Shown here: positions 1 through 64,000 of the stretch, in pieces | Layout: each line of letters opens with the position of its first letter | Position numbering within the stretch: position 1 is the stretch's first letter | NCBI RefSeq assembly: GCF_000025605.1 | Contig: NC_013894.1 | Coordinates: 853,529-917,528, forward strand | Direction of reading: 5' to 3' | Origin: Thermocrinis albus DSM 14484 | GTDB lineage: Bacteria; Aquificota; Aquificia; Aquificales; Aquificaceae | DNA length: 64,000 nt | Notes under the pieces: model-generated | Databases searched by the model: none | Told to the model about the DNA's origin: nothing | What the model saw: the letters and a program-made list of their open reading frames with translations, nothing else | Made by a program: the position numbers and the translations under genes

Positions 1-1828
1 TGCGACCCACAGGAGCTTACGCCGCAAGGGCTTCACCCCCATGGGCCCCCCTTCTACCGAAGGTACGGGGGCAACTTGCCGAGTTCCTTGAGGAGAGTTC
101 CCCCGACGCCTTAGGCTACTAACCCAGCCCACCTGTGTCGGTTTGCGGTACGGGCAGCGGTGCTTCAACGCCCGCGCCGTTGTTTCTCGGCAGTGTGGCG
201 TCAGGCGAGTTACCCCATCGGCTCTCGGAGTATGGGGTGACGGATTTGCCTGCCACCCCCTCCTACTACCTTGGACCCGCATTCCATAGCGGGCTCGCCC
301 TAGCCTCCTGCGTCACGACTCGGGCTCCACACCGCTGGCGCGGGAATGTTGACCCGCTTCCCATCGGCTACGCCTTTCGGCCTCACCTTAGGGTCCCGGC
401 TAACTGGCGGCTGATTTACATTGCCGCCAAAACCTTGGGCTTCCGGCGGGCAGGTTTCTCACCTGCCTTCGCTGCTACTCATGCCAGGATTCTCACTTCC
501 CTGCAGTCCATCCCACCTCACGGTGAGACTTCAACCCACAGGGAACGCTCCCCTACCGCCGTACGAACCCGGAGGTTCGTACGACCCGCAGCTTCGGCAC
601 CGGGCTTGAGCCCCGCTAAATTTTCGGCGCACGGCCGCTCGGCCGGTCAGCTGTTACGCACTGTTTAAAGGATGGCTGCCTCTAAGCCAACCTCCCGGCT
701 GTCTTAGCAGCCGCACATCCTTCCCCACTTAGCCCGGATTTCGGGGCCTTAGCTGGCGGTCTGGGCTGTTTCCCTCTTGTCCACCGGAGCTTATCCCCCG
801 GGGACTGACTGCCACCCTACCTTTCCCGGCATTCGGAGTTTGGCAGGGTTCGGTACCCCTTTCGGGGCCCTAGCCCAACCAGTGGCTCTACCTCCGGGAA
901 GGAACGGGTGACGCTAGGCGTCGACCTATTTCGGGGAGAACGAGCTATCACGGAACGCGATTGGCTTTTCACCGCTACCCACACCTCATCGGACGGTTTT
1001 GCAGCACCGACCCGTTCGGGCCTCCAGACGGCGTTACCCGTCCTTCACCCTGGGCATGGGTAGATCGTTCCGCTTCGCGTCTGCCCCCGGCGACTTAAGC
1101 GCCCTGTTCGGACTCGCTTTCGCTACGGCTTCGCCTTACGGCTTAACCTCGCCGCCGAGGACAACTCCCTGGCTCATTTTGCAAAAGGCACGCAGTCGGG
1201 CCACTAGGACCCTTCCACTGGCTTGTGGACTCGGGGTTTCAGGTTCTATTTCACTCCCCTTGCCGGGGTTCTTTTCACCTTTCCCTCGCGGTACTATGCG
1301 CTATCGGTCTGCCCGTAGTACTTAGCCTTGGAGGGAGGTCCCCCCTGATTCCCGCGACCTTCCACGGGGGCCGCGGTACTTGGGATCGCATCCCAGGGAG
1401 ACCCTACACCTTTAGCCTACGGGGCTTTCACCCTCTATGGCGCCGCATTCCAGCGGACTTCGGCTAGGTGAGGGTTTTGTAACTCCCCGAGAGGCTGGCG
1501 GACCTCTCCGGATGCGTCCCGCTACCCCGTACGGGCTAAGGCCGCCACCATGGCACCCGTACGGTTTGGGCTGATCCCCTTTCGCTCGCCGCTACTCAGG
1601 GAGTCTCGGTTGATTTCCTTTCCTGGGACTACTAGAAGGTTTTACTTCGTCCCGTTTTGGCTCCGCCTTACGGCGGATGACAGGGCTCAACACCCTGTCG
1701 GGTTTCCCCATTCGGGCATCCGGGCCTCACAGGCTTTCTGCGCCTCCACCCGGCTTATCGCAGCTTAGCACGCCCTTCATCCCCTCGGGCAGCCGAGGCA
1801 TCCACCCCGAGCCCTTACTAACTTGCAC
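1..1828 (-). rRNA. 23S ribosomal RNA, 5' part (runs off the left edge)
   Basis: Read on the minus strand, the 5' end lies near 1828. The conserved GGTGGATGCC of the 23S 5' region is at 1797-1806, followed by the GATGAAGG(G)CGTGCTAA block. Sequence at the left edge corresponds to about the middle of the molecule. No protein frame here has any credible product. The 5' boundary is inferred by analogy with E. coli numbering and could be off by several bases. The 3' half and any 5S gene lie outside the window. Confidence 0.97.
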
Positions 1829-1848
1829 ACCCACAAGGAAGAAAGACC

Positions 1849-1872
1849 TATTCAGTTGCCAAGATGACATGG
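1849..1872 (-). promoter_or_regulatory. boxA-like antitermination element upstream of 23S
   Basis: A 24-base string is identical here and at 3731-3754. On the transcribed strand its core reads CTTGGCAACTGAATA, similar to rRNA boxA elements bound by NusB/S10. It directly follows the 3' end of tRNA-Ala and precedes 23S. A boxA in both the leader and the spacer is the arrangement known from E. coli rrn operons. The function is inferred; the repeat itself is seen directly. Confidence 0.65.
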
Positions 1873-1941
1873 AGATGGAGGGATTTGAACCCTCGACCTC
1901 CTGCTTGCAAAGCAGGCGCTCTCCCGCTGAGCTACATCCCC
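1870..1941 (-). tRNA. tRNA-Ala (anticodon TGC)
   Basis: On the minus strand a full cloverleaf starts GGGGATG and ends CATCTCC plus discriminator A. The anticodon loop is CTTTGCAAG with anticodon TGC, and the T arm is GAGGGTTCAAATCCCTC. No CCA is encoded: the bases after the discriminator are TGT, already part of the boxA repeat. It lies in the 16S-23S spacer, as is usual. Confidence 0.97.
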
Positions 1942-1961
1942 TTCGCCTCTGCCCCAGATAA

Positions 1962-2035
1962 TGGGCCTCGGTGGACTTGAACCACCGACCTTGCCCTTAT
2001 CAGGGGCACGCTCTGACCAACTGAGCTAGAGGCCC
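1962..2035 (-). tRNA. tRNA-Ile (anticodon GAT)
   Basis: On the minus strand the acceptor stem GGGCCTC pairs with GAGGCCC, the anticodon loop CTGATAA carries GAT, and the T arm is CGGTGGTTCAAGTCCACCG. No CCA is encoded. It is the first gene after 16S, followed 20 bases later by tRNA-Ala. Confidence 0.97.
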
Positions 2036-2051
2036 AGAGGATTGGCAGCTC

Positions 2052-2072
2052 AATAAGGAGGAAGGACCCTCC
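2052..2072 (-). repeat. 3' arm of the 16S processing stem
   Basis: The 21 bases here are the exact reverse complement of 3714-3734, so the pre-rRNA can form a 21-bp helix enclosing 16S. Such helices are the known RNase III substrates that release pre-16S. The location just outside both 16S ends supports this role. Confidence 0.8.
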
Positions 2073-2120
2073 GAAGAGTTTGACTGGCTATACAGCCTGA
2101 ATTTTTGTTTACTCCGTTAA

Positions 2121-3702
<1,582 letters not shown>

Positions 3703-3713
3703 CCCCAATTTAT

Positions 3714-3734
3714 GGAGGGTCCTTCCTCCTTATT
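3714..3734 (-). repeat. 5' arm of the 16S processing stem
   Basis: This is the perfect 21-base partner of 2052-2072. It sits between the leader boxA and the 16S 5' end and overlaps the last few bases of the boxA repeat. It is predicted to base-pair with its partner to form the pre-16S processing helix. Confidence 0.8.
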
Positions 3735-3754
3735 CAGTTGCCAAGATGACATGG
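3731..3754 (-). promoter_or_regulatory. boxA-like element in the rRNA leader
   Basis: This is the second copy of the 24-base string found before 23S at 1849-1872. On the minus strand it lies downstream of both rRNA promoters, directly behind the boxB-like hairpin and before 16S. The boxB then boxA order matches E. coli rrn leaders. Confidence 0.65.
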
Positions 3755-3771
3755 GTCCTTCTTCAGGACCC
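3753..3771 (-). promoter_or_regulatory. boxB-like hairpin in the rRNA leader
   Basis: On the minus strand GGGTCCTGAAGAAGGACCC forms a 7-bp stem with the pentaloop GAAGA. Stem top and loop (CCUGAAGAAGG) are the same as in the boxB of bacteriophage lambda nutL. It lies immediately before the leader boxA. No lambda N-like protein is expected here, so the partner is unknown. Confidence 0.6.
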
Positions 3772-3791
3772 AACCCTTCACAACCTTTATT

Positions 3792-3819
3792 ATTATATCC
3801 AACTCTCGGGGTTTGTCAA
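3792..3819 (-). promoter_or_regulatory. rRNA promoter P2 (proximal)
   Basis: On the minus strand TTGACA (3814-3819), a 16-base spacer and TATAAT (3792-3797) are perfect sigma-70 class hexamers. The -35 hexamer lies within GGGGTTGACAAACCCC (3808-3823), a 6-bp palindrome whose centre is GACA. Confidence 0.9.
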
Positions 3820-3850
3820 CCCCTTTTTCAAGGGTTCCTTTCGGAACCCT
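3808..3850 (-). promoter_or_regulatory. two hairpins between rRNA promoters P1 and P2
   Basis: A transcript from P1 would contain AGGGTTCC-GAAA-GGAACCCT (3831-3850, 8-bp stem, GNRA loop) and then GGGGTT-GACA-AACCCC (3808-3823). Neither is followed by a run of U typical of a terminator. The second contains the -35 box of P2. Function is unknown. Confidence 0.55.
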
Positions 3851-3868
3851 CAACCTTTACGTCTATAT

Positions 3869-3897
3869 ATATTACCCAAAGCGAGAGAGTTTGTCAA
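3869..3897 (-). promoter_or_regulatory. rRNA promoter P1 (distal)
   Basis: On the minus strand TTGACA (3892-3897), a 17-base spacer and TAATAT (3869-3874) form a near-perfect sigma-70 class promoter. It lies about 75 bases upstream of P2, so the operon has tandem strong promoters. Confidence 0.88.
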
Positions 3898-3911
3898 GAG
3901 GTACCCCACGC

Positions 3912-3947
3912 TTGCCTGCCAAAGACGCAGTATTATAATTACTTGAG
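3912..3947 (+). promoter_or_regulatory. promoter of the gene at 3948, predicted leaderless
   Basis: TTGCCT (3912-3917), a 16-base spacer and TATAAT (3934-3939). Only 8 bases separate the -10 from the ATG at 3948, so transcription should start at or within a base or two of the start codon. There is no Shine-Dalgarno. Confidence 0.65.
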
Positions 3948-4280
3948 ATGAGCGTAAGACATAAGGTTAGAGCCTTTGTGGAGGAGCTGTTTAAACCTCT
4001 CATGGAGAGGGCTGAGGGCGGTACTTTTTCCTTTTACAACGTTTACGCAGATAATGCGGGTAATTTAGAGGTGGTGGACGTAGAGGTGGATACATCCGAC
4101 CCTGAGAGTGTGAAAAGATACTTAGATAGGACCACGAGGGAGACCCTAGAGAGAGAGGTCTTGGGCTTTCGCCTCATAGCCACGGTGATGGACAAAGGGG
4201 GTGAGTACATCTTCTCCTCTCAAGAGGTTATAGACAAGGACAGCATCGTAGAGACCATAGAGCGGTTGAAGGAGGTATGA
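3948..4280 (+). CDS. hypothetical protein, 110 aa
   Basis: I do not recognise this family. The protein is small, acidic and without signal peptide or membrane segment; its pattern of alternating strands and charged helices looks like a compact soluble domain. It begins at an ATG 8 bases behind a TATAAT box and its stop overlaps the start of ispD by 4 bases (ATGA), so the two are probably translated together. A role linked to isoprenoid synthesis cannot be inferred from this alone. It is divergent from the rRNA operon. Confidence 0.7.
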   Translation: MSVRHKVRAFVEELFKPLMERAEGGTFSFYNVYADNAGNLEVVDVEVDTSDPESVKRYLDRTTRETLEREVLGFRLIATVMDKGGEYIFSSQEVIDKDSIVETIERLKEV

Positions 4281-4918
4281 TAAGTGTCATCTTACTGGCA
4301 GCAGGTCAGGGAAAGAGGTTAGGTTTTAAAAAGCAGTTTGTCAAACTGGGTGGTAAACCTCTGTACATGCACTCTTTGGAAAAAGTCTTAGGTATCTTTG
4401 ATGAGGTGATACTGGTTTTACCTAAGGAGGATCTTGGGAGGGTGGAGCTGCCTACAGGCGTAAAAAAGGTGGCTGGAGGTGAAGAGAGACAGGACTCGGT
4501 CCTGGAGGGCCTTCTGGAAGCTAAGGGAGATATAGTGATCATACACGACTGTGCTCGTCCTTTTGCCACCACTGAGATGTTCAGGAAGGTGGCCCAGCTG
4601 GAAGGAGTGGAGGGAAAGATAACCGCCATACCCGTAAGAGATACCATCAAACAGGTGAGCGAGGGGATGGTGATAAAAACCTTGGACAGGTCAGCCCTGT
4701 GGCACGCTCAGACACCTCAGGGGTTTATAAAAAAAGTCCTTCTAGAATGCCACTTTAGAGCAAGGAACGAGGGTGTGGTGGCCACCGACGATTCTGCTCT
4801 GCTGGAAAGGTATGGTTACAAGGTGGGTGTCGTCATGGGAAGTCCCCTCAACATAAAGATCACCTATCCCGAGGATTTAGATCTGGCTAAGCAGCTCTGC
4901 GCTGTGTGTAATCCATAA
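4277..4918 (+). CDS. ispD: 2-C-methyl-D-erythritol 4-phosphate cytidylyltransferase
   Basis: Third step of the MEP isoprenoid pathway: joins CTP and 2-C-methyl-D-erythritol 4-phosphate to give CDP-ME. The nucleotide-binding start LAAGQGKRLGFKKQ is at residues 7-20, HDCARPF at 90-96 and QTPQGF at 145-150, followed by the ATDDSALLE block; all are family signatures. At 213 aa the length is usual for a single-domain IspD. It is coupled to the upstream small gene by ATGA, and its last 32 bases overlap the convergent MFS gene. Confidence 0.93.
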   Translation: MISVILLAAGQGKRLGFKKQFVKLGGKPLYMHSLEKVLGIFDEVILVLPKEDLGRVELPTGVKKVAGGEERQDSVLEGLLEAKGDIVIIHDCARPFATTEMFRKVAQLEGVEGKITAIPVRDTIKQVSEGMVIKTLDRSALWHAQTPQGFIKKVLLECHFRARNEGVVATDDSALLERYGYKVGVVMGSPLNIKITYPEDLDLAKQLCAVCNP

Positions 4919-6047
4919 CCAGAAGCAGAAGTAGGGATACAAACTGTAATGCCAAAGAGAAGATAACCATTTGAACCACAGACCTTTCGTAAAGTTTGCC
5001 CAGTAAAAGACCTCCAAGAAAGGAACCAAAACCCAGAGAGGCGTGAAGCAGACCGTAGGCCGTACCTCTCCTAGTATGGGGTGTTAGGTGAGGGATCACT
5101 GATCTGAGTAGTGACTCCTGCAACCCTATACCTGCACCCCACAGAACTACACCCACCCACCACCAGGTATGTCCCGTAAGAAACACGATAGGTACAGAAG
5201 GTATGCTTACCAGCATTCCCAGTATAAGAGAACGCATTCCTATACGGTCAAAGACTATACCCAACACGAGGGCGGATACCGCATCAACTGCCATGGCGAG
5301 AGAGTAAGCCAACGGTATATGAATGTCCTGCGCATGCAGATGAGTCTTTAAGTGATAACCTATAAGGGCGAACGGTACGGAGGACATACTAAACACAAAC
5401 ACGTACAGGACATAGATGAAGAAGGTTCTGGGAAAGCTTGTTCTTAACTGGTCTGTCTCCCGCCGTGGTGTTTCATAGGGAAAACTACGGTAGGCTACCC
5501 ATAGAAGGGCAAGGGATATAAGAGCAGGAAGTATAAGAAGAGCGAGACTACTCCTATAACTGCCGGTAACACCTAAGAGAACGGCCACCAGCAGAGGTCC
5601 ACTTACGGCTCCTAATTGATCCACAAACTCATGAAGGCCGAAGCCACGACCATGACCCACAGTAGCGGTGGCATAGGACAAAAGAGTATCTCGCGCTGGA
5701 TTCCTTATTGCCTTTCCCAAACGTTCCATAAAGGTCAGTAAAGCTACGTGATACCACGTAACTGCGAGACTCATAGAGGGAACAGAGAGTCCTGTTAGAA
5801 AGTACCCAAGAAAGGTGAAAAACCAGTACAACCTGAGCCTATCGGCAAGATATCCAAAAAGGAATCTCAGGAAGTAGCCTAGGGCCTCACCTACACCGGC
5901 CACAACCCCCACCGCAATGGCACTGGCACCTAGAGTAGCCATGAACTGCCCGAGAACACTCCTAGCTCCTTCGTAAACTATGTCCATACAAAGGCTAACG
6001 ATACCCATAAGAAAGATAAAGCGGTAAGCCGTCTTCTTATCCCACAT
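4887..6047 (-). CDS. major facilitator superfamily transporter
   Basis: 386-aa integral membrane protein with about 10-12 hydrophobic segments and no signal peptide, consistent with MFS. The loop after the second segment, with GYLADRL near residue 63, resembles the MFS loop motif. Substrate cannot be told from sequence. Its start overlaps the end of the 84-aa gene upstream by 11 bases, so it lies at the end of the dnaX transcript. Its 3' end overlaps ispD by 32 bases on the other strand. Confidence 0.8.
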   Translation of the reverse strand: MWDKKTAYRFIFLMGIVSLCMDIVYEGARSVLGQFMATLGASAIAVGVVAGVGEALGYFLRFLFGYLADRLRLYWFFTFLGYFLTGLSVPSMSLAVTWYHVALLTFMERLGKAIRNPARDTLLSYATATVGHGRGFGLHEFVDQLGAVSGPLLVAVLLGVTGSYRSSLALLILPALISLALLWVAYRSFPYETPRRETDQLRTSFPRTFFIYVLYVFVFSMSSVPFALIGYHLKTHLHAQDIHIPLAYSLAMAVDAVSALVLGIVFDRIGMRSLILGMLVSIPSVPIVFLTGHTWWWVGVVLWGAGIGLQESLLRSVIPHLTPHTRRGTAYGLLHASLGFGSFLGGLLLGKLYERSVVQMVIFSLALQFVSLLLLLVMDYTQRRAA

Positions 6048-6291
6048 CCAACTCTTCCGGTGCTACCTCTCCCAGAAGCTCCACTCCCTCTATGTACTTT
6101 GATATGGAACTTACCATGTTGGGAATCTCTTCTGCTGTGTGAGGCGTGGCTATTAGATAAACTTGGTCCGATTTTTTCTCTCTCGTCCTTACTATAGCCT
6201 TTCTTCCGGCACCATCCACGAGGGCGGTAAAGAGGCCTATGAGATGTACAGGTACCTTAACCAAAAAGACCCTTCCCCTTATCCCTTTCAT
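6037..6291 (-). CDS. small conserved protein, possibly DUF4911-like
   Basis: 84 aa, soluble, with a pattern (VHLIGLFTALVDGAG, then a strand with IVRTREK, then VYLIATPHTAEEI) that reminds me of the DUF4911 family; this is a weak recognition. No catalytic motif is evident. The ATG at 6291 lies inside the dnaX 3' end (35-base overlap), and its own end overlaps the MFS gene, so translation should be coupled to dnaX. Confidence 0.6.
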   Translation of the reverse strand: MKGIRGRVFLVKVPVHLIGLFTALVDGAGRKAIVRTREKKSDQVYLIATPHTAEEIPNMVSSISKYIEGVELLGEVAPEELDVG

Positions 6292-7666
6292 GCTTTATCA
6301 CCTTGGCAGTGAAGGTTTCCTTTACTTTCTGTACAAAAGGAGGGATTTCTCCCTCTTCCTCTTTTTTGCCCTCCTCTACGAACTCCACAAAGGGAAAACG
6401 CGCCTTTATTTTCTCCATCTCCACAACCTTAAGGTCCTCTTTGGTTCCGTAAAAGATCAGTTTACCCTCTTTCTCCTCTCTTCTCAATCTCTCAAGGGCA
6501 GCTACATCAAAGGAGGATAAGCTGCTCTTTAACTGCTGCCACAGGCTAGGTGAGATATCAGATACCTTGCCTATGTTGAGGAGTTCCGAAAGGGGAAGGA
6601 TATCCCTTACCAACTTACTCTTTATTATGGCCAGCTCACAGGCGCGCAGAAAGTCCCTGTATCTTGCATCCAATCGTGCTGAGCTTATCACCTTTTCCAG
6701 GTAAAGGAGGGCGTTGAGGGGAGCGGTGACCTTTCTGTGAAACTCTTCTACCTGAAGAACTTGATGGGGGTTTTTCAGACTCTTTATCAGTATAAGGTTC
6801 CTTATCTCCTCCTCAAGACTGTCCCAGAACTTGGTTATACTGAAACCTCTACTGTGAAGATCTCTAAGTCTCGCAAGAGCTGTATCTACGTCACCTTCCA
6901 ACAAAAGGAGGAGAAACTCCCTCACTTTCTCTTGGGAGACTATACCCAAGAACTCTTCCACCACCTGCTCTGACACATTACCTTCTCCGTAAGTGGCCGC
7001 CTGGTCCAGTAGAGATAGAGCATCACGCATCGCACCATCACTGGCACGGGCTATGATGCGTAGTGCTTTTTCTTCACAGTTTAACCCTTCCTCCCTACAT
7101 ATGTAAAACAGATGAGAGACCACCAGATCTTCCTCCAGTTTACTGAAGACTATACGCTGGCACCTAGACAGTATGGTGGGAGGTATCTTCTCGTACTCGG
7201 TAGTGCAAAGAACGAAGATGGTTCTTGGTGGTGGTTCTTCTAAGGTCTTCAGAAGTGCGTTGAAGGCCTCTTTGGTAAGCATATGAGCTTCGTCCAATAT
7301 GTACACTTTGTACTTTCCCTTCAGAGGCGTGTAAGAGACAGCATCTTTGAGATTTCTTATATCATCTATACCTCTGTTGGAGGCAGCGTCCATCTCCACC
7401 AGATCAGGAAAGCTACCCTTATCTATAGCCACACAGTTCTCACACTCACCGCAGGGTTCACCTTCCTGAGGGTTCAGACAGTTGACGGCTCTCGTTAAGA
7501 TCCTGGCCAAGGTGGTTTTACCTGTCCCTCTGGGCCCTGAGAAAAGATAAGCGTGGTGAAGTTTTCCCAGCCTAACGGCGTTGAGAATTACCCTTTTAGC
7601 GGTCTCCTGACCTACCACTTGAGAGAACTTCTTGGGTCTGTACTTTCTGGCAAAAGGTATGTACAT
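6257..7666 (-). CDS. dnaX: DNA polymerase III subunit gamma/tau
   Basis: AAA+ clamp-loader ATPase of the replisome. Walker A GPRGTGKT is at residues 44-51, zinc-module cysteines at 63, 72, 75 and 78, Walker B/DEAH at 125-128, and the SRC sensor (LSRCQRIVF) follows. At 469 aa it lacks the long tau tail of E. coli. A run of six A near codon 440 (6362-6367) is too short to argue for programmed slippage. It starts one base before the end of the upstream nucleotidyltransferase gene region, in one operon with it. Confidence 0.94.
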   Translation of the reverse strand: MYIPFARKYRPKKFSQVVGQETAKRVILNAVRLGKLHHAYLFSGPRGTGKTTLARILTRAVNCLNPQEGEPCGECENCVAIDKGSFPDLVEMDAASNRGIDDIRNLKDAVSYTPLKGKYKVYILDEAHMLTKEAFNALLKTLEEPPPRTIFVLCTTEYEKIPPTILSRCQRIVFSKLEEDLVVSHLFYICREEGLNCEEKALRIIARASDGAMRDALSLLDQAATYGEGNVSEQVVEEFLGIVSQEKVREFLLLLLEGDVDTALARLRDLHSRGFSITKFWDSLEEEIRNLILIKSLKNPHQVLQVEEFHRKVTAPLNALLYLEKVISSARLDARYRDFLRACELAIIKSKLVRDILPLSELLNIGKVSDISPSLWQQLKSSLSSFDVAALERLRREEKEGKLIFYGTKEDLKVVEMEKIKARFPFVEFVEEGKKEEEGEIPPFVQKVKETFTAKVIKHERDKGKGLFG

Positions 7667-7667
7667 G

Positions 7668-10136
7668 CTAATTAATTTTAAAACTCTGGTCCATGATCTT
7701 CATCTTCTCTCTCTCTATGGCTTCACCCAGCTCTTTTCCCTTCAGTCCTTGAAACTCATGGGGTGATACCTTTACAAACCTCAACTTATCCAGATAAAGG
7801 AGAATCTTTTTACTCACTTCTTGTTCCGTCATAAGAAGTAGATGGAAGGCAACGGGAAAACCTTTTAGAGTTCTGTAAACTTCCGAGGGCCTTTGGGCCT
7901 CCTTAAGAGTCTGCACCACTCTTTTTTTATCCTTTCTCCAAAGATGGTAAACCTGATGCACCCAAGAAGGGGCGTTTATGTCCTTCAAGATCTTTAGGGC
8001 GGTATCGGAAGATACATGACTGAGGAGGAGAATAAGGTACAACCAGGAATAATCTACGTTATCTCTCTGCTGATGTTCCATTCTGTGCCACACCACTACG
8101 TCCCTCAGTGTCTCCAAGCGGTCCAGAAGATCCTGCGATAGGATTATGTCAGGCAGTAGGTGCTGCAGGACACCGTACTTCTTGTAAAGGTAGAGGATCT
8201 CTATGAACCTCTCCTCTCTGAGGGCTAACCTAAGTTCGTTCATCAACCTACCTACGGGTGCTTTAGAGAGGAACCCTCCAGAGACAGCGTGAAGGAGTGC
8301 CTTTTCCGTACTCTTGGAGAGTTTGAAACCAAATCTGCCTGCGAACCTAAGAGCCCTGAGGATGCGCACCGGATCTTCCACAAAGCTCATGGGGTGGAGG
8401 ATTCTTATGAGACCTTCCTTTAGATCCCTCAGCCCTCCGAAGTAGTCTATGAGGGTGCCAAAGTCTTCCTCCATCACTGACACAGCCATAGCGTTTATGG
8501 TGAAGTCTCTACGCAGAAGATCCTCCTTTAAAGAAGCAGGTTCCACCACCGGATAAGCACCGGGATGAGGATAAGTTTCACGACGAGTGGTGGCCAGCTC
8601 CACCTTAATGTCTTTTATCTTAAGATGAACAGTGCCAAACTGAGGAAAGGGATGGAGGTTGACGTTGTAATACTGAGCTAACCTCTGTGCCAGCTTTATA
8701 GCATCACCCTCCACCACGAAATCTATATCCCACACCCTTTTACCCAAAAGGAGGTCTCTGACAACGCCTCCCACCAGATAGCATCTGAATCCCAGTTCTT
8801 TACACATTTGCCCGGTTCTTTCAGCCAGTTCTTTAAGGTGTTCGGGTAGTTGTAACCTCTTCTGATAAGGTTTCAGGGTGTCTATCTGTCTGGAGATGGT
8901 GTGAATAAGGTCCAAGCGTGTCACCACACCTACCAGATTATCTCCCTCCACCACAGGTATAAGCTTCTCACCAAAGGTGGAGAGGATCTTCTCCGTCTTC
9001 CACACAAAGTCATCGGGAGATAGGGTATGAAAGTCCAGTATCATAAACTCAGACACAGGTTTATCGGGAAAAAGTTTCACCGCTTTGAGAAGGGTCTTCT
9101 TATATATGACACCCACCAGTTTACCCATATCGTCCACCACAGGAGCGCCTGCGAAATTTCTCTCGGAGAGCTCTGCCAAAGCCAACTGTATGGGTGTATC
9201 TTTGTGTAACACAAAGGGGGGAGTACTCATAATGTCCCTCACCCTTAGGGGCACCCATTCTCCCTTCAGAATAGAAACAAGTAGAGCTTTCATCCGTTCT
9301 GCGGAAATATCCTCCAACTTCACGGCACCGGCAAAGGAATGACCACCCCCACCGAATTTTTCCAGTACATGGGATACATCCAGGTCACCCTTTATGGACC
9401 TTCCCAAAAGGTACACTCTGCTGCCGGCCTCTACCAGTACGAAGAAAGCAGAAGAGTCCCTTATATCTTCAAGACGGTACACTAGAGGTACTATACCCGG
9501 AGTGTACTCCTCTCCCTTCAGGAGAAGTACGGAAACTTTCTTATCTCCTATGAAAAGGTGCTCTACAGAGTGAAGATTCTTGTAGAGAATCTCCAGATGT
9601 TCTCTGCTGAGAAACTCCTGCGTGTACCTTCGTATCTCCCTGAGGGAGGCTCCTTTCTGCAAAAGCCAGGCTAAGGCCATAGCATCTCTGTAGGTGGTAC
9701 CTTCGTAGGTGAGGTTTCCCGTATCTTCGTATATGCCAAGAGCCAGAAGGGTAGCATCCTCAGGCGTTATCTGTACACCCTTCCGGAGGATCTCCTCCAC
9801 TATGAGGGTTGTGGTACTTCCCACCGGCTGGATCTCTCCGGGATAAATCTTCTCGGTGGGATGGTGGTCGTAGACCCAAACCTCCTCTACCTTGTCTGGG
9901 CCTATGCTCTGAAGGATTTCCTCCACATGGTGTGTGTCCACCAAAATCAGTTGGAACCTTTCGGGCAGACTTTCCACCACACGGAACTTGTCCCTCTTCT
10001 CTTTAAAAACTAAAGAGGCCTTCTGTGAGAGAGAAGTGGGTTTAAGAAGGTAGGCATCTGGATAGAGGAGCAGTACACCGTAGGCAGAGGAGAGGGCGTC
10101 CAGATCGGCACCCTCTTCTAAGATAACCAGCTTCAT
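7668..10136 (-). CDS. DHH / CBS / tRNA nucleotidyltransferase fusion, A-adding type
   Basis: 822 aa in three blocks. A DHH phosphoesterase domain (residues 1-300) has DTHH at 67-70 and YDHHPTEK at 89-96. Two CBS domains (about 300-415) follow, then a class II nucleotidyltransferase from about 440 with VGGVVRDLLLGKRVWDIDF and RRDFTINAMA. In Aquifex, CCA addition is split between a CC-adding enzyme and an A-adding enzyme; I recall the A-adding one as the long DHH-CBS form, so this is probably that enzyme. The specificity is inference. The three tRNA genes in this window lack encoded CCA, so such enzymes are needed. Confidence 0.85.
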   Translation of the reverse strand: MKLVILEEGADLDALSSAYGVLLLYPDAYLLKPTSLSQKASLVFKEKRDKFRVVESLPERFQLILVDTHHVEEILQSIGPDKVEEVWVYDHHPTEKIYPGEIQPVGSTTTLIVEEILRKGVQITPEDATLLALGIYEDTGNLTYEGTTYRDAMALAWLLQKGASLREIRRYTQEFLSREHLEILYKNLHSVEHLFIGDKKVSVLLLKGEEYTPGIVPLVYRLEDIRDSSAFFVLVEAGSRVYLLGRSIKGDLDVSHVLEKFGGGGHSFAGAVKLEDISAERMKALLVSILKGEWVPLRVRDIMSTPPFVLHKDTPIQLALAELSERNFAGAPVVDDMGKLVGVIYKKTLLKAVKLFPDKPVSEFMILDFHTLSPDDFVWKTEKILSTFGEKLIPVVEGDNLVGVVTRLDLIHTISRQIDTLKPYQKRLQLPEHLKELAERTGQMCKELGFRCYLVGGVVRDLLLGKRVWDIDFVVEGDAIKLAQRLAQYYNVNLHPFPQFGTVHLKIKDIKVELATTRRETYPHPGAYPVVEPASLKEDLLRRDFTINAMAVSVMEEDFGTLIDYFGGLRDLKEGLIRILHPMSFVEDPVRILRALRFAGRFGFKLSKSTEKALLHAVSGGFLSKAPVGRLMNELRLALREERFIEILYLYKKYGVLQHLLPDIILSQDLLDRLETLRDVVVWHRMEHQQRDNVDYSWLYLILLLSHVSSDTALKILKDINAPSWVHQVYHLWRKDKKRVVQTLKEAQRPSEVYRTLKGFPVAFHLLLMTEQEVSKKILLYLDKLRFVKVSPHEFQGLKGKELGEAIEREKMKIMDQSFKIN

Positions 10137-10148
10137 AGTATAATCTTA
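10137..10148 (-). promoter_or_regulatory. possible -10 for the tRNA nucleotidyltransferase gene
   Basis: On the minus strand TAAGAT (10143-10148) ends 6 bases before the ATG at 10136 and overlaps the divergent secG -10. No Shine-Dalgarno is present. No clear -35 is visible, so this is a weak call. Confidence 0.35.
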
Positions 10149-10153
10149 CAATC
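10139..10153 (+). promoter_or_regulatory. secG promoter -10, predicted leaderless
   Basis: A perfect TATAAT at 10139-10144 leaves 9 bases to the ATG at 10154. The space is too short for a leader, and no Shine-Dalgarno is present. Confidence 0.6.
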
Positions 10154-10492
10154 ATGTACTACTTTCTGCTGGTTCTCTTCCTGATGGTAGCATTTCTCCT
10201 CATAGTGGTGGTCCTGCTCCAAAGAAGCAGAGGAGACGTAGGGACGGCTTTCGGCGGGATGGGACAAAGCGTGTTCGGCCCGGGTGGCGTAGACACTATC
10301 CTGACACGGATCACTTACTGGCTGGGTTTTCTGTTTATGGCTTTAGCTATATTGTTGGCTTTGACACACCCCGGCAGAAGGGAATCTTTAATAAAGGATG
10401 AAGGTGCTGGAACTTCTCAACCTGCATCCCAAGGTAAGCAAGAGGGAAAAACACCTTCTCCTAGCCCATATCCTTCAGGTAACACCAAGTGA
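10154..10492 (+). CDS. secG: preprotein translocase subunit SecG
   Basis: Small membrane subunit of the SecYEG channel. Two hydrophobic segments (about residues 3-22 and 53-73) flank the conserved cytosolic loop DVGTAFGGMGQSVFGPGG, which is diagnostic. The C-terminal tail of about 35 residues is Ser/Pro/Gln-rich and of low complexity; it exists because the frame runs 95 bases into prmC. The functional part ends near residue 77. Confidence 0.9.
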   Translation: MYYFLLVLFLMVAFLLIVVVLLQRSRGDVGTAFGGMGQSVFGPGGVDTILTRITYWLGFLFMALAILLALTHPGRRESLIKDEGAGTSQPASQGKQEGKTPSPSPYPSGNTK

Positions 10493-11210
10493 CCTCTACC
10501 TGATGGAAGACTACGAAGTTCCTTTTAACGAAGTGGAACGATACATAAGTATGCTTTCACGCTTAGAGGAAGGTTATCCCCTCCAGTATCTTTTAGGTGA
10601 GTGGGAGTTTTACGGAAGAACCTTTAAGGTGGAAGAGGGTGTGCTCATACCCCGTCCCGAAACGGAGCTGCTGGTGGAGAAGATCCTCACCACCGTAAAT
10701 AAGGATCGTCCTTTGAAGGGCTTTGAGATAGGAGTGGGGACAGGTTGTATATCGGTTACCCTTCTTTTGGAGATTCCCTCCCTCGTTATGTATGCTGACG
10801 ACGTAAACCCCAAGGCACTGCAGCTGGCCTACCAGAACGCTTGCATGCACCAGGTGCAGGACCGACTTTACCTTATGGAAGGCTCCCTCTTTGAACCTGT
10901 AAGGGGGATGCGGTTTCATTTGGTGGTATCCAACCCACCTTACATACCAGAAGGTATGTGGGACAGTCTTCCCACAACGGTAAAGTGGGAAGGTAAAACT
11001 TCTCTCATAGGCGGTCCGAAGGGTTATGAGTTCTACGAGAAAATAGCTTCTGAGATACACCACTTCCTTGAGGAGGATGGTATGTTTTTCTTGGAGATAG
11101 GACACGATCAGGGTAGTGTGGTGAGGGATATATTTGAGGAAAAGGGATTCCGTGTAGAGGTGTTTAAGGATCTGGCAGGTCAGGATAGGGTAGTGGTGGG
11201 ATGGATGTAG
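10398..11210 (+). CDS. prmC: peptide chain release factor N5-glutamine methyltransferase
   Basis: Methylates the GGQ glutamine of release factors RF1 and RF2 using SAM. Residues 84-90 read IPRPETE, the SAM-binding loop EIGVGTGC is at 110-117, and the catalytic NPPY is at 179-182. 270 aa is typical. The chosen ATG at 10398 keeps the usual N-terminal helical domain (KREKHLLLAHILQV), although it lies 95 bases inside secG in another frame. The end overlaps the next gene by 10 bases. Confidence 0.92.
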   Translation: MKVLELLNLHPKVSKREKHLLLAHILQVTPSDLYLMEDYEVPFNEVERYISMLSRLEEGYPLQYLLGEWEFYGRTFKVEEGVLIPRPETELLVEKILTTVNKDRPLKGFEIGVGTGCISVTLLLEIPSLVMYADDVNPKALQLAYQNACMHQVQDRLYLMEGSLFEPVRGMRFHLVVSNPPYIPEGMWDSLPTTVKWEGKTSLIGGPKGYEFYEKIASEIHHFLEEDGMFFLEIGHDQGSVVRDIFEEKGFRVEVFKDLAGQDRVVVGWM

Positions 11211-12460
11211 TGGGTTTGTTGATAGGTGTGTTGTTCTTTGTTCTGTTGGAGGCCTTCTTTTCCGGATCTGAGATCGCTCTTCTGCGTACCGACAAAAGTA
11301 AGGCTATGGCCCTTTATCGAAAAACAGGATACTCCTTCCTGAAGGATTTTCACGACTACCCTGAGGACTATATAACCCTCACTATGTTGGGATACACGGT
11401 CAGCATAGTATCCGCATCTACCTTCTACACCCTCGCCGTTTTCCGTCTTTCCCACCACTTTTCTTTCCTTCAAGGTTACGAAGCCCTCTTCTCTCTGACG
11501 CTGGTTTTATTCACCTTGTACTTTGGGGAGCTGGCACCCAAAAACCTCTTTCACAAGAACGCCGATAGGCTTATTGTTCCCAGTCTCTGGGTTCTCAGTA
11601 AACTGAAAGGGATTGTCAAACCCCTCCTTTTGGCGGTGAGGTACATAAGCAGACTAAGCAGAAAACTGTTGGGAGGGAGAGAGGAAAAACTTTCAAGGAT
11701 GGATATCCTCGGTCTTCTGGAAGATGTTTCTTCCAGAGAGGAGAGTTTGAAGGTGGCCCTTAAGGTGATCCTTATGAAGGATACGCCCGTGTCGGAGCTT
11801 ATAACACCGCTACAGGAAGTGGTGATGGTGGAAGAGACAGCCACCGTTGACCAGGTGATAAGAAAGATGAGGGAGAGCGGTTACAGAAAACTACCCGTCT
11901 ACAGAACACGGGTGGATAACATAGTGGGATACCTCGACCTGTTTGATCTGGTAACCGCAAAACCCTATAAAAGTGTCATGGAGTTCATAAGACCCGTCCA
12001 TATCTTCTCCGAGTACACCACCGTGAAGGAAGTGTTTGATACCTTCAGAGACAGCAGAGAGTACATGGGTATTGTGGTAGATGAACTAGGAATAACGTTA
12101 GGCATAGTTACTTACGACGATCTTATAGCCTTTCTGATGGGTGGTCTCAGGAGTGAAGGACACGAGGAAGAACCCTTCGTAGAGGTGGAAAAGAACAGAT
12201 GGGTTGTGGACGGTCGCCTTGAGAAAGAGGAGCTGGAGAAACTTCTTGGTGTGAAGCTTCCCCAGGGGCCTTTCAGAACTGTGGCTGGATTCCTCCTCTA
12301 CCAACTCAGGAGAATACCTCAGAAAGGTGAAAGTATAACATGCTGTGGATACAACTTCCGAGTGCTAAAGGTGGAGGATAAACGCATCAGTCGTCTGATG
12401 GTGGAGAAGGTTTCTTTAGAAGAGAAGCTAGAACAGAAACAAGAACAGCACTCAGTATAA
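11201..12460 (+). CDS. CorC/HlyC-family membrane protein (DUF21, CBS pair, CorC_HlyC)
   Basis: 419 aa. A DUF21 transmembrane domain (residues 1-170, with FSGSEIALLRTDKSKA near 20-35) is followed by two CBS domains (about 195-310) and a C-terminal CorC_HlyC/transporter-associated domain (VDGRLEKEELEKLLGVKLP). Proteins of this type are linked to magnesium or other divalent ion efflux; the substrate here is not shown. Translation is coupled to prmC. The last 74 bases overlap terC on the opposite strand. Confidence 0.88.
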   Translation: MDVVGLLIGVLFFVLLEAFFSGSEIALLRTDKSKAMALYRKTGYSFLKDFHDYPEDYITLTMLGYTVSIVSASTFYTLAVFRLSHHFSFLQGYEALFSLTLVLFTLYFGELAPKNLFHKNADRLIVPSLWVLSKLKGIVKPLLLAVRYISRLSRKLLGGREEKLSRMDILGLLEDVSSREESLKVALKVILMKDTPVSELITPLQEVVMVEETATVDQVIRKMRESGYRKLPVYRTRVDNIVGYLDLFDLVTAKPYKSVMEFIRPVHIFSEYTTVKEVFDTFRDSREYMGIVVDELGITLGIVTYDDLIAFLMGGLRSEGHEEEPFVEVEKNRWVVDGRLEKEELEKLLGVKLPQGPFRTVAGFLLYQLRRIPQKGESITCCGYNFRVLKVEDKRISRLMVEKVSLEEKLEQKQEQHSV

Positions 12461-13307
12461 GAAGTAAGGACACCACAACAGGTATTTTGTAAAACTCCGA
12501 TATGAGCATCTTAACGCCTATGAAACCGAGGATGAAGGAAAGACCGTAATGGAGGTAATGGAAAAGGGGTAAAATGGCGTTGGCGGCAAAGAAGAGAGAC
12601 CGAAGACCGAGGATGGCGAAGATGTTGGATGTGTACACTACGAAGGGATCTGTGGATATAGCCAGTATGGCAGGAACGGAGTCTATGGCGAACATTATAT
12701 CGGAGGACTCCACCAAAAGAAGAGCCAAGAACAGAGGAGTGGCCTTATACTTTCCACCATCCTTAATGAAAAACCTACCATCGGCGTAATGGGGTACTAT
12801 GGGAATAAGTCTCTTGGCTATTCGGTAAGGAAGTGTCTCTTCGGGGTGAAACTCCCTGTCTTCTGTCGTGAGAAGTTTAACAGCAGACACAATAAGGATT
12901 ACGCCAAATATGTAGATGATCCAATGGAACATCTTGACGAGCTCTATACCTGCAAATATAAAGATGGCTCTAAAGACAATGGCACCAAACACGCCCCAAA
13001 AGAGGACTTTGTGCCTGTACTCCTCGGGCACTTTAAAATAGGAAAAAATGAGAATGAACACGAATATGTTGTCCAAACTGAGAGCTTTCTCTAAGGTGTA
13101 ACCCGTTATGTACTCCACAAAAGCCTGATGACCCCTTGTGTAGTATACATAAAGGGAAAAACCGAGTCCCACCATAAGCCAAAAGGCAGAAAGAAGAAGG
13201 GATTCCTTCACACTTATTTTGTGAGGATGCCTATGAAAGACAAAGAGATCCAAAAAGAGGGCCACGAGGACAAGGACACCAAAAACTACCCAACTTAGAT
13301 CCATCAT
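12387..13307 (-). CDS. TerC family integral membrane protein
   Basis: 306 aa with about 8-9 hydrophobic segments. The TerC motifs LEKALSLDNIFVFILIF (near residue 71) and VESSDIMFAIDSVPAILA (near 200), with membrane-embedded acidic residues, are clear. TerC proteins take part in metal ion export, manganese in studied cases; the metal here is not known. It is last in the gap-comM-LOG-pgi/pmi-terC block, with a 4-base overlap to pgi/pmi, and converges on a CorC-type gene. Confidence 0.88.
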   Translation of the reverse strand: MMDLSWVVFGVLVLVALFLDLFVFHRHPHKISVKESLLLSAFWLMVGLGFSLYVYYTRGHQAFVEYITGYTLEKALSLDNIFVFILIFSYFKVPEEYRHKVLFWGVFGAIVFRAIFIFAGIELVKMFHWIIYIFGVILIVSAVKLLTTEDREFHPEETLPYRIAKRLIPIVPHYADGRFFIKDGGKYKATPLFLALLLVESSDIMFAIDSVPAILAISTDPFVVYTSNIFAILGLRSLFFAANAILPLFHYLHYGLSFILGFIGVKMLISEFYKIPVVVSLLLILSAVLVSVLASLLKKPSPPSDD

Positions 13308-14254
13308 GATAACATCCCCTTTATCCTGTCTATACTTTTCACAGGCAATGGATCAAATCCATACAGAACAGCCAGATGATAGCTGAGCCAGTCACCCAAG
13401 TATATAAGATAGGCCAGCCTCTCCTCAAAGCTCTCACCCTCTCCTTCCAACTCTATGGGAACTAACCCCATCTCCTGAAGGATATCCCGCGTTATTTGAA
13501 CCCTCCTTAGTATCCTCGGGTGATCTTCCCTATCGTAAAGGAGCAGAAAGTGACACATCTGACGGGTTAAGTAATTGTCCAGACCCACTATCTCGTTGTG
13601 GTGAAGTTCCGGAAGAAGCGCGGTATGGCAGAGAGTTTTGGCATTTTCGTTTATCTGTGCTTTGTAGCGCACCGCGCACACTCCTGTCAGAGGTGTGGCG
13701 TACACAACAGGCAGATAGTTTTTGAGTCTTTGGGCTAGCTCTTTGGCCTTCTCTTTGATGACGCTGCTGTAGCTGGCCAAATGTTCTCCCATCTTCTGGG
13801 AGATATCTCCCATACCCATCAGGCTTAAAACTGCAGAGAGCATGTATCCCAAAGCGTAGCGAGGTGCAAAACCTTGTGGAAGGTCTACATGAGGAAGGTT
13901 ATACTGGAGAGCCACGTTCTTCAGTTTACCCCCCGAACTTACACTCACTACAGTAGATCCGCGCCGGACAGCTTCCTCAACTGCCGACAGAGTCTCCTCC
14001 GTATTACCGCTGTAGCTTACAGCTACCACAAGCCAACCTTCCTTCACGCAAGGAGGCAAACGGTAATCCTTCACCACCAGAGTAGGGATGTCAACCCCCC
14101 TCCTCTCTAGAAACATAGCTGTTATCTCACCCACTATACCCGAACCACCCATACCGGTGAAGACTATCCCTCTGTACGGAGAAAGCTCCACAACTTCCAC
14201 AGGCATTTTTTTAAACTGCTGGGGCATATTCTCAAGCCACTCCAAAGCCTGCAT
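13304..14254 (-). CDS. bifunctional phosphoglucose/phosphomannose isomerase
   Basis: Interconverts glucose-6-P or mannose-6-P with fructose-6-P. The SIS domain pattern GMGGSGIVGEI near residues 34-44 and VAVSYSGNTEETLSAVEEA near 76-94 marks the archaeal/Aquifex-type PGI/PMI family. Residues resembling the catalytic ELHHNEIVG block are near 212-220. At 316 aa it matches the short family, not the 550-aa Pgi. It has its own -10 box 10 bases upstream, inside the end of the preceding gene. Confidence 0.88.
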   Translation of the reverse strand: MQALEWLENMPQQFKKMPVEVVELSPYRGIVFTGMGGSGIVGEITAMFLERRGVDIPTLVVKDYRLPPCVKEGWLVVAVSYSGNTEETLSAVEEAVRRGSTVVSVSSGGKLKNVALQYNLPHVDLPQGFAPRYALGYMLSAVLSLMGMGDISQKMGEHLASYSSVIKEKAKELAQRLKNYLPVVYATPLTGVCAVRYKAQINENAKTLCHTALLPELHHNEIVGLDNYLTRQMCHFLLLYDREDHPRILRRVQITRDILQEMGLVPIELEGEGESFEERLAYLIYLGDWLSYHLAVLYGFDPLPVKSIDRIKGMLS

Positions 14255-14270
14255 GATTTAAGGAATTATA
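14255..14270 (-). promoter_or_regulatory. -10 of the pgi/pmi gene, predicted leaderless
   Basis: On the minus strand TGG-TATAAT (hexamer 14265-14270) is an extended -10. Ten bases separate it from the ATG at 14254. It overlaps the stop of the upstream LOG-family gene, so it is an internal operon promoter. Confidence 0.55.
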
Positions 14271-14724
14271 CCATCAAATTACTGTAAAACCTGTCCACCT
14301 CCGTGATTATCTGTCTTGGTGTCCTTACGTGAAAAACCCCCTCCACCTTATGGGTTTTGTAACCTATAACATGTTTGTGGAGGATGAGAGCGTAAGCTAT
14401 CTCAGAGAGGGTCCCCCAGTGTCCTCCTATAGCTATCACCAGATCACCGCTGGCCACCACCAGAGGGTTTCTGTTCCAACTCATACCTGTGTTTATCTTT
14501 ATATCTACATAAGGGTTGGCCTCTTCTCCTGTGTAGGAGGGCATTATGCCTACGGTAATACCACCCATCTCCTTGGCTCCCTTACAGACAGCCTCCATCA
14601 CACCACCCCTCCCTCCGCACACCACCACTATACCCCTCTTGGCCAGCTTTTTGCCTACGTAATAAGCCACCCTATACTCCTCTTGGGAGGCTTTGGAAGA
14701 ACCTATCACCGCCACCTGTCTCAT
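14266..14724 (-). CDS. LOG-family Rossmann protein (TIGR00725 type)
   Basis: 152 aa. The glycine-rich VCGGRGGVMEAVCKGAKEMGG (near residues 35-55, motif CGGRGGVMEAV) and the second block GDLVIAIGGHWGTLSEIAYAL identify the lysine-decarboxylase-like/LOG fold, which binds nucleotide monophosphates. The usual PGGxGTxxE is IGGHWGTLSE here, as in the TIGR00725 group; the substrate of that group is unsettled. Its ATG overlaps the comM stop by 4 bases. Confidence 0.8.
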   Translation of the reverse strand: MRQVAVIGSSKASQEEYRVAYYVGKKLAKRGIVVVCGGRGGVMEAVCKGAKEMGGITVGIMPSYTGEEANPYVDIKINTGMSWNRNPLVVASGDLVIAIGGHWGTLSEIAYALILHKHVIGYKTHKVEGVFHVRTPRQIITEVDRFYSNLMV

Positions 14725-16235
14725 AGTAAGAACTCCTCCATCCTGTACTGCAGAGCTTCCGCTATATGAGGCGTATCTATAAGCTCTTCACCCGCTAGAT
14801 CCGCTATGGTACGTGCCACCTTCAACACCCTCATGTAGCCTCTTGCAGATAGTCGGAACCTGTCCATGGCCTCCTTTAGAAAGGCTCCGGCATCCTTCGT
14901 AAGAACACAGAACTTTCTCACCTGATCTACCGTCATCCTAGCGTTGTATTTGGTAGGAGTTCCTCTAAATCTCTCCTGTTGTATAGCGTAAGCTTTCATG
15001 ACTCTTTCTCTAACCTGCTGAGAGCTTTCCCCCTTTTTCATAGAGACAAGATCTTCCTTCTCTACAGGCTGAACCCACACTTTTAGGTCTATTCTGTCCA
15101 GTATAGGACCCGAAAGTCTGGACTGATAAGCCTTTATCTGGGCAGGGCTGCATACGCATTTCTTGTAAGGATTTCCGTAGTTACCACACGGACAGGGGTT
15201 TGTGGCACCTACCAGAAGAAACTCTGCGGGGAAGGTAACTCTCCCACCCGCTCTTGAAACGGTAACGTAGCCATCCTCTAAGGGCTGTCTTAGGGACTCT
15301 AAAGTTTTCCTGCTGAACTCCACCATCTCATCAAGGAAAAGCACACCCCTGTGGGCCAAAGAAACTTCACCCGGCATAGGCACACTACCACCACCTATGA
15401 GAGCTACTTCAGAAGCTGTGTAATGGGGAGCACGAAAAGGTCTGTGTAGTACCACAGGGTCCTTCAACATACCAGCCACACTGTATATACGGGTTACCTC
15501 CAGAACCTCCTCCCAGCTGAGGGGTGGCATCACAGTGACCAACCTCCGCGCCAGCATGCTCTTACCTGCACCAGGAGGACCTATTAGTAGAAGGTGATGA
15601 AAGCCTGCAGCACTTATTTCAAGAGCTCTCTTAGCCTGATACTGACCGTACACCTCCGATAGATCCACGTCGTATCCCGAAAAACTATCCATGAGAGAGG
15701 GAAGGTGTAACCTTTGAGGACTCAAGGTGATCTCCTTTCTTAGGAATCGCACCACCTCCTCTAAGCTACTTACACCGTAAACATCCACGTCGCCTACTAT
15801 GGCACCCTCTAAGGCGTTTTCGGAAGGCACAAGAAACTTTCTGAAACCTAAGCGTGATAAAGATATGACGATAGGCAGTATCCCGCTCACGGGTCTCACT
15901 TTTCCGTCCAAAGACAGTTCTCCCAGTACTATTGTGTCCTCCTGCAGATCCACAGTACCCATCAGTTTCAATATCCCGAGAGCTATGGGAAGGTCGTACA
16001 GGGTTCCCTGTTTCCTTACATGAGAAGGTGATAGGTTTACCGTTATTCTCTTGGCAGGGAGTTGCACCCCAAGATTCCTTAAGGCGGACCTTACCCTGTC
16101 TTTGGCCTCGTTGATAGCTTTGTCAGGAAGACCCACTATGTTAAACTGGGGTATCCCCGGAGACAGATCTACCTCTACATCTACCTCAAAACCCTCTATC
16201 CCCCAAACTCCCCCGCTCTTTACTCTACAGAACAT
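14721..16235 (-). CDS. comM: YifB/ComM-type AAA+ ATPase (Mg-chelatase-like)
   Basis: 504 aa. An N-terminal Lon-protease-like fold domain (VGLPDKAINEAKDRVRSAL) precedes a Mg-chelatase AAA+ module with Walker A LLIGPPGAGKSMLARRL near residues 216-232, Walker B GVLFLDEMVEF and a cysteine cluster (CPCGNYGNPYKKCVC). Studied ComM is a hexameric branch-migration helicase used in natural transformation. It lies directly after gap (3-base gap). Confidence 0.93.
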   Translation of the reverse strand: MFCRVKSGGVWGIEGFEVDVEVDLSPGIPQFNIVGLPDKAINEAKDRVRSALRNLGVQLPAKRITVNLSPSHVRKQGTLYDLPIALGILKLMGTVDLQEDTIVLGELSLDGKVRPVSGILPIVISLSRLGFRKFLVPSENALEGAIVGDVDVYGVSSLEEVVRFLRKEITLSPQRLHLPSLMDSFSGYDVDLSEVYGQYQAKRALEISAAGFHHLLLIGPPGAGKSMLARRLVTVMPPLSWEEVLEVTRIYSVAGMLKDPVVLHRPFRAPHYTASEVALIGGGSVPMPGEVSLAHRGVLFLDEMVEFSRKTLESLRQPLEDGYVTVSRAGGRVTFPAEFLLVGATNPCPCGNYGNPYKKCVCSPAQIKAYQSRLSGPILDRIDLKVWVQPVEKEDLVSMKKGESSQQVRERVMKAYAIQQERFRGTPTKYNARMTVDQVRKFCVLTKDAGAFLKEAMDRFRLSARGYMRVLKVARTIADLAGEELIDTPHIAEALQYRMEEFLL

Positions 16236-16238
16236 ACA

Positions 16239-17261
<1,023 letters not shown>

Positions 17262-17717
17262 TCATCCTCCAAACCTGAGTTTTATCGCTAGAAATAACAC
17301 AACTAAAGTAAGGACCATGTTGAGAAATCCCAACATACGTGCCATATTTCTGTAAAATCTCCCCTCAAAGGCTCGCCTTCCAAAATAAAGATCATGGAGG
17401 AGAGATACGGCTACTATTCCTCCAAAGAAGATAAGCTTTACCTGTAACGTACGTGTGTAAGGACTATCCTTTTGGAACCATACATCCCATCCGTTGAGTA
17501 GGTAAGCGTTTGCCATCCCTGTTACGAAAAGAAGAGGAAGAGAAATGAACGTTCCCAAAAGACTGAGCCTTTTACCTACATACAGAAAGGCCTGTTCCTT
17601 GTTAGGAAGTCTCCGCAGATAAGGAGCGTAAACAAAGACGAGGGACAGCATACCTCCCACCCACACGCAGGCCAACAGGACGTGGAGCCACAACACCACC
17701 TCTTTTAAAGTAAACAT
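17262..17717 (-). CDS. CopD-like four-helix membrane protein
   Basis: 151 aa with four hydrophobic helices; the first has the pattern LWLHVLLACVWVGGML and the last LHDLYFGRRAF precedes helix four. The histidine and WVGG pattern fits the CopD/DUF2269-type group. In this family histidines may bind copper or haem. The nearby SCO1 gene (copper delivery to oxidase) makes a respiratory role plausible, but this is inference. Confidence 0.7.
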   Translation of the reverse strand: MFTLKEVVLWLHVLLACVWVGGMLSLVFVYAPYLRRLPNKEQAFLYVGKRLSLLGTFISLPLLFVTGMANAYLLNGWDVWFQKDSPYTRTLQVKLIFFGGIVAVSLLHDLYFGRRAFEGRFYRNMARMLGFLNMVLTLVVLFLAIKLRFGG

Positions 17718-17731
17718 TCACTTATATTATA
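17718..17731 (-). promoter_or_regulatory. -10 of the CopD-like gene, predicted leaderless
   Basis: On the minus strand a perfect TATAAT (17726-17731) leaves 8 bases to the ATG at 17717. It lies in the 34-base gap behind rsmG. Confidence 0.6.
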
Positions 17732-17751
17732 CATCACAACATTTAACTCCG

Positions 17752-18330
17752 TCACAGAGTATAGAGCAGTATATAGTTACCCTTTATGTCAGGAAGGTTT
17801 ATATAACAGTACTCAAAACCTTCTACAGGTTCTCTGCCCTTCATCACCATTATGTAAGCCTCGGAGAGGTTTATAAGTAAAGGGAGTGTCTCTTCCAACG
17901 GACCCAAGGCTCTGCTTACCACCACGTAGAATTTCTCCTTTACTTTCTCTGCCCTGGTGCACAGCACCCTGTAATCAATATCCAGCACCACCTTAAGATA
18001 CTCCAAGAAGGAACATTTCTTAGAAACAGACTCTATGAGGGTAAGGTTTATAGCGTCTTGGTAAAAGATCTTCAGAGGGACACCTGGGAAGCCCGCACCG
18101 CTCCCTACATCACATACCTTCTTTCCCTTTACATCAATCCCCTTCTCCTCTATACACAGTGTCAGGGTTAAAGAATCCAGGAAATGTCTCTTTATTATCT
18201 GCTCGTCCTCTTCCAGAGAGGTGAGGTTGTGAACTTTGTTCCACCTTTTAAGTTCTCTCAGATAAAGATCAAAGCGTTGGATCTGCTCTTCTGTCAGGTT
18301 AAAACCGTTTCTTTGGAAGATATCTTTTAT
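17752..18330 (-). CDS. rsmG: 16S rRNA (guanine-N7)-methyltransferase, non-canonical start
   Basis: Methylates G527 of 16S rRNA. The diagnostic VCDVGSGAGFPGVPL SAM loop, the NKVHNLTSL block before it and VSRALGPLEETLPL after it are all present in one open frame. Homology begins near IKDIFQRNGF, but the whole frame back to the upstream in-frame stop near 18525 contains no ATG, GTG or TTG before the ATG at 18006, which lies after the SAM loop. I place the start at ATA 18330, which overlaps the sco1 stop (ATAA) and gives a normal 192 aa. A sequence error or another rare start codon is possible. Confidence 0.75.
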   Translation of the reverse strand: MKDIFQRNGFNLTEEQIQRFDLYLRELKRWNKVHNLTSLEEDEQIIKRHFLDSLTLTLCIEEKGIDVKGKKVCDVGSGAGFPGVPLKIFYQDAINLTLIESVSKKCSFLEYLKVVLDIDYRVLCTRAEKVKEKFYVVVSRALGPLEETLPLLINLSEAYIMVMKGREPVEGFEYCYINLPDIKGNYILLYTL

Positions 18331-18911
18331 GAGCTCAGCAGGTATCTTATATCCTCCGCTATCTTCTGTGGATCCTGTCTGTTGGTGGTGTAAAGGAGCT
18401 TTATCTTCATATCGGGGGTTATAAGGTATATAGTGGCGGTGTGATCTACCAGGTAACCTGCCGCCGTTTCCTCCTTCACCTTCCTGTAGTATACGTTGTA
18501 CTCCTTGGCCACTTTAGCTATCTCATCTGGTGTTCCTGTGAGACCTACAAAGGTGGGATAAAAGAAGGGTACGTAGTTTTTGAGGACCGCCGGTGTGTCT
18601 CTCTCGGGATCCACACTCACAAAGAGTACTTTAACTTTCTCCCTTTCCTTCTCACTTAGATTCTTCATCACCTTTGCCATGGTACTGAGAGCCGTGGGGC
18701 ATACATCTGGACAGTGGGTGTATCCAAAAAACAGCAGCACCACACCACCATCCTTCAGAAACTGGGAGAGTCGCACGCGATTCCCATCTTGACTGGTCAG
18801 CTCAAAATCATAAGCGGGTTTGTCATAGAGGTAACCGTAGAACTTGTGTTCTTTCTTGCAAGAAGAGACAAGGAGGGCTAAAACTATCCACACCGCCAAT
18901 AGAGATCGCAT
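18327..18911 (-). CDS. SCO1/SenC copper chaperone, lipoprotein
   Basis: 194 aa. An N-terminal signal with lipobox LLVSSC (Cys near residue 18) anchors it to the outer face of the membrane. The copper site HCPDVC and the distal histidine in DHTATIYL are intact in a thioredoxin fold. SCO proteins deliver copper to the CuA site of cytochrome c oxidase. rsmG follows with overlapping stop/start, then the CopD-like gene. Confidence 0.92.
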   Translation of the reverse strand: MRSLLAVWIVLALLVSSCKKEHKFYGYLYDKPAYDFELTSQDGNRVRLSQFLKDGGVVLLFFGYTHCPDVCPTALSTMAKVMKNLSEKEREKVKVLFVSVDPERDTPAVLKNYVPFFYPTFVGLTGTPDEIAKVAKEYNVYYRKVKEETAAGYLVDHTATIYLITPDMKIKLLYTTNRQDPQKIAEDIRYLLSS

Positions 18912-18924
18912 AAGGTATATTTTA
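18912..18924 (-). promoter_or_regulatory. -10 of the SCO1 gene, predicted leaderless
   Basis: On the minus strand TAAAAT (18919-18924) ends 7 bases before the ATG at 18911. It overlaps the divergent lepA -10 at 18916-18921, so the two genes share a 20-base control region. Confidence 0.45.
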
Positions 18925-18931
18925 TTACCTT
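18916..18931 (+). promoter_or_regulatory. lepA promoter -10, predicted leaderless
   Basis: TATATT at 18916-18921 leaves 10 bases to the lepA ATG at 18932. No Shine-Dalgarno is seen in the 20 bases between the divergent starts. Confidence 0.45.
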
Positions 18932-20731
18932 ATGGAGTTAAGGAATATAAGAAACTTCTCCATAATAGCCCACGTGGATCACGGAAAATCCACCCTTGCG
19001 GACAGACTTTTAGAATTCACAGGCGCTGTTTCAAGAAGAGAGTTAAAGGAACAGATGTTGGACACTCTGGAGATAGAAAGGGAGAGGGGTATCACCATAA
19101 AGATGCAGGCGGTGAAGATGTTTTACAAAGCCAAAGATGGGAACACTTACCAACTTCATCTGATAGATACTCCCGGACACGTGGATTTTTCTTACGAAGT
19201 TTCCAGAGCTTTGGCTGCCTGTGAGGGAGCCATACTGTTGGTGGACGCCACGCAGGGTATAGAAGCTCAAACGGTGGCCAACTTCTGGAAGGCTGTGGAG
19301 CAAGATCTGGTTATCATACCTGTCATCAACAAGATAGATCTCCCTGCAGCGGATCCTGACAGAGTCAAGAGGCAGATAGAAGACATACTGGGACTGCCCG
19401 CTGAGGAAGCTCTCTTAGTGTCCGCAAAAGAGGGTATAGGCATAGAGGAGTTGTTGGAGGCCATAGTAGAGCGCATACCTCCACCTTCCGGTGATCCGGA
19501 TGCTCCCCTCAAGGCCCTTATTTTTGACTCTTACTACGACCAGTACAGAGGTGCGGTGGCCTTTGTGAGGGTCTTTGACGGAGAGATAAGACCGGGTATG
19601 AAGATAAGACTTTTCTCCACAGGTAAGGAGTTTGAAGTAACAGAGGTAGGAGCACAGACACCCCGTATGACCAAGTTTGAGAAACTGGGAGCCGGAGAGG
19701 TGGGATACGTGGCAGCCTCCATTAAAGACGTGAGGGACATAAGGGTAGGCGATACCATAACTGATGCCAGAAGACCCGTTTCTGAGCCCGTACCAGGTTT
19801 TAGACCTGCTAAGCCCATGGTGTTTGCAGGTATATATCCTTCGGAAGGATACACCTATGAGGAGCTCAGAGAAGCCCTTGAAAAGTACGCTATAAACGAT
19901 GCTGCCATCCAATACGAACCAGAGACTTCCCCTGCTTTGGGTATGGGTTTCAGAGTGGGTTTCTTGGGACTTTTGCACATGGAGATAGTGCAGGAAAGAT
20001 TGGAGAGAGAGTACGGTGTTAGTATAGTGACCACCGCTCCCAACGTGGTTTACAGGGTGAGGTTCAAAGACGGTAGTGTGAAAGAGATAAAAAACCCATC
20101 CGAACTGCCGGAAAACTGGGGTGTGATTCAGGCGATAGAGGAGCCCTTTGTACTGGTAACCATAATAACACCCCGTGAGTATGTAGGTAACATAATGAGT
20201 CTGTGTCAAGAAAGAAGGGGAATACAGAAGAAGTTCCTTTATCTGGATCAAAACACAGCCCTTTTGGAGTACGAGATGCCCCTCAGTGAGGTCATACTAG
20301 ACTTCCACGATAGGATAAAGAGCCTGTCAAGGGGATACGCTTCTTACGATTACGAATTTATAGGTTACAGAGAGGAGGATCTTGTAAAGCTTACCATATT
20401 TATCAACAACGAACCTGTGGATGCTCTGTCCTTCATAGTTCATAGAGATAAAGCCTACAGGAGAGCGAGACAACTGGTGGAAAAGCTGAAAGAGGTCATA
20501 CCGCGCCAACTGTTTGAGGTGAAGGTACAGGCTGGTATAGGATCCAGGATAATAGCTTCCGAAAGGATACCTCCTCTGAGGGCCAACGTGCTAGCCAAGT
20601 GTTACGGTGGTGACGTCACCCGTAAGAAAAAGCTTCTGGAAAAGCAGAAGGAGGGGAAGAAGAGACTTAAACAGTTCGGTAAAGTGGAACTACCCCAGGA
20701 AGCTTTCCTCACTGTTCTGAAGGTGGACTGA
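18932..20731 (+). CDS. lepA: elongation factor 4 (LepA), ribosomal back-translocase
   Basis: 599 aa, full length. GTPase motifs [11 protein letters not shown] (residues 11-21), [12 protein letters not shown] and NKIDLP are present, and the LepA-specific C-terminal region with [20 protein letters not shown] is intact. It acts on stalled ribosomes. It lies divergent from sco1, and its last 23 bases overlap purE on the other strand. Confidence 0.97.
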
Positions 20732-21215
20732 TCTCCTCGGAAAGTTTTGTGTTCATCTCCTCCACCTTCTTCTGAAGCTGCTGGCTGTATTCTTCCAACT
20801 TTTGAGCTATGTGAGGATGCTTTATGGACAAAATCCTGAGGGCCAAAAGAGCAGCATTCACAGCATTTCCTATACCCACCGTGGCTACAGGTACGCCTGC
20901 CGGCATCTGCACAATGGAATAGAGAGAATCAACACCTGCCAGGTGTTTGGAAGGTATAGGTACTCCTATAACCGGTAGAGACGTCATGGAAGCTGTCATA
21001 CCCGGAAGATGGGCAGCGCCACCTGCACCCGCTATTATGACCTCTAAGCCCCTCTCCCTAGCTGTAGTAGCATACTGGTACATAAGATGAGGAGTACGGT
21101 GCGCAGACACCACCCTCACTTCACACGGAACACCAAACTCCTTAAGAAGCTGGTAAGCCGGCTTTAACCACTCCCAATCCGATATACTTCCCATAATGAT
21201 ACCTACCAGAGGCAT
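20709..21215 (-). CDS. purE: N5-carboxyaminoimidazole ribonucleotide mutase
   Basis: Purine synthesis: rearranges N5-CAIR to CAIR. The N-terminal [16 protein letters not shown], the [11 protein letters not shown] motif and the [14 protein letters not shown] loop with catalytic histidine mark class I PurE. 168 aa is standard. There is no purK next to it. It converges with lepA (23-base overlap). Confidence 0.95.
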
Positions 21216-21230
21216 GGCTCTATAATTTTA
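21216..21230 (-). promoter_or_regulatory. purE promoter -10, predicted leaderless
   Basis: On the minus strand TAAAAT (21225-21230) ends 9 bases before the purE ATG at 21215. No ribosome binding site is present. Confidence 0.4.
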
Positions 21231-21262
21231 GAACACTTGCTGACCTCTTACTGTTACATATC

Positions 21263-21280
21263 TTTATAGAATTCTATAAA
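21263..21280 (+). promoter_or_regulatory. perfect 18-bp palindrome before bioB, candidate operator
   Basis: TTTATAGAATTCTATAAA is a perfect inverted repeat without spacer. It ends 6 bases before the GGAGGTGA ribosome binding site of bioB and covers TATAAA, a likely -10. A repressor dimer bound here would block transcription. It does not match the E. coli BirA operator, which has a long spacer between half-sites; the regulator is unknown. Confidence 0.5.
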
Positions 21281-21298
21281 CCTTACGGAGGTGACCTT

Positions 21299-22300
21299 AT
21301 GGATCAATGGGAGAAGTTCTTGATAGATTTGGGAGACAGGGTTATAAAGGGGGATGAAGTTACCCGAGAAGAAGCCCTTAAGGTATTACAGACTCCTCAT
21401 CAGTACATATCCCTTCTGGTTTACGTGGCCCAAAAGGTAAATAGAGCCTTTCACTCAGAAAACCAGATAGAGTTCTGCTCCATAATAAACGCTAAGAGTG
21501 GAGCTTGCTCAGAAGACTGTAGATTCTGTGCCCAGTCCAAGTTTTACAAAACACCTATAAACGTGTATCCTCTGGTACCTGAGGACGAGATACTGGAAGG
21601 AGCCTTACGGGGAGTGGAGTTTGGTGCCAACAGGTACTGTGTGGTACTCAGTGGAAAGGCTGCATCTAAAGAAGAGGTAGATAGAGTGGCTCAGGCTGTC
21701 AGAAAGGTGAAGAGTTCGGGCATCCCCATAAACGTGTGTGTATCTATGGGGACGCTGGATGAGGACTCTCTCCTTAAACTTAAGGAAGCAGGTGTGAGGA
21801 GAGTGAACCACAACTTGGAGGCTTCCAGAAACTTTTTCCCTAATATAGTCTCCACCCACACGTGGGAGGATCGCTACGAAACTATAAAGAGGATAAAGAA
21901 GGCAGGTCTCTCCGCCTGTTGTGGAGGTATATTTGGGATGGGAGAGTCGGAAGAAGACAGGGTAGATCTGGCCCTCACCTACAGGGAACTGGAAGTAGAT
22001 TCCATTCCCCTAAACTTCCTCATGCCTATCCCCGGCACACCTCTTGAGGAGGCACCAGGTATAGAACCTATGGAAGCTCTCAAGGTTATAGCTATGTTTC
22101 GCCTCACCAATCCGAGAGCAGAACTCAGACTCTGCGGTGGGAGAGAGCAGACTCTGAGGGACTTTCACGGAATGGCTTCACTGATGGTGAACGCCATGAT
22201 GGTGGGTGGATACCTCACCCGTGCCGGTAGAGACATCAAGAAGGACTACCAGCTTTTGGAGGATCTGAAGGCCCAAAGGAAACATACGTTGGTGGAATGA
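21299..22300 (+). CDS. bioB: biotin synthase
   Basis: Radical SAM enzyme that inserts sulfur into dethiobiotin. The cluster motif CSEDCRFC gives Cys 70, 74 and 77; further BioB blocks (NAKSGAC before it, VNHNLEAS, GGREQTLRDFHGMA) are intact. 333 aa is usual. The start is fixed by a strong Shine-Dalgarno (GGAGGTGA) 5 bases upstream, in contrast to the many leaderless genes here. It overlaps the ligase-like gene by 4 bases. Confidence 0.96.
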   Translation: MDQWEKFLIDLGDRVIKGDEVTREEALKVLQTPHQYISLLVYVAQKVNRAFHSENQIEFCSIINAKSGACSEDCRFCAQSKFYKTPINVYPLVPEDEILEGALRGVEFGANRYCVVLSGKAASKEEVDRVAQAVRKVKSSGIPINVCVSMGTLDEDSLLKLKEAGVRRVNHNLEASRNFFPNIVSTHTWEDRYETIKRIKKAGLSACCGGIFGMGESEEDRVDLALTYRELEVDSIPLNFLMPIPGTPLEEAPGIEPMEALKVIAMFRLTNPRAELRLCGGREQTLRDFHGMASLMVNAMMVGGYLTRAGRDIKKDYQLLEDLKAQRKHTLVE

Positions 22301-22953
22301 TAGAGATCCTGTCAGGCAGAGAGAACATGCAGAAAGACCTGGAGAACTTCCTGAAGGTGGAAAGGGGAGAACAGTATCTTTTGGTACGGTTCTACAGATG
22401 GCAAGAGCCTACGGTAAGCATAGGGCTTTTGCAGAGAGAGAGAAAGATGCCGTTGCCTGTGGTGAGAAGGCCTACAGGGGGAGGTGAACTTCTTCACGGC
22501 GGGGACGTGTCCTTTTCGGTAGCCAGCCGGAGGGATTTATGGGGTTCTAATCCCAAGGAGATATACGAACGCCTTATGGTGCTATTGCAAGAAAGCTTAA
22601 ATGAGGTGGGTATCTCTTTGGATATGACCCACTACAGTCCGGAGCGTATGGAGAGGCTGTGTTTTTTCTATCCCAGTTGGGGTGAGCTGACGGCAGATGG
22701 CAAGAAGGTGGTGGCCTGCGCTATGAGGATAGGCAGAAGAGCCTTCCTGCTACAGGGAAGTCTCCTGATAGATATGGAATACTCTCTGGCACACAGAGTC
22801 TTTGGTGTTGGTGAAGAGATTCTCAGAGAACGCATCACCACCTTCAGGGAACTGGGTGTGGAGGAAGATAGACTTCTGGAGGGCCTCCGGCGGTTTATGA
22901 CTAACCTGACACAGATCATAAAGGTGGTGTATAATTTTAGAGATCATGGGTGA
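22297..22953 (+). CDS. lipoate-protein ligase-like protein (BPL/LplA fold)
   Basis: 218 aa. RRPTGGGELLHGGDVSFSV at residues 57-75 matches the substrate-binding RRxxGGGxVxHxxD of LplA/LipB/BirA-type ligases, and DGKKVVACAMRI supplies the conserved lysine. It is translationally coupled to bioB, so a biotin or lipoate ligase role is equally thinkable. Lipoyl acceptors (GcvH at 34817 and a GcvH-like protein at 53574) occur in this window. Substrate not determined. Confidence 0.82.
   Translation: MIEILSGRENMQKDLENFLKVERGEQYLLVRFYRWQEPTVSIGLLQRERKMPLPVVRRPTGGGELLHGGDVSFSVASRRDLWGSNPKEIYERLMVLLQESLNEVGISLDMTHYSPERMERLCFFYPSWGELTADGKKVVACAMRIGRRAFLLQGSLLIDMEYSLAHRVFGVGEEILRERITTFRELGVEEDRLLEGLRRFMTNLTQIIKVVYNFRDHG
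22906..22945 (+). promoter_or_regulatory. promoter of the gene at 22946, predicted leaderless
   Basis: CTGACA (22906-22911), an 18-base spacer and TATAAT (22930-22935) lie inside the end of the ligase-like gene. Ten bases remain to the ATG at 22946. Confidence 0.6.
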
Positions 22954-23371
22954 GCTGAAAAGGTACCTGGATACCGATTACCTTTACTTTGCGGAGGTGG
23001 AACTTCTCCTCAACTACGGGATAGGGTATCCTGACCTTATCATCAAACTGAGGGAAAAAGTCCATCAGGAAGGAATGGAAGAGAGCCCTTACGTGGTAAA
23101 GGCAGACACAAAACTCTTTCAGAATGTGCACAGATTCCTGGAACTTTTGGAAGGAAGCGACGAGCCTCTGGAGGATGATGACACTCAACCCTTAGAGAAG
23201 TGGTGGTGGCACCTGCACAAGGTGGCTTCCGGAAAATACCCCAGTCTCCGCTTACCCCATCACCTGAGGGAGATATACAGAAAGAGGAGAAAGTACTGGA
23301 AGCAGCGCAGTAAGGAAAATCACCTTGCCATAGAACGTCTCAGAGTTGTCCCCCGCTACCTACAGCTATAG
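22946..23371 (+). CDS. hypothetical protein, 141 aa
   Basis: I do not recognise this family. It is a soluble, mostly helical protein with an acidic stretch (DEPLEDDDTQPLE), a WWWHLHK cluster and a very basic C-terminus (EIYRKRRKYWKQRSKE), which suggests nucleic acid or ribosome contact, though this is only a guess. It has its own promoter and its stop is directly followed by the ATG of pheA. Confidence 0.65.
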   Translation: MGELKRYLDTDYLYFAEVELLLNYGIGYPDLIIKLREKVHQEGMEESPYVVKADTKLFQNVHRFLELLEGSDEPLEDDDTQPLEKWWWHLHKVASGKYPSLRLPHHLREIYRKRRKYWKQRSKENHLAIERLRVVPRYLQL

Positions 23372-24463
23372 ATGGAAGAACTGGAAAGACTGAGAGAGAA
23401 GATAGATCAGATAGACGAACAGATAGTCGAACTTCTCAACAGAAGGGCTCAGTTAGCTCAACAGATAGGAGAGATAAAGAAAAGGCTTGGGTTAGAGATC
23501 CATGCTCCCGAAAGGGAAAGACAGATCTTTGAGAAGATAATACAGATAAACACCCAGCGTTACAAAGAAACATTCCCAACAAAGGCACTTCTCCACATCT
23601 TTCGGGAGATAATATCCGCCTGTCTGTCTTTGGAAAAACCCATAAAGGTAGCCTATTTGGGTCCCAAGGCCACCTTTACCCATCAGGCCGCTTCTGAATA
23701 TTTTGGACTGTCGGCTCAGTACATACCTGCACCCTCCATAAGAGATGTGTTTCAGGAGGTGGAAACTGACAGGGCAGATTACGGCGTTGTTCCGGTGGAG
23801 AACACCACTGAGGGGGTTGTTAACTATACCTTAGACATGTTTTTGGAATCGGACCTGCGCATAGTGGGGGAGATAGTGATACCTATCCGGCTGCATCTTC
23901 TGTCTACATGTACCGATATATCTCAGATCAAAAAGGTTTTCTCTCATAGACAGGCGTTAGCTCAGTGTAGAATGTGGTTGGAAAAGAACATGCCGTGGGT
24001 AGATCTGATAGAAACGGAGAGTACCGCAAGGGCCTGTGAGATAGCCCTTGAGGAAGAGGCCTCTTCTGCCATTGCCAGTGAAGTGGCAGCATACACCTAT
24101 CATCTACACGTACTGGCGGAAAACATCCAGGACAACCCCAACAACTACACCCGCTTTCTGGTGATAGGTAAAAGGTCCATGAAAAAAACCGGAAAGGACA
24201 AAACGAGCCTTATCTTTGCGGTCAAGGACGAGCCAGGTGCTCTCTACAGAGCTCTGGAAAGCTTCTACCTTTACAACGTGAACCTCACCAAAATAGAGTC
24301 GAGGCCTTCCAAGAAAAAAGCGTGGGATTATGTCTTCTTCGTGGATCTGGAGGGCCATACGGAGGATGAGCATGTGAGGGAGGCCATAGAACTTCTCAAA
24401 AGTAGGACCCAGATGGTTAAACTCTTAGGTTCTTATCCGAGAGCTCTTATCCAAGAGAGCTAA
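23372..24463 (+). CDS. pheA: bifunctional chorismate mutase / prephenate dehydratase
   Basis: Makes phenylpyruvate from chorismate for phenylalanine. Residues 1-85 are an AroQ-type chorismate mutase (LRxKIDxID start), 92-270 the dehydratase (VAYLGPKATFTHQAA near 93, NYTRFLVIG near 253) and 275-357 an ACT regulatory domain with the Phe-binding ESRP near 303. 363 aa fits P-proteins. The last 39 bases overlap the DUF58 gene on the other strand. Confidence 0.95.
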   Translation: MEELERLREKIDQIDEQIVELLNRRAQLAQQIGEIKKRLGLEIHAPERERQIFEKIIQINTQRYKETFPTKALLHIFREIISACLSLEKPIKVAYLGPKATFTHQAASEYFGLSAQYIPAPSIRDVFQEVETDRADYGVVPVENTTEGVVNYTLDMFLESDLRIVGEIVIPIRLHLLSTCTDISQIKKVFSHRQALAQCRMWLEKNMPWVDLIETESTARACEIALEEEASSAIASEVAAYTYHLHVLAENIQDNPNNYTRFLVIGKRSMKKTGKDKTSLIFAVKDEPGALYRALESFYLYNVNLTKIESRPSKKKAWDYVFFVDLEGHTEDEHVREAIELLKSRTQMVKLLGSYPRALIQES

Positions 24464-25324
24464 AGCTGTCAGAAGTTTTCTCCTATGTTGTGTTCCCACA
24501 CCCGGTTCTATAACCCTGTCCCTCAAAAGGAGACCTACAGGCACACCTTCTGTGGTAAGTTTATCCACCAAATAGGCGAGCCGTGACACCTTTTCTTCCA
24601 GGTCCCCTTCCACCATATCCAGACTGAGGAAGACCGGCTCATCCACTTCGTCATACATACGCTTCACATACAGCTTTCCCTGTTTGGCAGATATCTTCCA
24701 GTGGATGAGTTTTAGAGGATCGTTCATGTACTCCCTAACACCCACTACCTCGTCAAAACCTTCTCTTTTGGACAGCTTCTGTCCCTTCTTGTTGGAACTT
24801 TTGTCTAACACCATAGGGAAGCGCGTGGGAATAGGTAACGGAAAAACGATGAGATCCAGTTCCACCCTATAGACGGTGTACCTTTCAAAGAGACCCGCCG
24901 GGAAGGATGAGGATAGGGTGAGCTCAAGATGATGGTAATAACCTCTTTCCGGAAACGTGAGTAAGATCTTAGCATACGCCTTACCCTTCACTATAGGTAG
25001 AAGAGCTGTGGAGTTCTGAGCACTGACCTTTATGAGGAAGGAGGGTACAGAGAAACTCCTTTCCACCAATAACCGAAAGCTGGCTTCTCTGCCCGCAAAG
25101 ACCTCAGGGGGTGGTATTACACTCACCTTGAGACTTCTCAAGTTCTGCCATGAGAGAAAACCCGAAAGGAGCATGAAGGATAGCATTCCCGACACCACCA
25201 TGTAGAGGAGGTTGTTCCCAGTGTTTACCGCTGCCACACCTACGAAGATGGTAATACCTATGAAAAAACTACCCGCTCTGTTTATCTTTACCTTCATGCC
25301 TAAATAGATACGACAGCATCTCAA
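24425..25324 (-). CDS. DUF58 family membrane protein
   Basis: About 290-299 aa. Two N-terminal hydrophobic segments ([17 protein letters not shown] and [17 protein letters not shown]) precede a large domain with the DUF58 block [20 protein letters not shown]. The start may be ATG 25324 or, better, ATG 25297 (KVKINRAG), both inside the SPFH gene end. DUF58 proteins usually accompany MoxR-type ATPases; none is seen here. Confidence 0.85.
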
Positions 25325-26129
25325 TGGGAAGAGGTATGAGCACCACGTTACCGGGTTTGTTAACCACGTTTTGGATAGTTTCCAGATACCTTATCTGTAA
25401 GGCTAAAGGCTCTGATGCCAGTATTCGGGCAGCGTCTGCCAGCTTCTGAGCAGCCTGATACTCGGCCTCAGCGGTGATCAATTTGGCTCTTCTTTCTCTC
25501 TCTGCCTCTGCCTGCTTGGCCATAGCCCTCCTGAGCTCTTCCGGCAGATCTATCTTTTTGAGCTCTACAGAGACCACTTTAACACCCCAGGGGTCCGTTT
25601 GACGATCTATGATCTCCTGAAGCTGGAGGTTGAGTTTCTCCCTTTCGGAGAGGAGCTCGTCCAACTCCACCGATCCACACACACTCCTCAGGGTGGTTTG
25701 AGCTATCTGGGAGGTAGCATATAGATAGTTCTCCACCTCCACTATAGCCCTTACAGGATCTATGACGCGGAAGTAAACCACAGCGTCCACACTTACAGAA
25801 ACGTTATCTTTGGTGATGATGTCCTGGGTAGGTACATCCAGCGTCACAGTTCTGAGGTCTACTTTTACCATTCTGTCTATGACAGGTATGAGAATAAAAA
25901 GACCGGGACCCTTTGCGCCTATAACTCTACCCAGCCTGAATACTACAGCCCTTTCGTACTCAGGAATCACCTTCACCGAGGATACAAGGAAGATTAAAAC
26001 CAATACCAAAGGAACCACAAGGATAACAAGATCCATAGCTACACCTCCCAAGATTTTAAGGATGTCTCCTCCCAAAACCCCCGCCAGTATAACAAAAAAG
26101 AAGGTGAGAAATATAATTAAGTCTCTCAT
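25269..26129 (-). CDS. SPFH/stomatin-like (slipin) membrane protein
   Basis: 286 aa from ATG 26129. Two hydrophobic stretches (residues 3-20 and 30-50) are followed by the SPFH domain with [21 protein letters not shown] and a coiled-coil-like helix rich in Ala/Glu/Arg. Slipins form membrane microdomain scaffolds; many bacterial ones pair with NfeD, absent here. An upstream in-frame ATG at 26162 is rejected because 26129 overlaps the PHP gene stop by ATGA and lies 6 bases behind a -10 box. Confidence 0.9.
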
Positions 26130-27127
26130 ACCTTTATTATAAAGGAAGGGCAAAGGCCCCAAAAAGTGTTCCCTAAACGGAACAGAAAAGAGTAACCCAG
26201 AAGAAACTGATCCCTTTCCTCAACAACAAGATTAGAACCACTTACCCATCTGCTCTCCCTAGGAGTTCGTACCTTCACCAACAGGTTGGTGTAGGGATAA
26301 AGTAGGTGCACTTTTTTTCCTTCCCTGTAAACTATGGGAGGTTTTTTATCAAAACATATGACGTTGGTGCCTTCCTGTTTCAGTAGCATCTGGGCTAAAT
26401 GCTGAGCTGTTTTGAGCTCTACCGGAGAGATAAAGATGTTACGCATCAAAGAGAAAGAGTGTCTGTAGTGGGGAAACAGAAACCTTATGCCTACCTCTCT
26501 CACATATACCTTCACGTGGTGATCAAGACCTCCCACCACAGGATTCTTCCAGCCTTCTTGGTAATACCTGTCAGCGTACTCTTCCACCTTCACCACCTTT
26601 CTAAGGAGCCGGAGAGCCTTATCTTTGAGGAACGGGTAAAGGAGTATTACGGGAACCAGATAAAACAGGAGCCTCCCTTTATTTTCCAACAAAGAGTCCT
26701 TCAGATCTATAAGTTCCAGAAGAAAGCCTTCCCTGTTTCCTTTCCACCTGTACTTCTCCTTAAAGGGATGTGCTATCACCTTTACAGGGCCTATGCAGAG
26801 GACAGCGCCTTCTTCTGTTTTTCTCTCTATCCCTGCCAGCATTCTCTCATCGCAAAAGTACTTGATATAATCGTTTTCGTGATCGGTTATAAAGACAAAG
26901 TTCACATCTTCCTCCTCCATAGCTCTCCTTATGTCCTCCGGTTTCCCCAGAGAGTCGTAGGAGAACTGGGTATGGAGGTGTAGCTGATAGGAGTACAGGT
27001 AAAGGTTAGGAACCTCAGAGGGTAGTAGATCCTGTCTTGAGGCCCTGGCGTACCTTACGGGAAGGAGGTAAGCTAGCAAGATCCAAAGTCCCAACAGTAG
27101 GAATGGGAGGAGGATATACAACATCAT
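26126..27127 (-). CDS. membrane-anchored PHP-domain metal-dependent phosphoesterase
   Basis: 333 aa. One N-terminal membrane helix ([20 protein letters not shown]) is followed by a PHP domain: [10 protein letters not shown] and FITDHEND supply the metal ligands typical of the family, with AHPF and a later DHH. A second hydrophobic segment ([15 protein letters not shown]) lies near residue 200. The start is taken as ATG 27127, overlapping the trpS stop by 4 bases; the frame is open further upstream, but that part lies inside trpS. Substrate is unknown. Confidence 0.82.
26130..26141 (-). promoter_or_regulatory. -10 of the SPFH gene, predicted leaderless
   Basis: On the minus strand TATAAT (26136-26141) ends 6 bases before the ATG at 26129, inside the end of the PHP gene. 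It would allow expression independent of trpS. Confidence 0.5.
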
Positions 27128-28308
27128 GGAAGGTTCATCTTCTCCCTCACCTCTTGTAAAGTTCTCTGAGCCAGTTCTCTGGCTCTGCGTGAGCCTTCCG
27201 TGAGGATATCCCACACGTAATGAGCTGACTTTTCCACCTCCCTTCTCTTTTCCCTTATGGGCCTTAGGAACGTTTCCAAACCTTCCCACATCATCCTCTT
27301 ACAGTCCACACAACCCAGCTTCCCACTCCTACAGTCTCTTTCTATCTCCTCCACCTTTTCGTGGGGAGTAAAAAGCTTGTGATACATAAAGACGGGGCAA
27401 ATCTCAGGTCTTCCCGGATCACCCTTCCTTAGCTTCTGAGGGTCTGTGAAAAAGCTCATCACCTTCTTCTTAACCTCTTCCTCGCTGTCAGCAAAGTATA
27501 TGGCATTACCGTAAGACTTACTCATCTTCCTACCGTCCGTACCCGGTACACGGGGTGTTTCCGTCAGCAAAGCCTGAGGTTCTGGGAAAGTCTCTCCGTA
27601 AAGGTGATTAAACCTACGAGCTATCTCCCGCGTCAGTTCTATGTGAGGCAACTGATCCTCACCCACCGGGACTGCCTCCGCCTTGTAGAGGAGGATATCT
27701 ACAGCTTGCAGTACCGGATAACCCAAAAAACCGTAGGTATCCACCTCGTAGAACTCTCTCTTGGATACGTTGAGTTTCCTCAGCATTTCCTTATCCAGTT
27801 TACCGTCAAAGAGGGCCTTAACAAAAGCTTGCGCTATCACATCCAATAGATCCTCCTCAAGAGCTTCCGTATCTTCCACACGGAATGGCTGACGCGCTAA
27901 GAACTCCTTCACCAGATCCCTCAAACCACCTCTGAAAGTAAGTTCCAGGTCGTGAATTCTTAGAAGATTGTACTTGGTATCTTTGTAAGTGGGATTCCAC
28001 TCTAACCAACTCTTAGGTGTTATCATGGCAAAGAGGAGGAAGAGCTCTGCGTGTTCCTTCACCATAGACTGAAGGAAGAGAACACTCTTTTCAGGATCAA
28101 GTCCCAAAGCTATCCAGTCTATAACCAGCTGGCGTATGTTGTCCTTGATATGTTTTGTGTCTTTGTATCCGGTAGTCAGTGCGTGCCAGTCTGCCACCAT
28201 AAAGAAGGTTTCGTGATCTTTCTGAAGGCTTATCCAGTTCTTGATAACACCCAAGTAATGACCCAAGTGTAGCTTTCCCGTAGGTCTCATACCGCTCAGT
28301 ACACGCAT
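27124..28308 (-). CDS. trpS: tryptophanyl-tRNA synthetase
   Basis: Class I synthetase that charges tRNA-Trp. HLGH at residues 14-17 and KMSKS near 264 are intact, with GDDQ-equivalent GEDQLPHIELTREIARRFN between them. 394 aa is longer than the 330-aa E. coli enzyme owing to an insertion before GEDQ and a C-terminal region with four cysteines (CRSGKLGCVDCKR), a possible metal site. First gene of the trpS-PHP-SPFH-DUF58 unit. Confidence 0.95.
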   Translation of the reverse strand: MRVLSGMRPTGKLHLGHYLGVIKNWISLQKDHETFFMVADWHALTTGYKDTKHIKDNIRQLVIDWIALGLDPEKSVLFLQSMVKEHAELFLLFAMITPKSWLEWNPTYKDTKYNLLRIHDLELTFRGGLRDLVKEFLARQPFRVEDTEALEEDLLDVIAQAFVKALFDGKLDKEMLRKLNVSKREFYEVDTYGFLGYPVLQAVDILLYKAEAVPVGEDQLPHIELTREIARRFNHLYGETFPEPQALLTETPRVPGTDGRKMSKSYGNAIYFADSEEEVKKKVMSFFTDPQKLRKGDPGRPEICPVFMYHKLFTPHEKVEEIERDCRSGKLGCVDCKRMMWEGLETFLRPIREKRREVEKSAHYVWDILTEGSRRARELAQRTLQEVREKMNLP

Positions 28309-28323
28309 GGGTCTAAAATTATA
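28309..28323 (-). promoter_or_regulatory. trpS promoter -10, predicted leaderless
   Basis: On the minus strand TATAAT (28318-28323) leaves 9 bases to the trpS ATG at 28308. It is back to back with the motA -10 within a 44-base divergent region. Confidence 0.6.
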
Positions 28324-28340
28324 AAGTTGCGCTCCGAATT

Positions 28341-28352
28341 TATAATGTAAAC
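28341..28352 (+). promoter_or_regulatory. motA promoter -10, predicted leaderless
   Basis: TATAAT at 28341-28346 leaves 6 bases to the motA ATG at 28353. No -35 of note and no Shine-Dalgarno. Flagellar sigma-28 or sigma-54 motifs are not seen. Confidence 0.6.
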
Positions 28353-29102
28353 ATGGATCTCCTTACGCTGGTAGGTATACTGGGAGGGCTCACAGCTCTA
28401 CTCATAGGTGCTGTCTTGAAAGGTGCCAGCCTGCTCTTTCTTCTTCAGCCTGCAGCCTTTGTAATTGTGGTCCCCACTACCCTCTTTGCCAGCCTCGTCA
28501 CAGTACCCCTCTCTAAGTTCTACCTGATAGTGGAAGGTCTCAGGATGGCCTTTAGGAAAGATGACGATAGATCAGTACAGACAAAGAACATTCTGATAGA
28601 CTTGGCTCACACGGTGAGGAAGGAAGGCATGTTGGCTCTCGAAACCAAGGCAGAGGATATAACGGACCCCTTTATAAGAAAGGCTGTGGATCTTATGGTC
28701 CTAGGAGTGGACGAAGCCACCTTTGTGGAGAGCTTAGAGACGGAAGTAGCCAAAAGGGAAGAGGAGCTGGAGATAGCAGTAGAATACTGGAAGAACGCTG
28801 CAGAGAGTGCCCCCACCTTTGGGTTGGTGGGGGCTGTTTTCGGGCTTATGAAGGCCCTTCAGAGTCTGGATAACGCACAGGAACTGGCACACGGCATATC
28901 TGCAGCCTTCGTGGCTACTGTGTACGGCATAACTTCTTCTTACCTCATCTTTGGGCCTATAGCCAAAAAAATAAAGATAAAGGGAAAGGAGGAGATACTC
29001 CGTATGTACATGGTGGTGGAAGCCGGTAGGATGATGATAAGGGGAGAGAACCCAAGACTCATAGAGGAGAGACTAAACTCCTTCGTAGAGGCTAAAGGAT
29101 GA
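28353..29102 (+). CDS. motA: flagellar motor stator protein MotA
   Basis: 249 aa with four membrane helices. The MotA/TolQ/ExbB block APTFGLVGAVFGLMKALQSL near residues 152-171 and the following ISAAFVATVYGITSSYLIFGP are typical. It forms the stator with MotB and uses ion flow to turn the flagellum. It overlaps motB by 4 bases. flgF on the far side of the window also points to motility. Confidence 0.94.
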   Translation: MDLLTLVGILGGLTALLIGAVLKGASLLFLLQPAAFVIVVPTTLFASLVTVPLSKFYLIVEGLRMAFRKDDDRSVQTKNILIDLAHTVRKEGMLALETKAEDITDPFIRKAVDLMVLGVDEATFVESLETEVAKREEELEIAVEYWKNAAESAPTFGLVGAVFGLMKALQSLDNAQELAHGISAAFVATVYGITSSYLIFGPIAKKIKIKGKEEILRMYMVVEAGRMMIRGENPRLIEERLNSFVEAKG

Positions 29103-29830
29103 ACAGGAGAAAAAAGTGTCCAGAAGAGGTTTCGGAAAGGTGGGCTATACCTTATGCCGACTTCCTTACGCTACTTCTGTGTCTCTTCATAGCCCTGTTT
29201 GCGATGGCACAGGCGGGTAAACAGGCGGCTCTCGAATACGCTCAGGCCTTTGCACGTGCTTTCGGCATGAGACTGGTTCCCTACCAAGAAACACTACCCC
29301 GTCAGATACTACCCCAACCTGTCCCTCCCAAGGTTAGACCCACGGAGAAGGGCCAGAAGATCTTAAAACAGATAATGGAGTTGGAAAAAACACTTAAAAC
29401 CATAGGGTTGGAAGGTAAGCTGAAGGTGGCTTACGAAGCTATAGGTATAAGACTTATCCTCCAGGAAAGGCTTCTCTTTGATTCGGGAAGTGCCGACATC
29501 AAACCCCAGTTTTACCCCATACTGGATAAGATAGCAGAACTTCTCAACAGTATTCCCAACCCAGTGGAAGTAGAAGGACACACGGATAACATACCTATAT
29601 CCACAGGCAGATTCCCCTCCAACTGGGAACTCTCTACAGCCAGAGCATCCTCTGTGGTTAGATACTTTATAGCCAAAGGTGTCTCCCCAGATAGACTCAA
29701 AGCATCGGGATACGCCGACACGAGACCTATAGCCTCTAACGCTACACCTGAAGGTAGGGAACAGAACAGGAGAGTGGAGATAGTTATTATTAACATTAAG
29801 GGATACGAACTGACGGAACCGGCACCGTGA
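29099..29830 (+). CDS. motB: flagellar motor stator protein MotB
   Basis: 243 aa. A single membrane helix follows the conserved WAIPYADFLTLLLCLFIALF, with the proton-accepting Asp at residue 21, a plug/linker, and then the C-terminal OmpA-like peptidoglycan-binding domain with VEGHTDNIPIS. Partner of MotA directly upstream. It also overlaps tsaE by 4 bases. Confidence 0.94.
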   Translation: MNRRKKCPEEVSERWAIPYADFLTLLLCLFIALFAMAQAGKQAALEYAQAFARAFGMRLVPYQETLPRQILPQPVPPKVRPTEKGQKILKQIMELEKTLKTIGLEGKLKVAYEAIGIRLILQERLLFDSGSADIKPQFYPILDKIAELLNSIPNPVEVEGHTDNIPISTGRFPSNWELSTARASSVVRYFIAKGVSPDRLKASGYADTRPIASNATPEGREQNRRVEIVIINIKGYELTEPAP

Positions 29831-30252
29831 AGATGAAGGGTGTTTTTGTCAGTAGAACAGAGGAGGATACCAAAAGGATAGCGGGAGAGCTGGCGAAACA
29901 TCTGAAGGGTAACGAGGTGATATGTTTGGTAGGTGATCTGGGAGCCGGGAAGACCACCTTTGTAAAGGGCCTGGCGGAGGCTATGGGCATACGGGAAGGT
30001 TATCAGGTGAGGAGTCCCACCTTCAGTCTCATCCATCAGTATCCCACCACCCAAGGGAACATCTTTCACGTGGATCTTTACAGAGTAGACTACCTGGATC
30101 TGGAGGAAGTGTTGGGAGAAGGACTTGTGGTGATAGAATGGCCAAAGGACATGAGTATATGTCAGATAGTGGTGGAGATAACAGAAGAGGGACACGAAAG
30201 ACTCATAAAGATCTATACTAATAATCATGTTCAGGAAGGTTCTGATAGCTAA
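29827..30252 (+). CDS. tsaE: tRNA threonylcarbamoyladenosine synthesis ATPase TsaE
   Basis: 141 aa. Walker A GDLGAGKTTF is at residues 36-45, SPTFSLIHQY near 65 and the HVDLYRV Walker-B-like block near 80. It works with TsaB and TsaD to make t6A37 in tRNAs that read ANN codons. Coupled to motB by ATGA. The pycA gene starts inside its last 26 bases. Confidence 0.93.
   Translation: MKMKGVFVSRTEEDTKRIAGELAKHLKGNEVICLVGDLGAGKTTFVKGLAEAMGIREGYQVRSPTFSLIHQYPTTQGNIFHVDLYRVDYLDLEEVLGEGLVVIEWPKDMSICQIVVEITEEGHERLIKIYTNNHVQEGSDS
30214..30226 (+). promoter_or_regulatory. possible -10 of pycA, predicted leaderless
   Basis: TATACT at 30214-30219 ends 7 bases before the ATG at 30227. It lies inside tsaE, has no clear -35, and is weaker than the other cases. 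Confidence 0.35.
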
Positions 30253-31654
30253 CAGAGGAGAGGTGGCCGTTAGGATAATAAGGGCCTGTGAGGAACTGGG
30301 TATAAAGACGGTGGCCATATACTCGGAGGTAGACACAAGATCTCTTCACGTAAAGAAAGCAGACGAGGCCTACCTTATTCCGGGTGATCCCATAAGAGCC
30401 TATCTGGATTACGTAAGAATAGTGGATCTTGCTAAGTCGGTGGGTGCAGATGCCATACATCCGGGTTACGGTTTTTTGGCGGAGAACGCAGACTTCGCCC
30501 GTTACTGCCAAAAGAGGGGTATCGTTTTCATAGGTCCTAAGCCGGAACATATAGAACTCTTCGGAGACAAAGTAAAAGCCAAACAGATGATGCAGAAGCT
30601 GGGTATACCCACCATACCTGGCTCACCGGAACCTTTGAGGAACTACGAAGACGCTCTGCATTACGCACGGGAGATAGGTTTTCCCGTCATTCTAAAATCC
30701 GCCTTCGGTGGTGGTGGTAGGGGTATGAGGGTGGTAAGAACGCCCGAGGAACTTCCTCACCTCTTTGAATCCGCTTACAGGGAGGCGGAGACCTTTTTCG
30801 GTAAAGGTGACCTCTTTCTGGAAAAGTATCTGGACGATCCCAAACATATAGAGGTGCAGATACTAGGAGACAAGTACGGAAACGTGGTACACCTAGGAGA
30901 GAGGGATTGTTCCATACAGAGAAAGCATCAGAAGATTATCGAAATAACACCCTGTCCTGTATTACCCCCTTCTATAAGAAACAAGATGCTGGGACTCAGT
31001 GTGAGGGCCATGATGCAGGTGGGATACGAGAGTGCAGGGACTCTGGAGTTTTTAGTGGATCTGAAGACGGGAGAGTTTTACTTTATAGAGATGAACACAC
31101 GCCTTCAAGTGGAACACACCATCACCGAGATGGTGACGGGTATAGACATAGTGGAGACAATGATACGTATAGCGATGGGTGAACCTCTTCCTTTCATGCA
31201 GAACGACATAACCTTTAGGGGATGTGCCATAGAGTTTAGGATAAATGCAGAAGATCCGAGGAAGAACTTTGCGCCCGCACCGGGTAAGATAACAGCCTAT
31301 TACTCTCCCGGTGGACCGGGTATAAGGATGGATGCAGGTGTGTATAAAGATTACGTCATTCCTCCCTATTACGATTCTATGATAGCTAAGATGAGCGTGT
31401 GGGCCTTAAGCTGGGAAAGAGCTGTGGCTAGGGCCAGGAGGGCCATAGACGAGTTTGTGGTGAGGGGTGTTCCTACCAACATACCTTTACACCGTCAGGT
31501 GGTCAGGGACCCCGATTTTATAAGTGGTTACTTTGGTATAAGGTTCTTGGAGAAAAAACTACCCACCTACCAGTTTGAGATAGAAGGAGAAATAGATCCA
31601 GAAAGCTTAGCGTTGGCTGCATCCGCAGCTATAGCGGCCTATTACGGACTGTAG
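30227..31654 (+). CDS. pycA: biotin carboxylase subunit (pyruvate carboxylase subunit A type)
   Basis: 475 aa. ATP-grasp enzyme that carboxylates biotin: IANRGEVAVRIIRA at the N-terminus, GGGGRGMRVV at residues 161-170, EMNTRLQVEH near 285. The C-terminal extension ending in LEKKLP resembles two-subunit pyruvate carboxylases. Relatives in this group serve acetyl-CoA, pyruvate or 2-oxoglutarate carboxylases; my memory of the Hydrogenobacter 2-oxoglutarate carboxylase subunit differs in detail, so pyruvate is favoured. The biotinylated partner is outside the window. Confidence 0.85.
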   Translation: MFRKVLIANRGEVAVRIIRACEELGIKTVAIYSEVDTRSLHVKKADEAYLIPGDPIRAYLDYVRIVDLAKSVGADAIHPGYGFLAENADFARYCQKRGIVFIGPKPEHIELFGDKVKAKQMMQKLGIPTIPGSPEPLRNYEDALHYAREIGFPVILKSAFGGGGRGMRVVRTPEELPHLFESAYREAETFFGKGDLFLEKYLDDPKHIEVQILGDKYGNVVHLGERDCSIQRKHQKIIEITPCPVLPPSIRNKMLGLSVRAMMQVGYESAGTLEFLVDLKTGEFYFIEMNTRLQVEHTITEMVTGIDIVETMIRIAMGEPLPFMQNDITFRGCAIEFRINAEDPRKNFAPAPGKITAYYSPGGPGIRMDAGVYKDYVIPPYYDSMIAKMSVWALSWERAVARARRAIDEFVVRGVPTNIPLHRQVVRDPDFISGYFGIRFLEKKLPTYQFEIEGEIDPESLALAASAAIAAYYGL

Positions 31655-32397
31655 GTTACGGAAGCTCCCTCACTCTCCACACCGTACACACTCACCGCCT
31701 TTACCGTGTAGGTGACCCTCTGTGAAGGTAGCTCGTCTTCCCACATGTAACTGGTGGTACTACCTAAAAGTTTCCCGTTTTTGTAAACAACAAAGTGAGA
31801 GAACAGGGGATCTTTCCGATAAGACCAAAAGATATAAAGCTTGTTTCCTACAGCTCTCCAGTCAAGCCTTTCTACATCCGCCACCGGAGGGTGGGGTTTT
31901 GCCTTCACACAGAAAACACTGAGCTCCGATTCTCTGTCTTTCTCAACACCGGCCACTCCATAACACTGGGTCATATAGTCCCTGTCTATAACGAAGGGTC
32001 CGTCCAGTTTTTGGGCACTGAGGAGGTCGGGTTTCCCTTCCTTTATCTTGTAAAGAACAAAACTCCTGAACCCTTTCGGGGTTACCTTTACCTTATCAGG
32101 ATACTCCTCCGTTCTCAGCAAGGGTTTCTCTTTCAGAGCTTCCGGCACACAGAACTTCTTACCCTTTCCGTTAAGGCGCACCACACCAAAACAGAAAGCT
32201 TTCTCCTCCTCCTTAAACCAGAGATCACCCTCTTTGCTAAAGCCTTTCACCACCACCTCACCCTCTAAACTGCGTACGTAAACGGTAGAACCAAGTCTTT
32301 TGATCTCCACCTGAGGTGAAGGTAGGGGCTCAGGATCTGCCTTTACACCGCAAGAACAAAGGAAAACTAAAAGGGGAAAAAGCTTAGTCAGCCTCAA
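31642..32397 (-). CDS. predicted lipoprotein with a C-terminal fibronectin type III-like domain
   Basis: 251 aa. The signal MRLTKLFPLLVFLCSCG carries a lipobox with the cysteine near residue 16. The rest is beta-rich; the last 80 residues (RLDWRAVGNKLYIFWSYR onward to YTVKAVSVYGVESEG) look like an FN3 domain. Function is unknown. Its start overlaps the DUF3501 stop by 14 bases, and its 3' end overlaps pycA by 13 bases. Confidence 0.75.
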   Translation of the reverse strand: MRLTKLFPLLVFLCSCGVKADPEPLPSPQVEIKRLGSTVYVRSLEGEVVVKGFSKEGDLWFKEEEKAFCFGVVRLNGKGKKFCVPEALKEKPLLRTEEYPDKVKVTPKGFRSFVLYKIKEGKPDLLSAQKLDGPFVIDRDYMTQCYGVAGVEKDRESELSVFCVKAKPHPPVADVERLDWRAVGNKLYIFWSYRKDPLFSHFVVYKNGKLLGSTTSYMWEDELPSQRVTYTVKAVSVYGVESEGASVTYSP

Positions 32398-32971
32398 GGT
32401 CCTTTATGAGCTCTTCCTTCACGTTGGGGGGTATCTCCGCTATAGCCTTGTAGTTGGGATGGTTTATCTCCACCTTGACGGGCATGTTTTTAAAGTCCTC
32501 TACCTGCTCATCGGTGAGGGTCAGCTTCAGAAAGTGGACCACGGCTGCTTTACCGTACTCATAATCCTCCTTGCTGCGCTCGTCGGCAACCGCTCTAACG
32601 GTGTGCTTGTTTCCTATGTGGAAGAAAAGGTGATCATGAATGCCCACCAGCTTAGGAAGTAACTTTTTCCTCTCCTCTTCGTCCGGGATCTCTATGAACA
32701 TGGTTATGGAAAGCTGGTTTCTGTCGGGTATAAGCTCGTTGTAAACCTCTATCTCGTGCTGTATCTCCTCCTCCTTCACCATACGCTCCGCCCTTATCAT
32801 CTCCTGTATCTGAAACCACACCGTCTGTCTGTTCTCAAAGACAAGATGAACCAAGTCTCCGAGAAATAACCTCCTGTTCTTCTTCAGTTGGATAATCTCC
32901 TGCCGCTTTTCCGGCCTAACCTTTTCGTACTCGTATATGTTGAGGATTTCGTCCCTTGTGATCTTTTTCAC
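32384..32971 (-). CDS. DUF3501 family protein
   Basis: 195 aa, soluble. The order MKKITRDEILNIYEYEKVRPEKR, then FLGDLVHLVFENRQTVWFQIQEMIRAERM and PDRNQLSITMFIEI is characteristic of DUF3501. The family often occurs beside rubrerythrin and FeS oxidoreductase genes; its role is unknown, possibly oxidative stress. The start is GTG 32971, chosen because a GGGGGAG ribosome binding site lies 5 bases upstream. Confidence 0.83.
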   Translation of the reverse strand: MKKITRDEILNIYEYEKVRPEKRQEIIQLKKNRRLFLGDLVHLVFENRQTVWFQIQEMIRAERMVKEEEIQHEIEVYNELIPDRNQLSITMFIEIPDEEERKKLLPKLVGIHDHLFFHIGNKHTVRAVADERSKEDYEYGKAAVVHFLKLTLTDEQVEDFKNMPVKVEINHPNYKAIAEIPPNVKEELIKDLEAD

Positions 32972-32976
32972 AGCAA

Positions 32977-33015
32977 CTCCCCCAAAAGGATTTAAAGGGG
33001 GGAGAACCCCCCCTC
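32977..33015 (-). promoter_or_regulatory. two mutually exclusive hairpins between rubrerythrin and DUF3501
   Basis: On the minus strand a G run (33007-33013) can pair with a C run (32997-33002) to give a G/C-only hairpin followed by TTTAAATCCTTTT, a terminator-like shape. The same C run plus CT (32997-33004) can instead pair with GGGGGAG (32977-32983), which is the DUF3501 ribosome binding site. Only one can form at a time. Switching is inferred. Confidence 0.5.
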
Positions 33016-33020
33016 TTACG

Positions 33021-33455
33021 TTAGGAAGACTTAAGGCTTTCTAGAGCCTTCTGGAATCTTCCTGCGTGAGATTTCTCAGCACGGGCGAGGGTTTCAAACC
33101 ACTCAGCGATGTCATCGAAGCCTTCCTCTCTGGCTACCTTAGCAAAACCAGGGTACATTTCGGTATACTCGTAGGTTTCACCCGCTATGGCCGCCTCCAG
33201 GTTCTGCTCAATGGTACCTATGGGTTTACCAGTAGCAGGGTCTCCACCACCGTACTTTTCCAGAAACTCCAGGTGTCCGAAAGCGTGACCTGTCTCACCT
33301 TCGGCGGTCTCTCTGAAGATGTTGGCTATGTCGGGGTAACCCTCTATGTCGGCCCTACGGGCAAAGTAAAGGTACCTTCTGTTGGCCTGAGATTCCCCGG
33401 CAAAGGCATGCTTAAGGTTTTCCAAAGTCTTGGTTCCCACAAGGCTCTTACTCAT
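33021..33455 (-). CDS. rubrerythrin, short form without rubredoxin domain
   Basis: 144 aa four-helix ferritin-like diiron protein. The metal-binding helices show [46 protein letters not shown] and [15 protein letters not shown], giving the paired E/ExxH ligands. The C-terminal rubredoxin domain of classical rubrerythrin is absent, as in sulerythrin-type proteins. It reduces peroxide in oxygen-sensitive cells. Strong Shine-Dalgarno (GGAGGT) 7 bases before the ATG. Confidence 0.93.
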
Positions 33456-33484
33456 GGCAATACCTCCTTACAGTTTTAAATAAT

Positions 33485-33513
33485 ATTATATGCAAACTTT
33501 TCTCATCTGTCAA
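33485..33513 (-). promoter_or_regulatory. consensus promoter of rubrerythrin
   Basis: On the minus strand TTGACA (33508-33513), a 17-base spacer and TATAAT (33485-33490) match the sigma-70 consensus at every position. The transcript has a normal leader of about 25 bases with a Shine-Dalgarno. The -35 lies within and just before the end of gcvPA. Confidence 0.88.
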
Positions 33514-34816
33514 GATGCATTTCTATGAGGTGGCACAGTTTATCCATCTCTTCCTTGGTCCTCTTCTCGGTGACTGCCAAAAGGAGGGTATCATCACGGA
33601 GAGGTACACCTAAAAGAAATCCCTCCTTTAGAAGAGCGTTGCGTAGTTTCATGGCCTGTGGATGTCTTAGGGGAAACTCCCACAGATGCCTACCCTTGTA
33701 CACCTCTTGAAAGCCAAGATCCAGCAGGCGTTTTTTAAGATAGAGGGCCTTAGAAAGACTCTGCAGGGCTACCTGCCGCATACCTTCCTTTCCCAGAAGG
33801 ACCATGTAGATCAAACTGGCCATAGCCATCAGATTCTGGTTGGTGCATATGTTGGAAGTAGCCCTCTCTCTCCTTATATGCTGTTCTCTTGTCTGTAGCA
33901 CCAGAAGAAATGCCCTCTTACCCTCTATGTCCTCTCCCATACCCACCAGTCTTCCCGGCATACGTCTCACATACTCCTGCTTTGTGGCAAAGAAACCTGC
34001 GTAGGGTCCTCCGTAGTTCATAAACATACCCATAGGTTGCGCTTCTCCCACCACTATGTCGGCACCCATCTGTCCCGGAGGTTTCAAGATAGCTAAGGCT
34101 ATAGGATCAGCCACAACCACAAGGGGGACTCGGTACCTTTGGGTGAGTTCCCCCACCTTTCTCAGATCTTCCACAAAACCCAAAAAGTTGGGATACTGCA
34201 ACACCACCGCGTGAGCTTCTTGGTCCTTCAAGGCATCCTCCAGCAAGTCCAGACGGGTGTATCCCTCTTCATTTACGGGGACTTGGACTATCTCGTCTCT
34301 ATAACCCATCAGGTAAGTTTCCACCACCTTACGGTAGAGGGGATGAACTCCTTCACTGATGACGACCCTCCTACCTTTACCCCTCACAGCTCTGGCCATC
34401 AGAACCGCCTCTGCCAGAGCAGAGGCACCATCGTACATACTGGCGTTGGCCACCTCCATTCCCGTAAGCTGACACACCAAAGTTTGGTACTCAAATATGG
34501 CCTGGAGGGTGCCCTGAGAAGCTTCAGGCTGATAGGGAGTGTAAGCGGTGAGGAACTCCCCCCTGTTGAGGATCTGCCATATAACGGACGGTACTATTCT
34601 GTCATAAACGCCGTACCCCGCAAAGCACACGAGAGGTTTGTTTTGTTGGGAGGTCTCTTTGAAGTACCTTCTTAACTCCTCCTCACTCATGGGAGGGGGA
34701 AGACGAGAGGGTGAGAGGAGAGAAGCGTCTATATGGGAAAAGAGATCCTCCAGCTTACTGAGCCCTAGAAGTTTTAGGATATCCTCCGTCTCTCTCTCTG
34801 AATGAGGAATGTACAT
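33503..34816 (-). CDS. gcvPA: glycine dehydrogenase (decarboxylating) subunit 1
   Basis: 437 aa, the N-terminal half of P-protein in organisms where it is split. It begins with YIPHSERETEDILKLLG and has the family blocks TAYTPYQPEASQGTLQAIFEYQTL and NASMYDGASALAEA. It works with subunit 2 (with PLP, not in the window), H, T and L proteins in glycine cleavage, or in reverse for CO2 fixation. It starts directly after gcvH. Confidence 0.94.
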   Translation of the reverse strand: MYIPHSERETEDILKLLGLSKLEDLFSHIDASLLSPSRLPPPMSEEELRRYFKETSQQNKPLVCFAGYGVYDRIVPSVIWQILNRGEFLTAYTPYQPEASQGTLQAIFEYQTLVCQLTGMEVANASMYDGASALAEAVLMARAVRGKGRRVVISEGVHPLYRKVVETYLMGYRDEIVQVPVNEEGYTRLDLLEDALKDQEAHAVVLQYPNFLGFVEDLRKVGELTQRYRVPLVVVADPIALAILKPPGQMGADIVVGEAQPMGMFMNYGGPYAGFFATKQEYVRRMPGRLVGMGEDIEGKRAFLLVLQTREQHIRRERATSNICTNQNLMAMASLIYMVLLGKEGMRQVALQSLSKALYLKKRLLDLGFQEVYKGRHLWEFPLRHPQAMKLRNALLKEGFLLGVPLRDDTLLLAVTEKRTKEEMDKLCHLIEMHLDR

Positions 34817-35341
34817 CTATCGCTCCTTCTCCTCGTAACCTAATTCTTCCTCCGGTATTGTCTCTATAGACTCCTCTATACTGGATACTTCCTCGGTGGT
34901 AGAAAGTCCCGTATCTTCTCCCTTCTCCTCTTTAACTAACTCAGCTATGTACTGGGCATACTCCTGGGCCGTCATGAGATCTTCCACCTCCAAGGAGTCC
35001 TTCAGCTCCAGTACCGCTATCCAACCCTCCTCGTAAGGAGATTCGTTTATGAGGTGGGGCTCATCCTGTAGAGCCTCGTTGACCTCCACCACAGTACCGC
35101 TGAGAGGAGCGTAGACGGGAGAAACACTTTTAACAGACTCCAGCTGAGACATGGTGTCACCACTTTCCAGTTCTTCACCTACAGAAGGGAGCTCCACGTA
35201 TACCACATCACCTAACTCTTTCTGAGCGTAGTCGGTTATACCCACCCACGCCCTGTTGCCTCGCACCAGAGCCCATTCGTGATCTTTGGTGTAGTATCTG
35301 TCACCTTTCACCAGATACTTTCCCACCATTATGTCTTCCAT
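34817..35341 (-). CDS. gcvH: glycine cleavage system H protein with acidic C-terminal extension
   Basis: 174 aa against about 127 in typical GcvH. DHEWALVRGNRAWVGITDYAQ and LESVKSVSPVYAPLSGTVVE are intact; the lipoyl lysine is Lys71. The final 45 residues are a Glu/Ser/Thr-rich tail without a match I know. The start at 35341 has AGGAGGT 7 bases upstream. Adjacent to gcvPA, so it is the probable functional partner, unlike the exported GcvH-like protein at 53574. Confidence 0.93.
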   Translation of the reverse strand: MEDIMVGKYLVKGDRYYTKDHEWALVRGNRAWVGITDYAQKELGDVVYVELPSVGEELESGDTMSQLESVKSVSPVYAPLSGTVVEVNEALQDEPHLINESPYEEGWIAVLELKDSLEVEDLMTAQEYAQYIAELVKEEKGEDTGLSTTEEVSSIEESIETIPEEELGYEEKER

Positions 35342-35344
35342 GCT

Positions 35345-35818
35345 TCAGACCTCCTGTAACATCTCATAATCTATACCATACTCGCGTTTTACTTCTTCCA
35401 TAATATGAGATAGAGAAGCGTCACCGTCCTTGTAACGTTCCATCGTTCTTATTATATAGTCTAGGTCTACCAACTTTATAAGAGCGAGGCCAGTGCACAG
35501 TATGTTCTTCTTTCCCCTCCTTATAAACTCTGCCAGTTTATGTTTGGTAAGACTTACGCCACCATCTATAAGGAGAACGGCGTTCCCTCTCAGCTTCCTC
35601 AGACCTTTGTAAGCACCGTAGATAAAAGTACCCTTGTCGTTTCTTATAAAAACCAGATCAGGGAAGATATCAAAAAAATGCTTCATCTCGCTGGTTATGG
35701 TAGCATACACACTGTCAGGCCCTATAAGCTTCTTGACAAGCTCCAGCTCCTTCTCCAGTTTGTCCTGCAGATCCACCCTTTTAAGAAGATCCGAGTAAAG
35801 GACAAAGAGAACTTTCAT
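35345..35818 (-). CDS. hypothetical protein, nucleotidyltransferase-like
   Basis: 157 aa, soluble. I do not recognise it firmly. The segment YGAYKGLRKLRGNAVLLIDGGVSLTKHKL resembles the Asp-containing loop of nucleotidyltransferase (GT-A) folds, and the DLDYIIRTMERY tail would fit their end, but the N-terminal GxGxR loop is missing. It starts 8 bases behind a TATAAT box and precedes gcvH by 3 bases, so it leads the gcvH-gcvPA unit. Confidence 0.65.
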   Translation of the reverse strand: MKVLFVLYSDLLKRVDLQDKLEKELELVKKLIGPDSVYATITSEMKHFFDIFPDLVFIRNDKGTFIYGAYKGLRKLRGNAVLLIDGGVSLTKHKLAEFIRRGKKNILCTGLALIKLVDLDYIIRTMERYKDGDASLSHIMEEVKREYGIDYEMLQEV

Positions 35819-35832
35819 ACTAGAAAATTATA
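35819..35832 (-). promoter_or_regulatory. -10 of the gcvH-gcvPA unit, predicted leaderless
   Basis: On the minus strand TATAAT (35827-35832) leaves 8 bases to the ATG at 35818. No Shine-Dalgarno is present. Confidence 0.6.
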
Positions 35833-35846
35833 AATTCTCAAGCCCA

Positions 35847-36845
35847 TCACTCTTTTCCCTTTTTCTTCTTGTTTATGTAGAGTTGTCCATCCGCCTCCTT
35901 GAAGAGGTCCATGAAGGAAGTGTGGTGCTCAGATACTTGGGCAACTCCCGGTGTTAAGCTTACGGTAAGTTCATTACCTTCTACTTTTATCCTCAACGTA
36001 CCCACCACAGCACTTAGTCTGTCTGCTATCCGTCGGGCCATTTCCAGCTCGGTACCGGGAAGAAGTACCATAAACTCATCCCCTCCCCACCTTCCTACTA
36101 TGTCCCTTGCCCTAAGGCTGGAACGGATGGCCTGCGCTACGCGCTTTAAGACTAAGTCTCCCACCGCGTGACCGAAGACGTCGTTTACACTCTTAAAGTT
36201 ATCCATATCCAGAAGTATAAGGGAGAAGACTCTGCCATCTTTTTTAAACTCCTTCCAAAGATCCTCTACGGCCCTCTCCAGTGAGCGTCTGTTAAAGAGT
36301 CCCGTGAGGGGATCCATGTTGGCCTCTGTCTGAACTTCCTGTATACGTCTCTTAAGCTCTTCTATAACCTTGTTTTGCTCCTCTATGCGTTTAAGGAAGC
36401 GCTCGTTCTGTTTTTTAAGATCCTTAACATGCATAAGTAACTCCAACAGTATTGGTGTTACGTTGTCCTCCTGTAACTTCGATAACTCTTTCTCCTTCTT
36501 CCTGGTGAACTCACTACTCTCTACAAGGGCAGACTGTAAATCTCTCACTATGGTTTCCAAAACTAAGATTGTCTTCTCAATATCGAAGGCCACTTCGCTG
36601 AAACTTTCCCTGTCACCGTATATCTTGCTGTATAAATCCATGAGCTCCTGATCGGAGAGTCTCATACCTCCCTCCAGAGCGTGGCAGAACACCAAAAACC
36701 ACCTCTCGTAATTGCGGGGCGTGGGAAGGATGTGGTTTCTTATCAGGAACTTGAGCTCCTCCCTTACGATGTCAGCAAGGAGTTTTATCTCACTCTTATC
36801 TAGGGCAAGACCTCTCCTTATCTTTTCGTAGAGTTTACACTCCAC
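35847..36845 (-). CDS. GGDEF-domain diguanylate cyclase
   Basis: 332 aa, cytosolic. The N-terminal 100 residues are helical with no known sensor signature; residues 110-172 form a likely coiled coil; the GGDEF domain runs from about 175. The active site GGDEF is at 254-258 and an inhibitory I-site RxxD at 245-248, so it should make cyclic di-GMP with product inhibition. The start is GTG 36845, 8 bases behind a -10. Divergent from nuoE. Confidence 0.9.
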   Translation of the reverse strand: MECKLYEKIRRGLALDKSEIKLLADIVREELKFLIRNHILPTPRNYERWFLVFCHALEGGMRLSDQELMDLYSKIYGDRESFSEVAFDIEKTILVLETIVRDLQSALVESSEFTRKKEKELSKLQEDNVTPILLELLMHVKDLKKQNERFLKRIEEQNKVIEELKRRIQEVQTEANMDPLTGLFNRRSLERAVEDLWKEFKKDGRVFSLILLDMDNFKSVNDVFGHAVGDLVLKRVAQAIRSSLRARDIVGRWGGDEFMVLLPGTELEMARRIADRLSAVVGTLRIKVEGNELTVSLTPGVAQVSEHHTSFMDLFKEADGQLYINKKKKGKE

Positions 36846-36869
36846 CTGTATAGATTATAATTATCCATC
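36834..36869 (+). promoter_or_regulatory. nuoE promoter, predicted leaderless
   Basis: TTTACA (36834-36839), a 16-base spacer and TATAAT (36856-36861). Eight bases remain to the nuoE ATG at 36870. The -10 boxes for both directions overlap inside ATTATAAT. Confidence 0.65.
36846..36859 (-). promoter_or_regulatory. -10 of the GGDEF gene, predicted leaderless GTG
   Basis: On the minus strand TATAAT (36854-36859) leaves 8 bases to the GTG at 36845. It shares four bases with the divergent nuoE -10. Confidence 0.55.
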
Positions 36870-37334
36870 ATGCTTCCTCAGGAGTTGTTAGAGAAACTGA
36901 GACAGCACGTCCAGTACTTTCCCAGAAGAGAACAGGCCATACTTCTGTGTCTCCACGAAGTTCAGGATTACTACGGACATATCCCCAACTTTGCGTTAGA
37001 GGAAGTAGCTAAGATCCTTCATGTTCCTCTCAATCACGTGGAGAGTGTGGTAGCCTTCTATGACATGTTTGACAGAGGCGAACCTGCCAAACACAGGATA
37101 AGGGTGTGTGTGAGTGTGGTGTGTCACTTTATGAAGAAGGATCAGCTTCTTAATGCTCTAAAGAAACATCTTGGTATAGATTTCTGGCAGGTTACCAAGG
37201 ACGGCAGGTTCAAGCTCATACCTGTTCAGTGTTTGGGAGCCTGCTCGTGCGCTCCTGTCTTTATGATAGATGAAGACACTTACCAGTTCGAAGGAGAGGA
37301 GAAATTACATGAGATCCTATCCCGTTACACCTAA
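36870..37334 (+). CDS. nuoE: NADH-quinone oxidoreductase subunit E
   Basis: 154 aa. Thioredoxin-like [2Fe-2S] protein; ligands Cys80, Cys85, Cys121 and Cys125 (CVSVVC and CLGAC) are all present. It belongs to the NADH-oxidising module of complex I, or to related NAD-linked hydrogenase or formate dehydrogenase modules. Only nuoE and nuoF lie here; the remaining nuo genes are outside. Confidence 0.93.
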   Translation: MLPQELLEKLRQHVQYFPRREQAILLCLHEVQDYYGHIPNFALEEVAKILHVPLNHVESVVAFYDMFDRGEPAKHRIRVCVSVVCHFMKKDQLLNALKKHLGIDFWQVTKDGRFKLIPVQCLGACSCAPVFMIDEDTYQFEGEEKLHEILSRYT

Positions 37335-38586
37335 CATATACGCGGAGACTACCCTAAATCTCCTCCTAAGAAGGGCCAAAAAACCCAGAGTTCACTCTAT
37401 AGAGGAGTACCTTAAGGATGGTGGGTATCAGGCGCTGGAAAAAGCACTGAGTATGAAACCCGAGGAGATAGTGGACTGGGTGGACAAGAGCCAGCTCAGG
37501 GGTAGGGGAGGTGCAGGATTTCCCACAGGGCGCAAGTGGAAGCTGGCTGTTCAGAACCCTGCACCCCGGTACCTCATATGTAACGCCGATGAGTCTGAAC
37601 CGGGTACTTTTAAGGACAGGATCCTCATAGAGAGAGATCCCCATCTTCTGATAGAGGGTATAGTGATATCAGCTTATGCTATAGGAGCCAACGAGGCTTT
37701 TATATACATAAGGGGAGAGTATCCTGCAGGTTACCGAATTCTGAGGGACGCCATAGAGGAAGCACGGAAGAAGGGTTTCGTAGGGAAGAACATACTGGGC
37801 TCCGGTTTTGATCTGGAGATATATGTGGCAAGGGGTGCGGGTGCTTACATATGCGGTGAGGAAAGTGCCCTCATAGAATCCTTAGAGGGGAAAAGGGGCT
37901 GGCCTAGGATAAAGCCTCCGTATCCTGTACAGTATGGCCTTTTCGGTAGACCTACAGTAGTCAACAACGTGGAGACCCTCTGTAACATACCCATCATCGT
38001 TGGTATGGGCTGGGAAGAGTACAGATACATAGGTCCCAGTGATTACCCTGGTCCCAAGCTCTTCCCAGTGAGTGGTAAGGTTAAGAAGCCGGGTGTCTAC
38101 GAACTTCCTATGAACACCACCCTAAGGGAGGTGATCTTTAAGTACGCCGGTGGTACTATAGGCAACAAAAAGGTAAAGGCTGTTCTTTCTGGTGCTCTTG
38201 ACTGCTTCTCTGCGGATGAGTTGGACACACCCATGGACTACTCTCCCTTCGGTTTTGGTGGTACAGGTACCGTCATAGTTCTTACGGAAGAGGATGACAT
38301 AGTAGAGGCATGTCTTAAGGTGGCCGAGTTTTACGCTCATGAGAGTTGTGGACAGTGCACACCGTGCAGAGTAGGCACCCACGAGCAGGAGTACCTACTG
38401 GAAAGGATAGTAAAGGGTGTGGCAGATGAGAAGGACTGGGATGCCTTCGTGTTTGTGAACAGGTACATACAACCCACCTCCATCTGTGGTCTTGGCGCGG
38501 TGGCAGGAAGGCTCATAAAGCAGGCCATGGAGAAGTTTCCAGAGGAGTGGGAGCGTTACAGAAAAACCGCACCCATCTCCCTATGA
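37309..38586 (+). CDS. nuoF: NADH-quinone oxidoreductase subunit F
   Basis: 425 aa from ATG 37309, preferred over ATG 37270 because AGGAGAGGAG lies just upstream and homology starts there. The FMN/NADH region has GRGGAGFPTGRKW and ICNADESEPGTFKDR; the [4Fe-4S] motif ESCGQCTPCRVG is near the C-terminus. It overlaps nuoE by 26 bases and udg by 4. It oxidises NADH and passes electrons to the FeS chain. Confidence 0.93.
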   Translation: MRSYPVTPNIYAETTLNLLLRRAKKPRVHSIEEYLKDGGYQALEKALSMKPEEIVDWVDKSQLRGRGGAGFPTGRKWKLAVQNPAPRYLICNADESEPGTFKDRILIERDPHLLIEGIVISAYAIGANEAFIYIRGEYPAGYRILRDAIEEARKKGFVGKNILGSGFDLEIYVARGAGAYICGEESALIESLEGKRGWPRIKPPYPVQYGLFGRPTVVNNVETLCNIPIIVGMGWEEYRYIGPSDYPGPKLFPVSGKVKKPGVYELPMNTTLREVIFKYAGGTIGNKKVKAVLSGALDCFSADELDTPMDYSPFGFGGTGTVIVLTEEDDIVEACLKVAEFYAHESCGQCTPCRVGTHEQEYLLERIVKGVADEKDWDAFVFVNRYIQPTSICGLGAVAGRLIKQAMEKFPEEWERYRKTAPISL

Positions 38587-39236
38587 AGGAAAAGATCTAC
38601 GCCACCATAAAGGCCCTTGAGGAGATAGGTTTTACTGAGATCTACCTTCTGGAAAACAACCAGTGTAGCGAGAAGAAGATGGCCCTTGCTGAACTTTACA
38701 GAACTATGGAAGCGGAGGGTAGGTGTGTAAGGTACGAAGGCTCCAACGGTTACGTGCTGGGTGAAGGCAACCCTTGCTCCCCCGTTATCTTTGTGGGAGA
38801 GGCACCAGGAGAAGAAGAGGACAGGCAGAGGAGACCTTTTGTAGGAAGAGCAGGCCAGTATCTCAACGCAAAACTGGAGGAGGTGGGTTTAAGACGTCAG
38901 GATGTGTACATCACCAACGTGGTGAAATCCAGGCCACCGGGAAACAGGACACCCACAGCTCAGGAGATAGCTTCGTGTGTCTCTTATCTGAGAAAGGAGA
39001 TAGAAATAATAAAACCCAAAGTCATCGTGTGTCTGGGATCTACAGCCCTTGAAGGCGTTATGGGGAGAAAAATGCCGGTAACTAAGGCACGGGGGCAGAT
39101 CTTTACCTATCCCTTTGACAGTGGTATAAAAGTTCTCCTTACCTACCATCCCGCCTACGTGCTTAGAAACCCCTCCGCTGACAGGGAGTTTACCCAGGAC
39201 CTTAAGAAACTTCTTGAGATTCTTTCTTCAGCTTGA
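38583..39236 (+). CDS. family 4 uracil-DNA glycosylase
   Basis: 217 aa from ATG 38583, which overlaps the nuoF stop. Motifs VFVGEAPGEEED, RPFVGRAG, TNVVKSRPPGNRTP and YHPAYVLRNPS define the thermostable type 4 UDG, which removes uracil arising from cytosine deamination. Of the four [4Fe-4S] cysteines, the C-terminal pair (ASC and VIVC, 17 apart) is present, but the usual N-terminal CxxC is replaced by CVRY. Confidence 0.88.
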   Translation: MKEKIYATIKALEEIGFTEIYLLENNQCSEKKMALAELYRTMEAEGRCVRYEGSNGYVLGEGNPCSPVIFVGEAPGEEEDRQRRPFVGRAGQYLNAKLEEVGLRRQDVYITNVVKSRPPGNRTPTAQEIASCVSYLRKEIEIIKPKVIVCLGSTALEGVMGRKMPVTKARGQIFTYPFDSGIKVLLTYHPAYVLRNPSADREFTQDLKKLLEILSSA

Positions 39237-40404
39237 TAATGAGATAACCGTTCTCTAATTTAGCACCTGCCGGTTCGTAGTCCCTGAGCTTTCTGGGAAG
39301 CATTATGTGATTTTTGAAGTTCCTCCAACGGACCACTATCTCCCCCTCACTCTTAAGGACAGACAGACCTTCCTTAGTGAGGAAAGGAGCTCTAAGCTTT
39401 ATCATATACTCACCGTTCTCCTCCAAGAACTCGTATGGTTTACCTTCGAAGAGCACCTGGGCAGGATCCTTGTCCCTGTATATTAGTTCGGAGAGAATCT
39501 TGAGCTTTTCCTCTCCCACCACCTCATCTTCCAGAAGAGGTACCTCAAAGATGGGAACGGGTGAGAAGAGACTGTACACATCCTGCAGGTATTTTCTTTG
39601 GGTCATCACCCAACGCGACATATCCTCACATCCCTCCAACGTGGGGGAGAGGACCCTGTTGACTATAATGGCATCCACGTTCACACCGAACAGGTTAAAG
39701 TACAAGAAGGCTCTCTGACTCTCCTTAATGACCATCTTCTCCGGGTTCATCACCAACCTTACGGAAGTCACCGATGGATCTATAAGAAGCTCGTCCACTC
39801 CTTTCAGCTTTTCGTAGAAGTTCTCAAGGGCCTGAAAATAAGAGTCATCAGGAAGGGGTACATCGGTGAGTCTGCGAGCCACCGGGCGTGCCACCCTCGC
39901 TATGGTCCTCTCTACGTTGAAGATTTTCTTCATGTACCACTTGAGTACTACCGGCATGGACACAAACCTCAGAGACTCCCCCGTTGGTGGCAGATCCAGT
40001 ACGAGAACGTCAAACTCCTTTTCTCTGTAATACTTGTTAACGTAAAGGAGACTGGTCACCTCCTCCATACCGGGAAGAATGGCCAGTTCTTCCGCCACTA
40101 TCTCGTCAAGGCCGGTGGTGTTAAAGAGAAGCTCCAGGAATCTGTAAACGTCACCCCAGTACCGATCCACCTCCTCCTGAACGTCTATCTCCTGAATGTA
40201 TAAATTCTCCTTCACCTTTATAGGAAGTCCCTTTGCCTTTATCTTCTCAGACTCAGGTATATCAAAGGCATCACCCAGACTGTGAGCTGGATCCAAAGAA
40301 ACCACTATGGTTCTGTAACCAAGACTGGAAAGCCTGTAAGCGGTGGCTGCCGACACAGTAGTTTTACCAACACCACCTTTACCGGAAAAGAGGATCACCC
40401 GCAC
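39202..40404 (-). CDS. ArsA/Get3-type ATPase with C-terminal HSP20-like domain
   Basis: 400 aa from GTG 40404. The start is set by GGGAGGTG 8 bases upstream and by homology: the P-loop FSGKGGVGKTT is at residues 6-16. Switch regions SLDPAHSLGDAF and DLPPTGESLRF follow. The last 80 residues (IVVRW-type strand pair, then MLPRKLRDYEPAGAKLENGYLIIKL) resemble the ArsA_HSP20 domain, as in Get3d of phototrophs. No arsenite-binding cysteine triad is seen, so it is not an arsenite pump ATPase; a targeting or chaperone role is inferred. Confidence 0.87.
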   Translation of the reverse strand: MRVILFSGKGGVGKTTVSAATAYRLSSLGYRTIVVSLDPAHSLGDAFDIPESEKIKAKGLPIKVKENLYIQEIDVQEEVDRYWGDVYRFLELLFNTTGLDEIVAEELAILPGMEEVTSLLYVNKYYREKEFDVLVLDLPPTGESLRFVSMPVVLKWYMKKIFNVERTIARVARPVARRLTDVPLPDDSYFQALENFYEKLKGVDELLIDPSVTSVRLVMNPEKMVIKESQRAFLYFNLFGVNVDAIIVNRVLSPTLEGCEDMSRWVMTQRKYLQDVYSLFSPVPIFEVPLLEDEVVGEEKLKILSELIYRDKDPAQVLFEGKPYEFLEENGEYMIKLRAPFLTKEGLSVLKSEGEIVVRWRNFKNHIMLPRKLRDYEPAGAKLENGYLIIKLKKESQEVS

Positions 40405-40405
40405 G

Positions 40406-40891
40406 TTACGGACACCTCCCAGCATCATACTTAGGTTTCCCGAGAGCTGTGAGAAAGGCCTCAAAGGGACCCATGTTCTTCATGGCCACGAACTTAGGTC
40501 CTTCAAACTTGAGCCTTCCCAGCATCATGGCTTTCATGGGACCATACTCTCCTCTCGCCATCTCCTCCCACCGCTTTGTTTCGGCGTACATGAGAAAGTC
40601 ATCCTTACCCCTCTTGTCCTTAGCAGGCCCTCCGTACACACACCTAGCCTTGCCACCTTCGTTCTTTATGGTGAGCTGTATCTGCTTGGAGGCATCACAG
40701 TCCTCTCTGTAAATGAATATCTTCCTCTCTCCTACAGATGTCCAGCTTTCGCTTTTACCCAGTTCATCCACAAGGCGCGGTGTGTTGTTCCACACCTCAC
40801 ATAGGGCCTTCGCATACTCTCCGTCCATGAAAACGGGTGTGGCCAAAGAAGAACCCACCACTGTCAGAAAACCAAAAACCACCTTCTTCAT
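40406..40891 (-). CDS. exported SCP2-like protein
   Basis: 161 aa. A short signal peptide (MKKVVFGFLTVVGSSLATP) is visible. The C-terminal half (KAMMLGRLKFEGPKFVAMKNMGPFEAFLTALG) resembles the SCP2 sterol-carrier fold that holds hydrophobic ligands. Three cysteines (residues about 31, 65, 82) plus one near the end could form disulfides. Its TAA stop lies one base before the GTG of the Get3-like gene, so both are in one operon. Confidence 0.72.
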   Translation of the reverse strand: MKKVVFGFLTVVGSSLATPVFMDGEYAKALCEVWNNTPRLVDELGKSESWTSVGERKIFIYREDCDASKQIQLTIKNEGGKARCVYGGPAKDKRGKDDFLMYAETKRWEEMARGEYGPMKAMMLGRLKFEGPKFVAMKNMGPFEAFLTALGKPKYDAGRCP

Positions 40892-40961
40892 ACCTTACCC
40901 CCTCTACAAGTCTGCTGAGCTTAAGATATTCCTCCCCATTCCGTAAAGCCATCAGAAAAAC

Positions 40962-42059
40962 TTATGACGCTATAAGTTTCTCTTTAAGGCGTTTTATTCT
41001 CCAAAGAGCTCTACTGTCCTCAGGGGTGACGAAGCTGTAGGCCTTTCCATAACTACCTATACGTCCCGTTCTTCCTATCCTGTGGATGTATATCTCAGGA
41101 TCTTCCGGAAGGTGATAGTTGATGACGAGACCAACCCCCTTTATGTCAAGTCCTCTTGATGCCACATCGGTGGCCACCACTATCTTGACCTTTCCATCTC
41201 TGAACAGTTTCAGGGCGCTCTCCCTTTGTCTTTGGGTCATGTCTCCGTGGAGGGCCACAGCGTTGAAGCCCTTCCTTCTGAGGACCTCATGAAGATCCTT
41301 GGCATCTTTCTTGGTTTTGACAAACACTATCACCTTCTCCAAAAGGTGCTCGCGCAGGATCTTTTCCAACTCCGATAACTTCTGCGCCGATGAACTGAGC
41401 CTTATGAGTCTTTCCTCTATCTTAGGTCTGAGTTCGGGGGTATACACTTTAACCACCCGGTAGTGCTCCCTGAGGTATCTCTTTGCTAATTCTTCCACCT
41501 GACGGGGCAGAGTGGCCGAGAACATGAAGGTTTGTCTTCGGTTAGGAAGATGAGACACGATGTACTCTATGTCCTCTATAAAACCCATGTCTAGCATGAG
41601 ATCTGCTTCGTCCAATACGAAGAAACGGACTTTCTCAAGAGAGATATATCCTCTGCCTATCAGATCCTTTATCCTACCGGGTGTACCTACCACCACATGA
41701 GGTGGCACAGTGGAGAGAACTTGTATGTCCTTAGCTACAGAGGTACCACCGTAAAAGGCAAAAACACGTAGTCCTTTGTATCTTGCCAACTGGAAGAGCT
41801 GATCCTTTACCTGAAGGGCCAGTTCTCGGGTGGGAGTGAGGATAAGAGCTCCCAGTAAGTCCTCTTTTCCCAACTTCTCCAGTATGGGAATACCAAAGGC
41901 AGCGGTTTTACCTGTCCCTGTAGCAGCCTGTCCTAAAAGGTCATACCCTGCCAGGGCGAGGGGTATGGCTTCCCTCTGAATGGGTGTTGGATGTTGAAAA
42001 CCCATCTCAGTAATGGATTTTCTAAGTGGTTCGCTGAGTTGTGAAAAACTAAACTCCAT
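40962..42059 (-). CDS. DEAD-box ATP-dependent RNA helicase
   Basis: 365 aa, the bare two-RecA core. Q motif PTPIQREAIPLAL, motif I ATGTGKTAAF near 45-54, VLDEADLML, SAT, and motif VI HRIGRTGR are all intact. It lacks the C-terminal extensions of DeaD/CsdA, so it is nearest to RhlE-type helicases. A Shine-Dalgarno (GGAGGT) precedes the ATG. Role in RNA remodelling or ribosome assembly is inferred from the family. Confidence 0.93.
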   Translation of the reverse strand: MEFSFSQLSEPLRKSITEMGFQHPTPIQREAIPLALAGYDLLGQAATGTGKTAAFGIPILEKLGKEDLLGALILTPTRELALQVKDQLFQLARYKGLRVFAFYGGTSVAKDIQVLSTVPPHVVVGTPGRIKDLIGRGYISLEKVRFFVLDEADLMLDMGFIEDIEYIVSHLPNRRQTFMFSATLPRQVEELAKRYLREHYRVVKVYTPELRPKIEERLIRLSSSAQKLSELEKILREHLLEKVIVFVKTKKDAKDLHEVLRRKGFNAVALHGDMTQRQRESALKLFRDGKVKIVVATDVASRGLDIKGVGLVINYHLPEDPEIYIHRIGRTGRIGSYGKAYSFVTPEDSRALWRIKRLKEKLIAS

Positions 42060-42077
42060 AACTACCTCCGCACAACA

Positions 42078-42827
42078 TTATATCCCTTTAAAGTTATCCA
42101 AGAAGTAGAAGAGGGAGAGGAAGAGTCCCCAAATCACCACAGCTCTTCTGACGATATCCTGTCGAAACCTTTGGGAAAACATCCCTCCCGTGTATCCTCC
42201 CAAGGCAAAGCCCAGCATCATGATCAGCACAAAAGTCCACACTACTTTACCACTTAACACAAAGAGGATGGCAGCTATTCCGTTTATGAGAAACCCCAGC
42301 ATGTTCTTAAGACTGTTGGCCGCATGTATGTCCTTTACCCCCAACAAGCTCAATGTAGCCAACACCATTATGCCTAAACCTGCACCAAAGTAAGCGCCGT
42401 AAACAGCCGCAAGAAACTGGATCAGAAGAGCCACGGGTTTGTTTCTTTCGGAGAGGTGAAACCTGCCGGACAAGACCAGAAGTAGGGTGGCGAAGAGTAT
42501 CAGAAAGGGAACCAGCTTCTTAAAGATAGAAGAAGGAGTGTAGAGTAAGAGGAGAGCACCTACGATGGAGCCTGTTGCTGATATCAACACCATGGAAGGT
42601 ATGAGTTGTTTGGTTTCCGGAAGACGGCGCCTGAAGGCCCACGCACCCGCCATCGGGCCTGTCCAGAGAGCCACGGTGTTGGTTACATTGGCAGATACGG
42701 GATCTACACCTACCAGCATGAGAGCCGGAAAGGTAAGGAGGGTGCCGCCTCCTGCCACAGCGTTGGTGACACCTGCCAGAAAGGAAGCACCCAGAACCAC
42801 CAGAAAACTCAGCCCTTCTTCCATCAC
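42078..42827 (-). CDS. TauE/SafE family permease
   Basis: 249 aa with about eight hydrophobic segments. The family repeats GVTNAVAGGGTLLTFPAL (near 19-36) and GAGLGIMVLATLSLLG (near 143-158) are present. Relatives export or import sulfite, sulfoacetate or similar organosulfur anions; the substrate here is unknown. The start overlaps the upstream gene stop by 4 bases. Confidence 0.86.
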   Translation of the reverse strand: MMEEGLSFLVVLGASFLAGVTNAVAGGGTLLTFPALMLVGVDPVSANVTNTVALWTGPMAGAWAFRRRLPETKQLIPSMVLISATGSIVGALLLLYTPSSIFKKLVPFLILFATLLLVLSGRFHLSERNKPVALLIQFLAAVYGAYFGAGLGIMVLATLSLLGVKDIHAANSLKNMLGFLINGIAAILFVLSGKVVWTFVLIMMLGFALGGYTGGMFSQRFRQDIVRRAVVIWGLFLSLFYFLDNFKGI

Positions 42828-43519
42828 AACGACAGTTTGACTCCTTGAGCTGTCTTGAGGGGAGTGGTGTGCTCAAGGAGGTTCAGAGAGAATTCCAAGT
42901 TATCGTAGAGAGTTATAGAGTAGTTGTCCCAAAAAACACACGTACCCGCAAGACAGAAGTAACCTCCACTGGTAGGCGCTATCTGCTCCGCTATCAGGAG
43001 GGTGTAGTATCCCATGTTGGACACCGCCGTATCTTCTCCCCTTACCACTACCTTTATATCAGGCATGAGGGGTTTTATAGAGGCGCTACAGGCCAGCATG
43101 ATCTTTTCTACATTCTTGTTGTATCTTCTTATCTTTGATGTAACCACAAAGTAGCTGTCCCCCTGATGGTTGTTCTGGGTGTCTGTAACTTCGTCAGGAT
43201 TCAGCTCCATGCCGAACCTTCTGGCAAGGGTGTTACAGGTATCCGCTATATGATCCTCGTTTTTGTAATATCCAAGCAGTATAACCTTCTTACCCAGTTC
43301 CCACACCCATTTTTCCACATCCTGAGCCTCTTTCTCTGTAAAGGGTATCTCCGGATAGTTGAAAACTATAGTGTCATACTTGGGTAAGTCTTCCCATCTG
43401 TCCACCTCGTCTATGATAATGTTCCTTTTCTGAGCTTCCCGTTGGAGTATAGAGAAGTAGTAGTAGTCTGTTATGGTGAACTCCTGGTGTGTGATGCTCC
43501 AAGCCACTCTCGTACTCAT
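42824..43519 (-). CDS. hypothetical protein, glutamine-amidotransferase-like fold
   Basis: 231 aa from ATG 43519. I do not recognise the family with certainty. Alternating strands (TIVFNYPEIPFTEKEAQDV, KKVILLGYYKN) and the late VFWDNYSITLYDNLEFSLNLLEH resemble GldG/DUF4350-type class I amidotransferase-like domains without catalytic residues. No signal peptide. An upstream ATG at 43540 is rejected since it lies upstream of the expected transcription start. Confidence 0.62.
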   Translation of the reverse strand: MSTRVAWSITHQEFTITDYYYFSILQREAQKRNIIIDEVDRWEDLPKYDTIVFNYPEIPFTEKEAQDVEKWVWELGKKVILLGYYKNEDHIADTCNTLARRFGMELNPDEVTDTQNNHQGDSYFVVTSKIRRYNKNVEKIMLACSASIKPLMPDIKVVVRGEDTAVSNMGYYTLLIAEQIAPTSGGYFCLAGTCVFWDNYSITLYDNLEFSLNLLEHTTPLKTAQGVKLSL

Positions 43520-43532
43520 GTTAAAGATTATA
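43520..43532 (-). promoter_or_regulatory. -10 of the gene at 43519, predicted leaderless
   Basis: On the minus strand TGG-TATAAT (hexamer 43527-43532) is an extended -10 that ends 7 bases before the ATG at 43519. Confidence 0.6.
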
Positions 43533-43543
43533 CCAATCAAAGC

Positions 43544-43580
43544 TTGTCATCACCATCTTTGGGGTGTATAATTAGTGAGC
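43544..43580 (+). promoter_or_regulatory. ilvH promoter, predicted leaderless
   Basis: TTGTCA (43544-43549), a 17-base spacer and TATAAT (43567-43572). Eight bases remain to the ATG at 43581; a GTG at 43575 would be only 2 bases from the -10 and is therefore excluded as start. Confidence 0.68.
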
Positions 43581-44156
43581 ATGAGCGACACAATAGGTTC
43601 TGCTGATATAAATACCATTAAGACGCCCCTCACAAGAGAGGTTAAAAAGGGTCAGGTCAGGAAGCACATTCTGTCGGTGTTGGTAAGGAACGAACTAGGT
43701 GTTTTGGCAAGGATAGCTACTCTTATAGCAGGTAAAGGTTACAACATAGAGGGTCTCTCGGTAGGAGAAACCCACGAGAAGGGTCTGTCCCTCATGACTA
43801 TAGAAGTGATAGGTGACGATGTAGTCATAGAGCAGGTGGTAAAACAGCTGAGGAAACTAATAGATACTCTGAAGGTGAGAGATCTTACAGATCTACCCCA
43901 TGTAGAGAGGGAGCTGGCTCTCATAAAGGTGTACACAGCTACACCTAGAGCAAGGGATGAGGTGCTGAGACTGGTGGAGATCTTCAGAGGGAAGGTGGTG
44001 GATGTTTCTCCGGATACTTACACGGTGGAGATAACAGGCGATGAGGACAAGATAGAGGCCTTTGTGGAGTTGGTAAGACCATTCGGTATAAAGGAGATGG
44101 CCAGAACGGGAAAGGTGGCTTTAAAAAGAGAAAGGGCAGGTCAGGAGGAGACATGA
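43581..44156 (+). CDS. ilvH: acetolactate synthase small (regulatory) subunit
   Basis: 191 aa. N-terminal ACT domain with RKHILSVLVRNELGVLARIATLIAGKGYNIEGLSVG, then the second domain with IKVYTATPRARDEVLRLVEIFRGKVVDVS. It gives valine feedback control to the catalytic subunit IlvB, whose gene is not in the window. The first 24 residues before the ACT domain are a polar extension. Confidence 0.94.
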   Translation: MSDTIGSADINTIKTPLTREVKKGQVRKHILSVLVRNELGVLARIATLIAGKGYNIEGLSVGETHEKGLSLMTIEVIGDDVVIEQVVKQLRKLIDTLKVRDLTDLPHVERELALIKVYTATPRARDEVLRLVEIFRGKVVDVSPDTYTVEITGDEDKIEAFVELVRPFGIKEMARTGKVALKRERAGQEET

Positions 44157-44806
44157 AGGGACGTATGAACCTGAGTATATACCTTGTGACTGACGACAGG
44201 TATTTTCAGGACAGGGATCTGGTGGACACCATAGAGAAGGCCATCCAGGGGGGGGTGACGGCGGTTCAGTACAGGTTCAAGAACAAGTCAACGAGGCAGA
44301 TGTACGAGGAGCTTTTGGTCCTTAGAGAACTCACAAAAAGGTACGGGGTGGATCTTGTGGTTAACGACAGGGTGGATCTGGCATTGGCGGTAGAGGCGGA
44401 CGGTGTTCATGTGGGTGAGACAGATCTCCCTCCCGACGTGGTCCGAAAGCTGGTAGGGGATAAGATGTACATAGGTTACTCGGTCAACAGTTTGGAGAAG
44501 CTCAGGGAGGTGGAACACTTACCTATAGATTACATAGGATTCGGTTCCGTCTATGAGACCACCACAAAGGAGAACTACAAGCTGGTGGGTATAGAGGCTC
44601 TGAAACAGGCGGTAAAGATGACCAGCAAGCCTGTGATAGCTATAGGAGGGATAACCCACTACAGGGTCCCGGAAGTTTTGGCAACGGGTGTTAAAGGTAT
44701 AGCGGTGGTGTCTGCCATACTGGGTTTCGAAGACGTAAAGAAAGCTGCCGAGAGCCTCCTTCAAGCCTGCAGGCAGGCTATGAGACAGAAACTCTTCATG
44801 GGATGA
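44153..44806 (+). CDS. thiE: thiamine-phosphate synthase
   Basis: 217 aa TIM barrel that joins HMP-PP and thiazole phosphate. YLVTDDRYFQ, QYRFKNKSTRQM, VNDRVDLALAVEADGVHVGETDLP and the C-terminal IAIGGIT phosphate loop are typical. The usual QxR-K of the diphosphate site is present as QYRFKNK. Translation is coupled to ilvH (ATGA), with AGGAGG just upstream. Confidence 0.93.
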   Translation: MKGRMNLSIYLVTDDRYFQDRDLVDTIEKAIQGGVTAVQYRFKNKSTRQMYEELLVLRELTKRYGVDLVVNDRVDLALAVEADGVHVGETDLPPDVVRKLVGDKMYIGYSVNSLEKLREVEHLPIDYIGFGSVYETTTKENYKLVGIEALKQAVKMTSKPVIAIGGITHYRVPEVLATGVKGIAVVSAILGFEDVKKAAESLLQACRQAMRQKLFMG

Positions 44807-45675
44807 AGGTCCTTTATCTTCTGGATGGTTCGGCCTTTCTCTACAGGAGTTTCTTTGCTTTACCACCTTTATCTACGAAAGACGGATTTCCTACGGGAGC
44901 TGTATACGGCTTTTTGAGAGCCCTTCTCTCCATAATAAAGTCAGAGAAGCCCCAGTACATGGCGGTGGTTTTTGATCATCCATCACCTACGGTGAGGAAA
45001 AAGGAGTACGCCCATTACAAAACCAACAGACCCACCATGCCTGACCCCCTAAAGGTACAGATACCTGTAATAAAGGAACTGACGGTCCTTCTGGGAATAC
45101 CCCTGGTGGAGATGGAAGGATACGAGGCTGACGATATAATAGCAGCGTTGACCCACAGGGCCTTGGAGGAAGGGTTTAAGGTACGTATCTACTCACCGGA
45201 TAAGGACATACTTCAACTGGTGAAAAACGAGCAGGTGGTGGTCATAAACCCCATAAAGGGTGAGGTGCTGGATGAAAGGAAGGTTATGGAAAAGTTCGGT
45301 GTTCCACCCGAGAAGCTGGCCGATTATCTAGCACTGGTAGGAGACAAGGTGGACAACGTGGAGGGTGTAAAAGGTGTAGGACCGAAAACCGCGCTAAAAG
45401 TCCTGGAGGCTTATGGAAGCGTGGAGAACATCCTTTCACAGTGGGACAGCTTCATTAAAGCCTTCCCTCATGCCAGTAAAGAGAACTTAGAGAGATCCTA
45501 CTGGCTGGTGAAACTACATCCTCCGGAGGAGATGTCTGTGGACATACAGACACTGAGGATAAAAGATCCACGCATGGATGAACTGCGACAGATGTTGCAA
45601 AAACTGGAGATAAAGAGTGTACTGAAGGATCTAGAAGAGCTTTACGGCACCAAAAAGCAAAGAACCCTCTTCTGA
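44803..45675 (+). CDS. stand-alone 5'-3' exonuclease / flap nuclease of the PolA type
   Basis: 290 aa. It corresponds to the N-terminal domain of DNA polymerase I: LLDGSAFLYRSFFAL, VFDHPSPTVRKKEY, EADDIIAALTHRA, YSPDKDILQL and the H3TH motif VEGVKGVGPKTALKVL. Metal-binding acidic residues are present. No polymerase domain follows. In Aquificales PolA lacks this nuclease, so this gene probably supplies it for Okazaki fragment processing. Coupled to thiE by ATGA. Confidence 0.92.
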   Translation: MKVLYLLDGSAFLYRSFFALPPLSTKDGFPTGAVYGFLRALLSIIKSEKPQYMAVVFDHPSPTVRKKEYAHYKTNRPTMPDPLKVQIPVIKELTVLLGIPLVEMEGYEADDIIAALTHRALEEGFKVRIYSPDKDILQLVKNEQVVVINPIKGEVLDERKVMEKFGVPPEKLADYLALVGDKVDNVEGVKGVGPKTALKVLEAYGSVENILSQWDSFIKAFPHASKENLERSYWLVKLHPPEEMSVDIQTLRIKDPRMDELRQMLQKLEIKSVLKDLEELYGTKKQRTLF

Positions 45676-45678
45676 GAA

Positions 45679-46404
45679 TCACACAGTCTGGTTGGTAATC
45701 TTCTCCTGAAGCTGATCTAGAGATCTTATGAGATTGGTGTATATCTCGTGGGCTCTGTGCGCTTCTATGAGTTTTACGAGTTCCTCTATGGGATTGACGT
45801 TGGCATCTTCCAGAAAACCCTGTAACACTTTGAAACGCTCAGAAGGTGTTGCCCTTCCTCTGAACAGATCGCTACCTATCTTCTGAGGTCCTTCCAGTCT
45901 ATATATGCCAAGCCGTCCGTAGAAAAGACCTCCTGAGAAGATACTGCCATCCTCAGTTATCCTCAGATCACCATCCACCCTTACAGGGGAGCCGTTGTCG
46001 GTGAGGATCCTCATACCCAGCTCATTCACCAGATACCCATCTTTATCTAGCCTGAAGTTACCTTTACGAGTGTAAAGAACTTCGTTACCGGAACTTACAG
46101 CAAAGAAGCCATCCCCATCTATGGCAAGATCCGTGCTGTTACCGGTATGTCTCAAGCCACCCTGTCTAAGATCAGTGTAGATTCCACCCACTACGGGATA
46201 GAGGAAGTTGTTTTGGGGAAGCCGAGGATCTACAGAGGGTACGGACAGAGGTGTGGGTGCCTGCCAAACAGAGGCCAACATAACATCCCTTTTGAAGGAA
46301 GGTGTGCTGACGTTGGCCATGTTGTTGGTGATCACCTCCAGCTTCCTCTGGGACAGCATCATACCGCTGGCAAGCACGTACATGGGCTGGTAGTCTAAAG
46401 CCAT
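45679..46404 (-). CDS. flgF: flagellar basal-body rod protein FlgF-type
   Basis: 241 aa from ATG 46404, chosen because GGAGG lies 9 bases upstream; the frame is open 15 bases further. N-terminal MYVLASGMMLSQRKLEVITNNMANVSTPSFKRD and the C-terminal IEAHRAHEIYTNLIRSLDQLQEKI are rod/hook protein ends. Length suits FlgF; FlgG is longer. It was assigned with moderate certainty between FlgF and FlgG. Confidence 0.87.
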   Translation of the reverse strand: MALDYQPMYVLASGMMLSQRKLEVITNNMANVSTPSFKRDVMLASVWQAPTPLSVPSVDPRLPQNNFLYPVVGGIYTDLRQGGLRHTGNSTDLAIDGDGFFAVSSGNEVLYTRKGNFRLDKDGYLVNELGMRILTDNGSPVRVDGDLRITEDGSIFSGGLFYGRLGIYRLEGPQKIGSDLFRGRATPSERFKVLQGFLEDANVNPIEELVKLIEAHRAHEIYTNLIRSLDQLQEKITNQTV

Positions 46405-46405
46405 T

Positions 46406-46633
46406 CTATTTCCTCCCAATATGGGTAAGGTTAGCCACTGTGTAACCTATCAAGAGACCCAGCAGAAAAACCACATCCACCAACAACCCGAGAGGTAAGG
46501 GAGGAATACGGTAATAGACATCGTTCCAACTGGGTGTGAGTACCAGTTCCACCTGTGTGGGGTTAAGCCACACCAACCCACCCATGATGAGGAGCACCAG
46601 AAAGACCACCCAAGTGTAAAGGAGAAACCTCAT
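46406..46633 (-). CDS. small membrane protein, LapA/DUF1049-like
   Basis: 75 aa from ATG 46633, which overlaps the pdxA stop (ATGA). Two hydrophobic helices (FLLYTWVVFLVLLIMGGLVW and LLVDVVFLLGLLIGYTV) flank a short loop with LNPTQVELVL, the pattern of LapA/DUF1049 proteins. That family is linked to lipopolysaccharide assembly; the role here is unknown. flgF follows. Confidence 0.68.
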   Translation of the reverse strand: MRFLLYTWVVFLVLLIMGGLVWLNPTQVELVLTPSWNDVYYRIPPLPLGLLVDVVFLLGLLIGYTVANLTHIGRK

Positions 46634-47595
46634 GGGTCCATATTGTAAACCAGCTGTCGGCATAGATGCAGGGCATGGAGAGAGGGAGATATGTCTGCCT
46701 TACCTTTCCATGCGATGGAGTAAGCGGTACCGTGAGCTGGCGACGTTCTCACTATAGGTATACCGAGTGTGATATTTACACCCTCTCTGAAGGCCAGAAT
46801 CTTAAAAGGGATAAGTCCCTGATCGTGATACATACAGAAAAAGATATCGTAGGCTGAGGGTTCAAGAAAGGCAGCGTCGGGAGAAAGAGGACCTTCCACT
46901 TTGTAACCTTCACTTCTAAGCTCCTCCACTGCGGGTAATATCTCCTCTACGTCTTCGTTTCCTATTTGTCCCATATCTCCTGCATGAGGGTTCAGTCCCA
47001 AAACACCCACCTTAGGATCAACCTTGAAGAGTCTTCTGTACTCCCCTATAACCAAAAGTAGCTTCCTCTTTATGAGATCTTTCTTGACCATCTGGACAGC
47101 TTCCCTGAGGGGTAGGTGTGTAGACAAGAGTGCCACCTTCACCTTCTCTGAGTACATGAGCATAGCGTAATCTTTAACGGAAAAAGCCTGTGCCAGAAAC
47201 TCTGTCTGACCTGAGTAAGAAAAACCAGCGCGTGATGCCCAGAACTTGTTGATGGGCATAGTCACCATACCTTTGATTTTTCCTGTTACGCCGTCCACCA
47301 CAGCCCTTGCAAGATACGCAACAGCTACCTTTCCAGACGTAATAGAAGCAGATGGTCTGTCTGTATCACATACGTTGAGATCTATCACGTACACACCAGG
47401 TTCTTTTATGTCTTCCACCTTCTCCACTGTGGGAAATTCCCAGTCCATCCCCAAGTGAGATGCACACGCCCTTAGAATTTTGTACTCGCCGTACACCACG
47501 TAGGCAGTTTCTTTGTCCAGATGAGGGGTGAGTCTCACTATAAGCTCGGGACCTACGCCAGCCGGATCTCCTATAGTTATACCTATTACCTTCAC
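46630..47595 (-). CDS. pdxA: 4-hydroxythreonine-4-phosphate dehydrogenase
   Basis: 321 aa, pyridoxal phosphate synthesis. Begins VIGITIGDPAGVGPELI; STHLPLREA, LGLNPHAGDMGQIG and CMYHDQGLIPFK carry the zinc ligands and substrate contacts; RTSPAHGTAYSIA is near the end. The start is GTG 47595, 10 bases behind a TATATT box, so it is probably leaderless. It is divergent from the formate dehydrogenase island. Confidence 0.94.
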   Translation of the reverse strand: MKVIGITIGDPAGVGPELIVRLTPHLDKETAYVVYGEYKILRACASHLGMDWEFPTVEKVEDIKEPGVYVIDLNVCDTDRPSASITSGKVAVAYLARAVVDGVTGKIKGMVTMPINKFWASRAGFSYSGQTEFLAQAFSVKDYAMLMYSEKVKVALLSTHLPLREAVQMVKKDLIKRKLLLVIGEYRRLFKVDPKVGVLGLNPHAGDMGQIGNEDVEEILPAVEELRSEGYKVEGPLSPDAAFLEPSAYDIFFCMYHDQGLIPFKILAFREGVNITLGIPIVRTSPAHGTAYSIAWKGKADISPSLHALHLCRQLVYNMDP

Positions 47596-47611
47596 AATGA
47601 AGAAAAATATA
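47596..47611 (-). promoter_or_regulatory. pdxA promoter -10, predicted leaderless GTG
   Basis: On the minus strand TATATT (47606-47611) leaves 10 bases to the GTG at 47595. No Shine-Dalgarno is present. Confidence 0.45.
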
Positions 47612-47615
47612 TAGG

Positions 47616-47683
47616 AATTTTCATATATCCGAAGCCATACTTTGAAAATTTCTAAACACAGCCTCTTTCCAAACAGGTATATT
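47616..47683 (+). promoter_or_regulatory. upstream region of the formate dehydrogenase operon
   Basis: An 8-bp inverted repeat, AATTTTCA (47616-47623) and TGAAAATT (47643-47650), lies ahead of a possible -10 TATATT (47678-47683). No good -35 is present at the right distance, which would fit control by an activator. Unlike many genes here, fdhG has a real leader with an AGGAGG ribosome binding site. Confidence 0.35.
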
Positions 47684-47714
47684 AAACAACGTAAGTACCA
47701 TCAGGAGGTTTATC

Positions 47715-50700
47715 ATGGAGGTGACAAGACGAGGGTTTCTAAAGTTAACAGGTGTATCGTTGGGAACAGGTTTAATAGGCAGTTTAGGTTTCGACCTCTC
47801 CCCTGCCTACGCGAGGGTGAGAGAACTTAAAATTGCGAAAGCAAAAGCTGTGAAAAGTATATGCCCTTACTGTTCCGTTTCGTGTGGTGTCCTCATATAC
47901 TCCCTCACTGACGGCGCCATGAACGTTAAACCTAGGGTGATACACGTAGAGGGTGATCCAGATGACCCAGTAAACAGGGGAACTCTATGTCCCAAAGGTG
48001 CAACGCTGCGAGACTTCATAAACTCTCCTCAAAGACTGACAAAACCTCTCTATAGGGCTCCTGGCTCTACAGAGTGGAAGGAAATAACGTGGGAGGAGGC
48101 TATAGAGAGGATAGCAAGGAGAATTAAGGATACTAGAGATAGGACGTTTATAGAAAGGGATGCGGAGGGACGGGTGGTAAACAGATGTGAGAGTATCTTT
48201 TGGCTTACAGGGTGCACGATAGAAAACGAACCCGGTTATCTTATGGTAAAGTTGGGAAGATTACTGGGTCTCGTAGCGTTAGAGACACAAGCGCGAGTGT
48301 GACACGCTCCTACAGTGGCCAGTTTGGCCGCAAGATTTGGTAGGGGGGCCATGACCAACTCATGGAATGATATAAAGAACGCTGATCTGATTTTTGTTAT
48401 GGGGGGGAATCCTGCGGAAAACCATCCGTGTGGCTTCAAGTGGGCAATAAAAGCTAGGCAAGAGAGAGGGGCTAAGATCATAGCGGTGGACGTTAGGTAT
48501 CATAGAACTGCCGCTGTGGCTGATATCTTCGTGCAGATAAGACCTGGTTCAGACTTGGCCTTCATGGGTGGACTTATAAACTACGTGATTCAAAACAAGA
48601 AGTATAACGAAGATTACATTAAGTACTTTACAAACGCTACTTACATAGTAAAAGATACTTACAGCTTCGACCCAGAGACGGGACTGTTTTCTGGGTACGA
48701 TCCCGAAAAAAGGAAGTATGACACCACACTGTGGGACTACGAGAGAGACGAAAAAGGTATGGTAAAGAAAGACATGACGATGCAACACCCACGATGCGTC
48801 TTTCAATTACTTAAGAAACATTATGAGAGATATACACCGGAGTTGGTGGAGAAGATCACAGGGGTTCCTAAAGAGAAGTTTTTAGAGGTGGCAAAGCTCA
48901 TAGCAGAAACCGGCGCACCTAACAAAACCATGACACACCTTTACGCACTCGGTTGGACTCATCATAGCTGGGGTAGCCAAGTGATCGGTTCAATGGCTAT
49001 ACTTCAGCTGCTCCTCGGTAACATAGGTATGCCGGGCGGAGGTGTAAACGCTCTGAGAGGTCATGCCAATATACAGGGTATGACGGATCTAGCGGGAGAG
49101 GGAAGATTTCTGCCAGGATACCTTAGGCCTCCAAAGCCTGAGCAACAAAGTCTGAAAGAACATCTTGAGGCAAACACGCCGAAACCTTGGGATGAAAACT
49201 CTATGAATTACTGGTCCAACTATCCTAAGTTCTTCATAAGTATGCTGAAGGCCTTTTACGGGGATGCAGCAACGCCTGAGAATGAATTCGGTTACCACTA
49301 CTTACCCAAGACAGAGAAGATTATAAGCTGGGATGAAGCCATAGATAGGATGTACAGAGGTAAAATGGAAGGTGTCGTTGCGGTAGGCATCAACATACTG
49401 GCCAACACCCCCAATACCAGAAAAACTATTGAGGCCCTATCCCGCCTCAGATGGATGGTGGTCATGGATCCCTTTATGACGGAGATGGCCAACTTTTGGA
49501 AATATGTAGATAATCCAGAGAAGGTCCAAACGGAGGTTTTTCTACTCCCGGCAGCTGTGTTTGCTGAAAAGGAAGGTACCAAAACCAACAGTGCCCGTAC
49601 CCTTAAGTGGGTGTACAAAGCTGCGGAACCACCGGGTGATGCCAAAGAAGAGCTATGGTTCATAGGAAACTTATATATGAAACTCAGAGAGCTTTATCAG
49701 AAGGAGGGTGGGGTTTTCCCCGACCCCATACTGAAGGCTTGGTGGCCTTATAAAAACCCATACCATCCGACTGCCGACGAGGTACTGGCCATGGAGATAA
49801 ACGGTGTAGCGTTAGATGACATAAAGGATGATAAGGGTAACGTCATAGCCAAAAAGGGCGAGAGACTGCCGGGCTTCACAGCTCTGAAAGAAGATGGTAG
49901 CACCGTATGTGGTATGTGGTTGTACTGTGGCGTTTACCCTCAATCTGGAAACAGAGCAAAGAGCACTGATCTTTCGGACCCTTCGGGACTTGGTATATAC
50001 CCTGGTTATGGTTACTCTTGGCCTGCCAATAGGAGGATTCTTTACAACAGGGCTTCGGCCGACCCTTCTGGTAAACCATGGGATCCTAAACGCCGTCTCG
50101 TATGGTGGAACGAAAGAGAACAGAAATGGGTAGGTAACGATGTACCAGATATAAAGCCTGACTTAGGTCCTGAGTATGGTCCCTTCATAATGCTTCCAGA
50201 AGGTAGGGGAAGACTGTACTCCCACTTCCTGGTAGACGGTCCGTTCCCCGAACATTACGAACCCTATGAATCACCTGTAAAGAACCCGTTACACCCCAAG
50301 GGAACTGGGATGAACCCAGTAGTGAAAGTCTATAAGTCGGACGTGGATCTTCTCGGAACACCGGATAAGTTCCCCTATGCCGCAACTACCTACAGGGTCA
50401 CAGAACACTTCCATTTCTGGACAAAGCACGTTTACGGCGCATCTATCCTCTTTGCCCGTATGTTTATAGAGATACCTGAGGAGTTGGCAAAGGAGCTTGG
50501 CATAAATCAAGGAGATAGGGTTAGGGTAGTAACGGCTAGAGGTTCTGCAGAGGCTTATGCCTTACCTACAAAGAGGATAAAACCCCTTATAGTTAACGGT
50601 AAAAAGGTGTATACCGTGGGTATACCTATACACTGGGGGTACGAGGGTGTGGTGAGAGGTTCTCTGGCAAACCTGATAACCCCTTTCATATGGGATCCCA

Positions 50701-50759
50701 ACTCTCAGACACCTGAGTACAAGGGTTTCCTCTGCAAAATAGAGAAGATCAAAGCTTAA
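47715..50759 (+). CDS. fdhG: formate dehydrogenase catalytic subunit, selenocysteine-containing
   Basis: 1014 aa read through an in-frame UGA at 48300-48302 (residue 196, Sec). The Tat signal TRRGFLK (residues 4-10) sends the folded enzyme to the periplasm. [4Fe-4S] ligands are Cys50, 53, 57 and 92; the active site ARV-Sec-HAPTVASLA matches FdnG/FdoG of E. coli (ARI-Sec-HGPTVASLA). The molybdo- or tungstopterin domains follow to the end. It oxidises formate to CO2 and passes electrons to the beta and gamma subunits. AGGAGG lies 7 bases before the ATG. Confidence 0.95.
48300..48346 (+). promoter_or_regulatory. SECIS element directing selenocysteine insertion
   Basis: The UGA is followed at once by an outer 7-bp stem (48307-48313 with 48340-48346) and an apical GGCC/GGCC stem (48317-48320 with 48326-48329) closing the loop AGUUU. 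Counting U of UGA as 1, U17, G23 and U24 fall where the E. coli fdhF element has its SelB contacts. This explains why the UGA is not a stop. Confidence 0.85.
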
Positions 50760-50774
50760 TAGGGAGGTGATACC

Positions 50775-51671
50775 ATGAGCAACGTGACCACTGAAGGTAC
50801 CGTAGGATTGGGCCTGAGGAGAGTGTCTGCCTCAGGCTCTCCTGCTCAGGATATAAAGAGAAGTGACCAACTGGCTATATTGGTAGACGTTTCCTCCTGC
50901 ATAGGATGCAAGGGGTGTGAAGCTGCATGTTCCCAATGGCACGATCTGAAACCTCCTTTACCTGATGAGAGAGCACCCTTCATAGGTTATCAGTCATTCC
51001 CCGATTTACTGCCCAACGTGTTTATGCTGATGAAGTTCCGAGAAGTGGAAACGGAGAGAGGTGTGGAATGGTTCATAACAAAGTATCAGTGTATGCACTG
51101 CGGTGATCCCGGCTGTTTGAAGGCATGTCCATCACCCGGTGCGATAGTACAGTATGCAAACGGTGTAGTAGACTTTGATCACTCTAAATGTATAGGCTGT
51201 AAGTTTTGTCTTTCCGGTTGTCCTTTCGATGTACCTCGTTACGATTCCAACAACAAACCCTGGAAGTGTAACTTCTGTATTGACAGAGTGTCCGCCGGAC
51301 TAGAACCTGCCTGTGTGAAGGCATGTCCCACCAACTGTTTACACTTCGGGACTAAAGAGGAGATGGTGAGAAGAGCACAGAAGATAATAGCACAACTTCA
51401 GCAGCGGGGATTTAAAAATGCAACTCTCTATGATCCTGCAGGCGTAGGAGGTACAGGGTACATCTATGTCTTACCTCATGGAGACAAACTTGAGATGTAC
51501 GGACTACCTAAGGAGGCAAGCATATCACCGTTAGTAAATTTGTGGAAAGGTCCTCTGAAACTGCTGGGAAGCGTTGTCCTGTGGGGTACGCTGGTAGGTG
51601 CCTTCCTACAGCTCATAATCTTCGGTCCCATAAGGGTGGGTAAAAAAGAAAAAAGCAAGGAGGAGGTATAA
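50775..51671 (+). CDS. fdhH: formate dehydrogenase iron-sulfur (beta) subunit
   Basis: 298 aa with four [4Fe-4S] motifs: CIGCKGCEAACS, CMHCGDPGCLKACP, CIGCKFCLSGCP and CNFC followed by CVKACP. A C-terminal membrane helix (LLGSVVLWGTLVGAFLQLIIF) anchors it, as in FdnH. It relays electrons from the catalytic to the cytochrome b subunit. The gene name follows the FdnGHI scheme, not the E. coli fdhF product called FDH-H. AGGGAGGTGATACC precedes the ATG. Confidence 0.93.
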   Translation: MSNVTTEGTVGLGLRRVSASGSPAQDIKRSDQLAILVDVSSCIGCKGCEAACSQWHDLKPPLPDERAPFIGYQSFPDLLPNVFMLMKFREVETERGVEWFITKYQCMHCGDPGCLKACPSPGAIVQYANGVVDFDHSKCIGCKFCLSGCPFDVPRYDSNNKPWKCNFCIDRVSAGLEPACVKACPTNCLHFGTKEEMVRRAQKIIAQLQQRGFKNATLYDPAGVGGTGYIYVLPHGDKLEMYGLPKEASISPLVNLWKGPLKLLGSVVLWGTLVGAFLQLIIFGPIRVGKKEKSKEEV

Positions 51672-51674
51672 ACC

Positions 51675-52307
51675 ATGGAGGATGTAAAGAAATTGGAAGA
51701 TACCGAGATAGAAAGGTTCTCAAGATGGGACAGACTACTACATTGGATAGTGGCCATTTCCTTTCTGTACCTCTTTCTGTCTGGACTAGGAATATACTCA
51801 CCTAGGTTCCACTGGCTACTTTGGATACTGGGGGGTGGCGAGTTTGCCGCATGGCTTCATAGGTGGGTGGGTATAGTCTACTCGGTGGGAGTTCTACTGA
51901 TGTTTTTGAGATGGGCGAAGGACTTTATGTTGGCCGGTGACGATATACGGTGGCTGAAGGGGGTGAAGTATTACATAAGGGGAGAGGAGGAAAAACTGCC
52001 GGAGGTTGGTAAATACAACGCTGGACAGAAACTATTTGGGTGGGTTGTGTTTGTGGGTACACTGGTGTTTCTCCTTTCGGGTATAGTCATGTGGTTTCCT
52101 GGAAGCTTCCCCTCGTACGTGGTAAGGGTGGCAATAGTACTGCACGATGTGGCCTTCATAATAGTAGGTGCTGGCTTTATAGTCCACGTGTACATGGGCA
52201 CCATAGGTGTGCCAGGTTCCCTCTCTGGTATGATAACTGGAAAAGTTTCGGCTCTTTGGGCCATGTATCACCATCCTAAGTGGTTCAAGGAGGTTATGAG
52301 GAGGTGA
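51675..52307 (+). CDS. fdhI: formate dehydrogenase cytochrome b (gamma) subunit
   Basis: 210 aa with four membrane helices. Histidines in DRLLHWIVAISF, WLHRWVGIVY and LHDVAFIIVGAGFIVHVY fit the two b-haem sites of FdnI-type subunits. It passes electrons to the quinone pool. The start follows the fdhH stop by 3 bases, with an AGGAGG-type site in the fdhH end. Confidence 0.92.
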   Translation: MEDVKKLEDTEIERFSRWDRLLHWIVAISFLYLFLSGLGIYSPRFHWLLWILGGGEFAAWLHRWVGIVYSVGVLLMFLRWAKDFMLAGDDIRWLKGVKYYIRGEEEKLPEVGKYNAGQKLFGWVVFVGTLVFLLSGIVMWFPGSFPSYVVRVAIVLHDVAFIIVGAGFIVHVYMGTIGVPGSLSGMITGKVSALWAMYHHPKWFKEVMRR

Positions 52308-52312
52308 GTACC

Positions 52313-52834
52313 ATGGGAAGTGTGGTCAAGGGTATGGTGCTCTGCGCCACCCTCTTCTTTTTCTCAAAAGCTCAGGAAATGGAAGTAAAGGCACATGCAG
52401 ACCTGATAAACCAGAAGGGCGAGAAGATAGGCACGGCAGAGTTTCTGCAAACGAACGGTGGCGTTCTTATAAAGCTTCGTGCGAGTGGACTTCCACCTAA
52501 CTCAGAACTCGCTTTACATATACACGAAGTTGGGAAGTGCGACCCACCGGACTTTATGTCCGCAAAAGGGCACTTCAATCCCTATAAAAAGAAGCACGGA
52601 CTTTTAAACCCAGATGGACCACATGCAGGGGACATGCCCAATGTATTTACCGATTCCAACGGAAACCTCAGGGTGGATGTGCTAAACACCTTTATAACCC
52701 TCGAGCCTAATAAAGAGAACAGTCTTCTAAGAGAAGGTGGAACCGCTCTCATAGTACACCACCACCGTGATGACTACAAAACAGACCCAGCAGGAAATGC
52801 AGGACCCAGAATAGCCTGCGGAGTTATAAGATGA
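52313..52834 (+). CDS. sodC: Cu/Zn superoxide dismutase family protein, exported
   Basis: 173 aa from ATG 52313, chosen because GAGGAGGTGAG lies just upstream and a short signal peptide (VLCATLFFFSKAQ) follows. Metal ligands are intact: LHIHEVGKC, KGHFNP, KKHG, GPHAGDMPN and IVHHHRDDY; the C-terminal IACGVI supplies the disulfide partner. It removes superoxide in the periplasm, where FdhG also acts. Its place inside an fdh operon is unusual. Confidence 0.92.
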   Translation: MGSVVKGMVLCATLFFFSKAQEMEVKAHADLINQKGEKIGTAEFLQTNGGVLIKLRASGLPPNSELALHIHEVGKCDPPDFMSAKGHFNPYKKKHGLLNPDGPHAGDMPNVFTDSNGNLRVDVLNTFITLEPNKENSLLREGGTALIVHHHRDDYKTDPAGNAGPRIACGVIR

Positions 52835-53571
52835 ATCATGAAGTTCGTGACAGGATAAAGGTTCTTTCAAAGAGACATCCAGAATCTCTACATATGCTTC
52901 AGTTTATGGAAAGAGTATTGGAATTCCAGCACAGGGCACAAGCTACAGTGCAAGAAATAGACTGGTCACGTAATCTTCATATCCTTATAGATTTGCTCCA
53001 ACTATGTGTGAGTATCGGACCTTCATCACTGAAGGAACGAGCGAAGGAATTTATGGAGTTCGATGAAAACACCCTCTGTGCTATGGTGACTAAGTTCTTG
53101 GAGGACAAAACTGCCACAGATATAGACAGATTCATCTTTTTGACCTTCTTGGGGCCCATATACTCCTCGTGGGCTAGCAAAGGCAGATACGACAGTAAAG
53201 GGTGGCTGAAAAAGGTGTGTCCGGTGTGTGGTTTCAAGCCTTATGTGTCCTATGTAGTAGATGAAGAAGAAGTAGAGGGGGCACGATATCTTACCTGCGT
53301 TATGTGTGGTTTTAGCTGGTACTTTAACAGAACTAGCTGTGTAGCCTGTGGGAACAACGAAGATCATCTTTTGGAATATTACTACACAGAAGGAGAAGAA
53401 TACGTGCAGCTTCAGGTTTGTCATAGGTGCGGTACTTACATTAAGGTACTAGACATGAGGGTTGAAGGGACCGTGATCCCTATACTGGACGATATAGCGA
53501 CAGTCAGTATGGACCTGTGGGCAAGACAGAGAGGTTTTGTGAGGTATGAAAAAAACTTACTTGGGCTCTAA
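52831..53571 (+). CDS. fdhE: formate dehydrogenase accessory protein FdhE
   Basis: 246 aa. Helical N-terminal part, then rubredoxin-like CxxC pairs: CPVCGFKP, CVMCGFSW, CVACGNN and CHRCGTY. FdhE is needed for activity of Tat-dependent formate dehydrogenases and binds the catalytic subunit before export. The ATG overlaps the sodC stop by 4 bases. Confidence 0.92.
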   Translation: MNHEVRDRIKVLSKRHPESLHMLQFMERVLEFQHRAQATVQEIDWSRNLHILIDLLQLCVSIGPSSLKERAKEFMEFDENTLCAMVTKFLEDKTATDIDRFIFLTFLGPIYSSWASKGRYDSKGWLKKVCPVCGFKPYVSYVVDEEEVEGARYLTCVMCGFSWYFNRTSCVACGNNEDHLLEYYYTEGEEYVQLQVCHRCGTYIKVLDMRVEGTVIPILDDIATVSMDLWARQRGFVRYEKNLLGL

Positions 53572-53573
53572 TA

Positions 53574-54095
53574 ATGCTAAACAGGAGGAATTTTTTTATT
53601 TGGCTAAGTTCTTTATTACCTTTATATGGGAGAGGCATGGATTACATAGAAGTCTTGGGTTGCAAAATAAAAAAGGATAGGTTGTACAGGATTAACGAGG
53701 AGAGAATGATCTTTCAATGGGTGAAGAGAGAAGGTAAAAGTGTGTACTCCGTAGGTTTTACTCCAATTCTTGCATACTTAATATATCCTGTGTATGCTAT
53801 AAAGCTAAAACCTGTAGGTACTAAAGTGGAGTATGATGGTAATCTGGCCGTCATAGAGGCTGGGAAAAGGGTCCTAACTTTTCCATCACCTCTCACTGGA
53901 ACTGTTGTGGAAGTCAACGGAACCCTAGAGAGGGATCCGTCTCCCATCGTAGCTGACCCTTACGGTGCATGGCTTGTAAAGATAGAATCCACCGATGTGG
54001 TCAATCTTAGAAAACTGAGAAAGGCACAGGATGTGGTAGAGATCTTCAGAAAGGTTATAATCAGAGAGGACATAGAATGTCTTCCAAGAAGCTGA
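53574..54095 (+). CDS. GcvH-fold protein with Tat-like N-terminus, lipoyl lysine kept
   Basis: 173 aa. From residue 55 it aligns with glycine cleavage H protein over the whole fold (SVGFTPILAYLIYPVYAIKL, then VIEAGKRVLTFPSPLTGTVV). Lys98 sits at the lipoyl position, with Glu95 three before and Gly109 eleven after, as lipoylation requires. The start NRRNFFIWLSSLLPLYG resembles a Tat signal or anchor, so it may act outside the cytosol. No P or T protein is nearby. Function is unknown; an electron, formyl or sulfur carrier for the enzyme is only a guess. Confidence 0.82.
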   Translation: MLNRRNFFIWLSSLLPLYGRGMDYIEVLGCKIKKDRLYRINEERMIFQWVKREGKSVYSVGFTPILAYLIYPVYAIKLKPVGTKVEYDGNLAVIEAGKRVLTFPSPLTGTVVEVNGTLERDPSPIVADPYGAWLVKIESTDVVNLRKLRKAQDVVEIFRKVIIREDIECLPRS

Positions 54096-54096
54096 C

Positions 54097-54192
54097 GGGA
54101 GAGCGTGGCCGGCTGGTGCCGCCCCGGGACTTCAAATCCCGTGGAGGGTCGCTCCGGCGATCCTCGGAGGGTTCGATTCCCTTGCTCTCCCG
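54097..54192 (+). tRNA. selC: selenocysteine tRNA (anticodon TCA)
   Basis: 96 bases. The acceptor stem GGGAGAGC pairs with GCTCTCCC over 8 bp, with discriminator G. The anticodon loop CTTCAAA carries TCA between CGGGA and TCCCG; the long variable arm has GGGTCGC paired with GCGATCC. The 8-bp acceptor plus 5-bp T stem is the bacterial tRNA-Sec form. CCA is not encoded. It begins one base after the stop of the GcvH-like gene, so it should be cut from the fdh transcript unless it has a promoter inside that gene. Confidence 0.95.
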
Positions 54193-54197
54193 TGCCT

Positions 54198-54211
54198 TAT
54201 AATAAACTCTC
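54198..54211 (+). promoter_or_regulatory. thrS promoter -10, predicted leaderless
   Basis: TATAAT at 54198-54203 leaves 8 bases to the thrS ATG at 54212. The -35 region would fall inside the T arm of the tRNA-Sec gene, near TTCGATTCC. Confidence 0.55.
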
Positions 54212-56149
54212 ATGGAACGTATAATCCTTGAAGTAGATGGTAAAGAGATAGAGGTACCCAAGGGTACCCCTCTGGGAGAAGTGTTTCGTCTGGCGGGAGT
54301 GCAGGATGCTATAGCGGGCAGGTTAGGTGACAGGATCTTGGATCTTCAGACACCTGTGCGGGAAGGTGGCAAGATAAAACCCATAAGGAAAGGTGATCCA
54401 GAAAGCTTAGAAGTTATGAGACATACTCTATCTCACATAATGGCACAGGCCCTGAAGGAGATATACGGTTACGATAGGGTACATCTGGGAGTAGGGCCTA
54501 CAACGGAGGAAGGTTTTTACTACGATGTGGAAGTGGAGGGTATCAGCATAAGGGAGGAGGATCTGCCCATCATAGAGGAAAGAATGAGGCAGATAGTGAG
54601 CAGGAACCTTCCTATAGTGAGGCAGGAGGTGAGCAAAGAATACGCTCTAAAACTCTTTGAGAGTTTAAAGGAACCCTACAAGCTGGACATCATCAACAGG
54701 ATACAGGAAGGTGATGTTATATCGGTGTACCAACAGGGAGAGTTTGTGGACCTGTGCAGGGGACCACACGTACCCAGTACAGGGATGGTGGGAGCCTTCA
54801 AGTTAACCCATGTGGCGGGTGCTTACTGGATGGGTGACGCCAGCAAGCCTATGTTACAGAGGATATACGGCATAGCCTACTGGGATGAAAAGGAGCTGGA
54901 AGACAGACTCAGATTCTACGAGGAGGTAAAGAGGAGAGACCACAGGAAGCTGGGAAAAGAATTGGAGATGTTCATGATAGACGAGGAGATAGGTGCGGGT
55001 CTCGTCATATGGTTACCCAAGGGGGGTATTTACCGTAAGGTTCTAGAAGATTACTGGAGGGAGGAGCATCTGAAAAGAGGTTACCAGCTAGTGTACACAC
55101 CTCATATAGGAAACGCCAAACTGTGGCAAAAAAGTGGGCACCTCGATCATTACCGACAGAACATGTTCCCTCCCATGGAGCTCGAAGATGAAGAGTACTT
55201 CGTAAAACCCATGAACTGTCCTTTCCACATAGCCATTTACAAAAGTAAAGTGAGAAGTTACAGGGATCTACCTTTCCGACTGGCGGAGTTGGGTACCGTT
55301 TACCGGTACGAGATGTCTGGGGTACTTCATGGCCTTATGAGGGTAAGGGGTTTTACTCAGGATGATGCTCACATTATATGTAGACCTGATCAAGTGGATG
55401 ATGTTATCCAAGAAACACTGGATTTTGCTATCAGTATGCTACGGGATTTTGGTTTTGATGAGTTTAAAGTGTATATATCCACCAAACCTGAAGATGCTAT
55501 AGGCTCCGACGAACAGTGGGAAAAGGCAGAGAGCGCTCTCAAAAAAGCTGTGGAAAGTATGGGCTTAGAGTACGAAATAGACGAAGGTGGTGGCGCTTTC
55601 TATGGTCCTAAGATAGACGTAAAGATAAGGGATGCTCTAGGTAGACTGTGGCAGTGTTCCACAATCCAGTTTGATTTTAACCTGCCGGAGCGGTTTGATA
55701 TGGAGTACGTGGGACCCGACAACAGAAGACACAGACCTTACATGATCCACAGAGCCATACTGGGTTCCATAGAGAGGTTTACAGGAGTCCTCTTAGAACA
55801 CCATGCAGGATTGCTGCCCTTCTGGCTGGCACCCGTACAGGTTAGGGTACTGCCGGTACAAGAAAGGCATGTGGAGTATGCCAGAAGTGTGGCCAATACA
55901 TTGAGGGAGGAAGGTTTCCGAGTGGAAGTAGACGAAAGGGACGAAAGACTAGGAGCCAAGATAAGGGATGCAGAACTCCAAAAGATTCCGTATGTTCTCA
56001 TAGTAGGGGACAAAGAGATGCAGGATGGGAGTGTTTCCGTGAGAGGTAAAAGGGAAGGAGACCTGGGAAAGATGAGTCTACAGGATCTTTTGAGTTTTTT
56101 AAGAAGCGCCAACACAAAGCGCCAAAATGAAGCATTGCATAGAAAGTAA
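54212..56149 (+). CDS. thrS: threonyl-tRNA synthetase
   Basis: 645 aa, full length: TGS domain (1-60), editing domain with HTLSHIMAQAL near 70 and the GPHVPSTG block, class II core with MNCPFH zinc ligand and FTQDDAHIIC, and a C-terminal anticodon-binding domain. It charges tRNA-Thr. The start lies 20 bases after tRNA-Sec. Its last 23 bases overlap plsC. Confidence 0.96.
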   Translation: MERIILEVDGKEIEVPKGTPLGEVFRLAGVQDAIAGRLGDRILDLQTPVREGGKIKPIRKGDPESLEVMRHTLSHIMAQALKEIYGYDRVHLGVGPTTEEGFYYDVEVEGISIREEDLPIIEERMRQIVSRNLPIVRQEVSKEYALKLFESLKEPYKLDIINRIQEGDVISVYQQGEFVDLCRGPHVPSTGMVGAFKLTHVAGAYWMGDASKPMLQRIYGIAYWDEKELEDRLRFYEEVKRRDHRKLGKELEMFMIDEEIGAGLVIWLPKGGIYRKVLEDYWREEHLKRGYQLVYTPHIGNAKLWQKSGHLDHYRQNMFPPMELEDEEYFVKPMNCPFHIAIYKSKVRSYRDLPFRLAELGTVYRYEMSGVLHGLMRVRGFTQDDAHIICRPDQVDDVIQETLDFAISMLRDFGFDEFKVYISTKPEDAIGSDEQWEKAESALKKAVESMGLEYEIDEGGGAFYGPKIDVKIRDALGRLWQCSTIQFDFNLPERFDMEYVGPDNRRHRPYMIHRAILGSIERFTGVLLEHHAGLLPFWLAPVQVRVLPVQERHVEYARSVANTLREEGFRVEVDERDERLGAKIRDAELQKIPYVLIVGDKEMQDGSVSVRGKREGDLGKMSLQDLLSFLRSANTKRQNEALHRK

Positions 56150-56753
56150 TTGGGCCACTTTTCTGGCTCCTCTCTGTCCTCTTACTAAGAGGTTGTTTAG
56201 GACCTTGTTCAGAGTGAGAGTGATAGGTCTGGAAAGAATACCTCCCGACGCGTGTATAGTGGCCTCCAACCACAGAAGCCACTTGGACCCTCCTGTACTG
56301 AATGCCGTCTTTCCTCAACCTCTCATCTTTTTGGCAAAGGAGGAGCTCTTCCGCATACCCCTTTTAGGAAAGGCTCTTCCCCACATGGGAGCTCTACCTG
56401 TGAGAAGGGGATCAGGTGATCTGGATGTACTTCAGAAAGCGTTGGACCTGCTCCACAGAGGATGTAAAGTATGCGTGTTTCCGGAAGGTACGAGGGCCAT
56501 GCCGGGAAGTTTTCTGAAGCCAAAGGCAGGTGTGGGCTTTCTGGCTATAAAGAGCAGGAAACCCGTCCTACCCGTATACATAGAGGGTACAGATCGTGTG
56601 CTTCCGAGGGGTAGGAAATTTCCTTTACCTGGCAGTGTCATAAAGGTGGTGATAGGGCAACCTGAGGTTTTTGAAGAGGAGGACTCCCCTCAGGGTTATA
56701 GAAAGGTGGCAGATACCATAATGGAGAGGATAAAGGCTCTCTCCTATGCCTGA
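56127..56753 (+). CDS. plsC: 1-acyl-sn-glycerol-3-phosphate acyltransferase (PlsC family)
   Basis: 208 aa. The catalytic NHRSHLD (His49, Asp54) and the glycerol-phosphate-binding FPEGTRA near 113 are present, with a hydrophobic segment in between. Makes phosphatidic acid for membrane lipids. Chosen start ATG 56127 lies inside thrS; homology begins soon after. The end overlaps mobB by 8 bases. Confidence 0.9.
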   Translation: MKHCIESNWATFLAPLCPLTKRLFRTLFRVRVIGLERIPPDACIVASNHRSHLDPPVLNAVFPQPLIFLAKEELFRIPLLGKALPHMGALPVRRGSGDLDVLQKALDLLHRGCKVCVFPEGTRAMPGSFLKPKAGVGFLAIKSRKPVLPVYIEGTDRVLPRGRKFPLPGSVIKVVIGQPEVFEEEDSPQGYRKVADTIMERIKALSYA

Positions 56754-57153
56754 ACTCGTCTTCATAGTAGGCTTTCACAACTCAGGGAAGACCACTCTGG
56801 CGGAAAAGTTGGCTGTGGAACTCACCAAGATGGGCTTTAAGGTGGGTTACATAAAACACGATCCTAAAGGGCATGCCGTTACCGACAAAGAAGGTTCCGA
56901 TAGCTTCCGTATGTTCCAGCTTTTGGATAAGGTGGCTGTTGTATCACCCCAAAGAACAACTTTTTACGAAAGGAGGGAAGATGACCCTATAAGTTTAGTG
57001 CAGGAGTACTTTAAGGACTGTCAGATTGTACTGCTGGAAGGCTGGAAGTTCATCCCGGGTTACAAAAGAATAAGCACCAGTCCCCAACTGGATGGATTTC
57101 CTGCCTACTCTAAAACTCTGGAGGAGGTAATAGCTTTTGTCTTGGCTAAATAG
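56746..57153 (+). CDS. mobB: molybdopterin-guanine dinucleotide biosynthesis protein MobB
   Basis: 135 aa. GTPase with P-loop GFHNSGKTTLAEKL at residues 8-21, YIKHDPKGH and a Walker-B-like VLLEGWK. MobB aids loading of GTP or cofactor for the bis-MGD form used by formate dehydrogenase, whose genes lie 3 kb upstream. It is not in the fdh operon itself but in the thrS unit behind it. Confidence 0.92.
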   Translation: MPELVFIVGFHNSGKTTLAEKLAVELTKMGFKVGYIKHDPKGHAVTDKEGSDSFRMFQLLDKVAVVSPQRTTFYERREDDPISLVQEYFKDCQIVLLEGWKFIPGYKRISTSPQLDGFPAYSKTLEEVIAFVLAK

Positions 57154-57940
57154 CAAGGTGCTCTTCTACCGTAGAGGTGCTCTGGGAGACACACTCCTTA
57201 CTTTTCCCATCCTGGAGATCCTAAAGGGACGGGGAAATCACATAACCGCGGTAGGTAACACCGACTATCTCCTTTTGGCTAAGGAAGTTGGTTGGGTGGA
57301 CGAGATCTTTTCGGAGATACCTATGGGAGAATACGAAATGGAAATACTGATAAGCGTAGATGGAAACGTATCCCCTTTTCCCAAAGAGAGGGTGTGGATA
57401 GTTGAGCATTATCTCAGAAGTTTACAGCTACCTTTAGATTTCTCGTGGGAACTGCCTATAGAACCTTCTCCCAACAGTCCGTTGGAAGGTTGCGCCCTCC
57501 TTCATGCCTCCAGTGGTTCTTTTGCCAAAATCCCTCCTCTGCATCTCTTCTACCAGATAGAGGACTTTCTCACTTCCTTAGGTATACGTGTGGTGTATCT
57601 GGTGGGTGAGGCAGATGCTTGGTTGAAAGGCCTGGTATGGCCTGTGTACGAGACCTTATCACCTCTACAACTGGCTAAGGATATGAAGAAAGCCTTTATG
57701 TTAGTAGGATTGGACAGTGGAGTGTCTCATCTGGCAGCTTATCTGGGGCTACCCACCTTCGTTTTCTATGGACCCACGGATCCAGTGGTGTGGAAACCTA
57801 TAGGGAAAAAGGTTTTCCCCTTACATCTTGGACTTTCCTGCTCCCCTTGTTTTCCCCAAGTGTGTAACGAAAGAAAATGTTTCGATACCCAAACCCTTAT
57901 GGAAAGGTTCAAGAAAACTTTCTATATTTATTTTTCATGA
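57137..57940 (+). CDS. glycosyltransferase family 9 (heptosyltransferase-like)
   Basis: 267 aa. FYRRGALGDTLLTFPIL at the N-terminus and VGLDSGVSHLAAYLGLPTFVFYGPTDPVVW near residues 193-222 are the GT9 signatures of lipopolysaccharide heptosyltransferases. It is shorter than the usual 320-350 aa. Start taken as TTG 57137 with GGAGGAGG 9 bases upstream; GTG 57158 is an alternative. The C-terminal CSPCFPQVCNERKC is found in many GT9 enzymes. Confidence 0.87.
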   Translation: MSWLNSKVLFYRRGALGDTLLTFPILEILKGRGNHITAVGNTDYLLLAKEVGWVDEIFSEIPMGEYEMEILISVDGNVSPFPKERVWIVEHYLRSLQLPLDFSWELPIEPSPNSPLEGCALLHASSGSFAKIPPLHLFYQIEDFLTSLGIRVVYLVGEADAWLKGLVWPVYETLSPLQLAKDMKKAFMLVGLDSGVSHLAAYLGLPTFVFYGPTDPVVWKPIGKKVFPLHLGLSCSPCFPQVCNERKCFDTQTLMERFKKTFYIYFS

Positions 57941-58260
57941 GGCTGTCGGAGCTGAGTGATAGACAGAGAGAGTTTCTTAAGAACATCTTTGAACTGGATC
58001 ATTTGCCTGACACCACTTTGGAGGAGTTCTTGAAAGAGAAGGGTTGCCACCTTATGGAGTGTTTAGGGTGTGGGTGCCTTATCTTTCACGATGGGTACGA
58101 GTTCTGGAACCTCACCGAATGCTGCGACGATAACTCCAAACTGGTGGAAGGAGGTGTTTTATGCGAAATATGCTACTCAAGAAGTGCAGAGAACCTAAAA
58201 CACTGGATCTTTTTCAGACCGACCTTTGTAAAAGAGGTAGATTTCAAAGGTAGGCTCTGA
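57937..58260 (+). CDS. hypothetical cysteine-rich protein, 107 aa
   Basis: I do not recognise it. It has cysteine groups CHLMECLGCGC, CC and CEIC that could bind zinc or an iron-sulfur cluster, with aromatic-rich sequence between them (DGYEFWNLTE). The start ATG 57937 overlaps the glycosyltransferase stop by 4 bases, and its end abuts the next gene (TGATG). A longer frame from 57877 is rejected because it would lie within the glycosyltransferase gene. Confidence 0.65.
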   Translation: MRLSELSDRQREFLKNIFELDHLPDTTLEEFLKEKGCHLMECLGCGCLIFHDGYEFWNLTECCDDNSKLVEGGVLCEICYSRSAENLKHWIFFRPTFVKEVDFKGRL

Positions 58261-58700
58261 TGCCCAAGATAACGGATATACAGGAGGTGAGGGAGTTTAT
58301 AGAAAGATCCTCTCCCAAAACGGCCATCTACGTAGGCTGTGACTCCAGGCAGGTTGGGGATTTTACCGTCTTCGTGACAGTGGTGGTGGTGCACATAGAC
58401 TCATGTAGAGGTGCCAAAATATTCTGGCAAGTGGACAAGGTGCGCCGGATAAGATCTCTGCGCCAGAGATTGATGGAGGAGGTAAACAGAGCGGTCTATA
58501 TGGCACTCCAGATAGTGGATGTGGTGGGCGAAAGACCCTTTGAGGTTCATCTCGACATAAACCCCAACCCACAGCACTCCTCCTCAGTTATTCTAAGAGA
58601 GGCTATAGGTTACGTCATGGCACAAGGTCTCAAGCCTGTGGTGAAACCCCGAGCCATAGCAGCCTCTTCTGTGGCAGACTATATAACCGCATGCTACTAG
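58260..58700 (+). CDS. DUF458 / ribonuclease H-like YkuK family protein
   Basis: 146 aa. YVGCDSRQVGDFTVFVTVVVVH near residues 24-45 and the acidic VHLDINPNPQHSSSVILREAIGYV near 95-118 fit DUF458, an RNase H-like fold. Known members include B. subtilis YkuK; the substrate is not established. It shares one base with the preceding stop. Confidence 0.78.
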   Translation: MPKITDIQEVREFIERSSPKTAIYVGCDSRQVGDFTVFVTVVVVHIDSCRGAKIFWQVDKVRRIRSLRQRLMEEVNRAVYMALQIVDVVGERPFEVHLDINPNPQHSSSVILREAIGYVMAQGLKPVVKPRAIAASSVADYITACY

Positions 58701-58704
58701 ATGG

Positions 58705-58716
58705 TATAATCATTGT
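58705..58716 (+). promoter_or_regulatory. -10 of the GGDEF-EAL gene, predicted leaderless GTG
   Basis: TGG-TATAAT (hexamer 58705-58710) is an extended -10 ending 6 bases before the GTG at 58717. No Shine-Dalgarno is present. Confidence 0.58.
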
Positions 58717-59940
58717 GTGGCACGCAGAGCCCTTACCCTCATAGAGCTCTACAAAGAGACCCTAATACCCAACACCACATGCCTCAAAGAGATACTCAAA
58801 AAGTACCTTTACCTACACGAGAGGAAGGGAAGGGAACTTTCCATACTTCTGGTGGACGTAGACAATCTAAGAAAGATCAACAGGGAGAAGGGATACTTTT
58901 GGGGTAACACGGTGCTAATAAGTGTGGCCGACATTATCTCAAAAAGTGTAAGAAAGAGCGACGTGGCAGGTAAGTACAAAAGTGGTAGTTTTCTCATTCT
59001 CCTGCCTGAAACGGACAGTTCCGGAGCAGCTGTGGTGGTGGAAAGACTAAAGAAGAAACTGGAAGGCCTACAGGTGGATGGCATACCTGTGACTGTTACT
59101 ATCGGAAGTGTCACATACCCTCACGACGGAGAGTGGGTGGAGGATCTGTTGACACATCTGGAGATTAAAGTAACGGAACTTAAGGGGAAACCCGTTCTTC
59201 ACTTGACAAATCGAAAAGGGGAGGAGATAACCTTAGCCTTTCTACAGAGAGCTATTGAGGAGGATAGGGTTCTCCCTGTTTTCCAGCCTATACTGAGTCT
59301 TAAAGAAAATAAGATCTTTGGTTACGAAGTTCTGATGCGCATAGAGGGAGAGAACGGCCGGCTTATACCTGCCTCAATGTTCATTGAAAAGGCTCAGGAT
59401 ACTTCCCGCATGTCCGTGTTGGATGAAATAGTATGGAGGAAGGCATTTCAGGCATGGAAAAGAAAAGGTGTTCAAGGATATCTCTTTGTAAACTTCCCTT
59501 CTTACCTCACTACTTCTGTAGCTAAAGGTTTGGCGAGACTAGAGGAGTTTGCCAACGAACTGAGAACCGCCGGCATAGAACCTCAGCGGGTCTGTATAGA
59601 GATACCGGAAAGTAAGGTGTTGGGCACTACGGAACAGCTGGTGGAGTTTCTACAAGTGGTCAAAAACATGGGGTTTAAGGTGGCTGTAGATGACTTTGGT
59701 GTGGAACACTCCTCTGTGGAACGTCTTCTTAAAACGAAACCCCACATTGTTAAAGTAGACGGTTTCTTCCTGAGAGAAGAGAGACGCATCCTCAGATGGG
59801 TGATAGCAGGTTTACACCGACTGGGTTACAGGGTGGTTTTAGAGGGTGTTGAAAAAGAGGAAGACTTAGCTCTAGCCAAACGGTTAGGTGTAGAGTTTGT
59901 TCAAGGCTTTTACATCGGTATACCGGAGGTATGGGTTTGA
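58717..59940 (+). CDS. GGDEF-EAL protein with degenerate GGDEF, likely c-di-GMP phosphodiesterase
   Basis: 407 aa, cytosolic. The GGDEF domain (about 20-150) has YKSGSFLILLPE where the active GGDEF loop should be, so it is probably inactive in synthesis. The EAL domain (about 165-405) keeps GYEVLMRIE for EAL, NFPSYL, CIEIPES, VAVDDFG, VKVDGFF, EGVEKEEDL and FVQGFYIG, so hydrolysis of cyclic di-GMP is likely. Opposes the GGDEF protein at 35847. Confidence 0.88.
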   Translation: MARRALTLIELYKETLIPNTTCLKEILKKYLYLHERKGRELSILLVDVDNLRKINREKGYFWGNTVLISVADIISKSVRKSDVAGKYKSGSFLILLPETDSSGAAVVVERLKKKLEGLQVDGIPVTVTIGSVTYPHDGEWVEDLLTHLEIKVTELKGKPVLHLTNRKGEEITLAFLQRAIEEDRVLPVFQPILSLKENKIFGYEVLMRIEGENGRLIPASMFIEKAQDTSRMSVLDEIVWRKAFQAWKRKGVQGYLFVNFPSYLTTSVAKGLARLEEFANELRTAGIEPQRVCIEIPESKVLGTTEQLVEFLQVVKNMGFKVAVDDFGVEHSSVERLLKTKPHIVKVDGFFLREERRILRWVIAGLHRLGYRVVLEGVEKEEDLALAKRLGVEFVQGFYIGIPEVWV

Positions 59941-60635
59941 ACTGGAAAGACTTTGTGATACCTGCCGTAGACCTAAAGGAGGGGAAGGTAGTCAGGTTAG
60001 TGCGAGGTCTTATGGAAAGTGCCAAAAGTTACCAGGTAAGCCCGGAGGATATGGCCAGCCTTTTCCAAAGTAAGGGATTTGGCAAGATACACGTTGTGGA
60101 TCTTGACGGAGCGGTGACAGGAAAACCCGTCAATCTTGAGGCCATAAAAAACATAAGGATGGTCTTTGGCGGGAGGATACAGGTGGGTGGCGGTATAAGA
60201 GACATTGAGAGACTAAAGATGTTGGACGACATAGGTGTGGATCTCTTCGTAGTGGGAACGGTAGCCGTTTATGATAGAAGAACCTTTGAGAAGATGTTGG
60301 AGCTCTTCCCCAACCGCGTGATCCTATCGGTAGACAGTAAGGGAGGACGCGTTACAGTAGGTGGCTGGAAGGAAGAAACTTCCTTAACCCCTCACCAGAT
60401 GGCTCTCCAGTATGATCACCTTCCCATATGGGGTTACCTTTACACCAACGTGGACCGAGACGGTACGTTGGAGGGCGTTGATCCTCAACCTTACTTATCT
60501 TTCAAGAAGTGGGTAAAGAAACCCGTTTTAGCGTCAGGTGGAGTTGCCTCCATAGAGGACGTCATTAAATTAATGGGCGTGGTAGAAGGTGTTGTGGTGG
60601 GCAAAGCCATCTACGAGGGAAGAATACCTCTATGA
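59931..60635 (+). CDS. hisA: phosphoribosylformimino-AICAR-P isomerase
   Basis: 234 aa TIM barrel, histidine pathway. Catalytic aspartates lie in IPAVDLKEGKVVRL near residue 13 and YTNVDRDGTLEG near 168; both phosphate loops (VGGGIRD, ASGGVAS) are clear. GGAGGT directly abuts ATG 59931, so TTG 59937, which overlaps the upstream stop and has normal spacing, may be the true start. No other his genes are in view. Confidence 0.93.
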   Translation: MGLNWKDFVIPAVDLKEGKVVRLVRGLMESAKSYQVSPEDMASLFQSKGFGKIHVVDLDGAVTGKPVNLEAIKNIRMVFGGRIQVGGGIRDIERLKMLDDIGVDLFVVGTVAVYDRRTFEKMLELFPNRVILSVDSKGGRVTVGGWKEETSLTPHQMALQYDHLPIWGYLYTNVDRDGTLEGVDPQPYLSFKKWVKKPVLASGGVASIEDVIKLMGVVEGVVVGKAIYEGRIPL

Positions 60636-61594
60636 GAAAAGTAGGTGTGTTACTGTTAAACATGGGCGGGCCGGACTCCTTGGAGGCTGTTCAACCCTTC
60701 CTCTACAATCTCTTTTCTGATCACGACATAATAGCCATACCACGTCTCATACAGAAACCTGTTGCTTGGATCATATCCCATGTGCGAGCCAAGAAGACCA
60801 TGACCTATTACCGGTACATGGGTGGAAAGTCACCCCAGAAGGAACAAACCTTAGAGCAAGCTCAGAAACTGCAAGAGGTTCTCGGAGATGGGTTTTTAGT
60901 AAAGGTGGGTATGAGATACTGGCACCCCTTCATAGAGGAAGCCCTACAGGAGATGGAGAGCTACCCCCTTTCTGGCCTCATCCTCTTACCCATGTACCCA
61001 CAGTACAGTAGGACCACTACAGGTTCCTCCTTCAATGAGTTCGACAGAGTCTTTCCAAAGTCCCAAATGAGTTTTCTACCTGTGGTGAAGATACAGCATT
61101 ATTACGATCACCCTCTTTACATACAGGCTATGGTGGAGAACATCAAGGAGAACCTACCCAACTGGCAGGACTACTTTTTCTTGTTCTCCGCCCACAGCTT
61201 ACCGATCAGTGTTATCAAGAAGGGAGATCCTTATCAATTTCAGACAGAGAGGACAGTGCAGCTGATAATGCAACATTTCCCAGGAGTTAACTACGCACTG
61301 GCCTATCAGAGTAAGGTAGGTCCCGTAAAGTGGCTACAACCAGAAACAGAAAAAGTACTAGAGGATGTTATCAAACGGGGTGTGAAAAAAGTAGCGGTGA
61401 TTCCCGTATCCTTCGTCAACGAACACTCAGAAACTCTGTACGAGCTAGACTATCAGTACGGAAATATGGCAAGATCGTTGGGTGTGGAAGACTACGTCCG
61501 TATACCTACTCTCAGAACCCATCCCACCTTCGTAAGGTGCTTAGCGGATCTTGTGCTGTCGCACGCTCTCCAGCACCAGCTTATAGGGAACTGA
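60632..61594 (+). CDS. hemH: ferrochelatase
   Basis: 320 aa. VLLLNMGGPDSLEAVQPFL at the start, PMYPQYSRTTTGS, and the catalytic FSAHSLP near residue 190 are typical. Inserts Fe2+ into porphyrin for haem, needed for cytochromes such as fdhI. Coupled to hisA by ATGA. Its last 54 bases overlap aroE on the other strand. Confidence 0.94.
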   Translation: MRKVGVLLLNMGGPDSLEAVQPFLYNLFSDHDIIAIPRLIQKPVAWIISHVRAKKTMTYYRYMGGKSPQKEQTLEQAQKLQEVLGDGFLVKVGMRYWHPFIEEALQEMESYPLSGLILLPMYPQYSRTTTGSSFNEFDRVFPKSQMSFLPVVKIQHYYDHPLYIQAMVENIKENLPNWQDYFFLFSAHSLPISVIKKGDPYQFQTERTVQLIMQHFPGVNYALAYQSKVGPVKWLQPETEKVLEDVIKRGVKKVAVIPVSFVNEHSETLYELDYQYGNMARSLGVEDYVRIPTLRTHPTFVRCLADLVLSHALQHQLIGN

Positions 61595-62320
61595 ACACCC
61601 AGTCCAGATCCTCAGACTCTCCAGACCTTGGTACAACAGCATAGGAAGCCCATCAGAGTACTTTGCCCCCACCTCCTTAGCTCTTCTTATCAGTGCCGTC
61701 TCTCTGTAGTAAATGATGTCCAGTATGCTGTGATGACTATCTATGAGTTGGTAGTCAAAGAGAGGTTCCTCTGAGGGGGTGGTGTTGACGATAAGGTCCA
61801 CGTGTTTCACCACCTCCTCCGGCCTATCCACCACCTGTAGCTGAAACCTCTCCGCAAGGGACACAGCCTTCTCCTTGGTTCTGTTCCAAAGATACACTTC
61901 CCACCCCTCCTGCCTAAGAGCGTAGGCAACAGCACGGGAGGAACCACCTGCTCCCAGCAGGAGAGCTTTACCTTTGCTCAGCTGCATGTCCCACAAACTT
62001 TTGAGAAAACCTATCCAGTCGGTGTTGTAAGCCTTTATGATACCGTCTTCCAAAAGGAGGGTGTTGGCAGCTCCTATGACCTCTGTGTGATGATCCATCC
62101 AGTCTACCAAATCCAAAACCCTCTCTTTGTGAGGTATAGTAACGTTAACACCCCTCACACCGAGAACTTTAAGCCCCTTGATGGCCTCACTCAGATCCTC
62201 CGGCTTCACCTCAAAAGGTACATAGATGGCATCAACTCCCAGATACCGGAGAGCGAAGTTTTGAAAGACAGGAGATAGGGAGTGGGAGACCGGATATCCT
62301 ATGAGTCCGTACAAAAGCAT
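61541..62320 (-). CDS. aroE: shikimate dehydrogenase
   Basis: 259 aa. IGYPVSHSLSPVFQN near residues 7-21, NVTIPHKE with catalytic lysine near 66, the NADP loop LLGAGGSSRAVAYAL near 121-135 and NTTPSEE are typical. Fourth reductive step of chorismate synthesis. It is last in the minus-strand sulfur-relay operon; the functional link is not evident. Confidence 0.94.
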   Translation of the reverse strand: MLLYGLIGYPVSHSLSPVFQNFALRYLGVDAIYVPFEVKPEDLSEAIKGLKVLGVRGVNVTIPHKERVLDLVDWMDHHTEVIGAANTLLLEDGIIKAYNTDWIGFLKSLWDMQLSKGKALLLGAGGSSRAVAYALRQEGWEVYLWNRTKEKAVSLAERFQLQVVDRPEEVVKHVDLIVNTTPSEEPLFDYQLIDSHHSILDIIYYRETALIRRAKEVGAKYSDGLPMLLYQGLESLRIWTGCSVPYKLVLESVRQHKIR

Positions 62321-62321
62321 A

Positions 62322-62573
62322 TCACCTAAGTTGGTACTTAGGTGTTACTATCTCCACCTTCTGAGCCCACGGTATGTTGCCCCGTATGGCTATGTCCACT
62401 ACATCTTTCACACTGGCATCCACTATGGGACAGTCGGTACATCCTCCTTCAAACTGAAGGTATATCTCACCCTCCCTTATGTCTACCACCTTCAGATTTC
62501 CATGATGTTCCTTCAGAGCCGGCCTTATCTTCTCCAAAACTGCCTCCACTTCTCTCAGCTTTTCTTCCTCCAT
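62322..62573 (-). CDS. NifU-like C-terminal domain (Nfu) iron-sulfur protein
   Basis: 83 aa. The fold starts EEEKLREVEAVLEKIRPALKEHHGNLKVVDI and has CTDCP (CxxC) near residues 56-60, the cluster-binding motif of Nfu/NifU C-terminal domains. It carries and passes on [4Fe-4S] clusters. Shine-Dalgarno GGAGGTG 7 bases before the ATG. It lies between the DUF1858-like gene and aroE. Confidence 0.9.
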   Translation of the reverse strand: MEEEKLREVEAVLEKIRPALKEHHGNLKVVDIREGEIYLQFEGGCTDCPIVDASVKDVVDIAIRGNIPWAQKVEIVTPKYQLR

Positions 62574-62577
62574 GATA

Positions 62578-62814
62578 TCACACCTCCGACTCTTTTATAA
62601 GATCTTGGATCTGCATCCAGAGATCTCCTTGTGTGTCCTCATCTATGTCCATGAGCCTCATAAAACCCTTGAGAGTGAGCTTGTCCAGAACTACGGGGGC
62701 TATATCGTCCTCCTCCAACTTACAAAGACCGTAGTTCCAAAGGAGATCCTTCACCTTCGGGTACTTTTCCAAAAGATCCTTCATTACAGTGTCAAGCGTG
62801 ACTCTATCCTTCAT
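62578..62814 (-). CDS. DUF1858-like small protein
   Basis: 78 aa. The opening VTLDTVMKDLLEKYPKVKDLLWNYG matches the start of DUF1858 (redox disulfide) domains, which are often fused to hybrid-cluster or sulfur proteins. The typical CxxC pair after it is missing; only one cysteine (Cys31) remains. Its start overlaps the TusA stop by 4 bases. Role unknown, but the context is sulfur transfer. Confidence 0.7.
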   Translation of the reverse strand: MKDRVTLDTVMKDLLEKYPKVKDLLWNYGLCKLEEDDIAPVVLDKLTLKGFMRLMDIDEDTQGDLWMQIQDLIKESEV

Positions 62815-63059
62815 AGTTCTTTCACCTTCCTCACAAAGAGATGATACTCACCACCCTCCTCGTACATACCCAAAAACTCCTGGCCGGTTGCCTTACACCA
62901 AGCAGGTATATCCTCCACCACCCCCGGATCATCTGCTATAAGTTCCAGAACTTGTCCTATCTGCATCTGCTTTACCATCTTGGCAGTCTCTGCCACAGGA
63001 ACTGGGCAAAAGGTACCTACCACGTCATGTACCACGTCAGCCTTTATATCCTCCATCAT
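62811..63059 (-). CDS. TusA-family sulfurtransferase
   Basis: 82 aa. VVGTFCPVPVAETAKMVKQM holds the CPxP motif with sulfur-carrying Cys19; the second conserved block DDPGVVEDIPAWCKATGQEF is intact. TusA proteins take persulfide sulfur from a donor and hand it to tRNA modification or sulfur oxidation. The ATG overlaps the stop of the MnmA-like gene by 4 bases, so the pair is probably functional together. Confidence 0.92.
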   Translation of the reverse strand: MMEDIKADVVHDVVGTFCPVPVAETAKMVKQMQIGQVLELIADDPGVVEDIPAWCKATGQEFLGMYEEGGEYHLFVRKVKEL

Positions 63060-64000
63060 GTCACACCCGCCCTGTGATGTATTTTAATCTGGTCAAGAAA
63101 CTCATCCTCTGCAGGAACACCCCGCAAGACAACCTCTCTACCATCCGATAAATGTATAAGCACCTCAGCTTCCTCCCTTTTGGAGTACCTTGCCACTATG
63201 TTGGCTATAAGTTGAAGGTCTTCCTCACTGGGGTCTCCCTTTATTAGGGCAAAGGTTCCTTTACCGTCAAGGCGACGTGCGTAAGAGTATCTACTCCTGA
63301 AACCCTGCAGAAAGTTCACCTCGCCTTCGTGGCGTGCTACTATTACCTTTACTCCTGAGGGGAGTCTCAGATGTCTTCCCACCGAGAAAAGGACTAGGTC
63401 ATCTTCCGTAATCTTACCCTCCACGCTGAGAGCTTCTTTAAACCTGAAAGCGTAGGTTTCATCAGTAAGATAACAACATCCACCCGCCGGTTGTTGGTAC
63501 TCAAGACCGTACCTCTTGGCAAGTTCTATCTGTACTTTCCTACCTCTTCCTCTGATACCCAGTAGTCTCTCTCTGTCTACCCATCCCAGCTTTTCAGGAA
63601 TGGTGGGTGGTAAAAGCTTTGCGGAAAGGGGTCTAAGTACTAGGCCTTTGAGATCTGCCTCTTCTTCTATAAGCATAAGACGTTGGTATGTCTGACTCAT
63701 AGGTCTCTGGCCTAGCACTTCTCCCGTTACCACAAACTGGTAGCCCTCCTTCTCCATTATCTCCTTAGCTTTTCTAAGCATCATTATCCTACAGTCTACG
63801 CAAGGGTTCACATTCTTCCCATAACCGTACTTGGGATTCAGCAGGACATGAATGTACTCCTTAGAGATATCCACTATCTCTATGGGGACACCCAGCTGGG
63901 CTGCTGCTCGAAGAGCTGGGTTGACATACTGCTGTCCGTCTTCTCTCCGCAGGCCAAGGCGTCTCTTGTGCTCCGTTATACAGAAACCTGTGTAAAAGTG
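63056..64000 (-). CDS. MnmA/ThiI-like tRNA thiolation protein, N-terminus cut by the window edge
   Basis: The frame is open to position 64000 without reaching a start; about 314 codons are visible. NPCVDCRIMMLRKAKEIM, VTGEVLGQRPMSQ and YQQPAGGCCYLTDETYAFRF resemble the ATP-pyrophosphatase family annotated as tRNA thiouridylase/4-thiouridine synthase. The C-terminal 100 residues look like the NFACT-R_2-type domain. Sulfur would come from TusA next door. The P-loop is outside the window, so activity cannot be judged. Confidence 0.8.
   Translation of the reverse strand, partial: HFYTGFCITEHKRRLGLRREDGQQYVNPALRAAAQLGVPIEIVDISKEYIHVLLNPKYGYGKNVNPCVDCRIMMLRKAKEIMEKEGYQFVVTGEVLGQRPMSQTYQRLMLIEEEADLKGLVLRPLSAKLLPPTIPEKLGWVDRERLLGIRGRGRKVQIELAKRYGLEYQQPAGGCCYLTDETYAFRFKEALSVEGKITEDDLVLFSVGRHLRLPSGVKVIVARHEGEVNFLQGFRSRYSYARRLDGKGTFALIKGDPSEEDLQLIANIVARYSKREEAEVLIHLSDGREVVLRGVPAEDEFLDQIKIHHRAGVT

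Follow-up and report, generated by a model that had tools for sequence, protein, structure and literature searches.

Clusters of sel genes with fdhA, including shared operons, have been described in Alpha-, Beta-, and Gammaproteobacteria (PMC1794560), at odds with the view of the first-pass annotation of our sequence that selC is usually an independent gene. In Alphaproteobacteria, selC may be nested in selB, for which a model of alternative expression exists, and related overlaps occur in Gammaproteobacteria and Nitrospirae (PMC8124441). In Aquifex aeolicus, tRNA genes are found in tandem clusters and in ribosomal operons, and Aquificaceae use a protein-only RNase P (PMC10941002). For A. aeolicus, formate dehydrogenase (FDH) and selenide water dikinase are listed as the two predicted selenoproteins (PMC1242214). 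A survey of Aquificales RNAs records the presence of tRNA-Sec, and a term search of its text showed nothing on the gene neighbors (PMC4227106). We analyzed a 64,000-nucleotide window (positions 853,529-917,528) of the 1,500,577-base genome of Thermocrinis albus, in which selC follows the genes of a selenocysteine-containing FDH. A literature search, mainly of open-access papers, returned no report of this gene order. Since selC-fdh clustering is already published for Proteobacteria, the Aquificaceae version is a variant arrangement.

Organization of the fdh-selC locus

The plus strand of the window carries the gene order fdnG(TGA)-fdnH-fdnI-sodC-fdhE-gcvH-like-selC-thrS (Table 1). The first-pass annotation had described the run up to selC as one-stranded, with gaps of 0-15 bases and no terminator; strand, order, and the lack of a called terminator stand, whereas some of the presumed gaps are overlaps. 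The spacers measure 15 nt (fdnG-fdnH), 3 nt (fdnH-fdnI), and 2 nt (fdhE to the gcvH-like gene), while fdnI and sodC overlap by 28 nt (taking the listed GTG as the sodC start) and sodC and fdhE by 4 nt. As first reported, the tRNA-Sec gene begins one base after the gcvH-like stop codon, the single intervening base being 54096; selC is in turn followed after 19 nt by thrS on the same strand. No intrinsic terminator was called on the plus strand between the gcvH-like gene and thrS, and a dedicated terminator between the fdh operon and selC was considered and dropped, none being called.

Table 1. Features of the fdh-selC locus (window coordinates)
Feature	Position	Strand	Evidence and remarks
fdnG-type formate dehydrogenase alpha subunit	47715..50759	+	Pfam PF00384, PF04879, PF01568
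In-frame TGA (Sec) of fdnG	48300-48302		
SECIS element directly after fdnG TGA	48297..48355	+	RF01989 SECIS_3 42.4 bits, E 7e-9, below the 63-bit gathering score
fdnH-like iron-sulfur subunit	50775..51671	+	PF13247, PF09163
fdnI-like cytochrome b subunit	51675..52307	+	PF01292
sodC, Cu/Zn superoxide dismutase	52280..52834	+	PF00080
fdhE, formate dehydrogenase accessory protein	52831..53571	+	PF24859, PF24860
GcvH-like protein	53574..54095	+	PF01597 98 bits; stop TGA 54093-54095
TATAAT hexamer	54056..54061	+	Within gcvH-like gene, at -41 relative to selC; candidate -10 box
selC, tRNA-Sec, TCA anticodon, 96 nt	54097-54192	+	ARAGORN; Rfam RF01852 77.4 bits
TATAAT hexamer	54198..54203	+	Between selC and thrS; candidate thrS promoter, from sequence
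thrS, threonyl-tRNA synthetase	54212..56149	+	PF00587, PF03129, PF07973; next gene 3' of selC

With its TGA read through, FdnG matches TIGR01553 with 1554 bits over 1009 positions, which identifies it as the alpha subunit of a Sec-containing formate dehydrogenase N, and it carries the Tat-like signal TRRGFLK. The SECIS element expected after the TGA of such a gene is present despite its sub-gathering score, and the hairpin sequence is kept in six relatives. The selC product belongs to tRNA-Sec by its RF01852 score, well above the gathering score of 47 bits; it is the sole tRNA-Sec copy above cut-off in the genome and encodes no CCA. Among the remaining genes, sodC is missing from the fdh operon in some relatives. 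The GcvH-like protein has a Tat-like N-terminus (NRRNFF), and R4, R5, and K98 are invariant, K98 aligning with the SVKA lysine of GcvH structures, the lipoyl-type position. It falls short of the GcvH equivalog cut-off (TIGR00527, 55.6 against 115.85 bits) and is assigned to the broader PF01597 family. It is possibly an exported lipoyl-type protein tied to FDH, and the locus marks this Tat-type protein as a steady FDH partner.

The genome encodes SelA, SelB, and SelD besides selC and hence has the Sec-decoding trait. These genes are dispersed: selB and selA lie at 696.7-699.8 kb, selC at 907.6 kb, and selD is also distant. Six nucleotides after selA lies a tRNA-Ser (CGA) gene with its own TATAAT (L122, G000:C1:696617-696706, minus strand).

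Conservation and displacement of selC among relatives

We found tRNA-Sec in 56 of 136 genomes of the phylum, namely 36 Aquificaceae (the window's own included) and 20 members of family f5. The order fdh-(sodC)-fdhE-gcvH-like upstream of selC recurs in 23 Aquificaceae genomes from five genera (g1, g2, g3, g4, and g7), a count in which G042 shows only the gcvH-like end and some contigs stop within the operon. By profile search, the gcvH-like gene itself is present in 24 Aquificaceae genomes, adjacent to selC in these 23 and apart from it only in G040. The junction is nearly invariant: in 19 genomes G1 of the tRNA also belongs to the gcvH-like stop codon (1 nt overlap), and 0, 0, 1 (the window), and 2 bases separate the two in the remaining four, so that the distance stays between -1 and +2 nt throughout. 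Adjacency confined to this genome had been named as grounds for abandoning the proposal, and the conservation removes that objection; chance adjacency, considered separately, is ruled out by the spread over five genera. Close packing of tRNA genes is by itself frequent in the window genome: of the 43 tRNA genes other than selC, 14 follow an ORF on the same strand (minimum length about 110 codons) at a distance of at most 20 nt, and three are no more than 3 nt from such an ORF or overlap it, one of these ORFs being probably spurious. Tight tRNA packing alone is therefore ordinary in this compact genome; a conserved partner is not.

In the 20 f5 genomes with selC, no matches to the fdh-operon proteins of the window were found nearby, and the selC neighbors differ. 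A single scan of genome contigs for copies in distant phyla recovered fdh-gcvH-like-selC only in Aquificaceae loci and in contig L103 (RFFP01000010.1). Deposited as Acidobacteria, L103 bears an fdh operon of Aquificaceae type and agrees with G040:C18 in length and in the 3' end of the gcvH-like gene; it is likely a mislabelled assembly, apparently of that very contig. A Terriglobia contig has a remote GcvH-like gene, with neither tRNA-Sec nor an fdh gene seen; no tRNA-Sec was found near the Azospirillum fdn cluster, and in Sinorhizobium chiapasense tRNA-Sec lies about 9 kb downstream of an fdnG match.

In relatives that lack the linkage, selC persists, in several of them with its own -10-like box. 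It abuts the 3' end of selB, or overlaps it, in four genomes (G019, G022, G063, and G062) and does likewise with an NTPase gene in two (G018 and G008); in G044 it comes after a metK-like gene. In G019, G022, and G063 (L047, L050, and L052), the selB frame enters selC by 11-14 bases, a partial overlap of the kind known from other phyla. In three other genomes, G001, G009 (L046, L064), and G052 (L040), the selA, selB, and selD genes, the fdh operon, and selC all fall within about 15 kb; in G001 and G009 a LysR-type gene precedes fdhG and selC is immediately followed by a cysteine-desulfurase-like gene, these names of neighbors (LysR-type, metK, NTPase, cysteine desulfurase-like) having been read by eye from translations. 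Decaying versions were also found. A complete one-contig genome (G057:C1; L043, L170, L171) has an intact-looking tRNA-Sec beside an fdhG remnant, a UGA-containing selD, only a fragment of selB, and no selA that we could find; it has apparently just lost the use of selenocysteine. In G049 (L121, G049:C128 about 9600-10400), a gcvH-like remnant precedes a degenerate tRNA-Sec with an altered acceptor 5' side, and neither selA nor a selB above cut-off was found. The two genomes look like cases of loss in progress.

A second client and a candidate selC promoter

The first-pass annotation had taken FDH as the only evident client of the tRNA; this does not hold. The SelD of the window genome, encoded elsewhere, contains an in-frame TGA (MELLRLVRASG-UGA-AAKVGPGD). 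A search of 17 genomes, this one among them, found such a TGA in the selD of 14 and in a partial match in one more. Moreover, some relatives keep the Sec machinery without FDH: in G043, selA, selB, selC, and UGA-selD are present and a search for an FDH match found none, which means that selC must be expressible without fdh. Since SelD also needs tRNA-Sec, the supply cannot follow FDH alone. In a 99% complete draft genome (G027), Sec-FDH, selA, selC, and UGA-selD were found and selB was not, owing to either an assembly gap or a real loss.

The TATAAT hexamer within the gcvH-like gene recurs at -39 to -45 relative to selC, mostly at -42, in 15 of the 23 genomes with the arrangement, the exact hexamer being absent from the site in the other eight. 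It appears in two codon registers at about equal distance from selC. Sampling of synonymous codons from the encoded proteins and the codon usage gives an expectation of 4.3 occurrences (one of the 23 genomes, having no codon table, was counted as zero). Likewise, at Xaa-Ile-(Ile/Met) sites, TATAAT occupies 15 of the 24 possible positions in this region, compared with 12 of 108 in the remainder of these operons (Fisher p 4e-7, the relatedness of the genomes making such p-values too small). The gcvH-like gene of G040, which is not followed by selC, retains Thr-Ile-Ile but spells it ACA ATT ATC, which lacks the hexamer; at its separate site, selC of that genome is preceded by its own TATAAT at about -18. 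Thus, a hexamer kept beyond coding needs and absent where selC has moved away suggests, with moderate rather than firm confidence, a dedicated selC promoter within the gcvH-like gene. Its position is unusual: 21 of the 43 other tRNA genes of the window genome have an exact TATAAT at -16 to -26, and none has it as far upstream as the -41 of selC. No clear -35 partner is evident for the -41 hexamer, and a consensus promoter scan, uninformative in giving fewer hits than shuffled sequences, did not call it; a weaker TAGAAT at -24 follows from coding. The original interpretation is accordingly retained for the conserved adjacency. Against an exclusive tie to fdh speaks the conserved candidate promoter, which may or may not supply most of the tRNA; a dedicated promoter within the gcvH-like gene is evidence that the first-pass annotation had itself named as contrary to its proposal. 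The selC-fdh link is real but probably looser than first proposed.

Supply of tRNA-Sec and comparison with described systems

We consider it fairly probable that tRNA-Sec has a dual supply, from the internal promoter and from read-through of the fdh operon. The promoter, embedded in the last part of the gcvH-like gene, would yield a short transcript whose 5' leader measures about 30 nt, giving a basal supply for the second client, selenoprotein SelD. Read-through, with no called terminator between, would add tRNA when FDH is expressed, and thus an extra supply while FDH mRNA is abundant. Both precursors would be cleaved at the 5' end by the protein-only RNase P of the family and would undergo 3' trimming and CCA addition, the latter being needed because this selC copy encodes no CCA. 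The gene order and its conservation, the second client, and the conserved hexamer are observed; promoter activity, read-through, the share of each, and the processing in this organism are inferred. The earlier statement that the tRNA must be processed out of an mRNA is upheld to this extent: since no terminator is called between the genes, any read-through transcript has to be cut.

The original idea, that co-transcription with fdh is the sole or main source of tRNA-Sec and that tRNA supply tracks transcription of the client mRNA, we regard as unlikely. It would account for the tight conserved linkage, for the lack of a called terminator, and for the eight genomes without the internal TATAAT; however, it sits poorly with a UGA-containing client encoded elsewhere in the genome, with the conserved candidate promoter inside the gcvH-like gene, and with the unlinked genomes that keep selC, several with a -10-like box of its own. 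At the other extreme, adjacency may reflect nothing but compaction and shared inheritance, selC having its own promoter and negligible read-through, with the Sec trait and FDH gained and lost together. A stop-codon distance held within 3 nt over five genera is hard to reconcile with mere compaction, as is the lack of a called terminator shielding selC from read-through, and we hold this explanation decidedly improbable, even though it is in line with the 14 of 43 other tRNAs packed behind ORFs, the placement of selC behind selB, NTPase, or metK genes in relatives, the fdhG (G057) or gcvH-like (G049) remnants still beside selC during loss, and the joint travel of sel and fdhA genes in Proteobacteria (PMC1794560).

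The shared base at the junction raises another reading, mutually exclusive expression, in which 5' cleavage of the tRNA removes the gcvH-like stop codon, as in the published model for selB-nested selC (PMC8124441). In the 19 genomes where the stop includes G1, the processed mRNA would end in UA, and selB and the NTPase gene show like geometry in other relatives; in the window, however, one base lies between stop and tRNA, and cleavage would leave the stop intact, and three other genomes also lack the overlap, which leaves this reading scarcely credible. If cutting at the tRNA end takes the shared stop codon with it, tRNA-Sec maturation from the fdh transcript and gcvH-like translation would exclude one another; combined with the internal promoter, this would make a switch coupling the supply of Sec-tRNA to FDH expression across Aquificaceae, a scheme to which we give little credence. 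The locus lends itself, as a clean natural example, to the question of whether a decoder tRNA is co-regulated with the mRNA that needs it, and one family offers linked, unlinked, and decaying versions of it.

The closest described systems are the selABC-fdhA clusters of Proteobacteria (PMC1794560), which likewise place Sec-decoding genes, selC included, in or next to a Sec-FDH operon. The likeness is greatest in G001, G009, and G052, where selA and selB accompany selC, in contrast to the window genome. In the window, selC is linked to the Sec-FDH gene as in those clusters, but FDH is not the sole selenoprotein, given the TGA of SelD, and selC closes the fdh operon itself, after the Tat-type GcvH-like gene. 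As in selB-nested tRNA-Sec (PMC8124441), selC touches or runs into the end of an ORF, such that processing would cut the mRNA, and overlaps with selB itself exist in Aquificaceae (G019, G022, and G063). The overlap with the GcvH-like gene, however, is at most one base, and in the window the 1 nt gap leaves the upstream frame, stop codon included, clear of the tRNA. Finally, as for Aquifex tRNAs carried in longer transcripts (PMC10941002), the tRNA must be cut from a longer precursor; here, in contrast, selC has the mRNA of its client as a neighbor, in a linkage kept over genera.
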